Source: Kitasatospora herbaricolor
GTDB lineage: Bacteria; Actinomycetota; Actinomycetes; Streptomycetales; Streptomycetaceae
Direction: 5' to 3'
NCBI RefSeq assembly: GCF_030813695.1
Contig: NZ_JAUSVA010000002.1
Coordinates: 8,207,501 to 8,271,500 of the forward strand
DNA: 64,000 nucleotides
A program made the position numbers and the translations under genes. A model generated the notes under the pieces. It made no database searches. It had not been told where the DNA came from and was given only the letters and a program-made list of their open reading frames with translations. This document shows positions 1 through 64,000 of this stretch, piece after piece; position 1 is the first letter of the stretch, and each line of letters opens with the position of its first letter.

Positions 1-1
1 G

Positions 2-2650
2 GCCCGGTTCGTCGTGCTGGACCGCCTGCCCCTGCAGGCCCACGGCAAGGTCGACCGCAAGGCGCTGCCCGCGCCCGAGGAGGGGGCCGGCGCCTCCTCG
101 GCCGAGTGGCAGGAGCCCACCGGGGAGGTCGAGGAGTTCGTCGCCGCGATGTGGGCGGAGCTGCTCGAAGCCCCCCGGATCGGTGCCCTGGACGACTTCT
201 TCGAACTCGGCGGCCACTCGCTGCTGGCCACCCAGGTGGTCGCCCGGATGCGTCGCGCCTACCCCGAACTCCCCACCCCGATCGGGGTGATGGACCTCTT
301 CCAGCACTCCACCGTACGGGCCCTGGCCGCCCTGGTCTCCGCCCCGCGGACCGACCGGGGCCCGCGCAAGCTGCTGCACCGCCTCACCCCGCAGCGCCGC
401 ACCACCGCCAGCATCGTCTGCGCCCCCTACGGCGGCGGCAGCGCGCTGATCTACAAGCCGCTCGCCGACGCGCTGCCCGAGGAGTGGGCGCTGCACTCGA
501 TCGCGGTCCCCGGCCACGAGCTGGGCGAGCAGGCGATGCCGATCGAGGAGGTCGCCGAGCACACCGCGCAGGAGATCCTGGACGGCATCGAGGGCCGGAT
601 CGTGCTCTACGGGCACTGCGGCCTCGGCGTGATGCTCACCGTCGAGATCGCCCGCCGGCTGGAGGCGGCCGGCCGCGAGGTGGAGGCCGTGCACCTGGGC
701 GGCATCTACCCGTTCGCCCGCCCCAAGGGCCGCGGCTCCGCCGTCGCCGAGCGCTTCGCCGAGCTGGCCGAGAAGCTGCGCAGCGACCAGGGCATGGTCA
801 ACGCGCTCGCCGCCGCCGGACTCGACGTGGACGAGGTGGACCCCGAGCAGCTGCGGCTGATCGTCCGCAACCGGCGGGTCGGTACCAAGGAGGCCGAGCG
901 CTACTTCACCCGGCTCTTCGCCGAGGAGGGTGGCGGCCGGCTGCGCGCGCCGGTGATCTCCGTCGTCGGCGACCGGGACCCGGCCACCGAGTTCTACCAG
1001 GAGCGGTTCCGCGAGTGGCACCGGATCACCGACACCGCCGCCGTGGTGGTGCTGGACGAGGCCGGGCACTTCTACCTCAAGTACCGGGCCGAGGAGCTGG
1101 CCACCGTCCTGACCGCCGTGCACCGCTCGATCGCGGCCGGCACCGAGGACGAGCACCGCCGCGGTGAGGACGACACCTGGTGGCTGCAGGACGTCTCCCG
1201 CTCGCCGCTGGCCGCCCCGCAGCAGAGCGCCGAGGTGATCCGCCCCAGCATGCGGCGCTTCCTCACGGTCGCCACCGGCCAGCAGATCTCGATGATCGGC
1301 TCGGCGCTCACCGAGTTCGCCCTGCCGGTCTGGATCTACCTGCAGACCGGCTCGCTGGTCCAGTTCGGACTGCTCGCCGCCTGCGGCCTGGTCCCCGGAA
1401 TCCTGGCCGCACCCGTCGCCGGCGCCGTGATCGACCGGGGCGACCGCCGCAAGATCATGATCGGCGGCGACATCGCGGCCGGCCTCACCCAGGCCCTGAT
1501 GCTCGTCCTCTACCTGGCCGGGAGCCTGGAGGTCTGGCACGCCTACGTCCTCATCGGCGTGCTCTCCACCGCCCTCACCTTCCAGCGCCTCGCCTGGGGC
1601 TCCGCCGTCCCGCAGCTGGTGCCCAAGCGCTTCCTCGGACGGGCCAACGGCGTGGTCCAGATGGCCTTCGGCTTCGCGCAGTTCCTGGTACCGCTGTTCG
1701 CCGTCGGACTGCTCGCCGGCATCGGCCTCGGCGGCATCCTCGGCATCGACGTGCTCAGCTACACCGCCGCCACGGCCATCACCCTCGCCGTACGCTTCCC
1801 CAAGGCGATGGCCTGGACCCGCCGCGAGTCGGTCACCGCCGAGATCCGGGCCGGCTTCCAACGGTCCCTCGGCAGCCGGCACTTCCGCTCGATGCTGCTC
1901 TACTTCGCGGTCCTCAACATCTTCCTCTCCCCGCTCTTCCTGCTCACCACCCCGCTGGTGCTCTCCTTCGGCGAACTGCACGACACCGGCTGGGTCGCCA
2001 CCGGCGGCGGCCTCGGCGCGGTGCTCGGAGGCCTCACCCTGCTGGTCTGGGGCGGCCCCCGGCACCACCGGCTGCGCGGCGTGCTGCTGGCCACCCTCGG
2101 CCTGGCGGCGGCCTGCTTCGTCACCGGCCTCGGCCCGAGCCTGCCGGTGGTCGCGATCGGCGCCTTCGGCATGGCCTTCGGACTGGCCCTGGTCAACGGC
2201 GTCTACGCCACCATCATCCAGACCAAGGTGCCGCTGCGGTTCCACGGCCGGGTGATCGCCGTCAACACCATGGTCGCCTGGTCGACCCTGCCGATCGGCT
2301 TCGCCGTGGTCGCGCCCTTCGGCCCCCGGCTGGCCCAGCCGCTGATGGACGACGGCGGCGCCCTCGCCTCCACCGTCGGCCGGGTGATCGGCACCGGCGA
2401 GGGCCGCGGCATCGGCCTGATCTACCTGCTGTTCGGCCTCGCCATGGCGGTGCTCGTGCTGGTCTGCCTCTGCATCCCCGTCCTGGCGCGGTTCGACCGC
2501 GAGGTGCCCGACGCCCAGTCCGACGACCTGGTTGGCCTGGAGACCCTGCAAGCCCGCGCGAAGCGCGCCGCGCCCGGCGCCGCGACCGCCGCCCGCACCG
2601 CCGGCCCGGCGGCCGACCCGAAGAACGAGGTGACCCGTGACCGGTCCTGA
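2..2650 (+). CDS. NRPS C-terminal part: A-domain end, PCP, thioesterase, fused MFS transporter (5' partial)
   Basis: The gene starts before the window, and the frame is open from base 2. The first residues contain an adenylation-domain A10 motif (HGKVDRKALP). A carrier domain follows with its phosphopantetheine serine in FELGGHSLLATQ (about bases 190-240). Next comes an alpha/beta-hydrolase thioesterase (about 410-1110). Its nucleophile motif reads YGHCGLG, so a Cys (codon 617-619) replaces the usual Ser of GHSMG; a GDRDP acidic motif and a GHF histidine (codon 1067-1069) are present. From about 1245 to 2500 the same chain becomes a roughly 12-helix MFS transporter resembling peptide or siderophore exporters. 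The likely role is off-loading of a peptide and its export by one polypeptide in the membrane. The next NRPS gene starts inside this one (14-base overlap), so the two are translationally coupled. The peptide is unknown because most of this synthetase lies outside the window. Confidence 0.9.
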   Translation, partial: ARFVVLDRLPLQAHGKVDRKALPAPEEGAGASSAEWQEPTGEVEEFVAAMWAELLEAPRIGALDDFFELGGHSLLATQVVARMRRAYPELPTPIGVMDLFQHSTVRALAALVSAPRTDRGPRKLLHRLTPQRRTTASIVCAPYGGGSALIYKPLADALPEEWALHSIAVPGHELGEQAMPIEEVAEHTAQEILDGIEGRIVLYGHCGLGVMLTVEIARRLEAAGREVEAVHLGGIYPFARPKGRGSAVAERFAELAEKLRSDQGMVNALAAAGLDVDEVDPEQLRLIVRNRRVGTKEAERYFTRLFAEEGGGRLRAPVISVVGDRDPATEFYQERFREWHRITDTAAVVVLDEAGHFYLKYRAEELATVLTAVHRSIAAGTEDEHRRGEDDTWWLQDVSRSPLAAPQQSAEVIRPSMRRFLTVATGQQISMIGSALTEFALPVWIYLQTGSLVQFGLLAACGLVPGILAAPVAGAVIDRGDRRKIMIGGDIAAGLTQALMLVLYLAGSLEVWHAYVLIGVLSTALTFQRLAWGSAVPQLVPKRFLGRANGVVQMAFGFAQFLVPLFAVGLLAGIGLGGILGIDVLSYTAATAITLAVRFPKAMAWTRRESVTAEIRAGFQRSLGSRHFRSMLLYFAVLNIFLSPLFLLTTPLVLSFGELHDTGWVATGGGLGAVLGGLTLLVWGGPRHHRLRGVLLATLGLAAACFVTGLGPSLPVVAIGAFGMAFGLALVNGVYATIIQTKVPLRFHGRVIAVNTMVAWSTLPIGFAVVAPFGPRLAQPLMDDGGALASTVGRVIGTGEGRGIGLIYLLFGLAMAVLVLVCLCIPVLARFDREVPDAQSDDLVGLETLQARAKRAAPGAATAARTAGPAADPKNEVTRDRS

Positions 2651-5600
2651 CCCGGCGGCCGGCCCCGCCCTGACCCACCCGCTGACCGCCGAACAGCGCC
2701 GGCTCTGGTTCCTCCTGCAACTGGACCCGGACGACGCCGGCTTCAACATGTACCTGGCGCACCGCTGGAGCGGGCCGCTGGACCAGGGCGCCCTGCGCGC
2801 CGCACTGGCCCGGCTGACCGCCCGGCACGACATCCTGCGCACCCGGTTCGAACTGCGCGGCGAGGAGCCCGTCCAGGTGGTCGGCCCGCCCGCCGCCGTG
2901 GACCTCGCCGTCCGCGAACTGCCCACCGAGGCCGGGGAGTCCGCCGAGGACCTGGAGCGCCGCTTCACCGAGGCCGCCGCCCCGTACGTCAACACGCCCT
3001 TCGACCTGGCCGCCGCCCCGCCGCTGCGCGCCCTGCTGTTCACCGCCAAGGGCGGCGGTGAGCACGCCGTGGTCGTCGTCCTGCACCACATCGTCTCGGA
3101 CGGCTGGTCGGCCGGCACGATGTGGCGCGAGCTGCTCGCCCTCTACCGCGAGGAGATCGGCGAGGCGCCCGCGGATCTGCCCGAACTCGCCCTCCAGTAC
3201 GGTGACTTCGCGCGGGCCGAACAGGCCAGGACGGCCGCCGCGGACCCCGACGAGGCCTACCGCTACTGGTACGGGCGGCTGCAGGGCATCTCTGCGCTGA
3301 CCCTGCCCACCGACCGCCCCCGGCCCGCCGGCGGGACCCACCCCGCCGCCTTCCACGACGTCGAACTCGGGCCGGAACTCACCGCCGGCCTGGACCGGCT
3401 CGCCCGCGAACAGCGCTGCACCCCGTTCATGGTGCTGCTCGCAGTCCACCAGAGCGTGCTGGCCCGCTGGACCGGCCAGGAGGACTTCGCCGTCGGCACC
3501 CCGCTGGCCGGCCGCAACGAGGTCGCCCACGAGGCCCTGCTCGGGTACTTCAGCCGTACCGCCGTCGTCCGGGCCGACCTCACCGGCGAGCCGGACTTCC
3601 GGACCGTGCTGCGCCGGGTCCGCTCCGCCACCATGGCGGCGCTCAGCCACCAGGACATCCCCGAGGAGCGGCTGGCCACCGAGCTCGAACTGCCCAGCCT
3701 GCCGGGCCACTCGGCGCTCTACCAGACCATGTTCGTGCACCAGAGCCAGCACGACCTGACCGCCGCCGGCGCCGGCCCCGGGCCCGCGGGCGTCCGGCTG
3801 GCCCCGATGAACTCCGGCTTCGCCCGCGCCAAGACCGAACTCCTGCTGGACAGCTGGCGCACCGAGGGCGGCGGCCTGACCCTCTCCTTCTGCTACGACC
3901 TGGACGTCTTCGAGCACTCCACCGTCCAGGCCCTGGCCGGCCGCTTCACCTCGCTGCTGGGCAGGGTCGTCGAGGACCCGGAACTCCCGCTGCACGGCGA
4001 CTGGTTCCTCGACCCGGACGAGCGGGCGGCGCTGCTCGCCCAGGGCACCGGCCCCGCCGCGGGCCCCGCCCGCCCGATCCTGGAACGCTTCGCCGCCCAG
4101 GTCGCCGCCCGGCCCGGCGCACCCGCCCTGGAGTACGACGGCGAAACCCTCGACTACGCCGAACTCGACCGCCGCTCCACCCTGCTGGCCCAGCGGCTCG
4201 GCGACCGGCGGGGACACGCCGTCGCCGTCCGGATCGAACCCTCCTTCGCCCTGGTGACCGCCCTGCTGGCGATCTGGAAGGCCGGCGCGGGCTACCTCCC
4301 GCTCGACCCGGCGCACCCCGAGGAGCGCCAGCGGCTGATGACCCGGGAGGCGGACGCGAGCCTGCTGCTCACCGGCGGCGACACCCCCGACCTCGGCCTG
4401 CCCGTCCTCGTCGTCCCGACCGAGTGGCCGGCCGGGGAAGCAGCGCCCGAGGCCCTCCCCGGCACCGCCCCGGACGGCGTCGCGTACATCCTCTACACCT
4501 CCGGCTCCACCGGCACCCCCAAGGGCGTGGTGGTCGAGCACGGCGCGCTCGCCGAGCGCGTCGACTGGATGGCCGGCGACGGCTACCACCTGCAACCCTC
4601 CGACCGGGTCGTCCAGTTCGCCTCCATCGGCTTCGACACCCACGCCGAGGAGATCTGGCCCGCCCTGACCGCCGGCGCCTGCTGCGTCCTGCTGCCGGGC
4701 GGCGGCCGGATGCTCCCCGACCTGCTGCGCTCGCCGCACGGCAGCACGGTCACCGTGCTGGACCTGCCCACCGCCTACTGGCACGAACTGGTCTCGCTGG
4801 GTGAGCAGACGCCGTGGCCGGCCGCGCTGCGGCTGGTCATCCTCGGCGGCTCGGAGGCCTCCGCGCAGGCCGTCGCCCGCTGGCGCGAGCGGCACGGCGA
4901 CCGGGTGCGCCTGGTCAACACCTACGGCCCCACCGAGGCCACCGTCATCGTCACCAGCGCCGACCTGGGCGCCGCCGACACCGCCGGCCGCCCGCCGCTG
5001 GGCCGCCCGCTGCCCGGCGTGCGCTGCTACGTCCTGGACCGGCGCGGGCAACTGCTGGCGCCCGGCTCGGAGGGTGAACTCCACCTCGGCGGCAGCGGGT
5101 TGGCCCGCGGCTACCTGGCCCGCCCCGAGCTGACCGCCGAGCACTTCCGGCCCGACCCGTTCGCCGGCCCCGGCGCCCGGATGTACCGCACCGGCGACCG
5201 GGCCCGCTGGCGCACCGACGGCCGGCTGGACTACCTCGGCCGGGCCGACGACCAGGTGAAGATCCGCGGTTACCGGATCGAGCCCGCCGAGATCGAGAAC
5301 GCCCTCACCACCCACCCGGCGGTGGCCCGCGCGGTGGTCGTGGTCCGCGACGGGCGCCGGCTGATCGGCTACGCCGTGCCCCGGCAGGGCGCCGAACCCG
5401 CGACCGCCGCGCTGCGCGAGCACCTGGCCGCCCGGCTGCCCGCCTTCATGGTCCCGGACGCGCTGGTCCTGGTGGACGCGCTGCCGCTGACCGCCAACGG
5501 CAAGCCCGACCTGGCCGCCCTGCCGGAGCCGGACCCGGCCGGCGGGCTCGGCGGCGAGTACCTGGCACCGCGGACCGACGCCGAGGTGCTGGTCGTGGAG

Positions 5601-5849
5601 CTGTGGCAGGAGGTGCTCGGGGTCGCCAAGGTCGGCGCCCTCGACGACTTCTTCCAACTCGGCGGGGACTCCCTGCTGGTGACCAGGGTGGTGGCCCGGA
5701 TCCGCGCCACCATCGGCCTGGACGTCCCGATCCGCGACGTCTTCGAGAGCGCCACCCCGGCCACCCTGGCCGCCCGGATCGAGGCACTGCTGATCGCCGA
5801 GATCGACGCCCTGTCCGAGGACGAGGCCGCCGGGCGGCTCACGGACTGA
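2637..5849 (+). CDS. Non-ribosomal peptide synthetase, C-A-PCP module
   Basis: This is a 1070-residue single-module synthetase with a GTG start overlapping the previous stop. The condensation domain has an intact HHIVSDG motif (about residues 149-155). The adenylation domain has A3 YTSGSTGTPKG (about 620), A5 NTYGPTE (about 760) and A8 DDQVKIRGYR (about 870). The carrier domain has LGGDSLL (about 1010). There is no thioesterase, so the chain must pass to another protein, plausibly the TE-MFS protein just upstream. Aligning the binding pocket by eye to the PheA positions gives D-T-E-D-I-G-T-V-I-K. Acidic residues at positions 239 and 278 suggest a basic amino acid such as lysine or beta-lysine. 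The domain calls are secure; the substrate is inference. Confidence 0.95.
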   Translation: MTGPDPAAGPALTHPLTAEQRRLWFLLQLDPDDAGFNMYLAHRWSGPLDQGALRAALARLTARHDILRTRFELRGEEPVQVVGPPAAVDLAVRELPTEAGESAEDLERRFTEAAAPYVNTPFDLAAAPPLRALLFTAKGGGEHAVVVVLHHIVSDGWSAGTMWRELLALYREEIGEAPADLPELALQYGDFARAEQARTAAADPDEAYRYWYGRLQGISALTLPTDRPRPAGGTHPAAFHDVELGPELTAGLDRLAREQRCTPFMVLLAVHQSVLARWTGQEDFAVGTPLAGRNEVAHEALLGYFSRTAVVRADLTGEPDFRTVLRRVRSATMAALSHQDIPEERLATELELPSLPGHSALYQTMFVHQSQHDLTAAGAGPGPAGVRLAPMNSGFARAKTELLLDSWRTEGGGLTLSFCYDLDVFEHSTVQALAGRFTSLLGRVVEDPELPLHGDWFLDPDERAALLAQGTGPAAGPARPILERFAAQVAARPGAPALEYDGETLDYAELDRRSTLLAQRLGDRRGHAVAVRIEPSFALVTALLAIWKAGAGYLPLDPAHPEERQRLMTREADASLLLTGGDTPDLGLPVLVVPTEWPAGEAAPEALPGTAPDGVAYILYTSGSTGTPKGVVVEHGALAERVDWMAGDGYHLQPSDRVVQFASIGFDTHAEEIWPALTAGACCVLLPGGGRMLPDLLRSPHGSTVTVLDLPTAYWHELVSLGEQTPWPAALRLVILGGSEASAQAVARWRERHGDRVRLVNTYGPTEATVIVTSADLGAADTAGRPPLGRPLPGVRCYVLDRRGQLLAPGSEGELHLGGSGLARGYLARPELTAEHFRPDPFAGPGARMYRTGDRARWRTDGRLDYLGRADDQVKIRGYRIEPAEIENALTTHPAVARAVVVVRDGRRLIGYAVPRQGAEPATAALREHLAARLPAFMVPDALVLVDALPLTANGKPDLAALPEPDPAGGLGGEYLAPRTDAEVLVVELWQEVLGVAKVGALDDFFQLGGDSLLVTRVVARIRATIGLDVPIRDVFESATPATLAARIEALLIAEIDALSEDEAAGRLTD

Positions 5850-5869
5850 CCGGCCGCCCTCACCATGCC

Positions 5870-5903
5870 GACGCCGGCCCGGGACAACTCCCGGGCCGGC
5901 GTC
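5870..5903 (+). terminator. Hairpin terminator after the NRPS pair
   Basis: A perfect 15-bp inverted repeat (GACGCCGGCCCGGGA and its complement) has a 4-base loop and begins about 20 bases after the NRPS stop. There is no T-tract, as is usual in streptomycetes. It separates the NRPS operon from the lectin gene. Confidence 0.8.
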
Positions 5904-6105
5904 GACGTGGTCCGGCGGTCGGTCCACCCGACCGGCCGCCGCCTCGGCCCCCTGCGCGGGCCGGAACCCAAGCTGCCGGTCGATCTGCCGTAGACCCCTA
6001 CCGCAGCTGCATAGCCTGACGGTCGACGCGCCGACACCCTGTGACGCGTCGTCAAACACGCGGCCTCACCAGGCCGCTGTCACCGGAAGGATCCGATACC
6101 CACCC

Positions 6106-6669
6106 ATGTCCAGCATCCGCTCACGGGCCGCCGCGCTGGCGGCCGTCGCAGCGATCGGGCTCGGCGCCCTCACCACGGGCACCGCCCAGGCCGCCCCCGC
6201 CCCTTCGGCCGCCATGGTCGCCGAAGCCCCCGCCGCCGCGCCGTCCGCGCCCACCCGCATCCCGATGAACAGTGTGCTCTACCGGAACCAGGCCTGGTAC
6301 TCGCCGAACGGCCGTGTCCAGCTGGCCATGCAGGGCGACGGCAACGTCGTGCTGTACCGCGACACCACCCCGATCTGGGTGGCCCGCGGCGCCATGCCCA
6401 ACGGCAACATCCTGGCCATGCAGGGCGACGGGAACCTCGTGGTGTACGCCGCCGACAGCACCCCGCTCTGGTGGAGCGGCACCGGCGGCCACCCCGGTGC
6501 CGAACTGACCGTCTACAACGAGGGCGCCATCGCGGTCGAGCTGAACGGCAAGGTCCTATGGACCTCCGCCCCGCCCGCCCCGAACCCCTACCCGTGCCCG
6601 CCGTGGGGCCCGCCCTACCCCGGCCAGTACATTCCGCCGTGGTGCCCGGTCTGGCCGTTCCCCAGCTAG
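6106..6669 (+). CDS. Secreted bulb-type (mannose-binding) lectin domain protein
   Basis: The protein has 187 residues and an N-terminal signal peptide: a basic start, the hydrophobic stretch AAALAAVAAIGLGALTT, and a likely cut at AQA-AP. The mature part is a single B-lectin fold. Two complete QxDxNxVxY sugar-binding motifs are visible (QGDGNVVLY and QGDGNLVVY), and a third repeat is degenerate (VYNEGAIAVELNG). After the lectin domain comes an odd tail of about 35 residues rich in Pro, Trp and Tyr with two Cys. The protein should be exported and bind mannose-type glycans. It sits between the NRPS operon and an SMI1-like gene, with its own terminator, so a link to the NRPS is not shown. Confidence 0.85.
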   Translation: MSSIRSRAAALAAVAAIGLGALTTGTAQAAPAPSAAMVAEAPAAAPSAPTRIPMNSVLYRNQAWYSPNGRVQLAMQGDGNVVLYRDTTPIWVARGAMPNGNILAMQGDGNLVVYAADSTPLWWSGTGGHPGAELTVYNEGAIAVELNGKVLWTSAPPAPNPYPCPPWGPPYPGQYIPPWCPVWPFPS

Positions 6670-6694
6670 TCCGGGCCGGCCGACCCGCTGTGAA

Positions 6695-6731
6695 CGCTCC
6701 GTGTCCGTGGTGCTGGAACGGACACGGAGCG
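6695..6731 (+). terminator. Hairpin terminator after the lectin gene
   Basis: A perfect 14-bp stem (CGCTCCGTGTCCGT and its complement) with a 9-base loop starts 26 bases after the lectin stop. Confidence 0.8.
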
Positions 6732-6739
6732 GCTGGCCC

Positions 6740-6787
6740 GAACGGTGTCGAGGGCGAACGGTGTCGAGGGCGAGCGGCGTCGAGCGC
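6740..6787. repeat. 16-bp tandem repeat, three copies
   Basis: The unit GAACGGTGTCGAGGGC occurs twice exactly (6740-6755 and 6756-6771), followed by a diverged third copy. It lies in the intergenic space before the SMI1-like gene. No function can be assigned. Confidence 0.7.
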
Positions 6788-6872
6788 GAACGCGTCCGGC
6801 CCGTTCCGCCCGTCGTCGACGGCCGTTGTGGCAGGCGGGGGGAGTGTCCGAGCGCGCGTCCAGGGTGCCGAC

Positions 6873-7643
6873 ATGACCACGCTCACCGTCGAAGAGTCCT
6901 GGACCCGCATCGAGACCTGGCTCGCACGACACACGGCCGTGAGCCGTCGGCTGCTCCGGCCGGCGGCACTCCCGGCGGACATCGCCGCTGCCGAACTCCG
7001 CCTCGGCGTGAAGTTCCCGCCGGACCTGAAGGACTCGCTGCTGCGCCACGACGGTGTCCAGCTCCAGGACGGAACGCCGACGTTGGGATACTACGGGCCG
7101 CTTTCCGGCGTCGATGACATCGTCCGGAGCACCGAGTTCCTGCGGAACGTCGGCGCGGGCCTCGCCGAGAACGAGGACGCGGGCGAGGGCGAGGGCGAGG
7201 ACGCGGGCGAGGGCGGAGCCGATCTCGACGAGGAGGAACGCGGCCAGTACGCGAACGGGCCGCACGAACGGCTGCTGATCACCCTGGGCATCGGATGGCA
7301 GTCCTCCGACGGGCTCTTCCTGGTCACCCGTCCCGGCCCGCACCAGGGGCGCGTCGGCCGGTACTTCGACGAGGACATCCCTTCCTTCACCCCTTGGCCG
7401 GCTGACCGGGCCGGACGGGCAGCCCGTGTCCGGGCGCGGGGGTCAGCAGTGGCAGCGGATCGGCGTCGAGCCCTGGCCCGGCTCGACGGCGCCTTACGCC
7501 CTGCTGCTGGCCGCCCTGGCGACGGACCACGGCATCAGGTGGGATCCGGAGGCCGACCGCGACGAGCCGCCGGCGAGCGCACTGCTGCTGCCGGTCCTGG
7601 ACGACGTGCCGCCGACGCGGACCCCGGTCCCCTCGGTGCGTGA
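6873..7643 (+). CDS. SMI1/KNR4-like protein, reading frame apparently disrupted near 7395
   Basis: From the ATG at 6873 the sequence resembles SMI1/KNR4 proteins, a fold common among toxin-immunity proteins: SWTRIETWLARH, ...AELRLGVKFPPDLKDSLLRHDGV..., then GIGWQSSDGLFLV and YFDEDIPSFTPWP. A Glu/Gly/Asp-rich insert, near EDAGEGEGEDAGEGG, lies mid-protein. After FTPWP (about 7395) the frame stays open to 7643, but it becomes Arg/Ala-rich and loses the GC-rich third positions. Those positions shift to the +1 frame, which encodes the next entry. The real coding sequence therefore either ends oddly, is fused by frameshift to the next reading frame, or carries a sequence error. The family call is by pattern and moderately sure. 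Confidence 0.6.
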   Translation: MTTLTVEESWTRIETWLARHTAVSRRLLRPAALPADIAAAELRLGVKFPPDLKDSLLRHDGVQLQDGTPTLGYYGPLSGVDDIVRSTEFLRNVGAGLAENEDAGEGEGEDAGEGGADLDEEERGQYANGPHERLLITLGIGWQSSDGLFLVTRPGPHQGRVGRYFDEDIPSFTPWPADRAGRAARVRARGSAVAADRRRALARLDGALRPAAGRPGDGPRHQVGSGGRPRRAAGERTAAAGPGRRAADADPGPLGA

Positions 7644-8097
7644 CTTCGACCTCGGCGGGCTCGTCGACCGGACGCCGCCGCAGCGCCTGCGCTCCGCGAC
7701 GGCGGCGCAGCTCGCCCGGTTGGCGTCCGAGTCCGGCATCGACACCTGTCCGGAGATCGCGCAGGCGCTGGAGCGGATCCGCCGGGACGAACCGGTGGAT
7801 CTCTCCGCCGACGGCGCCCTGGACCTGCGGATGCGGACGCTCGCGGCGGAGGTCCGGGCGGCCCGGGGACTGCTGGAGGCGGCCCGGAACGAACCGGGCC
7901 CGGCACCGGTGACGGCGGCCGACCTCGCCGCGTGGGTCGTGCGGGACTCCGCGGCCGGGGCCCTGCGGGAGTTCGTGGAGCTGCCGCTGCCGGCCGCTGC
8001 GGCCACGGTCCTGAGCCGGCGCCTGTCGGTACGCTGGCGCGACGACCTCGCCGCCGACCTGGCCGACGGGTGTCCCGCGCCGGACGGCCGGCAGTAG
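7426..8097 (+). CDS. Hypothetical protein, probably the continuation of the SMI1-like gene in another frame
   Basis: The protein has 223 residues from a GTG start, in the +1 frame relative to the preceding gene and overlapping its low-quality tail. The same frame is open and codon-biased from about 7390, upstream of the GTG, so the start is doubtful. I do not recognise a domain. The C-terminal part is helical and leucine-rich, with patterns such as RLRSATAAQLARLASESG and DLRMRTLAAEVRAARGLLEAA. It could be the second half of a frameshifted SMI1-domain protein, or a separate gene left by a deletion. Confidence 0.5.
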   Translation: MSGRGGQQWQRIGVEPWPGSTAPYALLLAALATDHGIRWDPEADRDEPPASALLLPVLDDVPPTRTPVPSVRDFDLGGLVDRTPPQRLRSATAAQLARLASESGIDTCPEIAQALERIRRDEPVDLSADGALDLRMRTLAAEVRAARGLLEAARNEPGPAPVTAADLAAWVVRDSAAGALREFVELPLPAAAATVLSRRLSVRWRDDLAADLADGCPAPDGRQ

Positions 8098-8305
8098 CGG
8101 GCCTTCCGAGGAGTCCGGTGATCTCGGGCCGTCGGTCGAAGGTTTTACGGCCGACGGGAACCCGCGCGTCGTCACCTTGTCGGACGCGGACGCGGTGCAG
8201 GCACCCTCGGAGCAGGCCCGGGCCGACCCGGGGTCCCGCCCCCTGCTCCGGCACCTCGGCCGGGGGCGGCACCACCGGTACCGCGTCCACCGGCGGTGCG
8301 CCTCG

Positions 8306-8996
8306 TCAGTCCCGCCCCTGCCAGGTGGTGACGCAGGCCTCGTTGCCCTCGGCGTCGGCGAGCACCCAGAACGCCGGCGCCCCGGGTCGCGGACAGCAGC
8401 CGGCCGCCGGCGGCCAGGGCGGCCTCGATCCGCCGGGGTGCCTCGTCGTGCGGCACGCAGATGTCGAGGTGGAGGCGGTTGCGCTGCGGGCGGGCCCGGT
8501 CCATCCGCTGGAACCAGAGCGCCGGCCCCTGTCCGACCGGGTCGGCCAGCGGGGCGGCGGGGCCGCTCGCCCCGGGCGCGTCGGCGTAGCCCAGCACGGC
8601 CTTCCAGAACGGCCGGACCGCCGCGGGGTCCAGCGCGTCGATCGCGATCTCCAGGAGCTGGACCGTCCGCGTGGCCTCCGACTCGGCCCCGGGTTCCGTG
8701 CGCGAGCCGGCCGCCCGGACGGCGGCGGAGATCCGGTGGGCGAGATCGATGTCGCGCGTGGTAACCGCGGCCTCGGCCGGCGATTGCAGGGTGAGCAGCA
8801 CCTGCCCGCGCCGGACGTCGGCCTGGAGGTGCCCGTCGGCGTGTTCGCCGCAGGCCGTCGCCGCGCGGGCCGCCAGCTCGACACCCTCGGCCAGTGACCG
8901 GGCCGGGACCGATGTCCGCAGGCTGTCCAGCAGGTAGCGCCAGCCGGTGTCGTTCAGCGCGTCCGAGGCTTCCGGTCCGCTCAGCGTCCGCTCCAC
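8306..8996 (-). CDS. VOC-family protein with pterin-dehydratase-like N-terminus, frameshifted
   Basis: The GTG start at 8996 gives an N-terminal region resembling 4a-hydroxytetrahydrobiopterin dehydratases (GWRYLLDSLRTSV, ...EHADGHLQADVRRGQVLLTL, ...TTRDIDLAHRI). A glyoxalase/VOC-type domain follows (AIDALDPAAVRPFWKAVLGY, LHLDICVP). The frame then fails. The expected C-terminus, APAFWVLADAEGNEACVTTWQGRD, continues in another frame and ends at 8306. Removing one base from the four-base C run at 8380-8383 (G run on the coding strand) restores a continuous protein. This is either a real single-base insertion or a homopolymer sequencing error. Without repair the frame runs on to 8172. The substrate is unknown; such two-domain proteins are common in actinomycetes. 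Confidence 0.7.
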
Positions 8997-9039
8997 GGCG
9001 TCATCCTGGCAGTCCCGCGCCCGCCGTGTCCGGCACACG

Positions 9040-9081
9040 CCCGGGGCGGGGCGGGGAGCCCGCCCCGGCGCCCGCCCCGGG
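9040..9081 (-). terminator. Hairpin downstream of the A-PCP-C gene
   Basis: An 11-bp inverted repeat (CCCGGGGCGGG / CCCGCCCCGGG) lies 23 bases past the reverse-strand stop at 9104 and just upstream of the VOC gene start. Confidence 0.6.
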
Positions 9082-9103
9082 CAGGCGCCTGGGCCGACCG
9101 GGC

Positions 9104-12100
9104 TCAGCTGCCCGTCACCGCGCCCAGCCCGGCCTCGAAGGCCTGGCGGAGCGCGCTGATCGTCTCCGCGGCGAAGGCGTGGGTGTTGTAGCGGAGCCAG
9201 CAGCGGAGGCTGCCGTCGGGCTGTTCGGCGGCCATGAGTTCGGGCACGTGCAGGTCGCCCTCGGGCATCGGGACCGGGACGGTGTTGCTGCGCGGCAGGT
9301 CCCACGGGGCGCAGGGGAGACCGGGGAGCTGGGCGGGGGCGTTCCAGCTCTCGTAGCGGATCCAGGCGGCGAACGGGGCCTGCGGGCTGAACTCGGCGAA
9401 GGGGTACAGCTGGTGGTCGAGGGCGGCCACGTAGGTGCGGCGCATCCGGTCGATCAGTTCGGCGTGGCCGGGGGCGCCGGAGGCGTCCACCCGCAGCAGC
9501 AGGGACTGGACGAAGCAGCCGACGGTGCGTTCGGACTCGGGGGTGGTGCGGCCGGGGACGGGGGTCATCAGCACCAGGTCGGATCGGCCGCCGTGCTCGG
9601 CGAGGACGGCGCTCCAGAGGGCGGCGACGGCCAGGAACGAAGTCGCGCCCAGCTCGGCGGCGCGCTCGCGCAGGGCCTCGGCCCGGGCCGGCGGGACGGT
9701 GAACTCCTGGGCGTCGGTGAGGAGGGTCCGGGCCTGACGGCGGCCGGGGAAGGGGTCCAGGGCGGCGGGCGCCCCGGCCAGCGCGCGGGTGAAGTGCGCC
9801 CGGCTCGCGGGCCACCGGGCGTTGGCGTCCGCGACGAGTTCCCGGTAGCCCGTCCCGGGCCGGGGCGCCGGGACGGGCCGCCGGCGGCGGAGGGCGGAGT
9901 ACGCGATGCCCAGGTCCTGGAGGACGATGCCGAGCGACCAGCCGTCGCTGACCATGTGGTGCACGCCCAGCATCACGATGTGGTCGGCCGGGCCCCGGCT
10001 GGCCACCAGCAGCCGGGTCAGCGGCTCGCGGGCGAGGTCGGTGAGCCGGTCACGTTCGGTGATCAGCCGGGCGTTCACCCGGGCGTCGTCCGCGCCCTCC
10101 AGGTCGAGGAGGGTGATGTCGGCGCGGGGTTCGGGGTGCAGGACGGCGCGGACGATGCCGGGCCGGCCTGCCACGGGCAGGAAGGCGGTGCGCAGTGCGG
10201 GGTGGCGGCGGACCACCTCCAGGACGGCGCGGCCGAGCAGGTCGGGCTGCAGGGCGCCGGTGACCCGGAACTGGACGGTGACGGTGCCGGCGTCGCGGCC
10301 GGGCGCCTCGGCCGACCAGCGCAGGAAGTTCTCCTGCTGGGAGGTGAGCGGCAGGTCGTGGGCCTGGGCCCGCAGTTCGGCGAGGAAGGGGGAGACCTCG
10401 ACGGCCGGCGCGGCCTCCGGCTGCCCCGCCGCCTCACCCGCCACCTCACCCGCCGCCTCACCCGCCACCTCACCCGCCACCTCACCCGCCACCTCACCCG
10501 CCACCTCACCCGCCGCCTCGCCCGACCGGCCCGTGTCGCCCGCTGCGTCCTGGCCCGCCGCCGCGCCGCCCGCCGCACCGGCGCGGCGGCCGGGGGCGTC
10601 GAGCCAGGCGGCCTGGGCGCGCAGGGAGGGGCGTTCGAAGACCAGCGCGGTGCCGGCGGCTGCACCGAACTCGGCGGAGATGGCGGCGGCGAGCTGGACG
10701 GCGCGGAAGGAGTCCCCGCCGGCGGCGAAGAACTCCTCCTCGACGCTGCGCACCGGGCGGCCGAGCACCCGGCGCCAGAGCGCGGCCAGGGCGAGCTCGG
10801 TCGGTGTGCCGGGGGCGGGGCCGGCCGCCGGAGCGGCCTGCGGGGTGTCGAACCGGGCCCGCAGCAGGTGCTTGACCACCTTGCCGCTGGGGTTGCGCGG
10901 CAGGGTGTCGGTCAGCAGGATCCGCACCGGCAGCTCGGGGCGGCTGAGTCGGGCGGCGAGGAAGATCCGCAGGTCGTCCAGGTCGAGGCCGCCGGCGGCC
11001 GGGACGACGGCGGCGACCGGCACGCTGCCCATCACGGGGTGCGGCACGCCGAGGGCCGCCGCGTCGGCGACCCGTGGGTGCTCGTGCAGCACCTCCTCGA
11101 TCCGCAGGGTGGAGACCTTGAGGGCGCCGGACTTGATGATGTCGCTCTCCCGGTCGACCAGGTACAGGTGGCCGTCCGGGTCGAGCCGCCCGAGGTCGCC
11201 CATCCGGACCCAGCCGTCCTGGAACACCGCGCCGCCGGGGGCGCCGGCGCCGATGTAGCGGCGCGGCGGGCCGGGCTGGCGCAGCCAGATGTCGCCGGTG
11301 GCGCCGGGCGGCACGGGGTGGCCGTCGGGGTCGAGGATCCGCAGGTCGGCGGGGTCGGCGGGGCGGCCGACCGAGCCGGGCCTGGTGGGGTCGACGATGG
11401 TGGAGATCTGCGCGGGGGAGGCCTCGGCCGAGGTGTAGGTGTTGACCACGGTGGCCTTGGGCAGGGCGGCTGCCAGGGCGGTGGCGACCGGCGCGGGGAG
11501 CGCCGCGGCGGAGCAGCTGACCAGCAGGATGCCGGTGAGGTCGTGCCGTTCGGCGACCTTGCTGTTGACCAGTTCGACGGCCATCGAGGGCACCAGGAAG
11601 ACGGTGCCGACGGCGAGTTCCGCGACGGCGCGGGCGAATTCCTCGGCGTCGAAGCGGGGGAGGCAGACGGTGGTGGGGTGCCCGGTCAGGGCGCTGACCA
11701 GGACCACCTGGGCGGCGTTGGTGCCGATGGGGAAGGCGTGCAGGGCGTGGCCGGAATGGGCGTACGGGCGTGGGCGGGGGTTGAGCACCTGGCCCGCGGT
11801 GAGACTGGCGTGGGCGGCGAGGACGCCCTTGGGCGCGCCGGTGGTGCCGGAGGTGCCGATGATCTGCGCCGGGTCCTCGGGCGCGGGCCGGTGCGGCGGC
11901 GGCCCGTCCGGGGCGTCCCCGCCGGCCGTCCCGTTCGCGCCCGTCCCGTTCGCGTCCGTCAGGTGGTCGAGCAGCAGGTCGGCGAGACCGGGGACGGCCG
12001 GGCGGGCCGCGCCGCGCAGCGCCGTCCGGGCGTCGGCGAGTTCGACCAGGCGGGCGGTGTCGGTGGCGGAGTGGTCCTCCCGGACGGCCAGCGCGACGGC

Positions 12101-12646
12101 GCCCGCGTACTGGACGGCCATGAAGGCGACCGCGTACCGCTCCCACTCCTGGTTGGTGAACAGCAGCGCCACCCGGTCGCCGGGGCGCACCCCGGCGCGG
12201 GCCAGCCCGTGGGCCGCGCGGACGGCGCTCGCCCGCCACTGCCCGTACGTCACGCTGCCACCGCCCCGGACCAGCAGGGCGACCCGGTCGCGGTGGGTGC
12301 CGGCGCGGTGGTCCAGCAGGTCGGGCAGGGTCAGCGGGCTCTGGGCGGGATCGATGACGACTCCAGGTGTGGTGACGGTCCGGCGGACGGCTGGTCCGGG
12401 ATGCCGTCCCGCCGGGGCCGGTCCGGCGGTTCCCCTACGCGCGGTGCGACGCGACCGGCCGGCCCTGCGGAACTCCTGCCCGGTACGGGCAGTCTGACGA
12501 GGTGTGGCGCCGATCGGCCCGGTTCGGTTATGGTCTGGACCACTATGTGCCGGGGGGATGATAGCGCGCCTGTGTCGCGGTTCTGTCGCACGATTCCCAC
12601 ACGCCTTCCGCCTGTCTTCGATGCTCCTCGCACACACCTTCCACAT
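9104..12646 (-). CDS. NRPS-like protein: acyl/aminoacyl-adenylating domain, PCP, condensation domain
   Basis: Conserved sequence begins at TTPGVVIDPAQSPLTLPDLLDHRAG (about 12376). The adenylating domain has IGTSGTTGAPKG and NTYTSAEASP, then DRESDIIKSGALKVS where NRPS domains have an A8 motif, and ends in SGKVVK. It therefore looks closer to acyl-CoA/acyl-AMP ligases than to a standard amino-acid A domain. A carrier site follows (FFAAGGDSFRAVQ, about 10710), then an Ala/Glu/Gly/Val repeat linker, then a condensation domain with intact HHMVSDG (about 9945-9960). No in-frame ATG, GTG or TTG occurs between 12376 and 12637, so the only canonical upstream starts are ATG 12646 and 12688 and GTG 12637. 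These would add about 90 Arg-rich residues with no coding character. The true start may be non-canonical or the 5' end damaged. The likely role is activating an acyl or amino acid starter and condensing it onto the peptide built by the forward-strand NRPS proteins. Confidence 0.85.
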   Translation of the reverse strand: MWKVCARSIEDRRKACGNRATEPRHRRAIIPPAHSGPDHNRTGPIGATPRQTARTGQEFRRAGRSRRTARRGTAGPAPAGRHPGPAVRRTVTTPGVVIDPAQSPLTLPDLLDHRAGTHRDRVALLVRGGGSVTYGQWRASAVRAAHGLARAGVRPGDRVALLFTNQEWERYAVAFMAVQYAGAVALAVREDHSATDTARLVELADARTALRGAARPAVPGLADLLLDHLTDANGTGANGTAGGDAPDGPPPHRPAPEDPAQIIGTSGTTGAPKGVLAAHASLTAGQVLNPRPRPYAHSGHALHAFPIGTNAAQVVLVSALTGHPTTVCLPRFDAEEFARAVAELAVGTVFLVPSMAVELVNSKVAERHDLTGILLVSCSAAALPAPVATALAAALPKATVVNTYTSAEASPAQISTIVDPTRPGSVGRPADPADLRILDPDGHPVPPGATGDIWLRQPGPPRRYIGAGAPGGAVFQDGWVRMGDLGRLDPDGHLYLVDRESDIIKSGALKVSTLRIEEVLHEHPRVADAAALGVPHPVMGSVPVAAVVPAAGGLDLDDLRIFLAARLSRPELPVRILLTDTLPRNPSGKVVKHLLRARFDTPQAAPAAGPAPGTPTELALAALWRRVLGRPVRSVEEEFFAAGGDSFRAVQLAAAISAEFGAAAGTALVFERPSLRAQAAWLDAPGRRAGAAGGAAAGQDAAGDTGRSGEAAGEVAGEVAGEVAGEVAGEAAGEVAGEAAGQPEAAPAVEVSPFLAELRAQAHDLPLTSQQENFLRWSAEAPGRDAGTVTVQFRVTGALQPDLLGRAVLEVVRRHPALRTAFLPVAGRPGIVRAVLHPEPRADITLLDLEGADDARVNARLITERDRLTDLAREPLTRLLVASRGPADHIVMLGVHHMVSDGWSLGIVLQDLGIAYSALRRRRPVPAPRPGTGYRELVADANARWPASRAHFTRALAGAPAALDPFPGRRQARTLLTDAQEFTVPPARAEALRERAAELGATSFLAVAALWSAVLAEHGGRSDLVLMTPVPGRTTPESERTVGCFVQSLLLRVDASGAPGHAELIDRMRRTYVAALDHQLYPFAEFSPQAPFAAWIRYESWNAPAQLPGLPCAPWDLPRSNTVPVPMPEGDLHVPELMAAEQPDGSLRCWLRYNTHAFAAETISALRQAFEAGLGAVTGS
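10428..10523 (-). repeat. 12-bp tandem repeat, eight copies, inside the NRPS-like gene
   Basis: Eight head-to-tail 12-mers (GCC[A/G]CCTCACCC on the plus strand) are in frame and encode eight Gly-Glu-Val/Ala-Ala tetrapeptides. They lie between the carrier and condensation domains and act as a linker. Copy number is probably variable between strains. Confidence 0.9.
12528..12545. promoter_or_regulatory. DasR-responsive element (dre)-like site
   Basis: The core TGGTCTGGACCA (12531-12542) is an inverted repeat TGGTC-TG-GACCA and differs from the DasR core TGGTCTAGACCA at one base. The flanks also fit partly: TA before it and CT after it, against consensus A-N and N-T. It lies between the divergent A-PCP-C gene and the gene at 12739. 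DasR is the N-acetylglucosamine-responsive GntR regulator of streptomycetes. Binding is inferred from the match only. Confidence 0.6.
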
Positions 12647-12738
12647 GTCTGCCGTGCCGTCGCCGCCCGCGCCGCCGGACCGGTCCACCGACCGACCGGA
12701 GCGGGCGACGGGGGCCCGACGAAGGGGGACGACCGACC

Positions 12739-13194
12739 ATGCCCGCCAGCACCGCCCCGGCCGCCTCCGCCCCGCCGGCCGCTGTTCCCGCCGCCGTCCC
12801 GCCGGCCCCCGCTCCCGCCGCCTCCGCCGCGGCCGGCCGCCAGCTGGCCGCCCTGCTCGCCGCGCCCGGCCGCTACCGCACGCGCTGGCTCCGGCACGTC
12901 GCCCGGGCCACCCCCGGCCGGATCAACCAGGCGGCCGTCACCAGGGTCCTCGCCGAGTGGCTCTGGCTGGGCGGCGAGGCCTCCGAGGGTGACATCCTGC
13001 CGCGCGCCCTGCGGGACCGGGTCTCCCGGGCGCTCGGCGGCCGGGCGCTCTCCGCCGCCACGCTGCGCCTGTTCGTCGCGGCCTTCGACATGACCGGCGC
13101 CGACGAGGCCCGGCTCTGGGACCTCCTGGACGGCCGGCCCGACCCCGGTGCCGATCCCGCCGCCCTTGCCGCCTCCACCCCGGCAGCTCGCTAA
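12739..13194 (+). CDS. Hypothetical actinobacterial protein
   Basis: The protein has 151 residues from an ATG. The first 35 residues are Ala/Pro-rich and low complexity. A compact helical region follows, with RWLRHVARATPGRINQAAVTRVLAEWLWLGG, then DILPRALRDRVSRALGGRALSAATLRLFVAAFDM, ending in RLWDLLDG. Similar short proteins occur in streptomycetes, and I know of no assigned function. It is divergent from the A-PCP-C gene and shares the upstream region holding the DasR-like site. Confidence 0.65.
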   Translation: MPASTAPAASAPPAAVPAAVPPAPAPAASAAAGRQLAALLAAPGRYRTRWLRHVARATPGRINQAAVTRVLAEWLWLGGEASEGDILPRALRDRVSRALGGRALSAATLRLFVAAFDMTGADEARLWDLLDGRPDPGADPAALAASTPAAR

Positions 13195-13220
13195 GGCTTC
13201 CGGCCGCCACCGGCCGCCCC

Positions 13221-13320
13221 CGGCGACCGGCCCGCGCCCGGCGACCGGCCCGCGCCCGGCGCACCGTCCCCGGACCCACCGTCCCCGGACCCACCGTCCC
13301 CGGACCCACCGTCCCCGGAC
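13221..13320. repeat. Two adjacent tandem repeats in the intergenic region before tdh
   Basis: An 18-bp unit (CGGCGACCGGCCCGCGCC) occurs twice at 13221-13256. A 15-bp unit (CCACCGTCCCCGGAC) occurs four times at 13261-13320, the first copy starting with G. The rest of the 13195-13617 gap shows no gene; a short AT-containing stretch near 13462 (CTTAAGAATTC) may be part of the tdh promoter. Confidence 0.75.
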
Positions 13321-13617
13321 CCACCGGGCCCGGCCCCTCCCGCCGCGCCGCAGCCGCCCCCGCGCACCGCGCCGCATCCTCCGTACGGGTGGCGCGCGGC
13401 ACGCCGCCGGGTCGGCCGGGCGTCGCTCGGGCACCATCGTGAAGCCCAGCTGTGGCGGCCCTTAAGAATTCCTCGATGGACCGGACCGGCCCCCACCAGG
13501 CAGATTGCACATTGCCCGGTGCGGTGCCCAGCAGCAGTATGCGCAGCCGCCGCCCCGCCGGGCCCCGCCGGCCTGCCCACACCAGGCCGCCCCCATCGTG
13601 CGTCAGGAGCCGCCGCA

Positions 13618-14646
13618 GTGAAGGCACTCGTCAAGCAGAAGGCCGAGCCGGGACTCTGGCTGATGGACGTCCCGAAGCCCGCCATCGGCCCCGGCGAGGT
13701 GCTGATCAAGGTGCTCCGCACCGGTATCTGCGGCACCGACCTGCACATCCGCAACTGGGACGGCTGGGCGCAGCAGACCATCCGTACGCCGCTGACGCTC
13801 GGTCACGAGTTCGTCGGCGAGGTCGCCGAGACCGGCGCCGCCGTCACCGACGTCAGCGTCGGCGACCTGGTCAGCGGCGAGGGTCACCTGGTCTGCGGCA
13901 AGTGCCGCAACTGTCTGGCCGGCCGCCGCCACCTGTGCCGCAACACGATCGGCCTGGGCGTCGGCCGCGACGGCGCCTTCGCCGAGTACGTGGCGCTGCC
14001 CGCCTCCAACGTCTGGGTCCACCGGGTGCCGGTCGACCTGGACGTGGCCGCGATCTTCGACCCGTTCGGCAACGCCGTGCACACCGCGCTGTCCTTCCCG
14101 CTGGTCGGCGAGGACGTGCTGATCACCGGCGCCGGCCCGATCGGCATCATGGCCGCCGCCGTCGCCAAGCACGCCGGCGCCCGCAACGTGATGATCACCG
14201 ACGTCAGCCCGTACCGCCTGGACCTGGCCCGCAAGGTGGGCGTGACGCTGGCGCTGAACGTCGCCGAGCACACCATCGAGGAGGGCCAGCAGCAGCTGGG
14301 CCTGCGCGAGGGCTTCGACGTGGGCCTGGAGATGTCCGGCCGCCCCGAGGCGATGCAGCAGATGATCGCCAACCTGACGCACGGCGGCAAGATCGCCATG
14401 CTGGGCCTGCCGGCCGAGGACTTCCCGGTCGACTGGGCGCGGATCGTCACCTCGATGATCACCGTCAAGGGCATCTACGGCCGCGAGATGTTCGAGACCT
14501 GGTACGCGATGTCGGTGCTGCTGGAGGGCGGGCTGGACCTCAGCCCCGTGATCACCGGCCGCTACCCGGCCGGCGACTTCGAGGCCGCCTTCGACGACGC
14601 CGCCAGCGGACGCTGCGGCAAGATCATCCTCGACTGGACCGTCTGA
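13618..14646 (+). CDS. tdh: L-threonine 3-dehydrogenase
   Basis: This 342-residue zinc-dependent medium-chain dehydrogenase oxidises L-threonine with NAD to 2-amino-3-ketobutyrate in the cytosol. The catalytic zinc region reads [20 protein letters not shown], followed by GHEFVGEV. The structural zinc cysteines lie in [16 protein letters not shown], and the nucleotide-binding turn is [19 protein letters not shown]. The GTG start at 13618 is preceded by AGGAG about ten bases upstream and gives the N-terminus typical of Tdh ([15 protein letters not shown]). kbl follows 24 bases downstream, so the pair forms the threonine-to-glycine operon. Confidence 0.95.
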
Positions 14647-14670
14647 CCCTCTCACAAGGAGCCCGTAGCC

Positions 14671-15864
14671 GTGTTCGACTCCGTGCGCGACGACATCGCC
14701 ACCACCCTCGACGAGATCCGCGAGGCCGGCCTCTTCAAGCCGGAGCGGGTGATCGGCACCCCGCAGAGCGCGGCCGTCACCGTCACCGGCGGCGGCCGTC
14801 CCGGTGAGGTGCTGAACTTCTGCGCCAACAACTACCTGGGCCTCGCCGACCACCCCGAGATCCTCGCCGCCGCCAAGGACGCGCTGGACCGCTGGGGCTA
14901 CGGCATGGCCTCGGTCCGCTTCATCTGCGGCACCCAGGACGTCCACAAGCAGCTGGAGGACCGGCTCTCCACCTTCCTCGGCCAGGAGGACACCATCCTG
15001 TACTCCTCCTGCTTCGACGCCAACGGCGGCGTCTTCGAGACCCTGCTGGACGACCGCGACGCGGTCATCTCCGACGCGCTCAACCACGCGAGCATCATCG
15101 ACGGCATCCGGCTCAGCAAGGCCCGCCGCCACCGCTACGCCAACCGCGACCTGGCCGACCTGGAGAAGCAGCTCCAGGACACCCAGGACGCCCGCCGCCG
15201 CCTGATCGTCACCGACGGCGTCTTCTCGATGGACGGCTACGTCGCCCCGCTGCGCGAGATCTGCGACCTGGCCGACCGCTACGACGCCATGGTCATGGTC
15301 GACGACTCGCACGCCGTCGGCTTCGTCGGCCCCGGCGGCCGCGGCACGCCCGAGCTGCACGGCGTGATGGACCGCGTCGACATCATCACCGGCACCCTCG
15401 GCAAGGCCCTCGGCGGTGCCTCCGGCGGATACGTCGCGGCCCGCCGGGAGATCGTCGCCCTGCTGCGCCAGCGCTCGCGCCCCTACCTGTTCTCCAACTC
15501 GCTCGCCCCGGTGATCGCCGCCGCCTCGCTGAAGGTGCTGGACCTGGTCGAGGAGTCGAACGAGCTGCGCGAGCGGCTGGCCGCCAACACCGCGCTGTTC
15601 CGTTCGAGGATGACCGAGGCCGGTTTCGAGATCCTGCCCGGCGACCACCCGATCGCCCCGGTCATGATCGGCGACGCCGCGAAGGCCGGCCGCCTCGCCG
15701 AGCTGCTGCTGGAGCGCGGGGTGTACGTGATCGGGTTCTCCTTCCCGGTCGTCCCGCACGGCGCCGCCCGGATCCGCGTCCAGCTCTCCGCCGCGCACTC
15801 CACCGAGGACGTCGAGCGGGCCGTCGCGGCCTTCGTCGACGCCCGCGCGGCCCTGGGGGAGTAG
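14671..15864 (+). CDS. kbl: Glycine C-acetyltransferase (2-amino-3-ketobutyrate CoA ligase)
   Basis: This 397-residue PLP enzyme of the alpha-oxoamine synthase family cleaves 2-amino-3-ketobutyrate with CoA to glycine and acetyl-CoA, completing the Tdh pathway. Visible features are [15 protein letters not shown] near the N-terminus, [14 protein letters not shown], and the PLP lysine in [14 protein letters not shown]. Its length matches the family. The GTG start has AAGGAG about eight bases upstream, and it is co-transcribed with tdh. Confidence 0.95.
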
Positions 15865-15907
15865 GCCCCCGGCCCGGCGGGACCGCCCACGTCCCGCCCC
15901 CTGAACC

Positions 15908-15949
15908 GCCTCGTGGCCCGGCGGCCCGGAACCCGCCGGGCCACGAGGC
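15908..15949. terminator. Strong hairpin between kbl and the convergent SDR gene
   Basis: A 17-bp perfect stem (GCCTCGTGGCCCGGCGG and its complement) has an 8-base loop. A second 10-bp GC hairpin lies at 16003-16029. Together they can stop transcription from both sides. Confidence 0.8.
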
Positions 15950-16039
15950 ACTCCACCCCACCCGGAGCGTCCGCACGCCCGGGTTCGCCCGGCCCGTTGC
16001 CCGGCCCGGCCCGTTCCCCGGGCCGGGCCGGCGCGCGTG

Positions 16040-16933
16040 TCAGGCCGGGTGCTCCACGGCGGCGGCCCGCGCCCCGGGCACCGGGGCGCCCGCGACCGAG
16101 CCCTCGGGCGGGGCGCCGGCCGTGACGAAGGCCCGGGCGGCGGCCAGCTCCTCGGCGGCCCCCGCCGTGAGCACGCCCAGGTACCCGAAGGCGTCCTCGC
16201 CGACCGGCAGCCGCAGGGGCGCGGAGCCGTCCGAGACGACCCGCCGCACCAGGGCCGCGAACTCCTCCGGCCGTCCGAGCTCGGCGTTGCCCGCCATCCC
16301 GCGCAGCCCGTCCAGCATCGGGCCGGTCACCGTTCCGTAGGCCGGGACGGCGGCGGCCGCCGGGACGACGGAGGTGCCGTACCGGGTGTCGTAGCCGCCG
16401 GGCTCCAGCACCGTGACCCGGACGCCGAAGGCCGCCGCCTCGGCGGCGAGCGCCTGGCTCATCGCCTCCAGGGCGTACTTGCCGGCGCTGTAGGCCCCCA
16501 GCCCGGGGAAGACCGTCCGGCCGGCGAGCGAGGAGACGTTGACGACGTGCCCGCCGCCCTGGGCCCGCATCAGCGGCAGCACCTCCCGGGTAAGCCGCCA
16601 GGGGCCCACCACCAGCACCTCCAGCTGGTCCCGCAGCTCGTCGTCGGAGATCTCCTCGACCGCGCCGAACACCCCGCAGCCGGCGTTGTTCACCAGGACG
16701 TCCACCCCGCCCAGGCGCTCCACGGCGAACTCCACCACGGCCCGGCACCGCGCGGCGTCCCGGACGTCCAGCACGGCCTCGACGACCCGGCCGGGAAAGG
16801 CCTTCGCCAGCGGGTCCAGCGCACCCGGCCGCCGGGTGGTCGCCACCACCGTGTCACCGGCCCGCGCCACCGCCTCGGCGAGTGCCAGTCCCAGCCCGGA
16901 CGAACAGCCCGTCACCAGCCAACGTCTCGTCAT
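16040..16933 (-). CDS. Short-chain dehydrogenase/reductase
   Basis: This 297-residue classical SDR has an N-terminal cofactor turn TGCSSGLGLALAEA with VATTRR after beta-2, which favours NADP. Other motifs are VLVNNAGCGVFG and the active site with NVSSLAG and Tyr-x-x-x-Lys as YSAGKYALEA. The ATG at 16933 was chosen because it begins MTRRWLVTG. The substrate is unknown. The gene stands alone on the reverse strand. Confidence 0.9.
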   Translation of the reverse strand: MTRRWLVTGCSSGLGLALAEAVARAGDTVVATTRRPGALDPLAKAFPGRVVEAVLDVRDAARCRAVVEFAVERLGGVDVLVNNAGCGVFGAVEEISDDELRDQLEVLVVGPWRLTREVLPLMRAQGGGHVVNVSSLAGRTVFPGLGAYSAGKYALEAMSQALAAEAAAFGVRVTVLEPGGYDTRYGTSVVPAAAAVPAYGTVTGPMLDGLRGMAGNAELGRPEEFAALVRRVVSDGSAPLRLPVGEDAFGYLGVLTAGAAEELAAARAFVTAGAPPEGSVAGAPVPGARAAAVEHPA

Positions 16934-17245
16934 GTCGATGCCCTTCGCCGAGAAGTAAGGGCCCCACGATAGGGAGGCGGTGACCTGCCCGGCGCGGGAG
17001 CGGACGGCGGCGCGCGGGGTGCGACCGGCGCGCGAGGGGCGCACGGCCGGGTCCGTCCGCAGGTCGGAGTGGGTGGCGGGGGCGGTACGCCGTGCTCCGG
17101 TTCGTGTGCCGAGCGCCGGCCGGCGGGCGAGATGCGATCGGGCGGCGCGCCGCGCACGATGGGGGAGGGACCTCTCGACCCCCGGCGCCCCTCCGGCCGA
17201 GGCGGTGCCCCCACCCGCACGGTGCCACCGCCGCGGAGGTGTGCG
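16934..17245. other. Divergent intergenic region, no gene seen
   Basis: This 312-base space between the SDR and the membrane protein gene must hold both promoters. I see no clear palindrome. A GGAGG Shine-Dalgarno ends it before the ATG at 17246. Confidence 0.5.
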
Positions 17246-18022
17246 ATGACGAGCCCGTACTCCGACGACCCGCTCCCGGGCGCCCCGCCCGGTGCCCTTC
17301 CCCCGCACAGTGTGAACGGTGCCCGGCCCCGGCCGGCCGGCACCGCCCTCGGCGGCGCCCCCACCGGCGGTGCGCCCGGCAGCGGCGGCGACCGCGCCAC
17401 CGGCGGGGCCGGGCAGCCGGACCACGGCCCGGACGGGCCCTCCCGCGGACCGGCCGGCGGCAACGTGCTCTGGGCCTTCGCGCCCTGGATCGTCTTCGCC
17501 GCGGTGGCCGGCCCGAGCACCTGGGGGCTCGCCGCCGTCGCGGGCCTGGTCACCTCCCTGCTGCTGAACGGACCGGACGTGCTCCGGGGCCGTCCGAAGA
17601 TCCTGGAGATCGTCGGCATCCTGTTCTTCGCGGTCGTCTGCGTGCTGGCGCTGGTGCTGGACCGGGACGACCTGCTCTGGCTGGAGACCTACGCCCAGGT
17701 GATCGCCAACGGGGTGGTGGCGGTGGCGGCGCTCGGGTCCCTGGCCTTCGTCCCGTTCACCGAGCAGTACGCCCGCGAGTCCACCCCGCCGGCGCTCTGG
17801 CGCACCGCGGCGTTCAAGCGCACCAACCGGGTGCTCACCGCCATGTGGGGCTCGATCTTCGCGGTGATCGCGCTGCTCGGGCTGCTCGCCCTGCACGTCT
17901 CCTCGGGGACGGACTGGCTCAACTGGGTCCTCCCGGTCGCGCTGCTGGTGGTCGGGGTCAAGGTCACCCGCTGGTACCCCGAGCAGGTCCGGGCCCGCGC
18001 CGTCCGGCAGCGGCTGCACTGA
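17246..18022 (+). CDS. Conserved actinobacterial membrane protein
   Basis: The protein has 258 residues. The ATG at 17246 follows GCGGAGGTGTGCG. The first 70 residues are a Gly/Pro-rich cytoplasmic tail. About six membrane segments follow, for example VLWAFAPWIVFAAVAG, AAVAGLVTSLLL, IVGILFFAVVCVLALVL and VLPVALLVVGVKV. It resembles small uncharacterised integral membrane proteins of streptomycetes. A LysR regulator follows 97 bases downstream in the same direction and may control it. Confidence 0.8.
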   Translation: MTSPYSDDPLPGAPPGALPPHSVNGARPRPAGTALGGAPTGGAPGSGGDRATGGAGQPDHGPDGPSRGPAGGNVLWAFAPWIVFAAVAGPSTWGLAAVAGLVTSLLLNGPDVLRGRPKILEIVGILFFAVVCVLALVLDRDDLLWLETYAQVIANGVVAVAALGSLAFVPFTEQYARESTPPALWRTAAFKRTNRVLTAMWGSIFAVIALLGLLALHVSSGTDWLNWVLPVALLVVGVKVTRWYPEQVRARAVRQRLH

Positions 18023-18119
18023 CCCGGGCGTCCGGGCGGTCCGTCGCCGTGCACCTCGCGGCCGCCCGGCCCGGGCCCGGCGGTACGGGGGCCGGCCGCG
18101 GCGCTGGCAGAATTGCGGT

Positions 18120-19040
18120 GTGATCGACGCCCGACGGCTGCGGACCCTGCGGGCCGTGGCCGACCACCGCACCGTGACGGCAGCCGCCGCCGCCCTCTAC
18201 CTGACCCCGTCCGCGGTCTCCCAGCAGCTGGCCGCGCTCGAACAGGAGACCGGCCACCACCTGCTGGCCAGGGACGGACGGGGCGTGCGGCTCACCGCCG
18301 CGGGGGAGATCCTGCTCCGGCACGCCGACGCCGTGCTCGCCCAGCTGGAGCGCGCCGAGGCCGACCTCGCGGCCTACAGCGGCGGGGTCGAGGGCGAGAT
18401 CACCGTCGCCTCCTTCGCCACCGGGATCGCGCTCGTCCTGGTGCCCGCCATCCGCGCCCTCGCCACCGAGGCCCCCGGCCTGCGGCTGAAGGTGCTGGAC
18501 ACCGAGGGCGACGCCAGCCTGCCGATGCTGCTGGACGGCCGCGCCGACCTCGCGGTCGCGGTCGAGTACCGCGGCGCGCTCCGGGCGGACGACGCCCGGC
18601 TGACCCGCGTCCCGCTCTACGCCGAGCCCTTCGAGGCCGTCCTGCCGCTCACCCACCCGCTCGCCGCGCCCGACCGCGCCGGCGAGGTGGTCGACCTCGC
18701 GGACCTCGCGGCGGAGCCCTGGATCGGCCCCTACCCCGGCAACCCCTGCCACGACGTGGTGCTGCTCGCCTGCGAGCACGCCGGGTTCCAGCCCCGGCTG
18801 GTGCACTCCTCGGACGACTTCAACGCCGTGGTCGCGCTCGCCTCGGCCGGCGCCGGCGTCGCGCTGGTGCCCCGCTCCGCCCTGCGCGGTGCCGACCTCG
18901 CCCGGGTGGCCGTCCGCCCGGTGGACAGCGCCCTGGCCACCCGCAGGGTCTTCGCCGCCGTCCGCAGCGGGGCCGAGAGCCACCCGCTGCTCCGGCCGGT
19001 GCTGCGGGCGCTCGCCACGGCGGCGGCCGAGGCCGGCTGA
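18120..19040 (+). CDS. LysR-family transcriptional regulator
   Basis: The protein has 306 residues. The N-terminal winged helix reads LRTLRAVADHRTVTAAAAALYLTPSAVSQQLAALEQETG, followed by a periplasmic-binding-like effector domain from about residue 90 (GEITVASFATGI... DDFNAVVALASAGAGVALVP). The GTG start is 97 bases after the membrane protein gene. The target and effector are unknown; the upstream membrane protein is a plausible target. Confidence 0.92.
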   Translation: MIDARRLRTLRAVADHRTVTAAAAALYLTPSAVSQQLAALEQETGHHLLARDGRGVRLTAAGEILLRHADAVLAQLERAEADLAAYSGGVEGEITVASFATGIALVLVPAIRALATEAPGLRLKVLDTEGDASLPMLLDGRADLAVAVEYRGALRADDARLTRVPLYAEPFEAVLPLTHPLAAPDRAGEVVDLADLAAEPWIGPYPGNPCHDVVLLACEHAGFQPRLVHSSDDFNAVVALASAGAGVALVPRSALRGADLARVAVRPVDSALATRRVFAAVRSGAESHPLLRPVLRALATAAAEAG

Positions 19041-19193
19041 GCCCCGGCCCGTGCAGCCGTACCGGACGCACCGGCCGACGGCGTCCTACGGGGCGCGCGC
19101 CGCGCGGTGCTCCGACCGTCCGGGCCCTTCGGGGAGGAGACTGGGGGTGCCGCGCCTGCCGTCGGGCCGGCGGCCCAGGCGAGGAGCGCAGCT

Positions 19194-20468
19194 GTGACGG
19201 ACCGCGAGAGGGACAGCCGGCACATGCTGGTCGGGCTGCTCGACGCCAGCCACCTGATGCCGCTGGAGCAGGTGCCGGACCGGGTCGCGGAGTACGCGGC
19301 GCCCGCGGGGCTGCGAAACACCGCGATCTACCTCTGCGATCTGCGGGAGAGCGTGCTGCGGCTGCTGACCGGCAACGGCCCGGACGCCCACCGGGGCCGG
19401 GCCCCGGGCAGCGGGTCGGCGGCCGACGAGGCCGAGCTGAGGGTCGAGGGCACGCTGCCCGGCCGGGCCTTCCAGGAGGGACGCACGGTCGCCGCCGGAC
19501 GAACGGACGGGGACGGGCACCGCTGGTGGGTGCCGGTGCTGGACGGCACCGAGCGCCTGGGAGTCCTGCGGGTGGACACCGCGCACGACGACCCGCGGGC
19601 CCAGCACGACCTGCTGGGCCTCGCCGCCCTGATCGGGCTGCTGATCGTCAGCAAGCGCGGCACCAGCGACGCCTACGCCCGGCTGCGGCGCACCGAGCGG
19701 ATGAACGTGGCCGCCGAGATGCAGTGGAACCTCATGCCGCCGCGCATCTACGCCGACGAGCGGGTGGTGATCGGCGGCGTCATGGAGCCCGCCTACGAGG
19801 TCGGGGGCGACGCGTTCGACTTCGCGACCGCCGGTGACACCGTGCACCTGTCGGTGTTCGACGCGATGGGCCACGACACCGCCGCCGCCCTGACGGCCAA
19901 CCTCGCGGTGGCGGCCTGCCGCAACCACCGCCGCAAGGGCCGGGGCCTGGCCGAGACCGGTGAGGCCATCGAGCAGGCGGTGCTGGAGCAGTTCGGCCGG
20001 AGCCGGTTCGTCACCGGCATCCTGGGCGAACTGGATCTGCGGACGGGCGTGCTGTCCTGGGTCAACCGCGGTCATCACCCGCCGGTCGTGATCCGCGCCG
20101 GGCGGTGGGAGACCCAACTGCACTGCCCGCCGGCCCACCCCATGGGTACCGCCCTGGGGCTGCGGAGCCAGGTGTGCCACGAGCAGCTGGAGCCGGGTGA
20201 CCGCCTGGTCCTGTACACCGACGGCATCACCGAGGCCCATCGCCCCGGCGGCCCGGAGTTCGGCCTGGAACGTTTCATCGACGTCCTGATCCGCCACCAC
20301 GCCGACCACCGCCCCGTGCCCGAGACACTGCGCCGTCTGGTCCGGAGCATCCTGGACCTCCACCAGGGCCGTCTCGGCGACGACGCCACCGTGCTGCTCC
20401 TGCAGTGGCACGGCTCCAGCCCGTTCCCCTCGTCGGAGGTCAGGGCGCTCGCGGGCGTGCCGTCCTGA
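19194..20468 (+). CDS. GAF-PP2C (SpoIIE-type) serine phosphatase
   Basis: The protein has 424 residues from GTG 19194, with GAGGAG about ten bases upstream. The N-terminal third is GAF-like. The C-terminal part is a PP2C/SpoIIE phosphatase with metal-binding motifs YEVGGDAFDFAT and VFDAMGHDTAAAL, then WVNRGHHPPVVI, LVLYTDGITEAH and GDDATVLLLQW. There is no kinase or anti-sigma ATPase domain. The family dephosphorylates anti-anti-sigma factors in stress or development pathways. No partner is adjacent. Confidence 0.9.
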   Translation: MTDRERDSRHMLVGLLDASHLMPLEQVPDRVAEYAAPAGLRNTAIYLCDLRESVLRLLTGNGPDAHRGRAPGSGSAADEAELRVEGTLPGRAFQEGRTVAAGRTDGDGHRWWVPVLDGTERLGVLRVDTAHDDPRAQHDLLGLAALIGLLIVSKRGTSDAYARLRRTERMNVAAEMQWNLMPPRIYADERVVIGGVMEPAYEVGGDAFDFATAGDTVHLSVFDAMGHDTAAALTANLAVAACRNHRRKGRGLAETGEAIEQAVLEQFGRSRFVTGILGELDLRTGVLSWVNRGHHPPVVIRAGRWETQLHCPPAHPMGTALGLRSQVCHEQLEPGDRLVLYTDGITEAHRPGGPEFGLERFIDVLIRHHADHRPVPETLRRLVRSILDLHQGRLGDDATVLLLQWHGSSPFPSSEVRALAGVPS

Positions 20469-20710
20469 CGGCGTTGTTCGCAGGCCGCCGGCGGTTTGAT
20501 CCGGACAATTCGGGCAAACGCCTGGCGTGGGCTCCCGTCGAACCCGAGAAGGCAGTCGATCCGGGACTGTCGCGCCCCGGGAGCCCGCGCCGGTCGGCCG
20601 GAAACGTCCGGACCAGGACGACCCTGGCCGTCACGGCCCGAACCGGCCGGCCTGGAACGGCACGGCCCGGAACAGCACAGTCCTACCGGGGGCATCGTAG
20701 GGAGACGTCA

Positions 20711-20866
20711 ATGATCGTGCTCGGAGTGATCCTCCTCGTCATCGGCCTCATCGCCGGGATCGGAATCCTGTGGACCATCGGGATCATCCTGGTGGCCATC
20801 GGTCTGGTCCTGTGGGTGATGGGAGCGCTGGGCCACGCCGTCGGCGGCCGGAAGCACTACTACTGA
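20711..20866 (+). CDS. Small two-helix membrane protein (DUF6131-like)
   Basis: The protein has 51 residues: two hydrophobic helices (MIVLGVILLVIGLIAGIGIL and TIGIILVAIGLVLWVMGALG) and a short basic tail GGRKHYY. GGAG precedes the ATG. Proteins of this size and pattern are widespread in streptomycetes and of unknown function. Confidence 0.8.
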   Translation: MIVLGVILLVIGLIAGIGILWTIGIILVAIGLVLWVMGALGHAVGGRKHYY

Positions 20867-20926
20867 GGCCGGCCCGCGACGGATCGGGACCACGGATCAG
20901 GACCGCCCGGCAGTCACGGCCGGGAG

Positions 20927-20964
20927 GCCCGGCCGGGGCAGTGCCGCCACTGCCCCGGCCGGGC
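20927..20964 (+). terminator. Hairpin terminator
   Basis: A 17-bp perfect stem (GCCCGGCCGGGGCAGTG and its complement) with a 4-base loop lies 61 bases after the small membrane protein gene. Confidence 0.85.
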
Positions 20965-21093
20965 CCGCCCGGTACCCGGGCCCCCGATCCGGGCGTTCCG
21001 ACTGCTCACGGGGCGTTCTGGCATATGCTGCCGGAGGCTCGGCGCCCGTGACGGAGCGGGCGGCCACCATCACCCTCGCAGGAGCAGCCCCCG

Positions 21094-22047
21094 ATGACCG
21101 ACACCGAATTCGACGACCTCGACCTCCCGGTGACCGACGATCAGAAGCTCCCCGTGGCCGTGATCGGCCTCGGGGACATCGCGCAGAAGGCCTATCTCCC
21201 GGTCCTCACCGCGCAGCCCGGCCTGGACCTGCGGCTGATGACCCGTGATCGTGCCAAGCTCGACCGGATCGGCGACACCTACCGGATCGACCACCGGTAC
21301 ACCGATCTCGACGCCCTGATCGGCAGCGGTGTGCGAGCCGCCTTCGTGCACGCCGTCACCGAGCAGCACGTTCCGATCACCGAGAAGCTGTTGAAGGCCG
21401 GCGTCGACGTGTACGTCGACAAGCCGCTCGACCACCACCTGGCCGGCGCCCGCCGGCTGGTGGACCTGGCCGAGCAGACCGGCCGGTCGCTGATGGTCGG
21501 CTTCAACCGCCGCCACGCCCCCGGTTACGTGCAGGCCAAGGAGCGTCCGCGCGACCTGATCGTCCTGCAGAAGAACCGCGAGGGCCTGCCCGAGGCCGCC
21601 CGCACCGCGGTCTTCGACGACTTCATCCACGTCGTCGACACCCTGCGCTTCCTCGTCCCCGGCGAGATCGAGCACGTGGACGTCCGCTCCCGCAGCCGGG
21701 CCGGACTGATGGAGCACCTGGTGCTGACGCTGGCGGGCAACGGCTTCACCGCGCTCGGCATCATGAACCGGGTCAGCGGCTCCACCGAGGAGGTGCTGCA
21801 GGTCTCCGGCGGCGACTCCAAGCGCGAGGTGGTCAACCTCGCCGAGGTGATCGACCACCGCGGCCAGCCGACCGTCCGCCGCCGGGGCGACTGGGTCTCC
21901 GTCGCCCGCCAGCGCGGAATCGAGCAGGTCGTGCTCACCTTCCTGGAGGCCGTCCGGACCGGCAAGACGATCTCCGGCCGGGACGCGCTGCGCACCCACG
22001 AGCTGTGCGAGCGGATCGTCCTCGACATCGAGGCCCAGGCCCGCTGA
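21094..22047 (+). CDS. Gfo/Idh/MocA-family oxidoreductase
   Basis: This 317-residue NAD(P)-dependent oxidoreductase has a Rossmann turn VAVIGLGDIAQKAYLP and the family lysine motif, here DVYVDKPLDHH. The C-terminal region has the FDDFIHVVDTLRFL His pattern. The ATG at 21094 has AGGAG upstream. The substrate is unknown, with sugars or inositol derivatives typical of the family. It stands alone between two strong terminators. Confidence 0.9.
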   Translation: MTDTEFDDLDLPVTDDQKLPVAVIGLGDIAQKAYLPVLTAQPGLDLRLMTRDRAKLDRIGDTYRIDHRYTDLDALIGSGVRAAFVHAVTEQHVPITEKLLKAGVDVYVDKPLDHHLAGARRLVDLAEQTGRSLMVGFNRRHAPGYVQAKERPRDLIVLQKNREGLPEAARTAVFDDFIHVVDTLRFLVPGEIEHVDVRSRSRAGLMEHLVLTLAGNGFTALGIMNRVSGSTEEVLQVSGGDSKREVVNLAEVIDHRGQPTVRRRGDWVSVARQRGIEQVVLTFLEAVRTGKTISGRDALRTHELCERIVLDIEAQAR

Positions 22048-22059
22048 CACCCGGGGCCC

Positions 22060-22092
22060 GGGGCCGGACCGCCGCACCGGCGGTCCGGCCCC
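22060..22092. terminator. Hairpin terminator between convergent genes
   Basis: A 15-bp perfect stem (GGGGCCGGACCGCCG and its complement) with a 3-base loop lies between the oxidoreductase and the DUF1232 gene. Confidence 0.85.
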
Positions 22093-22119
22093 GGCCTCAC
22101 CCCGTCTGCCCCGTCTGCC

Positions 22120-22452
22120 TCACCCCAGCGGGCCGCCAACCGCGTCCGGGCCGCCCTCCGGACGGACCCGCCCGGTCACGCCCGCGCGCTCCGCGGCCTT
22201 GTGCAGCGACCGCAGGGCCACCAGCAGGAAGCCGATGTCGTCCAGCAGCACCGGATCGGGCAGCAGGTCGACCGGGCTGACCAGGTACACGAGGGACGCC
22301 CAGAACAGCACCTTGCTCGACATCGGGATCCCCGACGCCCCGAGCAGCCGCCGGGCCCGCACCAGCTTGACCAGCAGCGTGACCGCCACCGCGAGGGTGG
22401 CCGCGATGACCACCCCGGCGGCCACCAGCCAGAACACGTCCCAACCGTCCAC
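22120..22452 (-). CDS. DUF1232 (YkvA-like) membrane protein
   Basis: The protein has 110 residues. GTG 22452 is preceded by GAGGAGG on the coding strand. The N-terminal membrane helix is FWLVAAGVVIAATLAVAVTLLV. The signature YLVSPVDLLPDPVLLDDIGFLLVAL defines the DUF1232 family. The function is unknown. Confidence 0.88.
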   Translation of the reverse strand: MDGWDVFWLVAAGVVIAATLAVAVTLLVKLVRARRLLGASGIPMSSKVLFWASLVYLVSPVDLLPDPVLLDDIGFLLVALRSLHKAAERAGVTGRVRPEGGPDAVGGPLG

Positions 22453-22749
22453 GTGGGCCTCCTCTCGTCCGCTCCCGTACCGCGTTCCCCCCGACCGGCC
22501 AGTATGCGTCACGGCGGGCCCTGAGCGCGTCGGCCGCGTCGGTCGCCCGCTCCGCGTGTGCCCCGGATCGCGCCCGGTGCACCTCGTCCCCGGCGGAATT
22601 CCGGCCGTCCGGCCGGACCCGCCCCGAGCACCGGGCGTCCGCCCGCCGGGGGCAGGGGAAGGGACGGGGCCGGGGACAAGGCCAGGGGAGTGGCGCGGCC
22701 GAGCCCGGGTAGACGGCCAGCCCTGGAGAGCGGTGACCGGAGGGGTGTC
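22453..22749. other. Divergent intergenic region, no gene seen
   Basis: Nearly 300 bases lie between the DUF1232 and VanZ-like genes. They must carry both promoters. I recognise no palindrome, repeat or small gene. Confidence 0.45.
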
Positions 22750-23397
22750 ATGATCAAGCAGATGGCCGGGGCGGAATCGGGCAGAGCACGGACGGACGCG
22801 GGCCGGCCGGGCCCGGCCGGGTGGGCGAGGTGGCGCCGGCGCCGTCCTGCCGTGGCCGGGCCGCCGGCAAAGGCGCCGGGGCGTTCCTGGCGGGCGGCCC
22901 TGCTCAGGGCGCTCGCGCTGCTGACGGCGTTCGTGGGCATGGTCGCCTTCGCCGTGGTGCTGGCCCGCCTCACCCTGGTCTCCGTCCCCGGCGCGGTCGG
23001 CCAGGTGCACAGCAACGTCCGCCCCGGCGACTCGCTGCGCCACTACCTGCTGCACGCCACCACCGTGGACGCGGCCCGGCAGGTCGGCGGCAACATCCTG
23101 CTCGGCCTGCCGTTCGGCGTACTGCTGCCGGTGCTGGTGCCCAAGGCGCGCGGCCTGTTCGGGGTGCTGGTCCGGACGGCCGGGGTGATGCTGCTGGTCG
23201 AGCTCGTCCAGGGCGCGCTGATCACCGGCCGGGCCTTCGACATCGACGACGTCATCCTGAACACCACGGGCGCGCTGCTCGGCTACCTGCTGCTCGGCCG
23301 GCGGGCCGGCCGGGCGGTGCACCGCCGACCGGTGCCGGTGCCCGTGCCGGCACCGCCGGCCGGCCCCTCGGCGGGCACGGTGACGGACCCGGCCTGA
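22750..23397 (+). CDS. VanZ-family membrane protein
   Basis: The protein has 215 residues from ATG 22750. A basic cytoplasmic N-terminus of about 50 residues precedes four membrane helices. The VanZ patterns are QVGGNILLGLPFGVLLPVL, LLVELVQGALITGRAFDIDDVILNTTGALLGYLL. VanZ relatives are linked to glycopeptide (teicoplanin) tolerance, but most streptomycete members have no known role. No van genes are adjacent. Confidence 0.88.
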   Translation: MIKQMAGAESGRARTDAGRPGPAGWARWRRRRPAVAGPPAKAPGRSWRAALLRALALLTAFVGMVAFAVVLARLTLVSVPGAVGQVHSNVRPGDSLRHYLLHATTVDAARQVGGNILLGLPFGVLLPVLVPKARGLFGVLVRTAGVMLLVELVQGALITGRAFDIDDVILNTTGALLGYLLLGRRAGRAVHRRPVPVPVPAPPAGPSAGTVTDPA

Positions 23398-23482
23398 GGC
23401 CGGTACGGGCGACGGCGCCGCGACCGGGCCCGGGCCTCCGGGCCCGTCCGGTCCGCGAGGCGCTACCCGGCCCCGCCGGCCG

Positions 23483-24637
23483 CTACGCGCTGCCGGCGGC
23501 CCGCAGCACCGCCGCCGCCAGCCGGAGGTTCTCCACGGCCGAGCCGCCGGGGAAGGCGAAGCGCCGCCGGGTGTAGCCGTAGGCGACGCCGCTGCGCGGG
23601 TCGGCGAACGCCTCGGAGCCGGCCGCGCCGCAGTGCCCGAAGGCGTCCGGCCCGAGAAAGGGGAAGCGTGAGCTCTCCGCCTCGAACCCGAGCCCGAAGT
23701 GGTCGGCCTCGCCGGTCACCAGGTCGGTGCCCGGGGTGCGGACCCGGCCGAACTCGGCGACGGTGTCGGGCTTCAGCAGCGGCGGCCGGCCGTCCACGCC
23801 GCTGATCGCCGCCGCGTACATCCGGGCCAGGCCACGCGCGTTGCCGATGCCGCCGCCGGAGGCCGGGCCCAGGGCCCGGACCGTCCGGGCGTTGGCGTAC
23901 TCGACCAGGTCGGTCGGCGGGGTGGCGTGCAGGTTGAAGGCGATCCCCGTCAGGCTGTCCGGCGCGGGGACCGGACCCTCGAAGGCGGCCAGCTCCTGCT
24001 CGCTCGGCCGCATCGGGCGGATCGCGACGAACCGCGGCTCCAGTGCCTCGGGCAGTCCGAGGTGCAGGTCCAGCCCGTAGGGCGCCCTGATCCGCTCCTC
24101 GAACAGCTGCTGGACGCTCCGCCCGGTGACCCGGAGCACGACCTCCCCGGTCAGCGCGCCGATCACCAGCGCGTGGTAGCCGTAGCCCTCGCCGGGCGTC
24201 CACCAGGGCCGCTGGGCCGCCAGCCGCCGGGCCAGCACCCGGTCGTCGGCCAGCTCCGCCAGGGTGAATCCGCCGGGCACCCCGACCACTCCGGAGCGGT
24301 GCTCCAGCAGTTGGCGCAGCGTCAGCCTGCCCTTCCCCCCGGCGGCGAACTCCGGCCAGTGGACGGCGACCTCCCGGTCGAGGGCGAGGACGCCCTCCTG
24401 CACCAGCAGGGCGACCACCAGGTAGGCCGCGCCCTTGGTGGAGGAGTAGACGCCGGTCAGGGAGTCGCCCGTCAGGCCCTCGCCCGCCCACAGGTCCACC
24501 ACCTGCCGACCGTGCAGGTATGCCGCGAGCTGGGCCCCCGGCTCGTTCGGGTCGTCGGCCAGGGCGGCGGCGAACTCCTCGCGCACCGCTTCGAATCCCG
24601 GCGCGACCGTCCCCCGGATGCCGATCCCGCCCGCCAT
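23483..24637 (-). CDS. Serine hydrolase of the beta-lactamase/esterase family
   Basis: The protein has 384 residues. The catalytic SxxK is SSTK in GVYSSTKGAAYLVVALL, and the family Tyr motif follows in GYGYHALVIGALTGEV. FGHCGAAGSEAFADP near the C-terminus replaces the KTG box with HCG, as in class C-like esterases. There is no signal peptide, so it is probably a cytosolic esterase rather than a resistance beta-lactamase. The ATG at 24637 is preceded by AAGGGGGAC. Confidence 0.9.
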   Translation of the reverse strand: MAGGIGIRGTVAPGFEAVREEFAAALADDPNEPGAQLAAYLHGRQVVDLWAGEGLTGDSLTGVYSSTKGAAYLVVALLVQEGVLALDREVAVHWPEFAAGGKGRLTLRQLLEHRSGVVGVPGGFTLAELADDRVLARRLAAQRPWWTPGEGYGYHALVIGALTGEVVLRVTGRSVQQLFEERIRAPYGLDLHLGLPEALEPRFVAIRPMRPSEQELAAFEGPVPAPDSLTGIAFNLHATPPTDLVEYANARTVRALGPASGGGIGNARGLARMYAAAISGVDGRPPLLKPDTVAEFGRVRTPGTDLVTGEADHFGLGFEAESSRFPFLGPDAFGHCGAAGSEAFADPRSGVAYGYTRRRFAFPGGSAVENLRLAAAVLRAAGSA

Positions 24638-24757
24638 CGCGTCCCCCTTCGTGATCACTGTTCCGCAGGCGCCAACCACCGGCCGGTCCCGGGCGATTCC
24701 CGCGGACCCGCCTCCGGTTCCCCGTGACCCGGGCGGCACCGCCGGGCCGCCGCACCG

Positions 24758-25342
24758 TCAGGACCGCGGCTTGGCCCGGACGTGCATCCGCTCGCCCTGC
24801 CGCCCGAACAGGCTCAGCACCTCGACCGGCCGGCCCTCGGCGCCGCTGAACCAGTGCGGTACCCGGGTGTCGAACTCCGCCACCTCACCCGGGCCGAGGA
24901 CGATGTCGTGCTCGCCGAGGACGAGCCTCAGCCGCCCCTCCAGCACGTACAGCCACTCGTACCCCTCGTGGCTGCGGAGGTTCGGCTCGGTCCCCCGGTC
25001 GGCGATGACCATCTTGTACGCCTGCAACGGCCCCGGGCCACGGGAGAGCGGGACGAAGGTCCCGCCGTGCGCCAGCGGACGGGGCGTCAGCCGCACCCGG
25101 GGATCCCCCACCTCGGGGGCGCCGACCAGGTCGTCCAGCGGCACGTCGTAGGCACCGGCGAGCGGCAGCAGAAGCTCCAGACTGGGCCGCCGCTGCCCGG
25201 ACTCCAGCCGGGACAGGGTGCTCTTGGAGATGCCGGTGGTCTCGGCGAGCGCGGCCAGGGTGAGCCCGCGTTTCGCCCGCAGCCGCCTCAGCCGCGGGCC
25301 CACCTCGTCGAGGACCGCCTGGTACGTCGGTGCTTCTTCCAT
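24758..25342 (-). CDS. XRE-family regulator with C-terminal cupin sensor domain
   Basis: The protein has 194 residues. The N-terminal helix-turn-helix reads LRRLRAKRGLTLAALAETTGISKSTLSRLESGQRRPS. The C-terminal cupin has SHEGYEWLYVLEGRLRLVLG and VAEFDTRVPHWF. Such proteins repress nearby genes and sense a small molecule through the cupin. It is divergent from a methyltransferase gene, and a palindrome lies between the two starts. Confidence 0.93.
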   Translation of the reverse strand: MEEAPTYQAVLDEVGPRLRRLRAKRGLTLAALAETTGISKSTLSRLESGQRRPSLELLLPLAGAYDVPLDDLVGAPEVGDPRVRLTPRPLAHGGTFVPLSRGPGPLQAYKMVIADRGTEPNLRSHEGYEWLYVLEGRLRLVLGEHDIVLGPGEVAEFDTRVPHWFSGAEGRPVEVLSLFGRQGERMHVRAKPRS

Positions 25343-25372
25343 GCGGCCATTCCAACCCGCTGTCCCGGTATT

Positions 25373-25388
25373 GGCAACAATAATTGCC
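25373..25388. promoter_or_regulatory. Palindromic operator between the XRE-cupin and methyltransferase genes
   Basis: GGCAA-N6-TTGCC sits in an AT-rich patch (GGCAACAATAATTGCC) midway between the divergent starts at 25342 and 25419. It is the obvious candidate site for the XRE-cupin regulator to control both genes. Confidence 0.6.
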
Positions 25389-25418
25389 GCCCCTGAAACC
25401 CGGGGGCACGCTTCCCCC

Positions 25419-26393
25419 ATGAGCGCACACCAGGACCCCGAACACGGCCACGGCAAAGGCCACGGCCACGGCAAAGACCACGGAACCGGCCACGGGAACG
25501 GCCACGGCCACGCCCACGGCAGCACCGACATCGACTGGGAGGTGATGGCCACCCACCTGGAGAACAACGGTGAGATCCAACTCCCGGCGCTGCGCCGGGC
25601 AGCGGCCCACCTGAAGGACCTGCTCGGCCCGCAGCGCGAGGTCCGCCGGATCCTCGACGTCGGCAGCGGGCCGGGCGTGATGGCCTGCCTGCTGGCCGAG
25701 ACCTTCCCGGCCGCCGAGACCGTCGCCGTGGACGGCGCGCCCGGGCTGCTCGACCGGGCCCTGGTCCGCGCCGAGCGGCTCGGCCTGGCCGGCCGGGTGT
25801 CCGTCCGGCACGCGGAACTGCCCGAGGGCCTGGCCGGTCCGGAGGAGGACGGCGGCCCCGGCACCGCGGACCTGGTCTGGAGCAGCCGGGCGGTGCACCA
25901 TCTCGGCGACCAGCAGGGCGCCCTGGACGCTCTCGCCGCGGTGCTGAGGCCCGGCGGCCTGCTCGCCGTCGCGGAGGGCGGGCTGCCGATGCGCTTCCTC
26001 CCGCGCGACATCGGGATCGGCCGGCCCGGCCTGCAGGCCCGGCTCGACGCCGTCCAGGAGGACTGGTTCGAGGCCATGCGGGCCGAACTGCCCGGCAGTA
26101 CCGGCGTGGTCGAGGACTGGGCCGCCATGCTCGGCCGCGCGGGCCTCGTCGGGACACGCGGTTTCACCACCCTGCTCCACCTGCCGGCCCCGCTGGGCGG
26201 GACGGCCCGGGCCTTCCTGCACGCCCATCTCACCCGGCTGCGGGAGGCGATGGGCGAGTTCCTGGACGAGGAGGACCGCGGGACCGTCGACCTGCTGCTC
26301 GACCCGTCGGCCCCCGAGGGAGTCCTCCGGCGGCCGGACGCCTTCCTGCTCGCCGCGACCACGGTCTTCACCGGCGTACGCCCGGCCGCGTGA
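25419..26393 (+). CDS. Class I SAM-dependent methyltransferase with His/Gly-rich N-terminus
   Basis: The protein has 324 residues. Residues 1-35 hold ten His in HG-type repeats (near HGHGKGHGHGKDHG), a likely metal-binding tail. The catalytic domain begins about residue 40, with SAM motif I ILDVGSGPGVMACLLAE, the acidic residue in VAVDGAPGLLDRA, and motif LVWSSRAVHHLGDQQGAL. The methyl acceptor is unknown. The XRE-cupin gene is divergent and shares the operator region. The ATG at 25419 gives MSAHQDPEHG. Confidence 0.88.
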   Translation: MSAHQDPEHGHGKGHGHGKDHGTGHGNGHGHAHGSTDIDWEVMATHLENNGEIQLPALRRAAAHLKDLLGPQREVRRILDVGSGPGVMACLLAETFPAAETVAVDGAPGLLDRALVRAERLGLAGRVSVRHAELPEGLAGPEEDGGPGTADLVWSSRAVHHLGDQQGALDALAAVLRPGGLLAVAEGGLPMRFLPRDIGIGRPGLQARLDAVQEDWFEAMRAELPGSTGVVEDWAAMLGRAGLVGTRGFTTLLHLPAPLGGTARAFLHAHLTRLREAMGEFLDEEDRGTVDLLLDPSAPEGVLRRPDAFLLAATTVFTGVRPAA

Positions 26394-26410
26394 CCGCCCG
26401 GGAGCGCTGA

Positions 26411-26450
26411 CGGCGGGGGCCGGGGGAGCGGTCACCCCCCGGCCCCCGCC
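26411..26450 (+). terminator. Hairpin terminator after the methyltransferase
   Basis: A 15-bp GC stem (GGCGGGGGCCGGGGG and its complement) with a short loop lies 18 bases after the stop. Confidence 0.8.
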
Positions 26451-26538
26451 GCATCTGCCGGGTCGATTCCACCGGCCCCCGCCACCTGCCGCCGGGTCGA
26501 CCACACCCCGGCGGCCCCCGTGCATCTGCCGGGTCGAT
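26451..26538. repeat. Three imperfect direct repeats upstream of the MFS gene
   Basis: GCATCTGCCGGGTCGAT occurs at 26451-26467 and 26522-26538, with a diverged copy (CCACCTGCCGCCGGGTCGAC) near 26482. They fill the space between the terminator and the exporter gene at 26643. They could be regulator sites or simple duplication. Confidence 0.5.
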
Positions 26539-26642
26539 CCCGTGCAGCGCCCGCGCCCACCCGCCCGGCCGGGTACGACCGGGCCCGCCCCCGCCGATCG
26601 GCGGCCGGGCTTCAGGACCCACCAGAGAGATCGGAGTCCATC

Positions 26643-28151
26643 GTGACCCAGCCCGACCCGGGGCGGTACGGGGCGGCGGCCCCAGGAGCCGGACGGAAGA
26701 CGTCCCTCCGGTGGGTGCTCGCCGGCCTCTCGCTGTCCGTGCTGCTTCCCTCGCTCGGCACCAGCATCGCCAACGTCGGCCTGCCGACCATGGCACACGC
26801 GTTCGGCGCCTCGTTCCAGGCGGTCCAGTGGATCGTCCTCGCCTACCTGCTCGCCGTCACCACGCTGATCGTCAGCGTCGGACGGCTCGGCGACCTCATC
26901 GGCCGCCGCCGGCTGCTGCTGGCCGGCATCACCCTCTTCACGGCGGCCTCGGTGCTCTGCGGGCTCGCTCCCGCCCTCTGGCTGCTGATCGCGGCCCGCG
27001 CCGCGCAGGGCGTGGGGGCGGCCGTGATGATGGCCCTCACCATGGCCTTCGTGGGGGAGACCGTCCCGCAGGAGCGGACCGGCCGCGCGATGGGCCTGCT
27101 CGGGACGATGTCCGCGATCGGCACCGCCCTCGGCCCCTCGCTCGGGGGGCTGCTGATCTCCGGGCTCGGCTGGCGGGCGATCTTCCTGGTCAACCTGCCG
27201 CTGGGACTGCCGGCCCTGCTGCTCACCCGTCGCCACCTGCCCGTCGACCGGCCGCGGGCGGCCACCGGCCGGGCGCGCTTCGACCACGCCGGTACGGTGC
27301 TGCTGGCCCTGACCCTCGGGGCGTACGCACTCGCCATGACGCTGGGGCGCGGCGGTTTCGGCGCGCTCACCCTCGCTCTGCTGGTGGCCGCCGTGTTCGG
27401 CGCCGGTCTCTTCCTGCGGGTCGAGGCCACGGCCGCCTCGCCGCTGATCCGGCCCGCCGTCTTCCGTGACCGGGCGCTGAGTTCGAGCCTCGCCATGAGC
27501 GCGCTGGTCTCCACGGTGATGATGGCCACGCTGGTGGTCGGGCCGTTCTACCTCTCCCGCGGGCTGGGGCTCGGCGAGGCGCCGGTCGGCCTGGTGCTGT
27601 CCGTCGGACCGCTGGTCGCGGCGGTGGCGGGGGTGCCGGCCGGGCGGGTCGCGGACCGCTTCGGCGCGGCCCGGATGACCGTGCTCGGGCTGACCGCCGT
27701 GGCCGCCGGTTGCCTGGCGCCGGCCCTGCTGCCGGCCCGGTCCGGCGTGGCCGGCTACCTCGGGCCGATCGTCGTCGTCACGGCCGGCTACGCGGTGTTC
27801 CAGACGGCCAACAACACCGCCGTGATGGCGGACGTCCGCCCCGACCGGCGGGGTGTCGTCTCCGGCATGCTCAACCTGTCGCGCAACCTCGGGCTGGTCA
27901 CCGGCGCGTCCGTGATGGGCGCCGTGTTCGCCCTCGCCTCGGCGGCGGCCGACGTCACGACGGCGCGTCCGGACGCGGTGGCCACCGGCATGCGGATCAC
28001 CTTCGCGGTGGCGGCGGCCCTGATCGTGCTGGCGCTCGCCGTGGCGTTCGCCGGCCGCCTGACGGCCCGTCGGGGCGACAGCGGGCGGTCGGCCGCGGGG
28101 GAGGGCATGGTGGACGGCGCCGGGCGGTCCGAGCCGGCCGGCCGGGCCTGA
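26643..28151 (+). CDS. MFS drug exporter of the DHA2 (EmrB/QacA) family
   Basis: This 502-residue protein has about 14 predicted membrane helices. Family motifs are GTSIANVGLPTM in helix 1, GRLGDLIGRRRLLLAG (motif A) and LGTMSAIGTALGPSLGGLL (motif C). It is expected to export small toxic compounds with proton antiport. The GTG start has a GGAG eight bases upstream. No TetR gene is adjacent. Confidence 0.9.
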   Translation: MTQPDPGRYGAAAPGAGRKTSLRWVLAGLSLSVLLPSLGTSIANVGLPTMAHAFGASFQAVQWIVLAYLLAVTTLIVSVGRLGDLIGRRRLLLAGITLFTAASVLCGLAPALWLLIAARAAQGVGAAVMMALTMAFVGETVPQERTGRAMGLLGTMSAIGTALGPSLGGLLISGLGWRAIFLVNLPLGLPALLLTRRHLPVDRPRAATGRARFDHAGTVLLALTLGAYALAMTLGRGGFGALTLALLVAAVFGAGLFLRVEATAASPLIRPAVFRDRALSSSLAMSALVSTVMMATLVVGPFYLSRGLGLGEAPVGLVLSVGPLVAAVAGVPAGRVADRFGAARMTVLGLTAVAAGCLAPALLPARSGVAGYLGPIVVVTAGYAVFQTANNTAVMADVRPDRRGVVSGMLNLSRNLGLVTGASVMGAVFALASAAADVTTARPDAVATGMRITFAVAAALIVLALAVAFAGRLTARRGDSGRSAAGEGMVDGAGRSEPAGRA

Positions 28152-28173
28152 GGGCGCGGCCGGCGGGGGCCCG

Positions 28174-28449
28174 TCACGCGGACAGGGCCTCCTCCCCGTG
28201 GTCGGCGTCCTCCGCACAGGCCGCCGCCAGGACGTCCAGCGACAGGCCCAGCGCGTGGGCCAGCGCCGCGACGGTGAAGAAGGCCGGGGTCGGGGCCCGG
28301 CCGGTCTCGATCTTGCGGAGGGTCTCCGCGGACACCCCGGCCGCCGCCGCCACGTCCACCATGCTGCGCTCGCCGCGGGCCCGGCGGAGCAGGGCTCCGA
28401 AGCGCTCGCCGCGTTCCCGCTCCTGCGGACTCAAAGGAACTCTCACCAT
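28174..28449 (-). CDS. XRE-family transcriptional regulator
   Basis: The protein has 91 residues from ATG 28449 and is a stand-alone helix-turn-helix (RFGALLRRARGERSMVDVAAAAGVSAETLRKIETG...). A longer frame starts at 28488, but that would put a strong palindrome inside the coding region, so 28449 is preferred. It is divergent from a methionine aminopeptidase gene and very likely binds the palindrome between them. Confidence 0.88.
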   Translation of the reverse strand: MVRVPLSPQERERGERFGALLRRARGERSMVDVAAAAGVSAETLRKIETGRAPTPAFFTVAALAHALGLSLDVLAAACAEDADHGEEALSA

Positions 28450-28456
28450 ACCCGTG

Positions 28457-28478
28457 ATACTAATACCGGTATAAGTAT
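28457..28478. promoter_or_regulatory. 22-bp operator palindrome between the XRE gene and map
   Basis: The arms ATACT and AGTAT flank a central ATACCGGTAT, and 20 of 22 positions are symmetric. It lies in a 59-base AT-rich gap between the divergent starts at 28449 and 28509. It overlaps the expected promoters of both, so the XRE protein probably represses itself and map. Confidence 0.75.
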
Positions 28479-28508
28479 TGGTTCGCATCGCAGGGGAGTG
28501 TCAGGAAC

Positions 28509-29276
28509 ATGGTGGAGATCAAGACCGACAGGGCGCTGGAGGCGATGCGGGAAGCCGGACGCGTCGTGGCCCGCGCACTCGCGACCGTCCGGGCCGCGGC
28601 CGCCGTGGGCGTCAGCCTCCGCGAGCTGGACGAGGCCGCCCGCACCGTGCTGGACGAGGCCGGGGCGCGCTCCCCGTTCCTCGGCTACCAGCCCTCCTTC
28701 GCCCCCGTGCCCTTCCCCGCGGTGATCTGCGCCTCCGTCAACGACGCGGTCGTGCACGGCATCCCCGGCGACTACCGCCTGCGCGACGGGGACCTCGTCA
28801 GCATCGACTGCGGCGCCCGGCTCGACGGCTGGACGGGCGACGCCGCGATCAGCTTCACCGTGGGCACCCCGCGCCCCGCCGACCTGGCGCTCATCGCCGC
28901 CACCCAGGAGGCCTTGGACGCCGGCATCGCCGCCGCGACCGTCGGCCGTCGAATCGGCGACATCTCCCACGCCGTCGGCGCGGTCGCCCGCAAGGCGGAC
29001 TGCGGCCTGCTCGACGGCTTCGGCGGCCACGGCATCGGCCGCACGATGCACGAGGACCCGCACGTCCCCAACCGCGGCCGGCCCGGCCGCGGCTATCCGC
29101 TGCGCCACGGGCTCGCCCTCGCGATCGAACCCATGCTGACGGCCGGCGGGCGCGACGACTACCGCACCGATCCCGACGGCTGGACCCTGCGGACGGTCGA
29201 CGGCAGCCGGGCCGCCCACATCGAGCACACCGTCGCCATCACCGAGGAGGGTCCCCGCATCCTGACCCTGCTCTGA
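28509..29276 (+). CDS. map: Methionine aminopeptidase, type I
   Basis: This 255-residue enzyme removes the initiator methionine from nascent proteins. All five metal ligands are visible: Asp in SIDCGARLDGW and WTGDAA, His in GGHGIGRTMHEDP, Glu in LAIEPML and Glu in AHIEHTVAI. There is no N-terminal zinc-finger extension. Streptomycetes often carry more than one map gene. This copy is paired with its own XRE regulator rather than lying in the ribosomal/secY operon, so it is probably a conditional paralogue. Confidence 0.95.
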   Translation: MVEIKTDRALEAMREAGRVVARALATVRAAAAVGVSLRELDEAARTVLDEAGARSPFLGYQPSFAPVPFPAVICASVNDAVVHGIPGDYRLRDGDLVSIDCGARLDGWTGDAAISFTVGTPRPADLALIAATQEALDAGIAAATVGRRIGDISHAVGAVARKADCGLLDGFGGHGIGRTMHEDPHVPNRGRPGRGYPLRHGLALAIEPMLTAGGRDDYRTDPDGWTLRTVDGSRAAHIEHTVAITEEGPRILTLL

Positions 29277-29403
29277 CTCCGGGCCCGGTCCCGGTCGTCG
29301 TCCTGGTCCCGCTCCCGCTCCCGTTCCCGCCGCGCGCTGCGGTCGCGGCCGGATCGCCGTTGCGGCTCCCGGTCCTCGGGCAAGGAACGCGTCCACCCGT
29401 TAT

Positions 29404-29426
29404 CTATCAGGAACCCTGCTTGATAG
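29404..29426. promoter_or_regulatory. Operator-like inverted repeat upstream of the MFS remnant
   Basis: CTATCA-N11-TGATAG (with TATCAGGAACCCTG inside) sits in an AT-rich patch. It matches the operator at 60211-60231 upstream of the intact MFS/ROK pair (TATCAGGA...CCCTGATAGA). It is probably a leftover site for the same ROK-type regulator. Confidence 0.6.
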
Positions 29427-29524
29427 ATTCTGTCGCACCACCGAGGGCGCTCGCGAGGTCCACATCGTCGGAGCCACCTCCTGGCCGTCGATGCCCACCT
29501 GCACAGAAGGGGAGGGCCCGGTTC

Positions 29525-29764
29525 ATGGGCGACCAACAGGAGGCCCGCCGGGCCAGGGTGAGATTCAGCCTGGTGTTCGCGATCCACGGGGCCGTCACCG
29601 GCAGCTTCGTCACCCGGATCCCGTGGATCCGGCTCCACCTGCACCTGAACGCCGGCCAGCTCGGCATCGCGCTGCTCGCACCCGCCGTCGGTGCCTTCCT
29701 CGCGATGCCGCCGGCCGGGCGCGCGGCCCACCGGTACGGCCCCCGGGCGGCGGTGCAGTGGTGA
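29525..29764 (+). pseudogene. Truncated MFS transporter remnant (79 residues)
   Basis: The N-terminus closely parallels the intact 408-residue MFS protein at 58900-60126: RARVRFSLVFAIHGAVTGSFVTRIPWI here against RARVSIALVFALHGSVTGTFATRIPWI there. It stops after two helices at VQW, where the intact protein continues with ATGALVTLW. The next gene's 3' end begins 51 bases on, so the rest was deleted. Its start and operator-like site are preserved. Confidence 0.75.
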
Positions 29765-29814
29765 CCTCGCCGTCCGCCGGCTCGGCCCGGTCCGCACCGT
29801 CCGGGCCGAGGGGG

Positions 29815-30378
29815 CTACTGCCCCACCCGGCCGTCCACGCACTCGCGGAGCAGATCGGCGTGCCCGCAGTGACGCGCGTACTCCTCGATCCGGTGGACCA
29901 GCAGCCCCCGGACGGAGTCGCCGTGGCGCCCCACCCGCACGGCCGGATCCGGGTACTCGGCCAGCACCGCGTCGGTGGCGGCCTGTTCGCGGACGAGGTC
30001 GGCGAACGCGCCGTCGACCAGCTCCTGCTCCGCCGCCGCCCCCTCGAAGTCGCCGTCCCGCGCTCCGTACAGCTTGGGCTCCGGGTCACCCGGCGTGATC
30101 CAGTTGCGCCAGTCCCGCTCCACCTCGGCCAGATGACGGACCAGCCCCAGCAGGGACATGGTCGACGGCGGTACCGACCGCCGCGCGAGTTGCTCCGGCG
30201 TCAACCCCTCGCACTTCATCCGCAGGGTCAGCCGATAGCTCGTCAGATAGTCCTGCAGCGTGGCCAACTCGCCGTCCGGACTGGGGCCTTCGTTGTTACG
30301 AGGGTCCTTGTCGGGGTCCGCCCACATGTCGGGGTAGACGCTTGCCTGGCTCCAACGCTCGGGTAGGTCGCTCATCAT
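29815..30378 (-). CDS. DinB-family protein (DUF664-like)
   Basis: The protein has about 187 residues and a DinB four-helix fold. Visible signatures are MKCEGLTPEQLARRSVPPSTMSLLGLVRHLAEVERDWR and the C-terminal IEEYARHCGHADLLRE with metal-ligand His. Starts at 30384, 30378 and 30375 are all possible; I chose 30378. Family members are thiol- or metal-dependent enzymes such as mycothiol S-transferases, but no specific role can be read here. A paralogue lies at 57485-58009. Confidence 0.88.
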   Translation of the reverse strand: MMSDLPERWSQASVYPDMWADPDKDPRNNEGPSPDGELATLQDYLTSYRLTLRMKCEGLTPEQLARRSVPPSTMSLLGLVRHLAEVERDWRNWITPGDPEPKLYGARDGDFEGAAAEQELVDGAFADLVREQAATDAVLAEYPDPAVRVGRHGDSVRGLLVHRIEEYARHCGHADLLRECVDGRVGQ

Positions 30379-30674
30379 GCGCATGATTCTGAGCGTCGCT
30401 CCGACTGGCAAGTGATTAATCACGTGCGAGGCGCGAGGCCCGAGGCGTCGCCGACGCCCGGACCGTCTTCGACCTGTTCGACCTTGAGCGGCTGGCCGTG
30501 CGGGCTCCCGCGCACGGCTGTGCGGACGGGATCCCGGGCCGACCACTCGTCCCGCAGGACCCGCGCGTCCCGCGCGTGGACGCCTCCTCGGCGGCTGAAC
30601 GGGGGGCGATCGGCCCGCCGGCTCGGAATCCGGCACCGACCAGGGGATCGCCCGCGACGAGGGTGTCGTCCCAT
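30379..30674. other. Intergenic stretch, no convincing gene
   Basis: This roughly 300-base space lies between the DinB start and the sigma-factor stop. The plus strand gives a short plausible segment (RTVFDLFDLERLAVRAP) without a start and with Arg/Pro-rich flanks; it may be a gene remnant. Confidence 0.4.
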
Positions 30675-31922
30675 TCATCCGCCGGCCAGCTGGTCGCGCC
30701 GGCGGACCAGGTACGCCGTCTCGGCGGTGTTGCCCGCCAGGGCGATGGCCCGGTCGTACGCCGCCCTCGCCTCCTCGCTCCGGCCCAGCCGGCGCAGCAG
30801 GTCGGCGCGGGTGGCGTGGAAGGGGTGGTAGCCCTCCAGCGGGAGGCCGTCCAGCTGGGCCAGCGCGACCTGAGGGCCGTCGAGTTCGGCGACGGCGACC
30901 GCCCGGTTGAGCCGGACGATCGGGGAGGGGTCCAGGCGGACCAACCGGTCGTAGAGCGCGAGGACCTGCGACCAGTCGGTGTCACGGACGTCGGGGGCGT
31001 CGGTGTGGACGGCGTTGATCGCGGCGAGCACCTGATAGCGCCCCGGCGCCTGGCCGCAGGCCAGCCGGGCGCGGACCAGGGCGTGGCCCTCGGCGATCAG
31101 CGTGCGGTCCCAGGCGCCGCGGTCCTGCTCGCCGAGGGCGACGAGTTCACCGCTCGCCGAGACCCGAGCTGGCCGGCGGGCCTCGGTCAGGAGCATCAGG
31201 GCCAGGAGTCCGGCGGCCTCGCCGTCCTCCGGCAGCAGGCCGTGGACCAGACGGGCCAGCCGGATCGCCTCGGCGGTCAGGTCGCCACGGACGGCGTGCT
31301 GCGCCGGGTCCGTGGCCAGGTAGCCCTCGTTGAAGATCAGGTAGAGGACGGCGAGGACCCCGGTCACCCGGGCCGGGAGGTCCTCGCGCGACGGTACGCG
31401 GTAGGGGATCCTCGCCGCCTTGATCTTCGCCTTCGCGCGGGTGATCCGTCGGCCCAGGGTGCTCTCCTCGACCAGGAACGCCCGGGCGATCTCGGGCACG
31501 GTCAGCCCGCCGACCATCCGCAGGGTCAGTGCCACCTGCGCCGGCACGGCCAGGGCGGGGTGGCAGCAGACGAGGACGAGGCGGAGCCGGTCGTCCTCGA
31601 CGGCGTCGACCGGCTCGACCGGCTCGACCGCGTCGACCGGCTGGGGGGTGTCGGAGAGCATCAGTGCCTCCTTGTGCTTCTCCGTGCGCCGGGCCTCGCG
31701 CCGGATCCGGTCGATGGCCTTGCGGTGGGCGGTGGTGGTGAGCCACCCGCCGGGGTTCGGCGGGACTCCGTCGACCGGCCAGCGTTCGACGGCGGTGGCG
31801 AACGCCTCGGCGGCCGTCTCCTCGGCGATGTCGAGGTCCCCGTAGCGCCTGGCCAGGGTCGCGACGACCCGGGCCCACTCCTCGTGGTGGACCCGGGTGA
31901 GCACCGCGTCGACGTCGGTCAT
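30675..31922 (-). CDS. ECF sigma factor, ECF42-type with C-terminal helical extension
   Basis: The protein has 415 residues. Sigma region 2 reads WARVVATLARRYGDLDIAEETAAEAFATAVERWP..., and region 4 lies around VALTLRMVGGLTVPEIARAFLVEESTLGRRITRAKAKI. A long C-terminal TPR-like domain follows with YLIFNEGYLAT and RLNRAVAVAELDGP. This architecture with an upstream DGPF gene is typical of the ECF42 group, which lacks a classical anti-sigma factor. Its start overlaps the stop of the YCII/DGPF gene (ATGA), so the two are co-translated. Confidence 0.92.
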   Translation of the reverse strand: MTDVDAVLTRVHHEEWARVVATLARRYGDLDIAEETAAEAFATAVERWPVDGVPPNPGGWLTTTAHRKAIDRIRREARRTEKHKEALMLSDTPQPVDAVEPVEPVDAVEDDRLRLVLVCCHPALAVPAQVALTLRMVGGLTVPEIARAFLVEESTLGRRITRAKAKIKAARIPYRVPSREDLPARVTGVLAVLYLIFNEGYLATDPAQHAVRGDLTAEAIRLARLVHGLLPEDGEAAGLLALMLLTEARRPARVSASGELVALGEQDRGAWDRTLIAEGHALVRARLACGQAPGRYQVLAAINAVHTDAPDVRDTDWSQVLALYDRLVRLDPSPIVRLNRAVAVAELDGPQVALAQLDGLPLEGYHPFHATRADLLRRLGRSEEARAAYDRAIALAGNTAETAYLVRRRDQLAGG

Positions 31923-32251
31923 GCGCCCAGGATCGGCCGGACCTCGACCCTGCGGTTGCAGTGCTTCGACCCCTGGCCGGCGAGCCGGAGCGCCACGTCG
32001 AGGTCGGGGGCCTCCATGATCCAGAAGCCGATGATGTACTCCTTCGACTCCAGGAACGGGCCGTCGGTGAACAGTGCTTCGCCGTCCCGGCCGTCGACGA
32101 CCGTGGCGGTGTCCGGCGAGCTGAGGCCGCCGGCGAAGACCCAGTGGCCCTCGGCCTTGAGCTGCCGGTTGAACGCCCCGATCGCGGCCATCTCCTGCTC
32201 GGTGGCGAGTTGGGACGAGTCGGCGAGAACGGAAACCAGGTACTGCGCCAT
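31919..32251 (-). CDS. YCII/DGPF-domain protein, partner of the ECF sigma factor
   Basis: The protein has 110 residues and a YCII-related fold: MAQYLVSVLADSS, EGHWVFAGGLSSP and the DGPF signature in LFTDGPFLESKEYIIGFWIME. DGPF proteins are the conserved neighbours of ECF42 sigma factors, with an unknown biochemical role. The ATG at 32251 follows GGAG. It is the first gene of a two-gene operon. Confidence 0.9.
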   Translation of the reverse strand: MAQYLVSVLADSSQLATEQEMAAIGAFNRQLKAEGHWVFAGGLSSPDTATVVDGRDGEALFTDGPFLESKEYIIGFWIMEAPDLDVALRLAGQGSKHCNRRVEVRPILGA

Positions 32252-32589
32252 CGGGACCATCTCCTGTCGTCGGGCGACCGCTCCTCGGGCCGCCTTCACC
32301 CCTACTACGAACGCCGCGGCCCCGATCGGACACCTCGGCCGGGATCTCTTCGGGAATGTTCCTACGCCCGGCCCGTGCTCGTTCGCCGGACGCGCCGCCG
32401 AGGGGCGTTCGCGCCGGTCAGCGCCGGTCAGGAGCCGCCGTCACGCCGGACGCGGCGGTGACAGCCAGCCGGGTCACGGGCCGGGCCCGGGAGTCCGTTA
32501 CCCGGGCCCGGCCGGCCCGAAGCTTCCCGCACCCGCGGTGACGCCGGCTGCTGCCGTTGCCGGTCGGGCCGCCTCGGTTTTGCAAGTGC
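32252..32589. other. Intergenic region with the FAD-oxidoreductase terminator and the sigma operon promoter
   Basis: No gene is seen. A 13-bp perfect stem (GGCCGGGCCCGGG / CCCGGGCCCGGCC) at 32479-32513 ends the FAD gene, which stops at 32590. The remainder upstream of 32251 should hold the promoter of the DGPF/sigma operon. Confidence 0.6.
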
Positions 32590-33963
32590 TCAGCCCGGGA
32601 CGAGCGCATCCCATTGGTCCCGGGTCGGGCCGTCGTGTTCCGGTGAGAAGTCCGGGTGGGCCGCCAGCCAGGCTGTTACGTGTCGGTCCACCTCCTCGGT
32701 GCCGTAGGCGTCGTCGGCCGGTCGCAGGAGGTGGCGCACCTGGGCTCGGGCCCGCATGACGACGGGGTCGTCGAAGGCGCAGGCGGCCAGGGCGGCGGCC
32801 CGCCGGTCCGAGGACGGTGAACTCTCGGCGAGGCGCTGCGCGTTGGCCCGGTCGGCCGTCACCTGAGCGTCGAACCACGGGCGGAGGGCCTGCGCTGTCC
32901 AGGCATGGTAGCCGGTGGGGTCCACGACGAACCGGTCGACGTGGGTGGCCAGCTGCTGGGCGGCGAGCAGGCCGAGGGCCACGCCGTGGCCCAGGGTGGG
33001 GTTGGTGTGGACGAGGCTGTCCCCGGCGTTGACCAGACCCGTGACGACAGGTCCGTCCTCGTCGACGAGGGAGGTCCAGCGGTTGTCCAGGCCGGCCATC
33101 GCCAGAACGGCGGAGTGCGGTTCGGGGGCCAGGTCGAGCCAGGCGGCGGTGGCGGGAAAGCGGCGGGCGGCGGCCTCGAACACGGCGGGGTCGGTGAGCG
33201 CGCCGCGGGTCGGATCGCCGGTGGAGAGCACCAGGTGCACCGCGAAGGTGTCGTTGTCGGAAGGGAAGACGCCGGCGAGCGCGAAGGGTGCGGCCGAGCC
33301 GGTCTTCACCCGCCCGGGGTCACGCGGGCCTTCGGCCCGCAGGCGGTACCAGCGGCACAGGTAGGCGATGCCGGTCCGGTGGCTGTCGACCACGGGCGGG
33401 CGGCAGCCGGCCGCGATCAGCCAGGCGGGGACCGGTGAGCGACGACCGGACGCGTCGACGACGAGGTCCGCCCGGTGCGTTTCCGCGCCCACCTGCACGC
33501 CGGTGACCCGGGCAGGGCGGCCCTCCCCGAAGGTGAGGGCGCGCACCCGGCAGCCTCGCCGCACGTCCACGGTGGGTTCCCGCCGCACGGCCGCGCTCAG
33601 GGCGGCCTCCAGCACGATGCGGCGGGTGCGCAGGGTCACCAGGTCCTCGTCGCCGGCCCGATGCGGCGGATGCTCACCGAACCAATCGAAGTCGTGGTAC
33701 TCCCGAGCTCCGCGCGCCAACAGGTCCGCGTGGACGTCAGGGATCTCGGCGCGCAGCACGGTACGCACGGGGGCGAGGAACGAGTGCGGCTGGACGGCCT
33801 GCGGGACCCGGGGCCTGTTCCAGTGGAAGAAGTCCCGGTTCAGGTCCTCGCCGGCCTCCCGTGCGTCCTGTTCGAACAACGTGACCAGGTGGCCCCGCCG
33901 GCCGAGCATGAGCGCCGTCCCCAGCCCGCTGATTCCCCCGCCTATCACCGCAACCTGCGCCAC
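32590..33963 (-). CDS. FAD-dependent oxidoreductase
   Basis: The protein has 457 residues from GTG 33963, with AAGGGGAG upstream. The N-terminal dinucleotide-binding motif is VIGGGISGLGTALMLGRRGHLVTLFEQD. The family FAD motif is GLVNAGDSLVHTNPTLGHGVALGL. It resembles FAD monooxygenase, halogenase and geranylgeranyl-reductase type proteins. I see no halogenase WxWxIP motif. The substrate is unknown. The gene stands alone. Confidence 0.88.
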   Translation of the reverse strand: MAQVAVIGGGISGLGTALMLGRRGHLVTLFEQDAREAGEDLNRDFFHWNRPRVPQAVQPHSFLAPVRTVLRAEIPDVHADLLARGAREYHDFDWFGEHPPHRAGDEDLVTLRTRRIVLEAALSAAVRREPTVDVRRGCRVRALTFGEGRPARVTGVQVGAETHRADLVVDASGRRSPVPAWLIAAGCRPPVVDSHRTGIAYLCRWYRLRAEGPRDPGRVKTGSAAPFALAGVFPSDNDTFAVHLVLSTGDPTRGALTDPAVFEAAARRFPATAAWLDLAPEPHSAVLAMAGLDNRWTSLVDEDGPVVTGLVNAGDSLVHTNPTLGHGVALGLLAAQQLATHVDRFVVDPTGYHAWTAQALRPWFDAQVTADRANAQRLAESSPSSDRRAAALAACAFDDPVVMRARAQVRHLLRPADDAYGTEEVDRHVTAWLAAHPDFSPEHDGPTRDQWDALVPG

Positions 33964-34092
33964 TGAGCTCCCCTTGACGTCGTGTTGCGGAACGATCTTA
34001 CTGCTGGGCGATCTCCGGGCGGGAACCGGCCTCGTCCGTCGCGGTGCGGGCAACCCGGACGGGGCGCTGCGGGGGACCTTCACGGGGACGCA

Positions 34093-34141
34093 GCGGAGCG
34101 CTGCCCCGGGCGCCGGGGCGTCGGTCGGGGCAGCGCTCCGC
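34093..34141. terminator. 16-bp hairpin between the SDR and FAD-oxidoreductase genes
   Basis: GCGGAGCGCTGCCCCG and its exact complement are separated by 17 bases. It lies downstream of the SDR (reverse strand, stop 34209) and upstream of the FAD gene start. Confidence 0.75.
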
Positions 34142-34208
34142 AGGCGACGAACCTCCCCGAGGTGTGCGGGCGAGGCCGCCTCACCCCGTGGATGACGACC
34201 GCCGCACC

Positions 34209-34946
34209 TCACCAGGGGACGACGCCGTCGTCCTCGAAGAAGGAGCCGGTCGGGCCGCCGTCGGGGAGGGTGGCGAGCCGGATCGGGGTGGCCGCGCCCT
34301 GCGCGGGGGTGCGCGGTCCGTGGAAGCCGGTGAAGTCGGTCGCGACCAGGCCCGGGCAGGCGGCGTTGATGAGGATGTTGGTGCCTTCGAAGTGCCGGGC
34401 GTACTGCAGGGTGAGGGCGTTGAGGAAGGACTTCGACGGTGCGTAGGCCGCCATGACGGGGCCGACCTCGGTGTCCGGGTCCGCCTGTCGGGCCAGGGAG
34501 CCGACGCTGCTGGAGACGTTGACGATGCGCGGGGAGGCGGAGCGCCGCAGCAGTGGCAGCATCGCGTTGGTGACCCGGACGACGCCCATGACGTTGGTGT
34601 CCACGACGGTGCGGAGCACCTCCAGGTCGAGCGTGGTCGGCTCCTGCAGCCATCCGGGGCCCATCTCACCCGGGATGCCGGCGTTGTTGACCAGGGCGTC
34701 CAGGCGTCCGGCCAGTCGTTCGACCAGTTCCGCGGCGGCGGTGACGCTGCGGTCGTCGGTCACGTCCAGTGGTACCCCGAACGCGTCCACGCCGGCGGCG
34801 CGCAGTTTGTCGACGGCGGCTTCGCGTCGGGCCGCGTCGCGGGCTCCCACGCCGACGCGGTAGCCGAGGCCGCCCAGTCCGGCCGCGATCTCGTAGCCGA
34901 TGCCCTTGTTCGCGCCGGTCACCAGCGCGGTGTTCGTTTCGCTCAT
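34209..34946 (-). CDS. Short-chain dehydrogenase/reductase
   Basis: This 245-residue SDR has TGANKGIGYEIAAGLGGLG, VGARDAARRE (NADP-type), LVNNAGIPG, and an active site NVSSSVGS with YAPSKSFLNA (Tyr-x-x-x-Lys). The family includes carbonyl reductases. It is divergent from a LysR gene across a short palindrome-bearing gap, the classic layout for a LysR-controlled oxidoreductase. Confidence 0.92.
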   Translation of the reverse strand: MSETNTALVTGANKGIGYEIAAGLGGLGYRVGVGARDAARREAAVDKLRAAGVDAFGVPLDVTDDRSVTAAAELVERLAGRLDALVNNAGIPGEMGPGWLQEPTTLDLEVLRTVVDTNVMGVVRVTNAMLPLLRRSASPRIVNVSSSVGSLARQADPDTEVGPVMAAYAPSKSFLNALTLQYARHFEGTNILINAACPGLVATDFTGFHGPRTPAQGAATPIRLATLPDGGPTGSFFEDDGVVPW

Positions 34947-35004
34947 GAAGATGATGTTGGCCCGTGGGCGGGTGGTGCGGCCAACACCGGTACGGTGCCC
35001 TGTC

Positions 35005-35019
35005 ATACCCGGCGGGTAT
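35005..35019. promoter_or_regulatory. LysR-type operator palindrome
   Basis: ATACCC-GGC-GGGTAT is a perfect 15-bp inverted repeat of the ATAC-N7-GTAT type. It lies 20 bases before the LysR start at 35039, in the divergent promoter region shared with the SDR. Confidence 0.75.
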
Positions 35020-35038
35020 CACCGCGTATGCTGCGGCC

Positions 35039-35926
35039 GTGGACACCCTGGAGACCCGCGAGTTGAGGTATTTCGTGGCCGTGGCCGAGGAGTTGCACTT
35101 CGGCCGGGCCGCCGAGCGGCTGGGCATGGCCCAGCCGCCGCTGTCACGGGCGATCCAGCAGCTCGAACGGCGCCTGGGGGTCTGTCTGCTGGACCGCGAC
35201 CGCCGCGGTGTCGGCCTGACCGGTGCCGGGGAGGTGCTGTTGCAGGAGAGCCGGGCGGCTCTCGACGCCGCCGCCGCCGCCGTCCGCCGCACCCGGCGCG
35301 CCGGGGGCGCCGACAGTCCTGGCGGCCCCCGCGGCCGGCTGGTCCTGGCGGTGAAGGCCGCCGCGTCCCACGCACTGCTGCGGAAGCTTCTCGACGCCTA
35401 CGCGGCCGAGCCCGACAGCGCCGAGATCGAGGTGCTGCCGTGCGGCATTTGCGAGCAGGAAGAGCTGCTGCGCGACGGACGCGCCGATGTCGCGCTCATG
35501 CACACGCCGTGGAACTCGCTCGCCGGGTTCGACAGCGAGCCGCTGGTGGCCGAGGGTCAGGTCGCCGTCCTGCCCGCCGGGCACCCCCTCGCCGCCCGCG
35601 AGACCTTGTCCCTGGCCGATGTCAGGGACGTGCCCGGTCTGCCGCTCGCCCGCTGGCCCAGCCGCGGCACCTACGCACCCGGCCCTGGCCCCGAGATCCA
35701 CAACCAGACACAACTGGCCCAGCTGATCGCTCTCGGACGCATTGTGGCGGTCGCCCCCGACTCCGCCCGTTCCTGGCTGTGGGCCGAGCACGCGGCCGTT
35801 CCGTTGGCCGACGCACCTCCCGTCGTGACGCACATCGCCTGGCCCGCGCACAGCCGCTCCCTCGCCCTGGCCGGCCTGGTCGGCACGGCCGCACGGCTAT
35901 GGCCAGGTCAGCACGCGAAACGGTGA
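35039..35926 (+). CDS. LysR-family transcriptional regulator
   Basis: The protein has 295 residues from GTG 35039. The helix-turn-helix reads ELRYFVAVAEELHFGRAAERLGMAQPPLSRAIQQLERRLG, like the BenM/CatR branch. The effector domain starts about residue 95. It probably controls the divergent SDR and itself through the ATACCC/GGGTAT site. Confidence 0.93.
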   Translation: MDTLETRELRYFVAVAEELHFGRAAERLGMAQPPLSRAIQQLERRLGVCLLDRDRRGVGLTGAGEVLLQESRAALDAAAAAVRRTRRAGGADSPGGPRGRLVLAVKAAASHALLRKLLDAYAAEPDSAEIEVLPCGICEQEELLRDGRADVALMHTPWNSLAGFDSEPLVAEGQVAVLPAGHPLAARETLSLADVRDVPGLPLARWPSRGTYAPGPGPEIHNQTQLAQLIALGRIVAVAPDSARSWLWAEHAAVPLADAPPVVTHIAWPAHSRSLALAGLVGTAARLWPGQHAKR

Positions 35927-35967
35927 GTGTCCGACCACCACCGCACTCCCACCTGCCCGCGGATAAA

Positions 35968-35983
35968 CAAGCATGCATGCTTG
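35968..35983. promoter_or_regulatory. TetR-type operator palindrome upstream of the acyl-CoA carboxylase operon
   Basis: CAAGCATGCATGCTTG is a perfect 16-bp palindrome in an AT-rich patch, 67 bases before the GTG at 36050. Its form suits a TetR-family repressor. The nearest TetR gene in the window is at 45953, but no link is shown. Confidence 0.65.
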
Positions 35984-36049
35984 CTTTTTCCAGGGGCCGG
36001 TGCCACGCTGCTGCCCGAAGGCAACCGGCACGGCAGGGGAGGCGCCACG

Positions 36050-37738
36050 GTGCTGCGGATCGGCAATGCTTCGGGCTTCTACGGCGACCGCTTCGAGGCC
36101 GTCCACGAGATGCTCACCGACGGCCCGCTGGACGTCCTGACCGGCGACTACCTCGCCGAACTCACCATGCTGATCCTGGCCCGGGACCGCGCCAAGGACC
36201 CTGCCTCGGGGTACGCCAAGACCTTCCTGCGGCAGATGGAGAAGTCCCTCGCGCTGGCGCTCGACCGGGGCGTGCGGATCGTGGTCAACGCCGGCGGGCT
36301 CAGCCCCGCCCGGCTGGCCGCCGCACTGCGCGAGCTCGCCGCCGACCAAGGGCTCACCGTCCGGGTCGGGCACGTGGAGGGGGACGATCTGCTGCCCAGG
36401 GCGGCGCAGTTGGGTCTCCCCGGTGGGCTGCTCGCGGCCAACGCCTACCTCGGCGCCTTCGGCATCGCGGACTGCCTGCGGGCCGGCGCCGAGGTGGTGG
36501 TCACCGGCCGGGTCACCGACGCCGCCCTGGTCGCCGGCCCGGCGGCCGCCCATTTCGGCTGGGGGCCGGGCGACTTGGACGCCCTCGCCGGGGCGGTGGT
36601 GGCCGGCCATGTACTGGAGTGCGGGGCGCAGGCGACCGGCGGCAACTACGCCTTCTTCCTCGAACACGACCTGCGCCGCCCGGGCTTCCCGATCGCCGAA
36701 CTGCACGCCGACGGCAGCAGTGTGATCACCAAGCACCCCGGCACCGGCGGCGCCGTCACCATCGGGACGGTCACCGCACAGCTGCTGTACGAGACGGACG
36801 GCGCCCGCTACGCCGGCCCCGACGTGACGGCCCGGCTGGACACCGTCCGGCTCACCGGGGACGGGCCCGACCGGGTCCGGATCGGCGGAGTCCGCGGTGA
36901 GGCCCCGCCGCCGACCCTGAAGGCGGGCCTGAACCGGCTCGGCGGCTGGCGCAACGAGGTGGTCCTGGTGCTCACCGGGCTGGACATCGAGGCCAAGGCC
37001 GCCCTCGTCCGGGAGCAGTTGGAGCAGGAACTGGGGGAGGACCGGCCGGCCGAACTGCGCTGGACCCTGGCCCGCACCGACCGTCCGGACGCCCCGGGCG
37101 AGGAGGAGGCGAGCGCCCTGCTGCGGCTGGTCGTCCGCGACCGCGACCGGGACAAGGTCGGCCGCCCGGTGAGTTCCGCCGCCGTCGGGCTCGCACTGGC
37201 CAGCTACCCGGGCTTCCACCTCACCGCCCCGCCCGGCCCGGGCGCCCCCTACGGCGTCTTCGAGGCCGCGTACGTCGACCCGGCGGCCGTCGAGCACACG
37301 GCGGTGCTCCCCGACGGCACCCGCGTCGCCGTCCCGCCCGCGCCGGCCACCCGCGTCCTGGAGCCGCTCGCCGTACCGCCGTTGCCGCCGCCGCCCGGGG
37401 CCGGCCCGACCCGCCGGGCCCCGCTCGGGCGGGTGGCCGGCGCCCGCAGCGGGGACAAGGGCGGCGACGCCAACCTCGGCGTCTGGGCCCGCGACGAGGA
37501 CGGCTGGCGCTGGCTGGCGCACACCCTCACCGTCCGACGACTGCGCGAACTGCTGCCGGAGATCGCCGAGTTGCCCGTCACCCGGCATCTGCTGCCGAAC
37601 CTGTGGGCGGTCAACTTCACCGTGCGGGGCCTGCTCGGCGAGGGCGTGGCCGCGCAGGTGCGCTTCGACCCGCAGGCCAAGGCCCTGGGGGAGTGGCTCC
37701 GCTCCCGCCACCTCGACATCCCGGAGGCGCTGCTGTGA
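36050..37738 (+). CDS. AtuA-like (DUF1446) acyclic terpene utilization family protein
   Basis: The protein has 562 residues from GTG 36050, with AGGGGAGG nearby upstream. The N-terminal part begins LRIGNASGFYGDRFEAVHEML and contains DVLTGDYLAELTMLIL, VVNAGGLSP, VVVTGRVTDAALVAGP and a GGN motif (ATGGNYAFF). The C-terminal domain carries RVAGARSGDKGGDANLGVWAR. The family accompanies acyl-CoA carboxylase genes in acyclic terpene and branched-chain acid degradation; its exact reaction is not established. Its stop overlaps the carboxyltransferase start (GTGA), so the genes form one operon. Confidence 0.9.
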   Translation: MLRIGNASGFYGDRFEAVHEMLTDGPLDVLTGDYLAELTMLILARDRAKDPASGYAKTFLRQMEKSLALALDRGVRIVVNAGGLSPARLAAALRELAADQGLTVRVGHVEGDDLLPRAAQLGLPGGLLAANAYLGAFGIADCLRAGAEVVVTGRVTDAALVAGPAAAHFGWGPGDLDALAGAVVAGHVLECGAQATGGNYAFFLEHDLRRPGFPIAELHADGSSVITKHPGTGGAVTIGTVTAQLLYETDGARYAGPDVTARLDTVRLTGDGPDRVRIGGVRGEAPPPTLKAGLNRLGGWRNEVVLVLTGLDIEAKAALVREQLEQELGEDRPAELRWTLARTDRPDAPGEEEASALLRLVVRDRDRDKVGRPVSSAAVGLALASYPGFHLTAPPGPGAPYGVFEAAYVDPAAVEHTAVLPDGTRVAVPPAPATRVLEPLAVPPLPPPPGAGPTRRAPLGRVAGARSGDKGGDANLGVWARDEDGWRWLAHTLTVRRLRELLPEIAELPVTRHLLPNLWAVNFTVRGLLGEGVAAQVRFDPQAKALGEWLRSRHLDIPEALL

Positions 37739-39333
37739 CCGTCCTGCCCACCCGCCTCGACCCGGCGGGCCCCGAGTTCGCCGAGCACCGCGACGCGATG
37801 CGGGAGCGGCTCGACGCGCTGGCCGCCGAGCACGCCAAGGCCCTGGCCGGCGGCGGCCCCAAGTACGTCGAGCGCCACCGCGCCCGCGGCAAGCTGCTGC
37901 CCCGCGAACGCATCGAACTGCTCGTCGACCCGGACTCCCCGTTCCTCGAACTCTCGCCGCTCGCCGCCTGGGGCAGCGACTACCCGGTGGGCGCCGCGCT
38001 GGTCACCGGCATCGGCGTGATCGAGGGCGTGGAGTGCGTGATCACCGCCAACGACCCGACCGTGCGCGGCGGCGCCAGCAACCCCTGGACGCTGCGCAAG
38101 GCCCTGCGGGCCAACGCGATCGCACTGGAGAACCGGCTGCCGCTGGTCAACCTGGTGGAGTCCGGGGGTGCCGACCTGCCCAGCCAGAAGGAGATCTTCA
38201 TCCCGGGCGGCGCGCTGTTCCGCGACCTCACCCGGCTCTCCGCCGCCGGCGTCCCCACGGTGGCGGTGGTCTTCGGCAACTCCACCGCCGGCGGGGCGTA
38301 CGTCCCCGGCATGTCCGACCACACCGTGATGGTGAAGGAGCGTGCCAAGGTCTTCCTCGGCGGGCCGCCGCTGGTGAAGATGGCCACCGGCGAGGAGTCC
38401 GACGACGAGTCGCTCGGCGGCGCCGGGATGCACGCGCGCACCTCGGGCCTGGCCGACCACTTCGCCCTGGACGAGCCCGACGCGCTGCGGCTCGCCCGGC
38501 GGATCGTCGCCCGGCTGAACCACCGCAAGGCCGGCCCCGGCCCCGACCGGTCGGCCGCCCCGCCGAAGTACGACGAGGAGGAGCTGCTCGGCATCGTCCC
38601 GGGCGACCTCAAGGTGCCCTTCGACCCGCGCGAGGTGATCGCCCGGGTGGTGGACGGCTCCGACTTCGACGAGTTCAAGCCGCTGTACGGCGCCAGCCTG
38701 GCCACCGGCTGGGCGAGCGTGCACGGCTACCCCGTCGGCATCCTGGCCAACGCCCAGGGGGTGCTGTTCAGCCAGGAGTCGCAGAAGGCCGCCCAGTTCA
38801 TCCAGCTCGCCAACCAGCGCGACATCCCGCTGCTCTTCCTGCACAACACCACCGGCTACATGGTCGGTAAGGACTACGAGCAGGGCGGCATCATCAAGCA
38901 CGGCGCGATGATGATCAACGCGGTCTCCAACTCCAAGGTCCCGCACATCTCGGTGCTGACGGGCGCCTCCTACGGGGCCGGGCACTACGGGATGTGCGGG
39001 CGGGCCTACGACCCGCGCTTCCTGTTCGCCTGGCCCAGCGCCAAGTCCGCCGTGATGGGCCCGCAGCAGCTCGCGGGGGTGCTGTCGATCGTCGCCCGGC
39101 AGTCGGCCGCGGCCAAGGGCCAGCCCTACGACGAGGACGCGGACGCCGCGATCCGGGCGATGGTCGAGCAGCAGATCGAGGCCGAGTCGCTGCCGGTCTT
39201 CCTCTCCGGGCGCCTCTACGACGACGGCGTCATCGACCCGCGCGACACCCGTACCGTGCTCGGCCTCTGCCTCTCCGCGATCCACAACGCTCCCGTCGAG
39301 GGCGCGCGCGGCTACGGCGTCTTCCGGATGTGA
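37735..39333 (+). CDS. Acyl-CoA carboxylase, carboxyltransferase (beta) subunit
   Basis: The protein has 532 residues and belongs to the methylcrotonyl/geranyl-CoA carboxylase beta family. Typical sequences are ERHRARGKLLPRERIELLVDPDSPFLELSPLA, SGGADLPSQKEIF, GNSTAGGAYVPGMSDH, FLGGPPLVKMATGEE and LHNTTGYMVGKDYEQGGIIKHGAKM-type text (here HGAMMINAV). It transfers CO2 from carboxybiotin to a branched or isoprenoid enoyl-CoA. The substrate cannot be fixed from sequence by eye: methylcrotonyl-CoA or geranyl-CoA are the candidates. Confidence 0.93.
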   Translation: MTVLPTRLDPAGPEFAEHRDAMRERLDALAAEHAKALAGGGPKYVERHRARGKLLPRERIELLVDPDSPFLELSPLAAWGSDYPVGAALVTGIGVIEGVECVITANDPTVRGGASNPWTLRKALRANAIALENRLPLVNLVESGGADLPSQKEIFIPGGALFRDLTRLSAAGVPTVAVVFGNSTAGGAYVPGMSDHTVMVKERAKVFLGGPPLVKMATGEESDDESLGGAGMHARTSGLADHFALDEPDALRLARRIVARLNHRKAGPGPDRSAAPPKYDEEELLGIVPGDLKVPFDPREVIARVVDGSDFDEFKPLYGASLATGWASVHGYPVGILANAQGVLFSQESQKAAQFIQLANQRDIPLLFLHNTTGYMVGKDYEQGGIIKHGAMMINAVSNSKVPHISVLTGASYGAGHYGMCGRAYDPRFLFAWPSAKSAVMGPQQLAGVLSIVARQSAAAKGQPYDEDADAAIRAMVEQQIEAESLPVFLSGRLYDDGVIDPRDTRTVLGLCLSAIHNAPVEGARGYGVFRM

Positions 39334-39347
39334 GGGACTCACCGAAC

Positions 39348-41294
39348 ATGATCACGTCTCTGCTGGTCGCCAACCGCGGCGAGATCGCCCGCCGGGTCTT
39401 CCGCACCTGCCGCGACCTGGGCATCGCCACCGTCGCCGTGCACTCGGACCCCGACGCGGACGCCCCGCACACCCGCGAGGCCGACACCGCCGTCCGGCTG
39501 CCCGGGGCCACCGCCGCCGACACCTACCTGCGCGCCGACCTGATCGTCCGGGCCGCCCTGGACGCGGGCGCCGACGCCGTCCACCCCGGCTACGGCTTCC
39601 TCTCCGAGAACGCCGGATTCGCCCAGGCCGTGCTGGACGCCGGCCTCACCTGGATCGGCCCGCCACCCGCCGCGATCGCCGCGATGGGCTCCAAGACCGA
39701 GGCCAAGCGGCTGATGGCGGCCGCCGGCGTCCCCGTCCTCGGCGCGGTCGAGAACCCCGCCCCGTCCGACTATCCGCTGCTGGTCAAGGCGGCGGCCGGC
39801 GGCGGCGGACGCGGCATGCGGGTGGTGCGCACGCCGGACGAACTGGCCGGCCAACTCGCCGCCGCCCGAGCCGAGTCGGCGAAGGCCTTCGGCTCGGACG
39901 AGGTCTTCTGCGAGCCGTACCTGCCCACCGGCCGGCACATCGAGGTCCAGCTGATGGCGGACACCCACGGCACCGTCTGGGCGGTCGGCGAGCGAGACTG
40001 CTCGCTCCAGCGCCGCCACCAGAAGGTGATCGAGGAGGCACCGGCGCCCGGCCTGGCCGAGGCGGACCGCGCCGAGTTGTACGCCGCCGCCACCGCCGCG
40101 GCCCGCGCCATCGGCTACACCGGTGCCGGCACCGCCGAGTTCCTGCTCGGCCCGGACGGCCGGTTCTGGTTCCTGGAGATGAACACCCGCCTCCAGGTCG
40201 AGCACCCGGTCACCGAATGCGTCACCGGCCTCGACCTGGTCGCCCTCCAACTCCGCGTCGCCGAGGGCGAAGCACTGCCCGCCGAGCCCCCGCCGACCCG
40301 GGGCCACGCCATCGAGGCCCGGCTCTACGCCGAGGACCCGGCAGCCGGCTGGGCCCCGCAGACCGGCACCCTGCACGCGCTCGAACTGCCCTCCGTCCAG
40401 GTCGCCTTCGGCACCACGCCGGGCGACACCGGTCTGCGGCTCGACTCCGGCGCCGAGGCCGGAAGCACCGTCGGCATCCACTACGACCCGATGCTCGCCA
40501 AGGTCGTCGCCTGGGCCCCCACCCGGGCCGCCGCCGCCCGCCGGCTGGCCACCGCCCTGGCCCGCGCCCGGGTCCACGGGCTCACCACCAACCGGGACCT
40601 GCTGGTCGCGGCGCTGCGCCACCCGGCCTTCCTGGAAGGGCGGGTGCACACCGCCTTCCTCGCCGAGCACGCCGACGCCCTGCTGCCCGCGGGCCCGAAG
40701 AGCGACCCGCTGCGGGCGCTGGCAGCCGCCCTCGCGGACGCCGCCGCCCGCCGCACCGCGCTGCCCTCCGGCTGGCGCAACCTGCCCTCCCAGCCGCAGT
40801 CCAAGCGCTACCGGGCGCCGGACGGGACGGAGCACGAGGTGCGCTACCGCCTGGGCCGCCGAGGTGAGTTGGACGCCGACGGGCACCCCGCCACCACCCT
40901 GCTCTCGGCCACGTCCGAGCAGGTCGTGCTCGCCGTCGACGGGCTGCGCCGCAGCTTCGACGTCGCCCGCTACGGCGACCTCGTGCACGTGGACGAGCCG
41001 GCCGGATCCACCGCCTTCACCGCCCTCGACCGCTTCCCCGCCCCCGCCGCGCACACCGACCCCGGCGCGCTGCTCGCGCCGATGCCGGGCATCGTGGTGC
41101 GCGTCGCGGCCGCCCCGGGGGACACCGTCACGGCGGGCCAGCCCCTGCTCTGGCTGGAGGCGATGAAGATGGAGCACCGCGTCACCGCCCCCGTCGACGG
41201 CGTCCTCACCGAACTGCACGCCGCCCCCGGCCGGCAGGTCGAACTCGGGGCGCTGCTCGCCGTGGTGAAGCCCACGGCCGACCCGGCACCCTGA
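39348..41294 (+). CDS. Acyl-CoA carboxylase, biotin carboxylase/carrier (alpha) subunit
   Basis: The protein has 648 residues. The biotin carboxylase domain begins SLLVANRGEIARRVFRTCRDLGI, with the ATP-grasp loop KAAAGGGGRGMRVV, RDCSLQRRHQKVIEEAPAP and FLEMNTRLQVEHPVTE. The C-terminal biotinyl domain carries the lysine in WLEAMKMEHRV about 45 residues from the end. It carboxylates biotin with ATP and bicarbonate and partners the beta subunit encoded 14 bases upstream. Confidence 0.95.
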   Translation: MITSLLVANRGEIARRVFRTCRDLGIATVAVHSDPDADAPHTREADTAVRLPGATAADTYLRADLIVRAALDAGADAVHPGYGFLSENAGFAQAVLDAGLTWIGPPPAAIAAMGSKTEAKRLMAAAGVPVLGAVENPAPSDYPLLVKAAAGGGGRGMRVVRTPDELAGQLAAARAESAKAFGSDEVFCEPYLPTGRHIEVQLMADTHGTVWAVGERDCSLQRRHQKVIEEAPAPGLAEADRAELYAAATAAARAIGYTGAGTAEFLLGPDGRFWFLEMNTRLQVEHPVTECVTGLDLVALQLRVAEGEALPAEPPPTRGHAIEARLYAEDPAAGWAPQTGTLHALELPSVQVAFGTTPGDTGLRLDSGAEAGSTVGIHYDPMLAKVVAWAPTRAAAARRLATALARARVHGLTTNRDLLVAALRHPAFLEGRVHTAFLAEHADALLPAGPKSDPLRALAAALADAAARRTALPSGWRNLPSQPQSKRYRAPDGTEHEVRYRLGRRGELDADGHPATTLLSATSEQVVLAVDGLRRSFDVARYGDLVHVDEPAGSTAFTALDRFPAPAAHTDPGALLAPMPGIVVRVAAAPGDTVTAGQPLLWLEAMKMEHRVTAPVDGVLTELHAAPGRQVELGALLAVVKPTADPAP

Positions 41295-41377
41295 CTGCTC
41301 GGCCCGGATCCCAGCCCGCCGTCCATCTGGTCAGCCCGTCACCCACCACCCTCGACCCGCCCGGAAGGACCCCCAGG

Positions 41378-42598
41378 ATGTCCGCACCGCGCACCACGAC
41401 CACCTCCGCCCAGCCCGCCGACGCCTCGCCCGGGAGCACCAGCCCGCTGATCGAGACCCCCGAACGCCAGGCCCTGCGCCGCGCGGTCGGTGACCTCGGC
41501 CGCCGCTACGGCTCCGCCTACTACCTCGACAAGGCCCGCCAGGGCCTGCCCGCCGACGAACTCTGGGCGGAGGCCGGGAAGGCCGGATATCTCGGCGTCA
41601 ACCTGCCCGTCGAATACGGCGGAGGCGGCGGCGGGATCACCGACCTCGCCATCGTGCTGGAGGAACTCGGCACCGCCGGCTGCCCGTTGCTGCTGCTGAT
41701 CGTCTCACCCGCGATCTGCGGCACGGTCATCGCCCGCTACGGCACCGAGCAGCAGAAGCAGCGGTGGCTGCCGGGGCTCGCCGACGGCACCCGCCGGATG
41801 GCCTTCGGGATCACCGAGCCCGACGCCGGTTCCAACTCCCACCGGATCTCGACCGTCGCCCGCCGCGACGGCGACGACTGGCTGCTCACCGGCCGCAAGG
41901 TCTTCGTCTCCGGCATCGACCACGCCGACGCCGTGCTGTTCGTCGGCCGGACGGAGGACGCGCGGACGGGCAAGCTCAAGCCCGCCCTGTTCGTCGTCCC
42001 GCGCGACACCCCCGGTTTCGAGTACCGGCCGATCCCGATGGAGCTGGTCGCCCCGGAGAAGCAGTACCAGGTCTTCCTGGACGACGTCCGGCTGCCGGCC
42101 GACGCCCTGGTCGGTGACGAGAACGCCGGTCTGCTCCAGCTGTTCGCGGGGCTCAACCCGGAGCGGATCATGACCGCCGCGTTCTCCCTGGGCCTGGCCC
42201 GGCAGGCGCTGGCGAAGGCCGTCGACTACGCCAAGTCCCGTACGGTCTGGGACACTCCGATCGGCGCGCACCAGGGCCTGGCGCACCCGCTGGCCGTCTG
42301 CGCGATCGAGATCGAACTCGCCCGGCTGATGACCCAGAAGGCCGGCCACCTCTACGACGCGGGCGACGACCTGGCCGCCGGCGAGGCCGCCAACATGGCC
42401 AAGTACGCGGCGGGTGAGGCCGCCGCCCGTACCGTGGACCAGGCCGTCCAGACCCTCGGCGGCAACGGCCTGACCCAGGAGTACGGGCTCGGCGCGCTGC
42501 TCACCGCCACCCGGGTGGGCCGGGTGGCGCCGGTCAGCCGCGAGATGATCCTCAACTACGTGGCGCAGCACACCCTGGGGCTGCCGCGCTCGTACTGA
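41378..42598 (+). CDS. Acyl-CoA dehydrogenase
   Basis: The protein has 406 residues. The acyl-CoA dehydrogenase signatures are AFGITEPDAGSNSHRIST, an FAD-binding C-terminal QTLGGNGLTQEYGL and MAKYAAGEAAARTVDQAVQ. It should form the enoyl-CoA that the carboxylase then uses, as isovaleryl- or citronellyl-CoA dehydrogenases do. It starts 83 bases after the alpha subunit. No HMG-CoA lyase gene lies in between, unlike typical leucine-degradation operons. Confidence 0.92.
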   Translation: MSAPRTTTTSAQPADASPGSTSPLIETPERQALRRAVGDLGRRYGSAYYLDKARQGLPADELWAEAGKAGYLGVNLPVEYGGGGGGITDLAIVLEELGTAGCPLLLLIVSPAICGTVIARYGTEQQKQRWLPGLADGTRRMAFGITEPDAGSNSHRISTVARRDGDDWLLTGRKVFVSGIDHADAVLFVGRTEDARTGKLKPALFVVPRDTPGFEYRPIPMELVAPEKQYQVFLDDVRLPADALVGDENAGLLQLFAGLNPERIMTAAFSLGLARQALAKAVDYAKSRTVWDTPIGAHQGLAHPLAVCAIEIELARLMTQKAGHLYDAGDDLAAGEAANMAKYAAGEAAARTVDQAVQTLGGNGLTQEYGLGALLTATRVGRVAPVSREMILNYVAQHTLGLPRSY

Positions 42599-42667
42599 GG
42601 AGCCGCCCGGCCCGGCCCCGGCTCGACGGGTCGCGACGCGGCAGGTCGCGGCGCAGCAGGCCCCGGC

Positions 42668-43366
42668 TCAGCGGGTCGCGGTGAGGTGCGCGAAGACCAC
42701 GACGTTGTCCGAGTAGCCGGCCTTCTTGTCGTACTTGCCCCCGCAGGTGATCAGACGCAGCTCGGGACGCTCGGTGGGGCCGTAGACGGTGGTGTCCGGC
42801 ACGGCCGACCGGGGGTAGGTCCGCACCGCGTCGATGCTGAAGACGGCCGTCCGGCGGTCCTGCCGGGTGATCTCCACCGTGTCGCCCGGGCGCAGCAGTC
42901 CCAGCCGGTAGAAGACGGCCGGCCCGGAGCGGGTGTCCGCGTGCCCCGCGACGATCGAGTTGCCCGGTGTGCCGGGGGAGGCGCCGTCCCGGTACCAGCC
43001 GGCCTGGCCGGGGGCGCTCAGCGGAGGTGTTTCCAGGTGTCCGGCGCCGTCCAGGCCCAGTCCGAGGAGGGGAGCGGTGACCTTGATCGAGGGGATTCGG
43101 ACGCCGGTCGGCACCGAGGGCGGCAGCGGCGCGGGGGGCGGCTTGCCCGGCCGGGGGCCCGCCGTGGGCGTGGAACCTGCGGCCGGTGCGCCGGTGGTGT
43201 CCGGCCCCGGCGCGGCGGCCGGCCCGGGCGCGGGCGGGCCGCTCGCCCCCGCGCCGTCGTGCACCAGCCAGATGCCGAGGGCCAGGGCGAGTGCGACGGC
43301 CGCGGCGGTCAGCCGCGCCTGGGCACGACGCCCCGGCTCCTGGTTCCTGGCCTCAGGATGCGGCAT
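42668..43366 (-). CDS. Class F sortase
   Basis: The protein has 232 residues. One N-terminal membrane anchor (LTAAAVALALALGIWLV) is followed by a Pro/Ala-rich linker of about 60 residues and the sortase domain. The active-site His is in SIVAGHADTRSG and the Cys in ELRLITCGGKYD. The usual downstream Arg is not obvious in KAGYSDNVVVFAHL. It overlaps the exported-protein gene upstream by 14 bases, which suggests enzyme and partner in one operon. Confidence 0.9.
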   Translation of the reverse strand: MPHPEARNQEPGRRAQARLTAAAVALALALGIWLVHDGAGASGPPAPGPAAAPGPDTTGAPAAGSTPTAGPRPGKPPPAPLPPSVPTGVRIPSIKVTAPLLGLGLDGAGHLETPPLSAPGQAGWYRDGASPGTPGNSIVAGHADTRSGPAVFYRLGLLRPGDTVEITRQDRRTAVFSIDAVRTYPRSAVPDTTVYGPTERPELRLITCGGKYDKKAGYSDNVVVFAHLTATR

Positions 43367-44072
43367 TGCGGGCGGTGCGGCGGCGGACGGCGCGGATGCC
43401 CAGTACCGCCACGAGCGCCAGCAGCGCCGATCCGGCGCCGACCTCGACGGCGTGCGGGTCGTGCGAGGTGCCGCCGCCGCCGGCCTCCAGTCCGCCGTGC
43501 GGTCCGCCGGTGCCCGGCGGGCGGCCGCCGCCGGCCGCGGGACTGCCGGACGGCCGGGGCGAGGTGCTGGGGACCGCGAGGTTGCTCGGGCCGCCGGGGC
43601 CGGGCGGGGGTACGGGCGCGGCGACGTCGCTCGGGCCGCCGGCCGGCGGGCAGGAGACCGTGAACACCTTGTGCTTGGCGCTGCCGGTCTGTCCCACGAA
43701 GGTCCAGTTGACCCGGTAGTGGCCGTCCGGGAGGGACATGATCTGGGTCTGGCCGGTGCCGCTGAGCAGGGCCAGCACCCCGGTGCTCACCTGCTGGGTG
43801 CCGGTCGGCGGCTGCTGCTCGATCGTCCAGTCGACCAGCTGCAGGTCGTCGAAGTCGAAGGCGTCCAGGTAGAACCGGCAGACCTGCGGCTCGTCGCGCC
43901 GGTCCGTCACGGGCGTGGTGCTCCCGTGCACCTTGATGTCGCCGTTGTCGCCCGGCGCGGCGTGGGCCGCGGGGGCGGCGCCGAGGGCGAGCAGGGCGGT
44001 GAGCGCGCCCACCGTGAGGGCACGTCCGGCGGCGGAGCCGGCGGGGGGTTCGGGGCGGTGGCAGGACGTCAC
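43353..44072 (-). CDS. Exported, C-terminally membrane-anchored protein
   Basis: The protein has 239 residues with a signal peptide (RALTVGALTALLALGAAPAAHA-AP). A folded domain with one Cys pair follows (QVCRFYLDAFDFDDLQLVDWTI ... KVFTVSCPP), then a Gly/Pro-rich stalk and a C-terminal helix ALLALVAVLGI with a basic tail RAVRRRTARN. The tail has the layout of a sortase substrate, but I find no LPxTG or LAxTG motif. Its neighbour is a class F sortase. The function is unknown. Confidence 0.82.
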   Translation of the reverse strand: MTSCHRPEPPAGSAAGRALTVGALTALLALGAAPAAHAAPGDNGDIKVHGSTTPVTDRRDEPQVCRFYLDAFDFDDLQLVDWTIEQQPPTGTQQVSTGVLALLSGTGQTQIMSLPDGHYRVNWTFVGQTGSAKHKVFTVSCPPAGGPSDVAAPVPPPGPGGPSNLAVPSTSPRPSGSPAAGGGRPPGTGGPHGGLEAGGGGTSHDPHAVEVGAGSALLALVAVLGIRAVRRRTARNAAS

Positions 44073-44265
44073 GTCGGGGACTCCAGTGGTGCGGTGGGCG
44101 GGCGCAGGGGAGTTCTCACCGTCAGCCGCGCTCCGTGGCCGGGCAAGCGCGCCGCGCCTCCCGTGCCGATTTTTCGTCAGTTCGGATCATCGGCGGGCAT
44201 CTGTCCACCGGGCCGGATCGGCGCCACCCTGTGAGCAGTCGTCAGGATCCACCCAGGAGGCATGC

Positions 44266-45879
44266 ATGGTGTTCCGCAGCGAGTACCCCGACGTCGAGCC
44301 CGTCGACCTGCCCGTCCACCTGGCCGTGCTCGGCGCGGCCGGCGAGCACCCGGACGTGTCGGCCCTGATAGACGGCGTCACGGGGGAGTCGGTGAGCTAC
44401 GGCCGGCTGGCCGGGGCCGTCCGGCGGGCGAGCGCGGGGCTGGCGGAGGCGGGGGTGCGGCCCGGCGACGTGGTGGCCCTGTACAGCCCCAACACCATCG
44501 CCTACCCGGTGGTCTACTTCGGCGCGACGGCGGCGGGCGCGACCGTCACCACCGTCAGCTCGCTCACCACCGCCGGTGAACTGGCCACCCAGCTCCGCGA
44601 CAGCCGGGCCCGCTGGATCATCACCGTCTCGCCGTTCCTGCCGGTCGCCCGGGCCGCCGCCGACGCGCTGGCCGCCGAGGGCGAGCCGATCGCCGAGATC
44701 ATCGTCTGCGACGGCGCCGAGGGCCACCGCTCGCTGGCCGACCTGCTGGCGTCCACCGCGCCCGAGCCCACGCCGGTGATCGACCCGGCCGCCGACATCG
44801 CCGTGCTGCCCTACTCCAGCGGCACCACCGGCCTGCCCAAGGGCGTGATGCTCACCCACCGCTCGATCGCCACCAACCTGGCCCAGACGGACGCGCTCTA
44901 CCGCCCGGCGGTCGGTGAGCGGGTGCTGGCCGTGCTGCCCTTCTTCCACATCTACGGGCTGGCCGCACTGCTCAACCAGCCGCTGCGCTGCGGCGCGACC
45001 GTGGTGGTGCTGCCCCGGTTCGATCTCGAACAGTTCCTGCGGACCATCCAGGAGCAGCGGGTGGAGGCGCTGATCGTCGCCCCGCCGATCGTCCTCGCGC
45101 TGGCCAAGCACCCGCTGGTCGGCCGGTACGACCTGTCCTCGCTGCGGTACGTGCTGAGCGCCGCCGCGCCGCTGGACGCCGACCTCGCCGAGGCCTGCGC
45201 CCGCCGGCTCGGCCTGCCGCGGATCCTCCAGGGCTACGGCATGACCGAGCTGTCGCCCGTCACCCATGTCGTATCCCCGTACGACCCGGACCCGGCGCGC
45301 GGCTCGGTCGGCCGGCTGGTGCCCTCCACCGAACTGCGGATCGCCGCGCTGGAGGGCGAGGACGCGGGCGGCGCGGCCGCCGGCGCCGACCTGGGGGCGG
45401 GCGAGCCGGGGGAGATCCTGGTCCGCGGGCCGCAGGTGATGAAGGGCTACTTCGCCCGGCCCTCCGACACGGCCGCCACCATCGACGCGGACGGGTGGCT
45501 GCACACCGGCGACGTCGGGTACGTGGACGAGCGCGGCTACCTGTTCGTGGTGGACCGGGTGAAGGAGCTGATCAAGTACAAGGGTTACCAGGTGGCGCCC
45601 GCCGAGCTGGAGGCGCTGCTGCTGACCCATCCGCAGATCGCCGACGCGGCCGTGATCGGCGTCCAGGGCCCGGACGGGGTCGAGCGGCCGAAGGCCTTCG
45701 TGGTGCGCGCGCCCGGCAGCGGGCTGACCGAGCAGCAGGTCGCCGACTTCGTCGCCGGGCAGGTGGCCCCGTACAAGAAGGTGCGGGCAGTGGAGTTCCT
45801 GGAGGCGGTGCCGAAGTCGGCGAGCGGGAAGATCCTGCGGCGGGAGCTGCGGGACCGCGAACGGGCGGCGGCCGGGTGA
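44266..45879 (+). CDS. AMP-binding acyl-CoA ligase (4-coumarate-CoA ligase-like)
   Basis: The protein has 537 residues. ANL-family motifs are LPYSSGTTGLPKGVMLTHRS (A3), QGYGMTELSPVTH (A5), LHTGDVGYVDERGYLFVVDRVKELIKYKGYQVAP (A7-A8) and SGKILRRELR (A10). The A8 text is typical of 4CL/fatty acyl-CoA ligases. It activates a carboxylic acid with ATP and CoA. The ATG at 44266 follows AGGAGG. A TetR gene follows 73 bases downstream. It could feed the acyl-CoA operon at 36-42.6 kb, but that is inference. Confidence 0.92.
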   Translation: MVFRSEYPDVEPVDLPVHLAVLGAAGEHPDVSALIDGVTGESVSYGRLAGAVRRASAGLAEAGVRPGDVVALYSPNTIAYPVVYFGATAAGATVTTVSSLTTAGELATQLRDSRARWIITVSPFLPVARAAADALAAEGEPIAEIIVCDGAEGHRSLADLLASTAPEPTPVIDPAADIAVLPYSSGTTGLPKGVMLTHRSIATNLAQTDALYRPAVGERVLAVLPFFHIYGLAALLNQPLRCGATVVVLPRFDLEQFLRTIQEQRVEALIVAPPIVLALAKHPLVGRYDLSSLRYVLSAAAPLDADLAEACARRLGLPRILQGYGMTELSPVTHVVSPYDPDPARGSVGRLVPSTELRIAALEGEDAGGAAAGADLGAGEPGEILVRGPQVMKGYFARPSDTAATIDADGWLHTGDVGYVDERGYLFVVDRVKELIKYKGYQVAPAELEALLLTHPQIADAAVIGVQGPDGVERPKAFVVRAPGSGLTEQQVADFVAGQVAPYKKVRAVEFLEAVPKSASGKILRRELRDRERAAAG

Positions 45880-45952
45880 TCTGGGAGGATCGGGGCGTCC
45901 GCCCAGGACCTGCCCGCAGCTCCACCCGCACCCACAGGGACGCCGACTGCCG

Positions 45953-46600
45953 ATGACCACCCCGCCGACCACCACCCCGCCGCAGGCCGGCCAGGCCGCC
46001 GCCCGCGCGCCGCAGCAGGACCGCAGTCGCGCCACCCGCCGCAGGCTGCTGGAGGCGGCCGTGGAGTGCCTGGCCGAGCTGGGCTGGAACGGCAGCACGG
46101 TCTCGGTGGTGGCGGAGCGCGCCGGGGTCTCCCGGGGGGCGGCCCAGCACCACTTCCCGACCCGCGAGGATCTCTTCACCGCGGCCGTCGAGCACGTCAC
46201 GGCCGAGCGTCTGGCAGCCGTCCGCGCCCACGCGGACGAGCTGCCGGCGCCCGGCCCGCGGCGGACCGAGGCGGTCGTCGACATGATCGTGCGGCTCTAC
46301 ACCGGCCCGCTGTTCCGGGCCGCGCTGCACCTGTGGGTGGCCGCCGCGACCGAGGAGCCGCTGCGGGAGCGGATCGTGGCGCTGGAGAACCACGTCGGCC
46401 GGGTGTCGCACCGCGCGGCGGTCGACTTCCTGGGCGTCGACGAGAGCACCCCGGGCGTGCGGGAGACCGTCCAGGCCACCATGGACATGGCCCGGGGCCT
46501 GGGCCTGGCCAACCTGCTCACCGACGACAGCGCCCGCCGCGCCGGTGTGGTCCGCCAGTGGGCGCGGGTGCTGGACGCTACCCTCGGCGCGGCCGGATAG
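45953..46600 (+). CDS. TetR-family transcriptional regulator
   Basis: The protein has 215 residues. The N-terminal 20 residues are Thr/Pro-rich. The helix-turn-helix is TRRRLLEAAVECLAELGWNGSTVSVVAERAGVSRGAAQHHFPTREDLF. The ligand domain fills the rest. It lies just downstream of the CoA ligase and may sense its acyl-CoA product. Confidence 0.92.
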   Translation: MTTPPTTTPPQAGQAAARAPQQDRSRATRRRLLEAAVECLAELGWNGSTVSVVAERAGVSRGAAQHHFPTREDLFTAAVEHVTAERLAAVRAHADELPAPGPRRTEAVVDMIVRLYTGPLFRAALHLWVAAATEEPLRERIVALENHVGRVSHRAAVDFLGVDESTPGVRETVQATMDMARGLGLANLLTDDSARRAGVVRQWARVLDATLGAAG

Positions 46601-46679
46601 CCGGCGCGCTTGGGATCCCCGGTGGCGGGGGGCGGGAATCGCACTGGCCGCCGAGCCGGTCCTTCGGGAGACTGCCCGG

Positions 46680-47078
46680 ATGCTGATACCCACCACCTCC
46701 GCCATGGCCGGCTACGTCGAGGCCGTCCGCATCACCGATCCGTCCGCCTGGCGGACCGAAGCCGGCACCGTGGCCGGCGAGACCGTCGACCGCTGGGAGG
46801 ACGCCCAGGAGGTGTTCGGCCTCGTGTCGGCGCTGCCCGTCGGCCCGGCGATGCGCTGCTTCGTCCCGGGGTTCGGGATCCGGGCGCATGCCGCTGCCGG
46901 GGGCCTCTTCGAGGGCCAGGTCCTGTTCGAGATCGCCTTCTGCTTCAGCTGCCGGTGGGCGTTCTTCCTCGGTGCGGCCGTCGCCCCGGACATCGCCAGT
47001 CAGGCTTTCGACACCACCAGCGCGCCGGCCCGTGAGCTGCTGCGCCGCTTCCGGGAGAGCGCGGCGGCCGCCGGCTGA
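46680..47078 (+). CDS. Conserved hypothetical protein
   Basis: The protein has 132 residues from ATG 46680 with GGGAG upstream. No signal or membrane segment is seen. The central sequence is MRCFVPGFGIRAHAAAGGLFEGQVLFEIAFCFSCRWAFFLG with three Cys. I do not recognise the family. Confidence 0.7.
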   Translation: MLIPTTSAMAGYVEAVRITDPSAWRTEAGTVAGETVDRWEDAQEVFGLVSALPVGPAMRCFVPGFGIRAHAAAGGLFEGQVLFEIAFCFSCRWAFFLGAAVAPDIASQAFDTTSAPARELLRRFRESAAAAG

Positions 47079-47153
47079 CCCGCCCCCTGGCCTGCGGGGG
47101 AGGCCTGCGCGGGCCGGTATTCGGTGGCCGAAAAAACATATCGCCGTCTGATG

Positions 47154-47182
47154 TTGACTTTTGTCGCATCGGGTTCGAATAT
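47154..47182 (+). promoter_or_regulatory. Candidate promoter of the gal operon
   Basis: TTGACT (47154-47159) and GAATAT (47177-47182) are 17 bases apart in an unusually AT-rich stretch 57 bases before galT. An inverted pair, AACATATCG upstream and CGAATATGTT overlapping the -10, frames it and could be an operator. Confidence 0.55.
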
Positions 47183-47238
47183 GTTGGCAACGCTCGCCCC
47201 TGCGGGCCGAGACCGAGCGCAGCCAGAAAGCGGAAGCC

Positions 47239-48381
47239 GTGAACAAGACCATCACCAAGCTGGCGGACGGCCGCGAGCTGATCTACTACGACGCGCGGCC
47301 CGGTACGGTACGTACCGCAGTCGACTCCCGCGCGCTGGAGCCGGTCGCCAGCCTCTCCGAGGTCCGGCGCGACCCGGTGACCGGTGACTGGGTGACCGTC
47401 GCCGCCCACCGCCAGGGCCGCACCTACCACCCGCCGGCCGACCAGTGCCCGCTCTGCCCCTCCCGGGGCGGACGCACCAGCGAGGTGCCGGACGCCGACT
47501 ACGAGGTCGTGGTCTTCGAGAACCGGTTCCCCTCGCTCGGCGCCGACGCCCCCGGCGGCCAGGCCGAGGACCCGCTGCACACGGCCGCCGCCGGCACCGG
47601 ACGCTGCGAGGTGGTCTGCTTCACCCCCGACCACGAGGCCTCTTTCGCCGACCTCACCCCCGAGCGGGTCGCCCTCGTCCTGGACGCCTGGACGGACCGC
47701 ACCGCGGAGCTGTCCACGCTGCCGGACGTCCGGCAGGTCTACTGCTTCGAGAACCGCGGCGCGGAGATCGGCGTCACCCTGGCCCACTCCCACGGCCAGA
47801 TCTACGCCCTCCCCTTCGTCACCCCGCGCACCGCCCGGATGGCCGGGCAGGCCGCCGCCCACCGCGAGGGCACCGGCCGCAACCTCTTCGAGGACCTGCT
47901 GGCCGCCGAACTCGACCAGCACGCCCGGGCGGTCGCCGCCGGCGACCTGGACCACGACCGGGTGGTGCTGGCCGGCGAGCACTGGACGGCCTTCGTCCCG
48001 TTCGCCGCCCGCTGGCCGTACGAGGTGCACCTCTACCCCAACCGCCGGGTCCGCGACCTGACCGCCCTCACCGAGGCCGAACGCGCCGAGTTCCCCGGCC
48101 TCTACCTGGACCTGCTGGGCCGCTTCGACCGCCTGTTCGTCGAACCCGGTCAGACCGTCCAGGCCTCGCCCACCCCGTACATCGCGGCCTGGCACCAGGC
48201 TCCGTCCGGCGACGACCGCCCCGGGCTGGACGAGCTGGCCCTGCACCTGGAGCTCTTCACCGTGCGCCGGACGGCGGGCAAACTGAAGTACCTGGCCGGC
48301 GTCGAGTCCGGCATGGATGCATTCGTCAACGATGTTTCGCCCGAGGCCGCGGCCCGGCGCCTGCGCGAGGTGGCCCGATGA
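47239..48381 (+). CDS. galT: Galactose-1-phosphate uridylyltransferase
   Basis: The protein has 380 residues from GTG 47239. The zinc pair is QCPLCPS. The catalytic motif is HSHGQIYALP (usual HPHGQ, here AHSHGQIY). Also present are FENRFPSLG and HLYPNRRV. It swaps UMP between UDP-glucose and galactose-1-phosphate in the Leloir pathway. An in-frame TTG at 47161 is possible, but the start MNKTITKLADGRELIYYD fits the family. Its stop overlaps the galK start by 4 bases. Confidence 0.95.
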   Translation: MNKTITKLADGRELIYYDARPGTVRTAVDSRALEPVASLSEVRRDPVTGDWVTVAAHRQGRTYHPPADQCPLCPSRGGRTSEVPDADYEVVVFENRFPSLGADAPGGQAEDPLHTAAAGTGRCEVVCFTPDHEASFADLTPERVALVLDAWTDRTAELSTLPDVRQVYCFENRGAEIGVTLAHSHGQIYALPFVTPRTARMAGQAAAHREGTGRNLFEDLLAAELDQHARAVAAGDLDHDRVVLAGEHWTAFVPFAARWPYEVHLYPNRRVRDLTALTEAERAEFPGLYLDLLGRFDRLFVEPGQTVQASPTPYIAAWHQAPSGDDRPGLDELALHLELFTVRRTAGKLKYLAGVESGMDAFVNDVSPEAAARRLREVAR

Positions 48382-49529
48382 CCGACAACCAGCTGACCGA
48401 TGCCTTCACAGCCGTCCACGGCGGCGCCCCCGACGGGATCTGGGCCGCACCAGGCCGGGTCAACCTGATCGGCGAGCACACCGACTACAACGACGGCTTC
48501 GTGCTGCCCATCGCCCTGCCGCACGCCGCCCGGGCGGCCGTCCGCCGGCGCGAGGACGACCTGCTGCGCCTGCACAGCGCCCAGGCCGACGGCGCGGTGG
48601 TCGAGCTGACCGCCGACGAGCTGCGGCCCGGCACGGTGCCCGGCTGGGCCCGGTACGCGGCGGGCGTCGTCTGGGCCCTGCGGGACGCCGGGCACCCGGT
48701 CGGCGGCGTCGACGTCCACCTGGACAGCGACGTGCCCACCGGCGCCGGCCTCTCCTCCTCGGCCGCGCTGGAGTGCGTGGTGGCCGTCGCCTGCAACGAC
48801 CTGTGGGACCTCGGGCTCGGCCCCGTCGAGCTGGGCCTGCTCGCCCAGCGCGCCGAGAACGTCTTCGTCGGCGTGCCCTGCGGCGCGATGGACCAGCTCG
48901 CCTCCACCTGCTGCGAGGCCGGACGGGCCCTCTTCCTGGACACCCGCACGCTGACCGCCCGCCAGCTGCCGGTCGACCTGGCCGCCGCCGGGCTGCGGCT
49001 GCTGGTGATCGACACCCAGGTCAAGCACGACCTCGCGGACGGCGCCTACGCCGAGCGCCGCTCGGGCTGCGAGAAGGCCGCCGAACTGCTCGGCCTGGCC
49101 GCGCTGCGCGACCTCGACCTGGCCGGCCTGCCCGCCGCCCTGGAGACCCTCCCCGACGAGGGGCTGCGCTCCCTGACCCGGCACGTGGTGACCGAGAACG
49201 CCCGGGTGGAGGCCGCCGTCGAGGCGCTGCTCACCGGGGACCCGGCCGCCCTCGGGCCGATCCTCACGGCCGGCCACGCCTCGCTGCGGGACGACTTCCT
49301 GGTCTCCTGCGCCGAGACCGACCTGGTGGTCGCCACCGCCAACGCCGCCGGGGCGCTGGGCGCCCGGATGACCGGCGGCGGCTTCGGCGGCTCGGTGATC
49401 GCCCTGGTCGCCGACGCCGACGCGGACCGCGTGGCCGAGGCCGTCACCGCGGCCTTCGCCGCGGCCGGGTACACCGCCCCGCGGGTCTTCACCGCCCTCG
49501 CCGCCCAGGGCGCCCGCCGGCTGGCCTGA
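48378..49529 (+). CDS. galK: Galactokinase
   Basis: This 383-residue GHMP kinase has the galactokinase signature GRVNLIGEHTDYNDGFVLPIAL, the ATP loop VPTGAGLSSSAALE and the C-terminal MTGGGFGGSVIAL. It phosphorylates galactose at C1. It is translationally coupled to galT through an ATGA overlap. No galE is adjacent. Confidence 0.96.
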   Translation: MTDNQLTDAFTAVHGGAPDGIWAAPGRVNLIGEHTDYNDGFVLPIALPHAARAAVRRREDDLLRLHSAQADGAVVELTADELRPGTVPGWARYAAGVVWALRDAGHPVGGVDVHLDSDVPTGAGLSSSAALECVVAVACNDLWDLGLGPVELGLLAQRAENVFVGVPCGAMDQLASTCCEAGRALFLDTRTLTARQLPVDLAAAGLRLLVIDTQVKHDLADGAYAERRSGCEKAAELLGLAALRDLDLAGLPAALETLPDEGLRSLTRHVVTENARVEAAVEALLTGDPAALGPILTAGHASLRDDFLVSCAETDLVVATANAAGALGARMTGGGFGGSVIALVADADADRVAEAVTAAFAAAGYTAPRVFTALAAQGARRLA

Positions 49530-49544
49530 GCCGATCGCCGCCGC

Positions 49545-49600
49545 ACGACAGGACCGCCGCCCCACCCCGGCCTTCAGGGGCGGCGCGGCGGCCCTGTCGT
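49545..49600. terminator. Hairpin between convergent galK and pgm
   Basis: ACGACAGG and CCTGTCGT form the stem base, with further CCGCCGCC/GGCGGC pairing inside. It can serve both converging operons. Confidence 0.7.
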
Positions 49601-49604
49601 ACTG

Positions 49605-51245
<1,641 letters not shown>

Positions 51246-51390
51246 CGCGATCTCCTTCACCGATTGTCAGAAATCCTGCCCGCAGGCTAGGCCCACGCCC
51301 GGGCCGGCGCACCACCGCCGGGCTCCACCACGCCGCCTACCCGGGCGGGCCGCGTCCCACGCCTGACCGGCCACCCGGCAGACTGTCCGG

Positions 51391-51591
51391 GTGGCAGTTC
51401 CCGAGCAGGACCCACCGGCCCTCACCCCACCCGTCCCCCGGCTGCTGCCGCCGACCGTCCGCTGCCGTCGCTGCGGCCGGCCGCTGCACGACCCCGAGGC
51501 CAGGATGCTGCGGCTGGGCCGGGAGTGCCGCGGCCCGGCCGATCCGGTCCAGGTGGTCGCGGGCGAGCAGGACGCCCTGCCCGGCCTCTAG
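51391..51591 (+). CDS. Small zinc-ribbon-like protein (DUF6011-like)
   Basis: The protein has 66 residues from a GTG. A CRRC pair followed by RPLHDPEARMLRLGRECRG gives the Cys pattern of the short DUF6011 zinc-binding family. The function is unknown. Its 3' end is 128 bases before the large phosphatase gene. Confidence 0.65.
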   Translation: MAVPEQDPPALTPPVPRLLPPTVRCRRCGRPLHDPEARMLRLGRECRGPADPVQVVAGEQDALPGL

Positions 51592-51719
51592 GCCGATCCG
51601 GGGCCTCCGGTGGTGTCGGAGGGGTCGCCCTCGGGCCGATCACCGTGCACCCTTGAGGGGAACCCGGCCGGGCGCGGATCGCCCATCCCGGGCACGTGCC
51701 GACTGGGTGGTTCCTGAGC

Positions 51720-54191
51720 ATGCGCGGATTCGAGTGGGACACGCCTGACGACGCCCGCCGCGAACGGCCGGGCGGCGATCCGGCGCGTCTGGACGGCCAC
51801 CGGCTCGTCCCGCTCGCCACCGCGCTGCTGCAGGGCGACGGCCTGATCCTGCACTGGAGCGAGGACGCCGAGGCCCTGCTGGGCTACACCGCCGAGGAGG
51901 CGGTCGGCAGCTACGCCGCCCGGCTGCTGGTCGGGGAGGAGGAGTGGCCCCGGGTGGCCGAGCTCTTCGGCCAGATCATGGAGGGCCGAGGCTGGTCCGG
52001 GGTCTTCCCGCTGCGCCATCGCGACGGCCACGTGGTCGAGCTGGAGTTCCGCACCTACCCGATCGTCGGCCCGGACGGTGCGCTGCTGCTGCTCGCCACC
52101 GCCTCCGACGTCAGCTCCCTGCGCCAGGTGGAGTCGGACCTGGCGATCCTGAACGGCTTCTTCAGCCAGTCCCCGATCGGGATGGCCGTCTACGACCCCG
52201 ACCTGCGCTTCGTACGGCTGAACGAGGCGCTCGCCCGGATCAACGGGATGCCGGTCGCCGATCACCTCGGCCGTCGGATCAGCGGCATCCTGCCCGGGAT
52301 AAACAGCGCGGAGATCGAGCAGGTGATGCGCCGGGTGCTGACCACCGGCCGGCCGGTGGTGGACGCCCGCTCGCACGGCCGCACCCCGGGCGACCCGCGC
52401 CGGGACCGCGCGTGGTCCGCCTCGTACTTCCGGCTGGAGGACTCCACCGGGCGGGTGCTGGGCGTCAGCTCGTCCATCATCGACGTCACCGAGCGCTTCC
52501 AGGCCGAGGCCCGGGCGGCCCGGGCCCAGGAGCGGCTGGCCATGATCGCCGAGGCCACCGCGCGGATCGGCACCACCCTGGACCTCCAGCGCACCGCCGA
52601 GGAGCTGGTGGAGGCGGTCGTCCCGCGCTTCGCGGACTTCGCCACCGTCGACCTGCTGGAGCCCGTCCTCCTGGGGGAGGAGCCCGTCCACCTGGCGGCG
52701 GACCGCACCGTCCGGCTGAACGCGGTGGCCGTCGGCGAGGCCTACGAGTCGGGGATGGCGCACGCCGTGGACACCGTCGGGGAGACCTCCGAGTACGACG
52801 CCCAGCGGGTGTACACCCAGTGCCTGCGCAGCGGCCGCCCCCTGCTGCGGTCCCATGTGGACGAGGCGGTGCTGGCCAGCCTGGTGGCCTCGCCCGACCG
52901 GGTGGGGCCCGGCATGGAGGCCGGCATCCACTCGTACCTGATGGTGCCGCTGCTGGCCCGGGGCATGGTGCTCGGCGGCTCGGAGTTCATCCGGATGCGC
53001 AACCCCGAGCCGTTCACCCCGGCCGACGTGGCGCTCGCCGAGGAGCTCGTCGCCCGGGCCGCCATCGCGATCGACAACGCCCGGCTGTACCGGCGGGAGC
53101 GCGAGACCGCGCTGACCCTGCAGCGCAGCCTGCTGCCGCAGGAGATCCACCGCACCCTCGGCCTGGAGATCGCCTACCGCTACCTGCCGAGCAGCGTGGT
53201 CAGCGAGGTCGGGGGCGACTGGTTCGACGTGGTGCCGCTGTCCTGCGGACGGGTCGCGCTGGTGGTCGGCGACGTGATGGGCCACGGCATCCGGGCCGCT
53301 GCCACGATGGGCCAGCTGCGGACGGTGGCCCGGACGCTGGCGACCCTGGACATGCCGCCCGAGCAGGTCCTCACCCGCTTGGACGAAACGGCCACGGGAA
53401 TCGGCGACGGCCAGTTCGCCACCTGCATCTGTGCCGTCTTCGACCCGGTGGACCGGTCGGTGAAGGTGGCCTCGGCCGGCCACCTGCCGCCGGTCTGGGT
53501 GGCGCCGGACGGCAGCGCGCGCCGGATCGACCTGCCGCCCGGGGTGCCGCTGGGCGTCGGCGGGGTGGCCTTCGAGAGCACCGAGTTCACGGTCGCCGAG
53601 GGCGGCGTGGTCGCGCTGTACACCGACGGCCTGGTCGAGCGGCGCGGTGAGGACCTCGACGTCGGCATCGACCGGCTCGCCCGCACCCTGGCCCAGCAGG
53701 GCCGGACGCTGGAGGAGAGCTGTGACGCGGTGCTCGCCGCGCTGGTGACCGACGGCACCGAGGACGACATCGCGATGATCATGGGCCGGGTGCTGCCGGT
53801 CCCCGCCGACCGGATCGCCACCCTGCACCTGAACGGCGACGGCCGGCTGCCCGGCCACGCCCGCCGGTTCACCCGCGACACCCTGCGCCGCTGGGGCCTG
53901 TCGGTGGTGTCCGACTACGCCGAGCTGCTGGTCAGCGAGCTGGTCACGAACGCCCTGCTGCACGCCGACGCCCCCCGCCGGCTCCGGCTGTTCCGGGACC
54001 GCGTGCTGACCGTCGAGGTCGCCGACGCCGGCGGCCAGACCCCGCGGCTGCGGGAGTTCGGCGAGCAGGACGAGGGCGGGCGCGGGATGTACCTGGTGGG
54101 CGAGCTGGCCCACCGCTGGGGGAGCCGGCTGACCAAGGACGGCAAGGTGGTGTGGGCGGAGCTGGAGCTGCCGCTGGGCAGCGGGAGCTGA
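51720..54191 (+). CDS. Multidomain sensor phosphatase: PAS-PAS-GAF-SpoIIE-HATPase
   Basis: The protein has 823 residues; an in-frame GTG at 51696 would add 8. Two PAS domains come first (WSEDAEALLGYTAEEAVGSYAARLL and IGMAVYDPDLRFVRLNEALARINGM). A GAF domain spans about 260-450. A SpoIIE/PP2C phosphatase follows, with EVGGDWFDVVPL, GDVMGHGIRAAA, ASAGHLPPVWV, ALYTDGLVE and TEDDIAMIMGR. A C-terminal RsbW-type ATPase ends the chain, with SELVTNALLHADAP and EGGRGMYLVGELAHRWG. It likely integrates a redox or light signal into anti-sigma or anti-anti-sigma control. The partners are not in the window. Confidence 0.92.
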   Translation: MRGFEWDTPDDARRERPGGDPARLDGHRLVPLATALLQGDGLILHWSEDAEALLGYTAEEAVGSYAARLLVGEEEWPRVAELFGQIMEGRGWSGVFPLRHRDGHVVELEFRTYPIVGPDGALLLLATASDVSSLRQVESDLAILNGFFSQSPIGMAVYDPDLRFVRLNEALARINGMPVADHLGRRISGILPGINSAEIEQVMRRVLTTGRPVVDARSHGRTPGDPRRDRAWSASYFRLEDSTGRVLGVSSSIIDVTERFQAEARAARAQERLAMIAEATARIGTTLDLQRTAEELVEAVVPRFADFATVDLLEPVLLGEEPVHLAADRTVRLNAVAVGEAYESGMAHAVDTVGETSEYDAQRVYTQCLRSGRPLLRSHVDEAVLASLVASPDRVGPGMEAGIHSYLMVPLLARGMVLGGSEFIRMRNPEPFTPADVALAEELVARAAIAIDNARLYRRERETALTLQRSLLPQEIHRTLGLEIAYRYLPSSVVSEVGGDWFDVVPLSCGRVALVVGDVMGHGIRAAATMGQLRTVARTLATLDMPPEQVLTRLDETATGIGDGQFATCICAVFDPVDRSVKVASAGHLPPVWVAPDGSARRIDLPPGVPLGVGGVAFESTEFTVAEGGVVALYTDGLVERRGEDLDVGIDRLARTLAQQGRTLEESCDAVLAALVTDGTEDDIAMIMGRVLPVPADRIATLHLNGDGRLPGHARRFTRDTLRRWGLSVVSDYAELLVSELVTNALLHADAPRRLRLFRDRVLTVEVADAGGQTPRLREFGEQDEGGRGMYLVGELAHRWGSRLTKDGKVVWAELELPLGSGS

Positions 54192-54253
54192 CCGACGGCG
54201 GCCCGCGGCCCGGACGACCAGGTCGCCCGGACCGCGGGCCGGCAGGGGTCAGG

Positions 54254-54295
54254 CTGCGGGGCTCAGGCTGTGGGGCTCAGGTTGTGGGGCTCAGG
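54254..54295. repeat. 14-bp tandem repeat, three copies
   Basis: [C/T]TG[C/T]GGGGCTCAGG is repeated three times immediately downstream of and overlapping the stop of the DHA2 exporter gene. Because each unit carries TCA, the reverse strand has extra stop codons. Confidence 0.8.
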
Positions 54296-55910
54296 CCGCC
54301 GGGCGGACCTCGGCGGGGGCCGGGGCGCTGTCCTCGCCCACCGTTGCCTCCCGGTGCTCCGGGTGCTGCCCGCCCTCGCCCCCGCGGCTCGCGGCGGCGC
54401 CGCGCAGCAGGACCCAGATCAGCCCGGCGGAGGCCAGCAGCAGTCCGGCCCCGAGCAGCGCGGCCAGGTGCAGGCCCTGGACGAAGGCATCGTTCGCGCC
54501 GGCCAGCAGCGGCCCGCCCAGCTGCGCGGGCAGGTGCCCGGCAGCCTCAACCGCGCCGCCGAGCGACTCGCCGGCCTGTGCGGCCGTCGCCGCGTCGGTG
54601 CCGGCCGGCACGACCAGCGCCCCGGCGTAGACGGCGCCCACCACCGAGCCGACCAGGGCGATGCCGAGCGCGGCGCCCAGCTCGTAGGCGGTCTCGGAGA
54701 CCGCCGAGGCGGCGCCGGACTTCTCGGCCGGCGCGGCGCCCAGTGCCATGTCGGCGGAGAGGGCGTAGACCATGCCCTCGGCCGTGCCGACGATCAGGAA
54801 GGCGACGGCGACGAGGAGGTAGGTGCTGTCCTCGCTCACCCGGCCGAGCATGCCCAGGCCGGTGCCCATCGCGAGCAGCCCGCCGGTCAGCGCGGCCCGG
54901 ACCCCGGCCCGCCGGGCCAGCCGGGCGGTCAGCAGCCCGCCCACCACCGCGCCGGCGAAGGCCGGCAGCTCGGCCAGCCCGGCCCGCAACGGCTCGTACC
55001 CGCGCACCAGCTGCAGGTACTGCGACATCACGAACACCACACCGGAGAGCCCGACCAGCGCGGTCAGCGAGGCCAGCACGGCCGCGGTGAAGCGCCGGTC
55101 GGTGAACAGCCGGACGTCCAGCAGCGGGGTGGTCAGCCGCAGCTGGCGGCGGACGAAGACGGTCAGCGCCGCCGCCCCCAGCACCGCCGTCAGAGGCACG
55201 TCCCAGCGGAGCGGGCCGTGGGCGGCCGCCTCCTTGACGGCGTAGACGACGCCGATCACCCCGGCCATCGAGAGCAGCACGCTGGTGACGTCCCAGCGGC
55301 CCGGGTTCGGGTCCTTGGACTCCGGCAGCAGCCAGCCGCCCAGGACCAGCAGGACGACCACGACCGGGATGTTGAGCAGGAAGACCGAGCCCCACCAGAA
55401 GTGCTCCAGCAGCACGCCGCCGACCACCGGGCCGAGTGCGGCGCCCGCGGCGGCGCCCGCGCCCCAGATGCCGATCGCGGTGGCCCGCTCGCGGGCGTCG
55501 GGGAAGAGCACGCGGATCAGCGAGAGGGTGGCCGGCATGATGGTCGCGCCCGCCACGCCGAGCAGGGCGCGGGCCAGGATCAGCCAGCCCGGGCCGGGCG
55601 CGTAGGCGGCCAGCAGCGAGGCCACGCCGAACGCGGCGGAGCCGGTAAGCAGCAGCTTCTTGCGTCCGATCCGGTCGCTGAGCGCGCCCATGCTGACCAG
55701 CAGGCCGGCCAGCACGAAGGAGTAGGCGTCGCCGATCCAGAGCAGCTGGGTGCCGCTGGGCCGCAGGGTCTCGCTGATCGAGGGGATGGCCAGCGACAGC
55801 ACGGTGGCGTCGACCGCGACCAGGGTGACGGCCACGACGAGGACGGCCAGGCCGACCCAGCGCTGCCCGGGGTTGGAGGGAGGGGTGGTGGGGAGCATGG
55901 TGGTGCTCAT
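54291..55910 (-). CDS. MFS drug exporter of the DHA2 (EmrB/QacA) family
   Basis: This 539-residue protein has about 14 membrane helices. Motifs are VAVDATVLSLAIPSI (helix 1), GALSDRIGRKKLLLTG (motif A) and GIWGAGAAAGAALGPVVGGVLL (motif C). It is expected to export drugs or small antibiotics. Its start overlaps the 3' end of the TetR gene by 4 bases, so the pair forms one regulated operon. Confidence 0.93.
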   Translation of the reverse strand: MSTTMLPTTPPSNPGQRWVGLAVLVVAVTLVAVDATVLSLAIPSISETLRPSGTQLLWIGDAYSFVLAGLLVSMGALSDRIGRKKLLLTGSAAFGVASLLAAYAPGPGWLILARALLGVAGATIMPATLSLIRVLFPDARERATAIGIWGAGAAAGAALGPVVGGVLLEHFWWGSVFLLNIPVVVVLLVLGGWLLPESKDPNPGRWDVTSVLLSMAGVIGVVYAVKEAAAHGPLRWDVPLTAVLGAAALTVFVRRQLRLTTPLLDVRLFTDRRFTAAVLASLTALVGLSGVVFVMSQYLQLVRGYEPLRAGLAELPAFAGAVVGGLLTARLARRAGVRAALTGGLLAMGTGLGMLGRVSEDSTYLLVAVAFLIVGTAEGMVYALSADMALGAAPAEKSGAASAVSETAYELGAALGIALVGSVVGAVYAGALVVPAGTDAATAAQAGESLGGAVEAAGHLPAQLGGPLLAGANDAFVQGLHLAALLGAGLLLASAGLIWVLLRGAAASRGGEGGQHPEHREATVGEDSAPAPAEVRPAA

Positions 55911-56461
55911 GGTGTTTCAGTTCTCCTGAGTGCGCCGCCGAGGAAGAGTTCGGCGAGCGAGAATGCGCTGTCGCGGGGGGCCAGGCGTCCGTCCTGGACG
56001 GCCCAGCCGACACCGGCCACAAGGTCGAAGAAGGCTTCGCTGAGCCAGCCGGCCGAGAGCTCGATCCGGAACACGCCCTCCTGCTGCCCGCGCAGGAACA
56101 GCGCGCGCACCCGGGCGTCCTGGATCTCCCAGAGTTCGTTGATCCCGGGGTCGTCGTAGAGCTGGTTCTCCCCGGCGATGAAGGCGCAGAGCGCCGCGTC
56201 CGGGACGACCGCGTCGATGAGCCGGCGCAGTGCGGACTGCGCGTCGCCCTCCTCGACGGCGGCGGTGTCCAGCGCGGTGGCGAACTTGCGCAGGCTGTGC
56301 GCGCCCACCTCGCGGATCAGTGCCTCCCGGCCCGGGAAGATCCGGTGCAGGGTGGCGCGGCTGATGCCGGCCGCGCGGGCGATCTCGTCCAGGTGCGCGG
56401 TCGGGCGGCGGGAGAGCACGCCGACGGCGGCTTCGAGCACGGAGTCACGGTCGGTGGCCAT
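55907..56461 (-). CDS. TetR-family repressor of the exporter operon
   Basis: The protein has 184 residues from ATG 56461. A longer frame from 56488 would run into the operator. The helix-turn-helix is LEAAVGVLSRRPTAHLDEIARAAGISRATLHRIFPGREALIREVG. It is the first gene of the TetR-exporter operon and very likely binds the palindrome just upstream of its start. Confidence 0.92.
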   Translation of the reverse strand: MATDRDSVLEAAVGVLSRRPTAHLDEIARAAGISRATLHRIFPGREALIREVGAHSLRKFATALDTAAVEEGDAQSALRRLIDAVVPDAALCAFIAGENQLYDDPGINELWEIQDARVRALFLRGQQEGVFRIELSAGWLSEAFFDLVAGVGWAVQDGRLAPRDSAFSLAELFLGGALRRTETP

Positions 56462-56480
56462 GGGGCAAGTGTAGATCAGA

Positions 56481-56498
56481 TGAGACATCCATGTCTCA
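56481..56498. promoter_or_regulatory. TetR operator palindrome
   Basis: TGAGACAT-CC-ATGTCTCA is a perfect 18-bp inverted repeat 20 bases before the TetR start. Half-site-like GTCTCATG and CCTCATC follow near 56515-56535. Confidence 0.8.
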
Positions 56499-56821
56499 AT
56501 TTATCGCGGAGTGCCTCATCTGCAGGTCTCATGCCGAGGACGTGAGGGTGCCCGGGGCCCCGGGTGCCCGGGGGAGTCCGGGGGTGTCCGGGGGTGTCCG
56601 GGGGTGTCCGGGCCGGGTCCGTTGCCGGGGAGGGCACGGTCGGGCCGGGCCGGGGTCATAGGGATCACTTAAGGCGGAGCTGGGCCGGTCTTAGGGCTGC
56701 GGGCGGTCCGCGGGGCCGCCGGTGCGCCCGCTGTCCGGCGTGCCGGGCCGCCGGAACGGCAAAAACCGGGGACGGCGCCCGCTCTGCCGTCCCCGGTGGG
56801 GTGTCCCGCCTCGTGTACCGC
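56499..56821. other. Intergenic region with decamer repeats and the sepF-like terminator
   Basis: No gene is seen. A 10-bp unit (GGGGTGTCCG) is repeated three times at 56581-56610 after a variant at 56571. Near 56765-56797 a hairpin ends the reverse-strand SepF-like gene. Confidence 0.65.
56761..56797 (-). terminator. Intrinsic terminator with T-tract for the SepF-like gene
   Basis: A 12-bp perfect stem (ACCGGGGACGGC / GCCGTCCCCGGT) is followed on the reverse strand by TTTTT (AAAAA at 56761-56765). This is a textbook rho-independent terminator, unusual among the T-less hairpins elsewhere in the window. Confidence 0.85.
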
Positions 56822-57214
56822 TCAGCTCTGGTTGTAGAACCCGGTCTCGTCCAGCGGCCGGTCGATCACCATGACCTCGACGTCGGCCGGCGTGAGCAGG
56901 AAGACCCGGCGGGCGATCCGCTCGATCCCGCCGCAGGTGCCGAAGATCAGACCGGAGGCGAAGTCGACCATGCGCTTGGCCTCGGCGTCGTCCATCTCGG
57001 TCAGGTCCATCACCACGGGCGTGCTGGCCCGGATGTGCTCGCCGACCGTGCGGGCCGCCTCGAACCCGGTGGGCCGCAGGGAGACGATCTTCGTGGGAGC
57101 CGGTGCGGCCGGCATCGTCTCCTGGTCCGCCCAGGGATCGTCGTACGCCGCGGCCGGGTAGTTTCCGGAGGGCATCAGCCACCCGTTGTGGTGCTCGTCG
57201 CGAAGTGCTCCCAT
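56822..57214 (-). CDS. SepF-like cell division protein (paralogue)
   Basis: The protein has 130 residues from ATG 57214. An unstructured N-terminus of about 50 residues precedes the SepF domain: TKIVSLRPTGFEAARTVGEHIRASTPVVMDLTEMDDAEAKRMVDFASGLIFGTCGGIERIARRVFLLTPADVEV. SepF helps anchor FtsZ. Streptomycetes have a main sepF in the division cluster and SepF-like paralogues elsewhere, and this isolated gene fits the latter. The upstream 57215-57484 shows no gene. Confidence 0.9.
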   Translation of the reverse strand: MGALRDEHHNGWLMPSGNYPAAAYDDPWADQETMPAAPAPTKIVSLRPTGFEAARTVGEHIRASTPVVMDLTEMDDAEAKRMVDFASGLIFGTCGGIERIARRVFLLTPADVEVMVIDRPLDETGFYNQS

Positions 57215-57484
57215 GCCGCGCCTCCCTGTCTCGTCCCGAACGCGTCCCCCCGGGTGCGCATGCCCTTTTGACACGTCATCCACTCGTCGGAACTGTCCGA
57301 GTATCGCACTGATCACCGGTTCGGTGCCCGCTCGCGACCGCCGTACGGGTCGTGGCGCGCCGCGAATCCGGGCCGACCCGGACAACAGATGCGACGCCCC
57401 AGCTCGCCGTATGGTTGCGCGCGCGGAAGACACCGTTTCCGGTCATCACGAAATTGACCGTCCGTCAACGTCGGTGAAGGGGAT

Positions 57485-58009
57485 TCATTCCCCCGTGGTG
57501 CCGTCCACAAGCTCCCGGAGCAGATCCGCGTGCCCGTTGTGGCGGGCGTACTCCTCGATCATGTGCACCTGGATCCAGCGCAGGGTGACGTCCGCGCCCC
57601 GGCGCTTGCGCCGTCCGACCGTCTCCAGCGGGAGGCCCTCGGCGGCCCGGCGGGCGAGGGCGATCTGCGTCTGCCAGGTCGCGAAGGCCTCGGCGGTGTC
57701 CGCGGTGTCCACGCCGTTGAAGTCGCCGTCCTCGTCCTCGGCGGACCAGTAGAGCCCCTCGCTGTGCTCCTCGCCGAGCAGGATGCCCTGGTACCAGTGC
57801 CGCTCGACCTCGGCCATGTGACGCACCAGGCCGAGCAGCGAGAGCGTGGACGGCGGGACGGAGCGCAGCCGCAGCTGTTCGTCCGTCAGGCCCTCGCACT
57901 TCACGGCGAGGGTGGCCCGGTGGAAGTCGAGCCAGGAGGCCAGCATGGCGTTCTCGTCGGCGGCGAACGGGGGCTCGATGCGGTCGGTGCCGCTCGTGGT
58001 GGTGGTCAT
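57485..58009 (-). CDS. DinB-family protein (DUF664-like), paralogue of 29815-30378
   Basis: The protein has 174 residues. Signatures are VKCEGLTDEQLRLRSVPPSTLSLLGLVRHMAEVERHWYQ and IEEYARHNGHADLLRELVDG, closely matching the copy at 29.8 kb. Starts at 58009 and 58018 are possible. A metal-dependent or mycothiol-dependent enzyme role is typical of the fold, but nothing specific is visible. Confidence 0.9.
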   Translation of the reverse strand: MTTTTSGTDRIEPPFAADENAMLASWLDFHRATLAVKCEGLTDEQLRLRSVPPSTLSLLGLVRHMAEVERHWYQGILLGEEHSEGLYWSAEDEDGDFNGVDTADTAEAFATWQTQIALARRAAEGLPLETVGRRKRRGADVTLRWIQVHMIEEYARHNGHADLLRELVDGTTGE

Positions 58010-58091
58010 GGCGGCCATCCTGGCGCAGAGCACCGACAGAGGCGACCGAATAGTCGGGCGGCGCGCCCGGTGCTGCCCGGGCGGCGAGGCC

Positions 58092-58817
58092 TCAGACGGC
58101 CTCGGCGCGCGGCCGGCGCCGGGCGGCCCGCCACACCGACGCGAGACTGACCAGCACCATCAGGGCGATCGCGCCCGACGAGACCACGAAGGCCGCCGAG
58201 CCCGGCGTCCGCGCGCTCGCGGCGGCGACCACGTACGCGGCGGTCGACGGGACCACGCCGATCGCGGTGGCGGCCAGGAAGGGCGCGAACCGGACCCCGG
58301 AGAACGCGGCGGCGAAGTTGCCGGCCTGGAACGGCAGCCCCGGGAAGAGCCGCAGCAGCAGCACGCTGCGGAACCCCTGTTCGGTGAACCGGCGGTCGAG
58401 CGCGGTCAGCGTCCGGCCACGCAGCAGCGGGCGCAGTGCGTCCCGGCCGAGCAGCCGGCCGAGCCCGAACGCCGGCGCGGCGCCCAGGGTGGTGCCGAGG
58501 ACCGCGAGCAGCAGCCCCTGCTCGATGCCGAACAGCAGGCCGGCGGCGGCGTTCAGGGCGGGCCGCGGCACGAAGGCCAGCGTGCCCAGCGCGTACACCG
58601 CGAGGAAGGCCGGTGCCTGCCAGGTCCCCGGCACGGTCGAGGTCAGGCCGCCGGACAGCAGGGCGGCCGGGTCCCAGAGGAGGAGCGAGCCGGCGGCCGC
58701 GCCGAGGATCACCACCAGCAGGGCGAACCTGGTCCAGGGCGACAGCGCCATGCGGTGCGGCCAGGGCCCGGCCGGTGGGGCGGGCGCGGCCGGCGGGGAG
58801 GGCGGGGGAGCGAGCAC
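58092..58817 (-). CDS. TVP38/TMEM64-family membrane protein
   Basis: The protein has 241 residues from GTG 58817, with an internal ATG giving MALSPWTRF as an alternative. About five or six membrane segments are seen. The VTT-domain motif is LLLRLFPGLPFQAGNFAAAFSGV. Family members are DedA-like lipid-handling membrane proteins. The specific role is unknown. Confidence 0.88.
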   Translation of the reverse strand: MLAPPPSPPAAPAPPAGPWPHRMALSPWTRFALLVVILGAAAGSLLLWDPAALLSGGLTSTVPGTWQAPAFLAVYALGTLAFVPRPALNAAAGLLFGIEQGLLLAVLGTTLGAAPAFGLGRLLGRDALRPLLRGRTLTALDRRFTEQGFRSVLLLRLFPGLPFQAGNFAAAFSGVRFAPFLAATAIGVVPSTAAYVVAAASARTPGSAAFVVSSGAIALMVLVSLASVWRAARRRPRAEAV

Positions 58818-58833
58818 CGGGCGAGCTTAGCCG

Positions 58834-58869
58834 CCGCCCCCGGCCGGGCGGAAAGCCGGCCGGGGGCGG
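58834..58869 (-). terminator. Hairpin terminator after the MFS gene
   Basis: A 14-bp perfect stem (CCGCCCCCGGCCGG and its complement) with an 8-base loop lies 30 bases past the reverse-strand stop at 58900. Confidence 0.8.
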
Positions 58870-58899
58870 GACGTGCGCCTGTCGCGGGGAGGCGGCGGG

Positions 58900-60126
58900 T
58901 CAGCGCCGGGCGTTGCTCGGTACGCCTTCGACGGCGTCCAGCGGGGCCCCCGCCGGCGGCTGCGCCGGGTCGGCGGGGGCCGCCGGCCGGCGCAGGGCCC
59001 CGGCGCTGAGGATCAGCGCCGCCGCGAGCAGGGTGACCAGGGCGAAGGACACGCTGAGCGAGGTCGCCTCGGCGAGCACGCCGATCACGGCGGGCGCGAT
59101 CAGGCTGGAGGTGTAGGTCACGGTCGCCACGCCGGCGATCGCCTGGCTGGGGTTCCCGCCGGTCCGCCCGGCCGCGGCGAAGGCCAGCGGCACCACGACC
59201 GCGATGCCGATCCCGATCAGCGCGAAGCCGGGGATGGCCAGCCAGGGCGTGTCGGCGAGGACCACCAGCAGGCCGCCGACGGTGGCGATCGCCCCGCTGA
59301 CCCGGGTCGCGGGCACCGGGCCGAGCCTGCGGATCGCCGCGTCGCCGGCCAGGCGGCTGACCGCCATGGTGAGCGCGAAGGCGGTGTAGGCGGCGGCCGC
59401 GACGGTCGCCGAGGCCCCGGTGACGTCCCGCAGGTAGACGCCGCTCCAGTCCATCGAGGCGCCCTCGGCGAAGACCGCGCAGAACCCGACCAGCCCGATC
59501 GCGAGCGCACTGCGCGGCGGCAGGGCGAAGTGCGGCGGCGCCTCCTCGCCGGGCTTGGACCGGATGTCCGGCAGTTGCCGGGAGACCAGCTGGGCGAGGA
59601 CGGCCAGCACGCCGGCGGTGATCGCGAGCTGGAGCCTGGCGTCCAGGTTCTGGTGGGCGGCCAGCACACCCACGGCGGAGGCGAGCAAGGTGCCCACGCT
59701 CCACATGCCGTGCAGGCCGGACATGATCGAGCGGCCGAGCCGCTCCTCGATCTCGACGCCCTGGGCGTTCATCGCCACGTCCGCCATGCCGGCGGTGGCG
59801 CCGTAGACCAGCAGCGACAGGCAGAGGAAGGGCAGCGAGGGGGCAAGGGCGGGCAGGGCCAGCGACAGGCACCACAGGGTGACCAGCGCGCCGGTGGCGG
59901 CCCGGCCGCCGAACCGGTGGACGATCCGCCCGGCCAGCGGCATGGCCAGCGAGGACCCGATCGCCGGCATCACCAGGGCGAGGCCGAGCTGGCCCGGGCC
60001 CAGGTCGAGGTGGTGCTGGATCCACGGGATCCGGGTGGCGAAGGTACCGGTGACCGAGCCGTGCAGGGCGAACACCAGGGCGATGCTCACCCGGGCCCGG
60101 CGTGGGTCCTTCAGTATCTCGGGCAT
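58900..60126 (-). CDS. MFS transporter, divergent from a ROK regulator
   Basis: The protein has 408 residues and about 12 membrane helices, beginning RARVSIALVFALHGSVTGTFATRIPWIQHHL. The sequence resembles the YbjJ-type group of sugar or drug MFS proteins. It is divergent from a ROK regulator with a shared operator, which suggests control by a sugar-like ligand. A truncated paralogue lies at 29525-29764. Confidence 0.9.
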   Translation of the reverse strand: MPEILKDPRRARVSIALVFALHGSVTGTFATRIPWIQHHLDLGPGQLGLALVMPAIGSSLAMPLAGRIVHRFGGRAATGALVTLWCLSLALPALAPSLPFLCLSLLVYGATAGMADVAMNAQGVEIEERLGRSIMSGLHGMWSVGTLLASAVGVLAAHQNLDARLQLAITAGVLAVLAQLVSRQLPDIRSKPGEEAPPHFALPPRSALAIGLVGFCAVFAEGASMDWSGVYLRDVTGASATVAAAAYTAFALTMAVSRLAGDAAIRRLGPVPATRVSGAIATVGGLLVVLADTPWLAIPGFALIGIGIAVVVPLAFAAAGRTGGNPSQAIAGVATVTYTSSLIAPAVIGVLAEATSLSVSFALVTLLAAALILSAGALRRPAAPADPAQPPAGAPLDAVEGVPSNARR

Positions 60127-60210
60127 TCCACGTTCCCTCCGAGTCGCGGGGCAGTCGCGACGGTGCCGTCCATGGTCGGGGAACCCGGATGGGCGCCCGG
60201 TCCGATAAAT

Positions 60211-60231
60211 TATCAGGAAGGGACCCTGATA
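60211..60231. promoter_or_regulatory. ROK-type operator between the MFS and ROK genes
   Basis: TATCAGG-N7-CCTGATA lies in an AT-rich patch between the divergent starts at 60126 and 60272. The same pattern precedes the MFS remnant at 29404. Confidence 0.75.
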
Positions 60232-60271
60232 GAAACAGTTGTGGCGACGCAGTCTGGAAGGATGCAACCTC

Positions 60272-61465
60272 ATGAGCACCGTTCGAACGGCGACACCGAG
60301 CACCGCCCGGGCCATCAACGACCGGCTGGCACTCAACCTGCTGCTCGAACAGGGCCCGCTCACGGCGACCGAGTTGCGCGAACTCACCGGCCTCTCCCGG
60401 CCCACCGTCTCCGACCTGCTGGACCGGCTGCAACGCGGCGGCCTGGTCGCGCTGGCCGGCGAGCGCGGGGAGGCGCGCCGCGGCCCGAACGCCCGGCTCT
60501 ACGCGCTGGTCACCTCCCGCGCCCACATCGCGGCCATCGACGTCCGCTCCGTCGGCGTCAGCATCGTCATCGCCGACCTGGCCGGCCACACCCTGGCCAC
60601 CGCCGAGATCCCGGCCGGCCCCGAGGCCGGCCACGGCGCCGAAGGACTCGCCGGACGGACCGTGAGCACCCTGCTCGACACCGCCCGCCGGGCCGGCGTC
60701 GAGCAGCTGCACACGGTGGCCGTCGGCATCCCGGGCCTGGTCGACCCCGCCACCGGGCGGCTCGACAACACCGGCGGCCTGCCGGGCTGGCACACCGAGC
60801 TGATCGCCGCACTGCGCGAACTGCCAGGCACCGGGCTGATCCTGGAGAACGAGGTCAACCTGGCCTGCATCACCGAGCACCGCACGGGCGCCGCCCGCGA
60901 CCGCGACACCTTCGTCCTGCTCTGGCTCGGCCACGGCACCGGCGCCGGCGTCATGCTGGACGGCGGGCTGCGGCGCGGCGCCTCCGGCGGCACCGGCGAG
61001 ATCGGCTTCCTGCCCGTCCCCGGGACGGACCGGCTGCCCAACGCCTCCGACTGCGACGGCGGCTTCCACGCCCTGGTCGGCAGCAGCGCCGTCTGCGCGC
61101 TGGCCCGCGCCCTCGGACTGCCCGCCGACGCCGCCGGCGACGCGGCCGCCGCCGAGGCGGTGGTCCACGCCGCCGTCGCGGCGGGGCCCGCCGGTGCGCC
61201 CTTCCTGGACGCGTTCGCCGGCCGGGTGGCCGTCGGCGCCGCCGCGATCTGCGTGGTGCTCGACCCCGGCTGCGTGGTGCTCGGTGGGGAGGTCGGCCGG
61301 GCCGGCGGCGCCGAACTGGCCGGCCGGGTCGCCCGGAAGCTGGCCGAACTCTCACCGCTGCGCACCGAGGTACGGGTCGGGGCGGTCGGCGGCGGCGGGG
61401 TGCTCGGCGGCGCCGTCCTCCTCGCCTGCGACGCCGCCCGCCGGGACCTCTTCGGCGGGCCCTGA
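60272..61465 (+). CDS. ROK-family transcriptional regulator
   Basis: The protein has 397 residues. The N-terminal winged helix is LALNLLLEQGPLTATELRELTGLSRPTVSDLLDRLQRGGLV. The ROK sugar-kinase-like domain has VGIPGLVDPATGRLDNTGGLPGW, ENEVNLACITE and LWLGHGTGAGVMLDG. The zinc-binding Cys cluster of ROK proteins is largely missing: only one Cys appears in NASDCDGGFHALV. It probably represses the divergent MFS gene until a sugar binds. Confidence 0.93.
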   Translation: MSTVRTATPSTARAINDRLALNLLLEQGPLTATELRELTGLSRPTVSDLLDRLQRGGLVALAGERGEARRGPNARLYALVTSRAHIAAIDVRSVGVSIVIADLAGHTLATAEIPAGPEAGHGAEGLAGRTVSTLLDTARRAGVEQLHTVAVGIPGLVDPATGRLDNTGGLPGWHTELIAALRELPGTGLILENEVNLACITEHRTGAARDRDTFVLLWLGHGTGAGVMLDGGLRRGASGGTGEIGFLPVPGTDRLPNASDCDGGFHALVGSSAVCALARALGLPADAAGDAAAAEAVVHAAVAAGPAGAPFLDAFAGRVAVGAAAICVVLDPGCVVLGGEVGRAGGAELAGRVARKLAELSPLRTEVRVGAVGGGGVLGGAVLLACDAARRDLFGGP

Positions 61466-61500
61466 GCCTGCTGCGGGTGGTGAGCCCGGCCCGTCCTCCT

Positions 61501-61539
61501 GCCGTACCGCCTCGGGGAGGGTGCGGACGGCGGTACGGC
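61501..61539. terminator. Hairpin between convergent genes
   Basis: An 11-bp stem (GCCGTACCGCC / GGCGGTACGGC) with a 17-base loop lies between the ROK gene and the small reverse-strand gene. Confidence 0.65.
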
Positions 61540-61574
61540 TGCCGGGAGCACCGACGCCCCCCGGGCCCGTGCCC

Positions 61575-61958
61575 TCAGTGGTGGCCGCGGGCCGGTGCGA
61601 GCTGAGCGCCGGGCGGGGCGGCCGGGCCGGGGCCCGGCGCGGACAGGGCGGGGGTGCCCAGGACCGCCGCCGCCACCAGGCCGGCCAGCAGCAGCAGGCC
61701 GATCGCCGCCCGCCCGCAGACGGTCCGCAGCGACACCCGCTCGCGGGCCGGCCGCGCCACGTTGCTCGCGTACCCCCGGTCGGGCCGGCCACCCTGCCGA
61801 GCCTCGGCGGCGAACGCGAACGGCACCGGTTCGGCGGCCCGGGCGCTCGCCCGGCCGCCGGGCGCCCGTAGCGGGCCGATCCCCGACGGTCCGATCCGTG
61901 CGCGGCCGAACCGTGCGGCGCCGTGATCCGGTGAGCCGCGCCTCGATGACCCGTACAT
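61575..61958 (-). CDS. Hypothetical protein with one membrane helix
   Basis: The protein has 127 residues from ATG 61958 with AAGG upstream. A basic Arg/Gly-rich N-terminus of about 75 residues precedes one helix (AAIGLLLLAGLVAAAVLG) and a Pro/Ala-rich outer tail. No family is recognised. It could be a short envelope protein; the gene call itself is moderate. Confidence 0.55.
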   Translation of the reverse strand: MYGSSRRGSPDHGAARFGRARIGPSGIGPLRAPGGRASARAAEPVPFAFAAEARQGGRPDRGYASNVARPARERVSLRTVCGRAAIGLLLLAGLVAAAVLGTPALSAPGPGPAAPPGAQLAPARGHH

Positions 61959-62175
61959 CGCTGCCTTTCGTCCGGGGCCGACAGGCGGTCCGACCGCGGG
62001 CCGGCGGAACCCTCTGTCCGAATGATGCAGTTTACGGGGGAATCGTGGCTGAACATCCGCCACCGGCCGGGCCCGCGCGCGGCGGACGGGCGGCGCTCCG
62101 CTTCGCGATCGGTCGGTGCCGTACGGCAGGATGGCGGCGACAACGGATTTGCCGACACACCGCCAGGAGTTGCAC

Positions 62176-62589
62176 ATGGGCCTGCCCGCGCCGGTCAACC
62201 CGTACCGCATCGGCGAGGCCGCCGCGATGCTCGGCGTCAGTGCCGACACCATGCGGCGGTGGGTGGACGCCGGGCGGGTCGCCGCCGAGCGGGACGAGCA
62301 CGGCCACCGGATCATCCCCGGCGCCCAGCTGGCGGCCTTCGCGCGCGAGCTGGCCCGCAGCGACAACCCCGAGGCCGAGGGCCGCCCGTCCTCGGCCCGC
62401 AACCGCTTCCCCGGGATCGTCACGCACGTGGTGCTGGGGGACGTGGCGGCGCAGGTGGAGATCCAGGCCGGCCCGTTCCGGGTGGTCTCGCTGATCAGCC
62501 GGGAGTCGGCCGAGGAGCTGGGCCTGGTGCCCGGCGCCGCCGCGACCGCCGTCATCAAGTCGACCAACGTGATGGTCGAGCGGGGCTGA
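62176..62589 (+). CDS. MerR-like helix-turn-helix protein with TOBE domain
   Basis: The protein has 137 residues. The N-terminal excisionase/MerR-type helix-turn-helix is YRIGEAAAMLGVSADTMRRWVDAGRVAAERDEHGHRII. The C-terminal TOBE/Mop domain is RNRFPGIVTHVVLGDVAAQVEIQAGPFRVVSLISRESAEELGL ... AVIKSTNVMVERG. TOBE domains of this type bind molybdate, so it is a likely molybdate-responsive regulator. No mod transporter genes follow. AGGAG precedes the ATG. Confidence 0.88.
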   Translation: MGLPAPVNPYRIGEAAAMLGVSADTMRRWVDAGRVAAERDEHGHRIIPGAQLAAFARELARSDNPEAEGRPSSARNRFPGIVTHVVLGDVAAQVEIQAGPFRVVSLISRESAEELGLVPGAAATAVIKSTNVMVERG

Positions 62590-62696
62590 CCGCGGCCGAG
62601 GAGGGGTAGGCGTCCTTCTGTCCGCCGCCGCCGGACGGTCGGCCCGGCCGAAGGGCCCGGACCGCCGCACCGACGGTCGTACCGCCCTGGCACCAC

Positions 62697-62738
62697 CGCC
62701 CAGGAACGCCCGCCCAGGAACGCCAGCCCAGGAATCGG
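62697..62738. repeat. 14-bp tandem repeat upstream of the phosphodiesterase gene
   Basis: CGCCCAGGAACGCC occurs twice exactly and once diverged just before the gene at 62756. It lies where the ribosome-binding site would be; the third copy carries the nearest GGAA sequence. Confidence 0.7.
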
Positions 62739-62755
62739 AAGAGGTCGCCGCACCC

Positions 62756-63517
62756 ATGCCCGCCCACCCGTCCCTGTCCTCCGCGCAGCCCGCGGTGCCC
62801 GCCGTGGAGGCCCTCGGGGCCCGCCCGCGGGTCCTCGCCGTGGCCCACCGCGGCGACCCGTACCGCTACCGCGAGAACACCCTGGACTCGGTCGCCTCGG
62901 CGCTGGCCGCCGGCGCCGACGCGGTCGAGGTGGACGTCCGGCTGACCCGCGACGGGGTGCCCGTGCTGCTGCACGACCCCACCCTGGAGCGCCTCTGGGG
63001 CGACCCGCGCCCGCTCCGCTCGGTCACCCTCGACCAGCTGGACGCCGTCGGCGCCGGCGAACTCCGGGTGCCGACGCTGGCCGCCGCCCTCAAGGCGGTG
63101 GCCGACACCCCGGCGGCCCGGCTGCTGATCGACCTGGACGCCGCCGCCCCGGCCGCCGCCGCCCATGCCGCCGTCGGCGGCCTCGGCCTGGCGGACCGGG
63201 TGGCCTGGTGCGGGCCGGTCACCGCCATGCTCGCCGTCCGGCAGCTGGACCCGGGCGCCGAGATCGCCCTGACCTGGACCCAGCCCCGACTGCCCGCCGC
63301 CGCCCTGCTGGCCGACCTGCGACCGCACTGGATCAACCCGCCGTTCGGCCTGGTCGACCCGGCGTTCGTCGCGGGTGCCCACGAGGCCGGACTGGCCGTC
63401 AGCACCTGGACCGCCGACCTGCGCCGCACCATGCGCAGGCTGCGGAAGGCCGGCGTCGACTCGATCACCAGCAACCGGATCACGGTGCTCAGGTCCGTCC
63501 TGGACGGCACCCGGTGA
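62756..63517 (+). CDS. Glycerophosphodiester phosphodiesterase
   Basis: This 253-residue GDPD TIM barrel has the catalytic VAVAHRGDPYRYRENTLDSVASALAAGADAVEVDVRLTRDGVPVLLHDPTLERLWG with both His and the acidic metal ligands. The C-terminus has VSTWTADLRRTMRRLRKAGVDSITSNRI. There is no signal peptide, so it is probably cytosolic. It hydrolyses glycerophosphodiesters to glycerol-3-phosphate and an alcohol. Its stop overlaps the next start (GTGA). Confidence 0.94.
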   Translation: MPAHPSLSSAQPAVPAVEALGARPRVLAVAHRGDPYRYRENTLDSVASALAAGADAVEVDVRLTRDGVPVLLHDPTLERLWGDPRPLRSVTLDQLDAVGAGELRVPTLAAALKAVADTPAARLLIDLDAAAPAAAAHAAVGGLGLADRVAWCGPVTAMLAVRQLDPGAEIALTWTQPRLPAAALLADLRPHWINPPFGLVDPAFVAGAHEAGLAVSTWTADLRRTMRRLRKAGVDSITSNRITVLRSVLDGTR

Positions 63518-64000
63518 CCGCCCGCACCCCGGCCGCCACCCTCAGCACCCGGGAGCTGAACCGCGCCCTGCTGGCCCGCCAGCATCTCCTGGAGCGCGCT
63601 GCCACCACGCCCGCCCGGATGATCGGGCACCTGCTCGGACTGCAGGCCCAGGCCGTCTCGCAGCCGCCCTACCTCGGGCTCTGGTCCCGCCTCGACGGCT
63701 TCACCCCCGAGCAGCTGACCGAGCTGATGGAAAGCCGCGCGGTGGTCCGGATCGCCCTCCAGCGCGGCACCATCCACCTCGTCACCGCCGACGACTGCCT
63801 GACGCTGCGCCCGCTGCTGCAGCCCGTCCTCGACCAGGCGCTGCGCAACACCTACGGAAAGCGGCTGGCCGGCGTCGACGTCGACAAGCTCGCCGAGACG
63901 GGCCGGGCCCTGGTCGAGCAGGAGCCGCGGACCTTCCAGCAGCTCGGCGCGCTGCTCGGGGAGGGCCTGCCCGACCACGACCCGGCCGCGCTGGCCCAGG
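63514..64000 (+). CDS. Winged-helix DNA-binding domain protein (3' partial)
   Basis: The gene starts at GTG 63514 and is open to the window end (162 codons visible). The sequence TARTPAATLSTRELNRALLARQHLLERAATTPARMIGHLLGLQAQ, RAVVRIALQRGTIHLVTADD matches the N-terminus of the AlkZ-like (HTH_42) family, whose better-known members are DNA glycosylases. The rest lies outside the window. It is coupled to the phosphodiesterase gene. Confidence 0.8.
   Translation, partial: MTARTPAATLSTRELNRALLARQHLLERAATTPARMIGHLLGLQAQAVSQPPYLGLWSRLDGFTPEQLTELMESRAVVRIALQRGTIHLVTADDCLTLRPLLQPVLDQALRNTYGKRLAGVDVDKLAETGRALVEQEPRTFQQLGALLGEGLPDHDPAALAQ

What the first reader, a model, noticed from the sequence alone, without database searches (positions are those of the whole stretch)
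29400..30378. Decayed copy of the MFS locus with its operator and a DinB neighbour
The 79-residue MFS remnant, its TATCAGG...TGATAG operator and a DinB gene together mirror the locus at 57.5-60.3 kb, where DinB, an intact MFS and a ROK operator lie close together. This looks like an old segmental duplication followed by loss.
Basis: seen in the sequence. Interest (0 to 1): 0.5.

Follow-up and report, generated by a model that had tools for sequence, protein, structure and literature searches.

The report
Dead transporter gene, not a duplication
A soil actinomycete carries the wreck of a second transporter gene, gutted by two deletions but still with its likely regulator-binding site; a close relative has the gene intact in the same place, so this is ordinary gene loss and not a copied chromosome segment.

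Summary
At 29525-29764 (+) lies a 79-codon MFS remnant, preceded by a 23-bp palindrome (29404-29426) and followed by a DinB/MST gene (29815-30378, -). With up to 3 mismatches the palindrome pattern occurs twice in the genome: here and between MFS and ROK at 60210-60232. A same-genus genome, G016, has an intact 452-aa MFS in this slot, between the same aminopeptidase and the same DinB gene. Relative to it the window lacks net 614 and 612 bases; a second scrap of the gene survives between the two gaps. dN/dS of the remnant is 0.94 (14 changes) against 0.07-0.19 in three comparison genes: a pseudogene.

A segmental duplication of 57.5-60.3 kb is not supported. DNA similarity is confined to MFS, operator and DinB family resemblance in another relative orientation; no VTT or ROK gene accompanies the remnant. 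A tree joining remnant, G016 copy and resident MFS is rejected (p-AU 4e-12). Best reading: a second, acquired or ancient, MFS with its own operator, probably repressed in trans by the resident ROK (binding not shown), later gutted in place. Ordinary; low interest.

The parts
29404..29426 (+). 23-bp palindrome (orphan operator) upstream of the MFS remnant
   Evidence: One of two sites in the genome at up to 3 mismatches; same element before the intact G016 gene, differing by one base that makes the G016 site symmetric. Operator function inferred
29525..29764 (+). MFS pseudogene, first fragment: 77 codons collinear with the intact gene, then two codons and TGA created at the deletion joint
   Evidence: 87% identical to the intact G016 MFS over 78 residues
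29756..29806 (+). MFS pseudogene, second fragment, from the second half of the gene; flanked by net deletions of 614 nt (left) and 612 nt (right). Right end approximate
   Evidence: 43 identical bases at 29760-29802 to L068 4804-4846; sizes worked out from the anchors printed
29815..30378 (-). DinB-superfamily mycothiol-S-transferase gene (DinB A), apparently intact neighbour
   Evidence: PF04978 E 3.2e-37; dN/dS 0.07 against G016
28509..29276 (+). Type I methionine aminopeptidase, left neighbour shared with G016 and G051
   Evidence: TIGR00500 above cut-off
58900..60126 (-). Resident intact MFS transporter (MFS B), 408 aa
   Evidence: PF07690 E 1.8e-26
60210..60232 (-). Palindrome between MFS B and ROK
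   Evidence: same element before the MFS in 33 of 33 related loci scanned
60272..61465 (+). ROK-family regulator with winged-helix domain, divergent from MFS B; the likely binder of both palindromes (inferred)
   Evidence: PF00480 E 4.8e-27 and HTH models

Best explanation
A pseudogene made in place. An ancestor shared with G016 carried a second, complete MFS gene with its own operator but no ROK gene beside it, between a methionine aminopeptidase and a mycothiol-S-transferase gene (shown by G016). This copy is not a lineage-specific duplicate of the resident MFS; its nearest kin are MFS genes of other genus members, so it was acquired, or is an ancient paralogue (inferred). While alive it was probably repressed in trans by the resident ROK protein through its operator (inferred, binding not shown). 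In the window's lineage two deletions removed net 614 and 612 bases, leaving operator, 77 codons and a scrap of about 16 codons, and the remains drift without purifying selection (shown by alignment and dN/dS). The DinB neighbour is coincidental.
For: Intact 452-aa MFS in the same slot and orientation in G016. Two collinear fragments in the window with 43 identical bases in the second. dN/dS 0.94 for the remnant against 0.13 MetAP, 0.07 DinB A, 0.19 MFS B; first 77 codons of MFS B have 0 replacement and 10 silent changes (Fisher p 0.0006, 0.005 and 0.014 against MFS B first 77, MetAP and MFS B full). Remnant groups with G016 A (100/98), then the second MFS of G027 (100/97), then G013 and G034 (100/96), apart from the resident copies. 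Operator and MFS go together: 33 of 33 loci, 76 of 79 named relatives at 0-1 mismatch.
Against: Only 14 changes underlie the dN/dS. Silent divergence of the remnant (0.066) is lower than in MetAP and DinB A (0.184), which I do not fully explain. The intact gene is known in this slot in one genome only (G016, of 70 searched). Transfer against ancient duplication is not resolved, and ROK binding is untested.
Confidence: 0.87

Rival explanations
1. Old segmental duplication of the 57.5-60.3 kb locus (DinB, MFS, operator), followed by loss: the first reader's reading.
For: MFS 64%, same type of operator, only two in the genome, a PF04978 gene at both places. DinB A and B as sister groups are not rejected (p-AU 0.28).
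Against: No VTT or ROK similarity at 29 kb; MFS-DinB orientation differs; DinB A as close to a third copy; p-AU 3.8e-12 against one clade of remnant, G016 A and resident MFS copies (the set of rows was widened after a first tree had been seen).
Confidence: 0.03
2. Ancient duplication of the MFS gene with its operator alone, before several genus members diverged, with later loss in most of them, instead of transfer.
For: In the unrooted tree the group of the remnant lies next to the group of the resident copies on a very short, weakly supported branch (77/80, 0.004). G027 also carries two MFS copies.
Against: G013 and G034, nearest to the remnant's group, have one strong match each, with ROK beside it, so many separate losses would be needed; the solo copies of G016 and G027 sit in different neighbourhoods.
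Confidence: 0.25
3. The remnant still works: the 79-codon frame makes a small membrane protein, or the palindrome acts as a decoy for the ROK repressor.
For: Start codon and an AGAAGGGGAGGG stretch before it are kept; palindrome nearly intact.
Against: dN/dS near 1; a proline where the four kin compared have L or M; one base of the palindrome breaks the symmetry seen in G016. A fairly recent loss would leave the same traces.
Confidence: 0.04

Closest known systems
Bacterial pseudogene made by internal deletions
   Same: Frame-breaking loss, leftover pieces in order, relaxed selection, intact counterpart in a relative
   Different: Nothing material; a kept operator is the only embellishment
ROK-family repressor with divergent transporter and palindromic operator (CsnR of Streptomyces lividans is a documented ROK repressor acting on a palindrome; PMC3048496, passages seen)
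   Same: ROK regulator with winged helix, divergent transporter, palindrome between them
   Different: CsnR controls a chitosanase gene; this palindrome, ligand and transported substrate are uncharacterised here, and the remnant's copy has no ROK gene beside it

Membership tests
Pseudogene by in-place deletion | Intact counterpart at the same place in a relative | tested here: met
   G016 L068 3955-5313 between the same two neighbours; 1 of 70 genomes shows it
Pseudogene by in-place deletion | Remaining pieces collinear with the intact gene | tested here: met
   anchors; net gaps of 614 and 612 nt
Pseudogene by in-place deletion | Loss of purifying selection | tested here: met
   dN/dS 0.94 against 0.07-0.19, from 14 changes only
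Pseudogene by in-place deletion | No function of the product or its operator | not testable with these tools
   Needs expression and deletion data
Segmental duplication of 57.5-60.3 kb | Similarity beyond a single gene, including intergenic DNA | tested here: not met
   (output cut at 9000 characters, strongest first): MFS 214 bp, DinB coding matches on the opposite strand, then short GC-rich matches
Segmental duplication of 57.5-60.3 kb | Same gene order and orientation | tested here: not met
   MFS and DinB convergent against same strand with VTT between
Segmental duplication of 57.5-60.3 kb | The two MFS copies are each other's nearest kin | tested here: not met
   p-AU 3.8e-12
Segmental duplication of 57.5-60.3 kb | The two DinB copies are each other's nearest kin | tested here: inconclusive
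   Not so in the best tree, but holding them together is not rejected, p-AU 0.28; equal scores to a third copy
ROK-controlled MFS locus | Palindrome upstream of the MFS | tested here: met
ROK-controlled MFS locus | Divergent ROK gene next to the MFS | tested here: not met
   None beside the remnant or beside its intact G016 counterpart
ROK-controlled MFS locus | ROK protein binds the palindrome | not testable with these tools
   Inferred from co-occurrence

The most novel reading that the evidence does not exclude
The orphan palindrome, kept after the transporter died and one of only two in the genome, still draws ROK protein and shifts the threshold at which the resident ROK/MFS pair is switched on: a fossil target site acting as a decoy.
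Probability: 0.04. Interest if true: 0.35.

Novelty: new member of a known kind. Interest (0 to 1): 0.12.

Why it matters
By itself little: one more pseudogene, with the lesson that neighbours from an abundant family (eight DinB matches in this genome, the query included) can imitate a duplicated segment. The by-product is more useful: a sharply conserved palindrome that goes with one ROK regulator and one MFS transporter in Kitasatospora and Streptomyces, mostly one site per genome, and cases (G016, G027 and once the window's lineage) in which a second transporter carries the same palindrome without a regulator of its own.

Tried and rejected
Segmental duplication: rejected for this lineage, with the DinB tree inconclusive. 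DinB as a tie between the loci: no specific support. Remnant as a working small protein: disfavoured. Trace of the MFS in G051: one search gave 13 matches at E up to 0.01; two are the flanks, the other eleven are scattered short matches (18-62 bp).

Errors of mine that were redone: the MAFFT alignment of the two loci misplaced the second fragment, so the gaps were located with exact anchors. The first operator scan ignored the strand of minus-strand loci; redone. The first Pfam scan read the ROK gene in a wrong frame (no hit); redone. The first DinB tree (28 rows) held one row read at a wrong offset (G016_C70); replaced with 19 rows (nine remoter rows dropped). The MFS tree was first built with two distant outgroup rows (36 rows) and then without (34 rows).

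Literature: searches (listings seen) and passages of PMC3048496 and PMC10763038 (in the latter ROK appears in the reference list only) gave no description of this palindrome or ROK/MFS pair. The library is open access only, so this does not show that it is unpublished. The nearest solved ROK chains are weakly similar (best E 3.9e-14, Lmo0178).

Full report
What is there. The window lies in a 9.58-Mb actinomycete genome. At 28509-29276 (+) is a type I methionine aminopeptidase. A palindrome follows at 29404-29426, then a 79-codon frame at 29525-29764 (+) that matches the start of MFS_1 (PF07690 positions 2-63 of 347). A DinB-superfamily mycothiol-S-transferase (PF04978) lies at 29815-30378 (-). 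At 57.5-61.5 kb are another PF04978 gene (57485-58033, -), a VTT-domain gene (58092-58817, -), an intact MFS (58900-60126, -), a palindrome (60210-60232) and a ROK regulator (60272-61465, +).

More than chance. Remnant and intact MFS are 64% identical over 72 residues and 76% over 214 bp of DNA. Four other near-full-length matches in the genome are 33-36% identical to the intact MFS. The palindrome pattern with up to 3 mismatches occurs twice in the genome, at these two loci; the reversed control pattern once. Among 70 genomes of the genus, the window's included, a 21-bp core with up to 1 mismatch is found in 68; the reversed control gives one hit in all (G043). Most genomes have one site; G000, G016, G027 and G033 have two (those of G033 lie at the ends of two contigs) and G039 six. 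The two without (G045, G057) are also the two with the weakest best match to the remnant, E 4.8e-10 and 1.6e-8.

The intact counterpart. In G016 contig 83 (L068) a 452-aa MFS (3955-5313) stands between the same aminopeptidase and the same DinB gene, in the same orientations, with the palindrome 98 nt before its start. Its first 78 residues are 87% identical to the remnant. G016 is the only one of the 70 genomes in which one search showed this arrangement in its listing. From the anchors I work out two gaps in the window relative to G016: net 614 nt after codon 77, which breaks the frame, and net 612 nt between the second fragment and the 3' flank of DinB. The fragment between them holds 43 bases identical to the second half of the G016 gene.

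Dead, and probably not for long. Over 77 codons the remnant differs from G016 by 10 replacement and 4 silent changes (dN/dS 0.94). The same two genomes give 0.13 for the aminopeptidase, 0.07 for DinB A and 0.19 for the resident MFS; its first 77 codons have 0 replacement and 10 silent changes. Fisher tests give p 0.0006, 0.005 and 0.014 against the first 77 codons of MFS B, MetAP and all of MFS B. Caveats: the changes are few, and silent divergence in the remnant (0.066) is lower than in MetAP and DinB A (0.184). That suits a loss part-way along the branch better than an old one, but is not fully explained. The palindrome differs from that of G016 by one base, which breaks its symmetry.

Not a lineage-specific duplicate of the resident locus. 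(1) DNA similarity is confined to the MFS gene and to DinB coding sequence on the opposite strand, followed by short GC-rich matches (my printout was cut at 9000 characters, strongest first); the palindromes are too short for that search and were compared directly. (2) DinB A and B are 47% identical. DinB A is as close to a copy at 2.28 Mb (116.5 against 114.7 bits), and the genome has eight matches including the query. Orthologues of DinB A (79-80%) lie 7.7 Mb from the MFS gene in G013 and on another contig in G034. Against this, a tree forcing the A and B groups together is not rejected (p-AU 0.28). (3) In a tree of 34 MFS proteins the remnant groups with G016 A (100/98), then with the second copy of G027 (100/97), then with G013 and G034 (100/96); the resident copies of G000, G016 and G051 group with G063, G069 and G047. 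Holding remnant, G016 A and the three resident copies together is rejected (p-AU 3.8e-12). Caveats: the remnant fills 20% of the columns, though G016 A is complete; and the tested set was fixed after an earlier tree. The two groups are neighbours in the unrooted tree on a very short, weak branch (77/80, length 0.004), so a much older duplication is not excluded.

Where it came from. I scanned 33 loci: 29 of the 30 fetched (the window's remnant excluded) and four resident copies. All 33 have the palindrome within 1 mismatch upstream of the MFS, and 30 have a ROK hit there. The three without are G016 A, the second copy of G027, and G033 (contig end). The G027 copy lies elsewhere, between a ROK-type glucokinase-like gene (no DNA-binding part seen) and a gamma-glutamyltranspeptidase-like gene (named by eye from the ORFs). 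Two solo copies at two places, both nearest to ROK-linked single copies of G013 and G034, suggest that MFS plus palindrome moved without its regulator. This is inference. In G051 the slot between aminopeptidase and DinB holds about 9 kb of other genes and no convincing trace of the MFS.

How it would have worked. ROK proteins of this build (winged helix plus PF00480 domain) commonly repress sugar-uptake or sugar-use genes (general knowledge; CsnR of S. lividans is a ROK repressor acting on a palindrome, PMC3048496, passages seen). The simplest model is that the resident ROK represses its own MFS through 60210-60232 and, while the second MFS was alive, that gene through 29404-29426. Binding is not shown. 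The substrate is unknown: NCBIfam gives only hits far below cut-off.

Wider conservation. Of 514 relatives found (capped scan) the best 80 were returned and 79 could be scanned (one too near a contig end). The palindrome is present at 0 or 1 mismatch in 76, at 2 in one, and absent in two (L124, L166); a divergent ROK hit is present in 77 (missing in L124 and in L143, which is cut by a contig end). Four literature searches (listings seen) found no description of this palindrome in the open-access library.

Verdict. Observation confirmed. Interpretation half right: a decayed MFS with its operator, yes; a duplicated segment, no. Ordinary gene loss, new only as an instance.

Noticed in passing
G039:C1:7823716-7823820: G039 has six palindrome sites instead of the usual one, three of them within about 105 bp; possibly an enlarged ROK regulon.
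   Followed up: no
L069 (G051:C1:1240500-1257500): Between DinB and the aminopeptidase G051 carries about 9 kb of genes that by eye resemble galactokinase, an alpha-galactosidase-type enzyme, a sulfotransferase, a glycosyltransferase and an MFS exporter; no family scan was made.
   Followed up: partly
L069 3141-3623: By eye a C-terminal fragment of the sigma-factor-like gene that is full length at window 30675-32333, so G051 also seems to have lost most of that neighbour.
   Followed up: no
window 30379-30674: About 300 nt separate DinB A from the sigma-factor-like gene here, against about 1 kb with two small open frames in G016 (L068 6068-7102): another indel in the same neighbourhood.
   Followed up: no
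L072 2333-4806 (G027): The solo second MFS of G027 ends close to a convergent ROK-type glucokinase-like gene.
   Followed up: no
G013:C1:298564, G034:C26:75011, G027:C1:8253990: A PF04978-like DinB gene lies within about 5-6 kb of the ROK/MFS locus in these genomes too; those of G013 and G034 belong to a different DinB group from the window's DinB B.
   Followed up: partly
G000:C2:4024100-4025299 (L003): Another MFS relative in the same genome is reported with one in-frame TGA inside the match; pseudogene or alignment overrun not checked.
   Followed up: no
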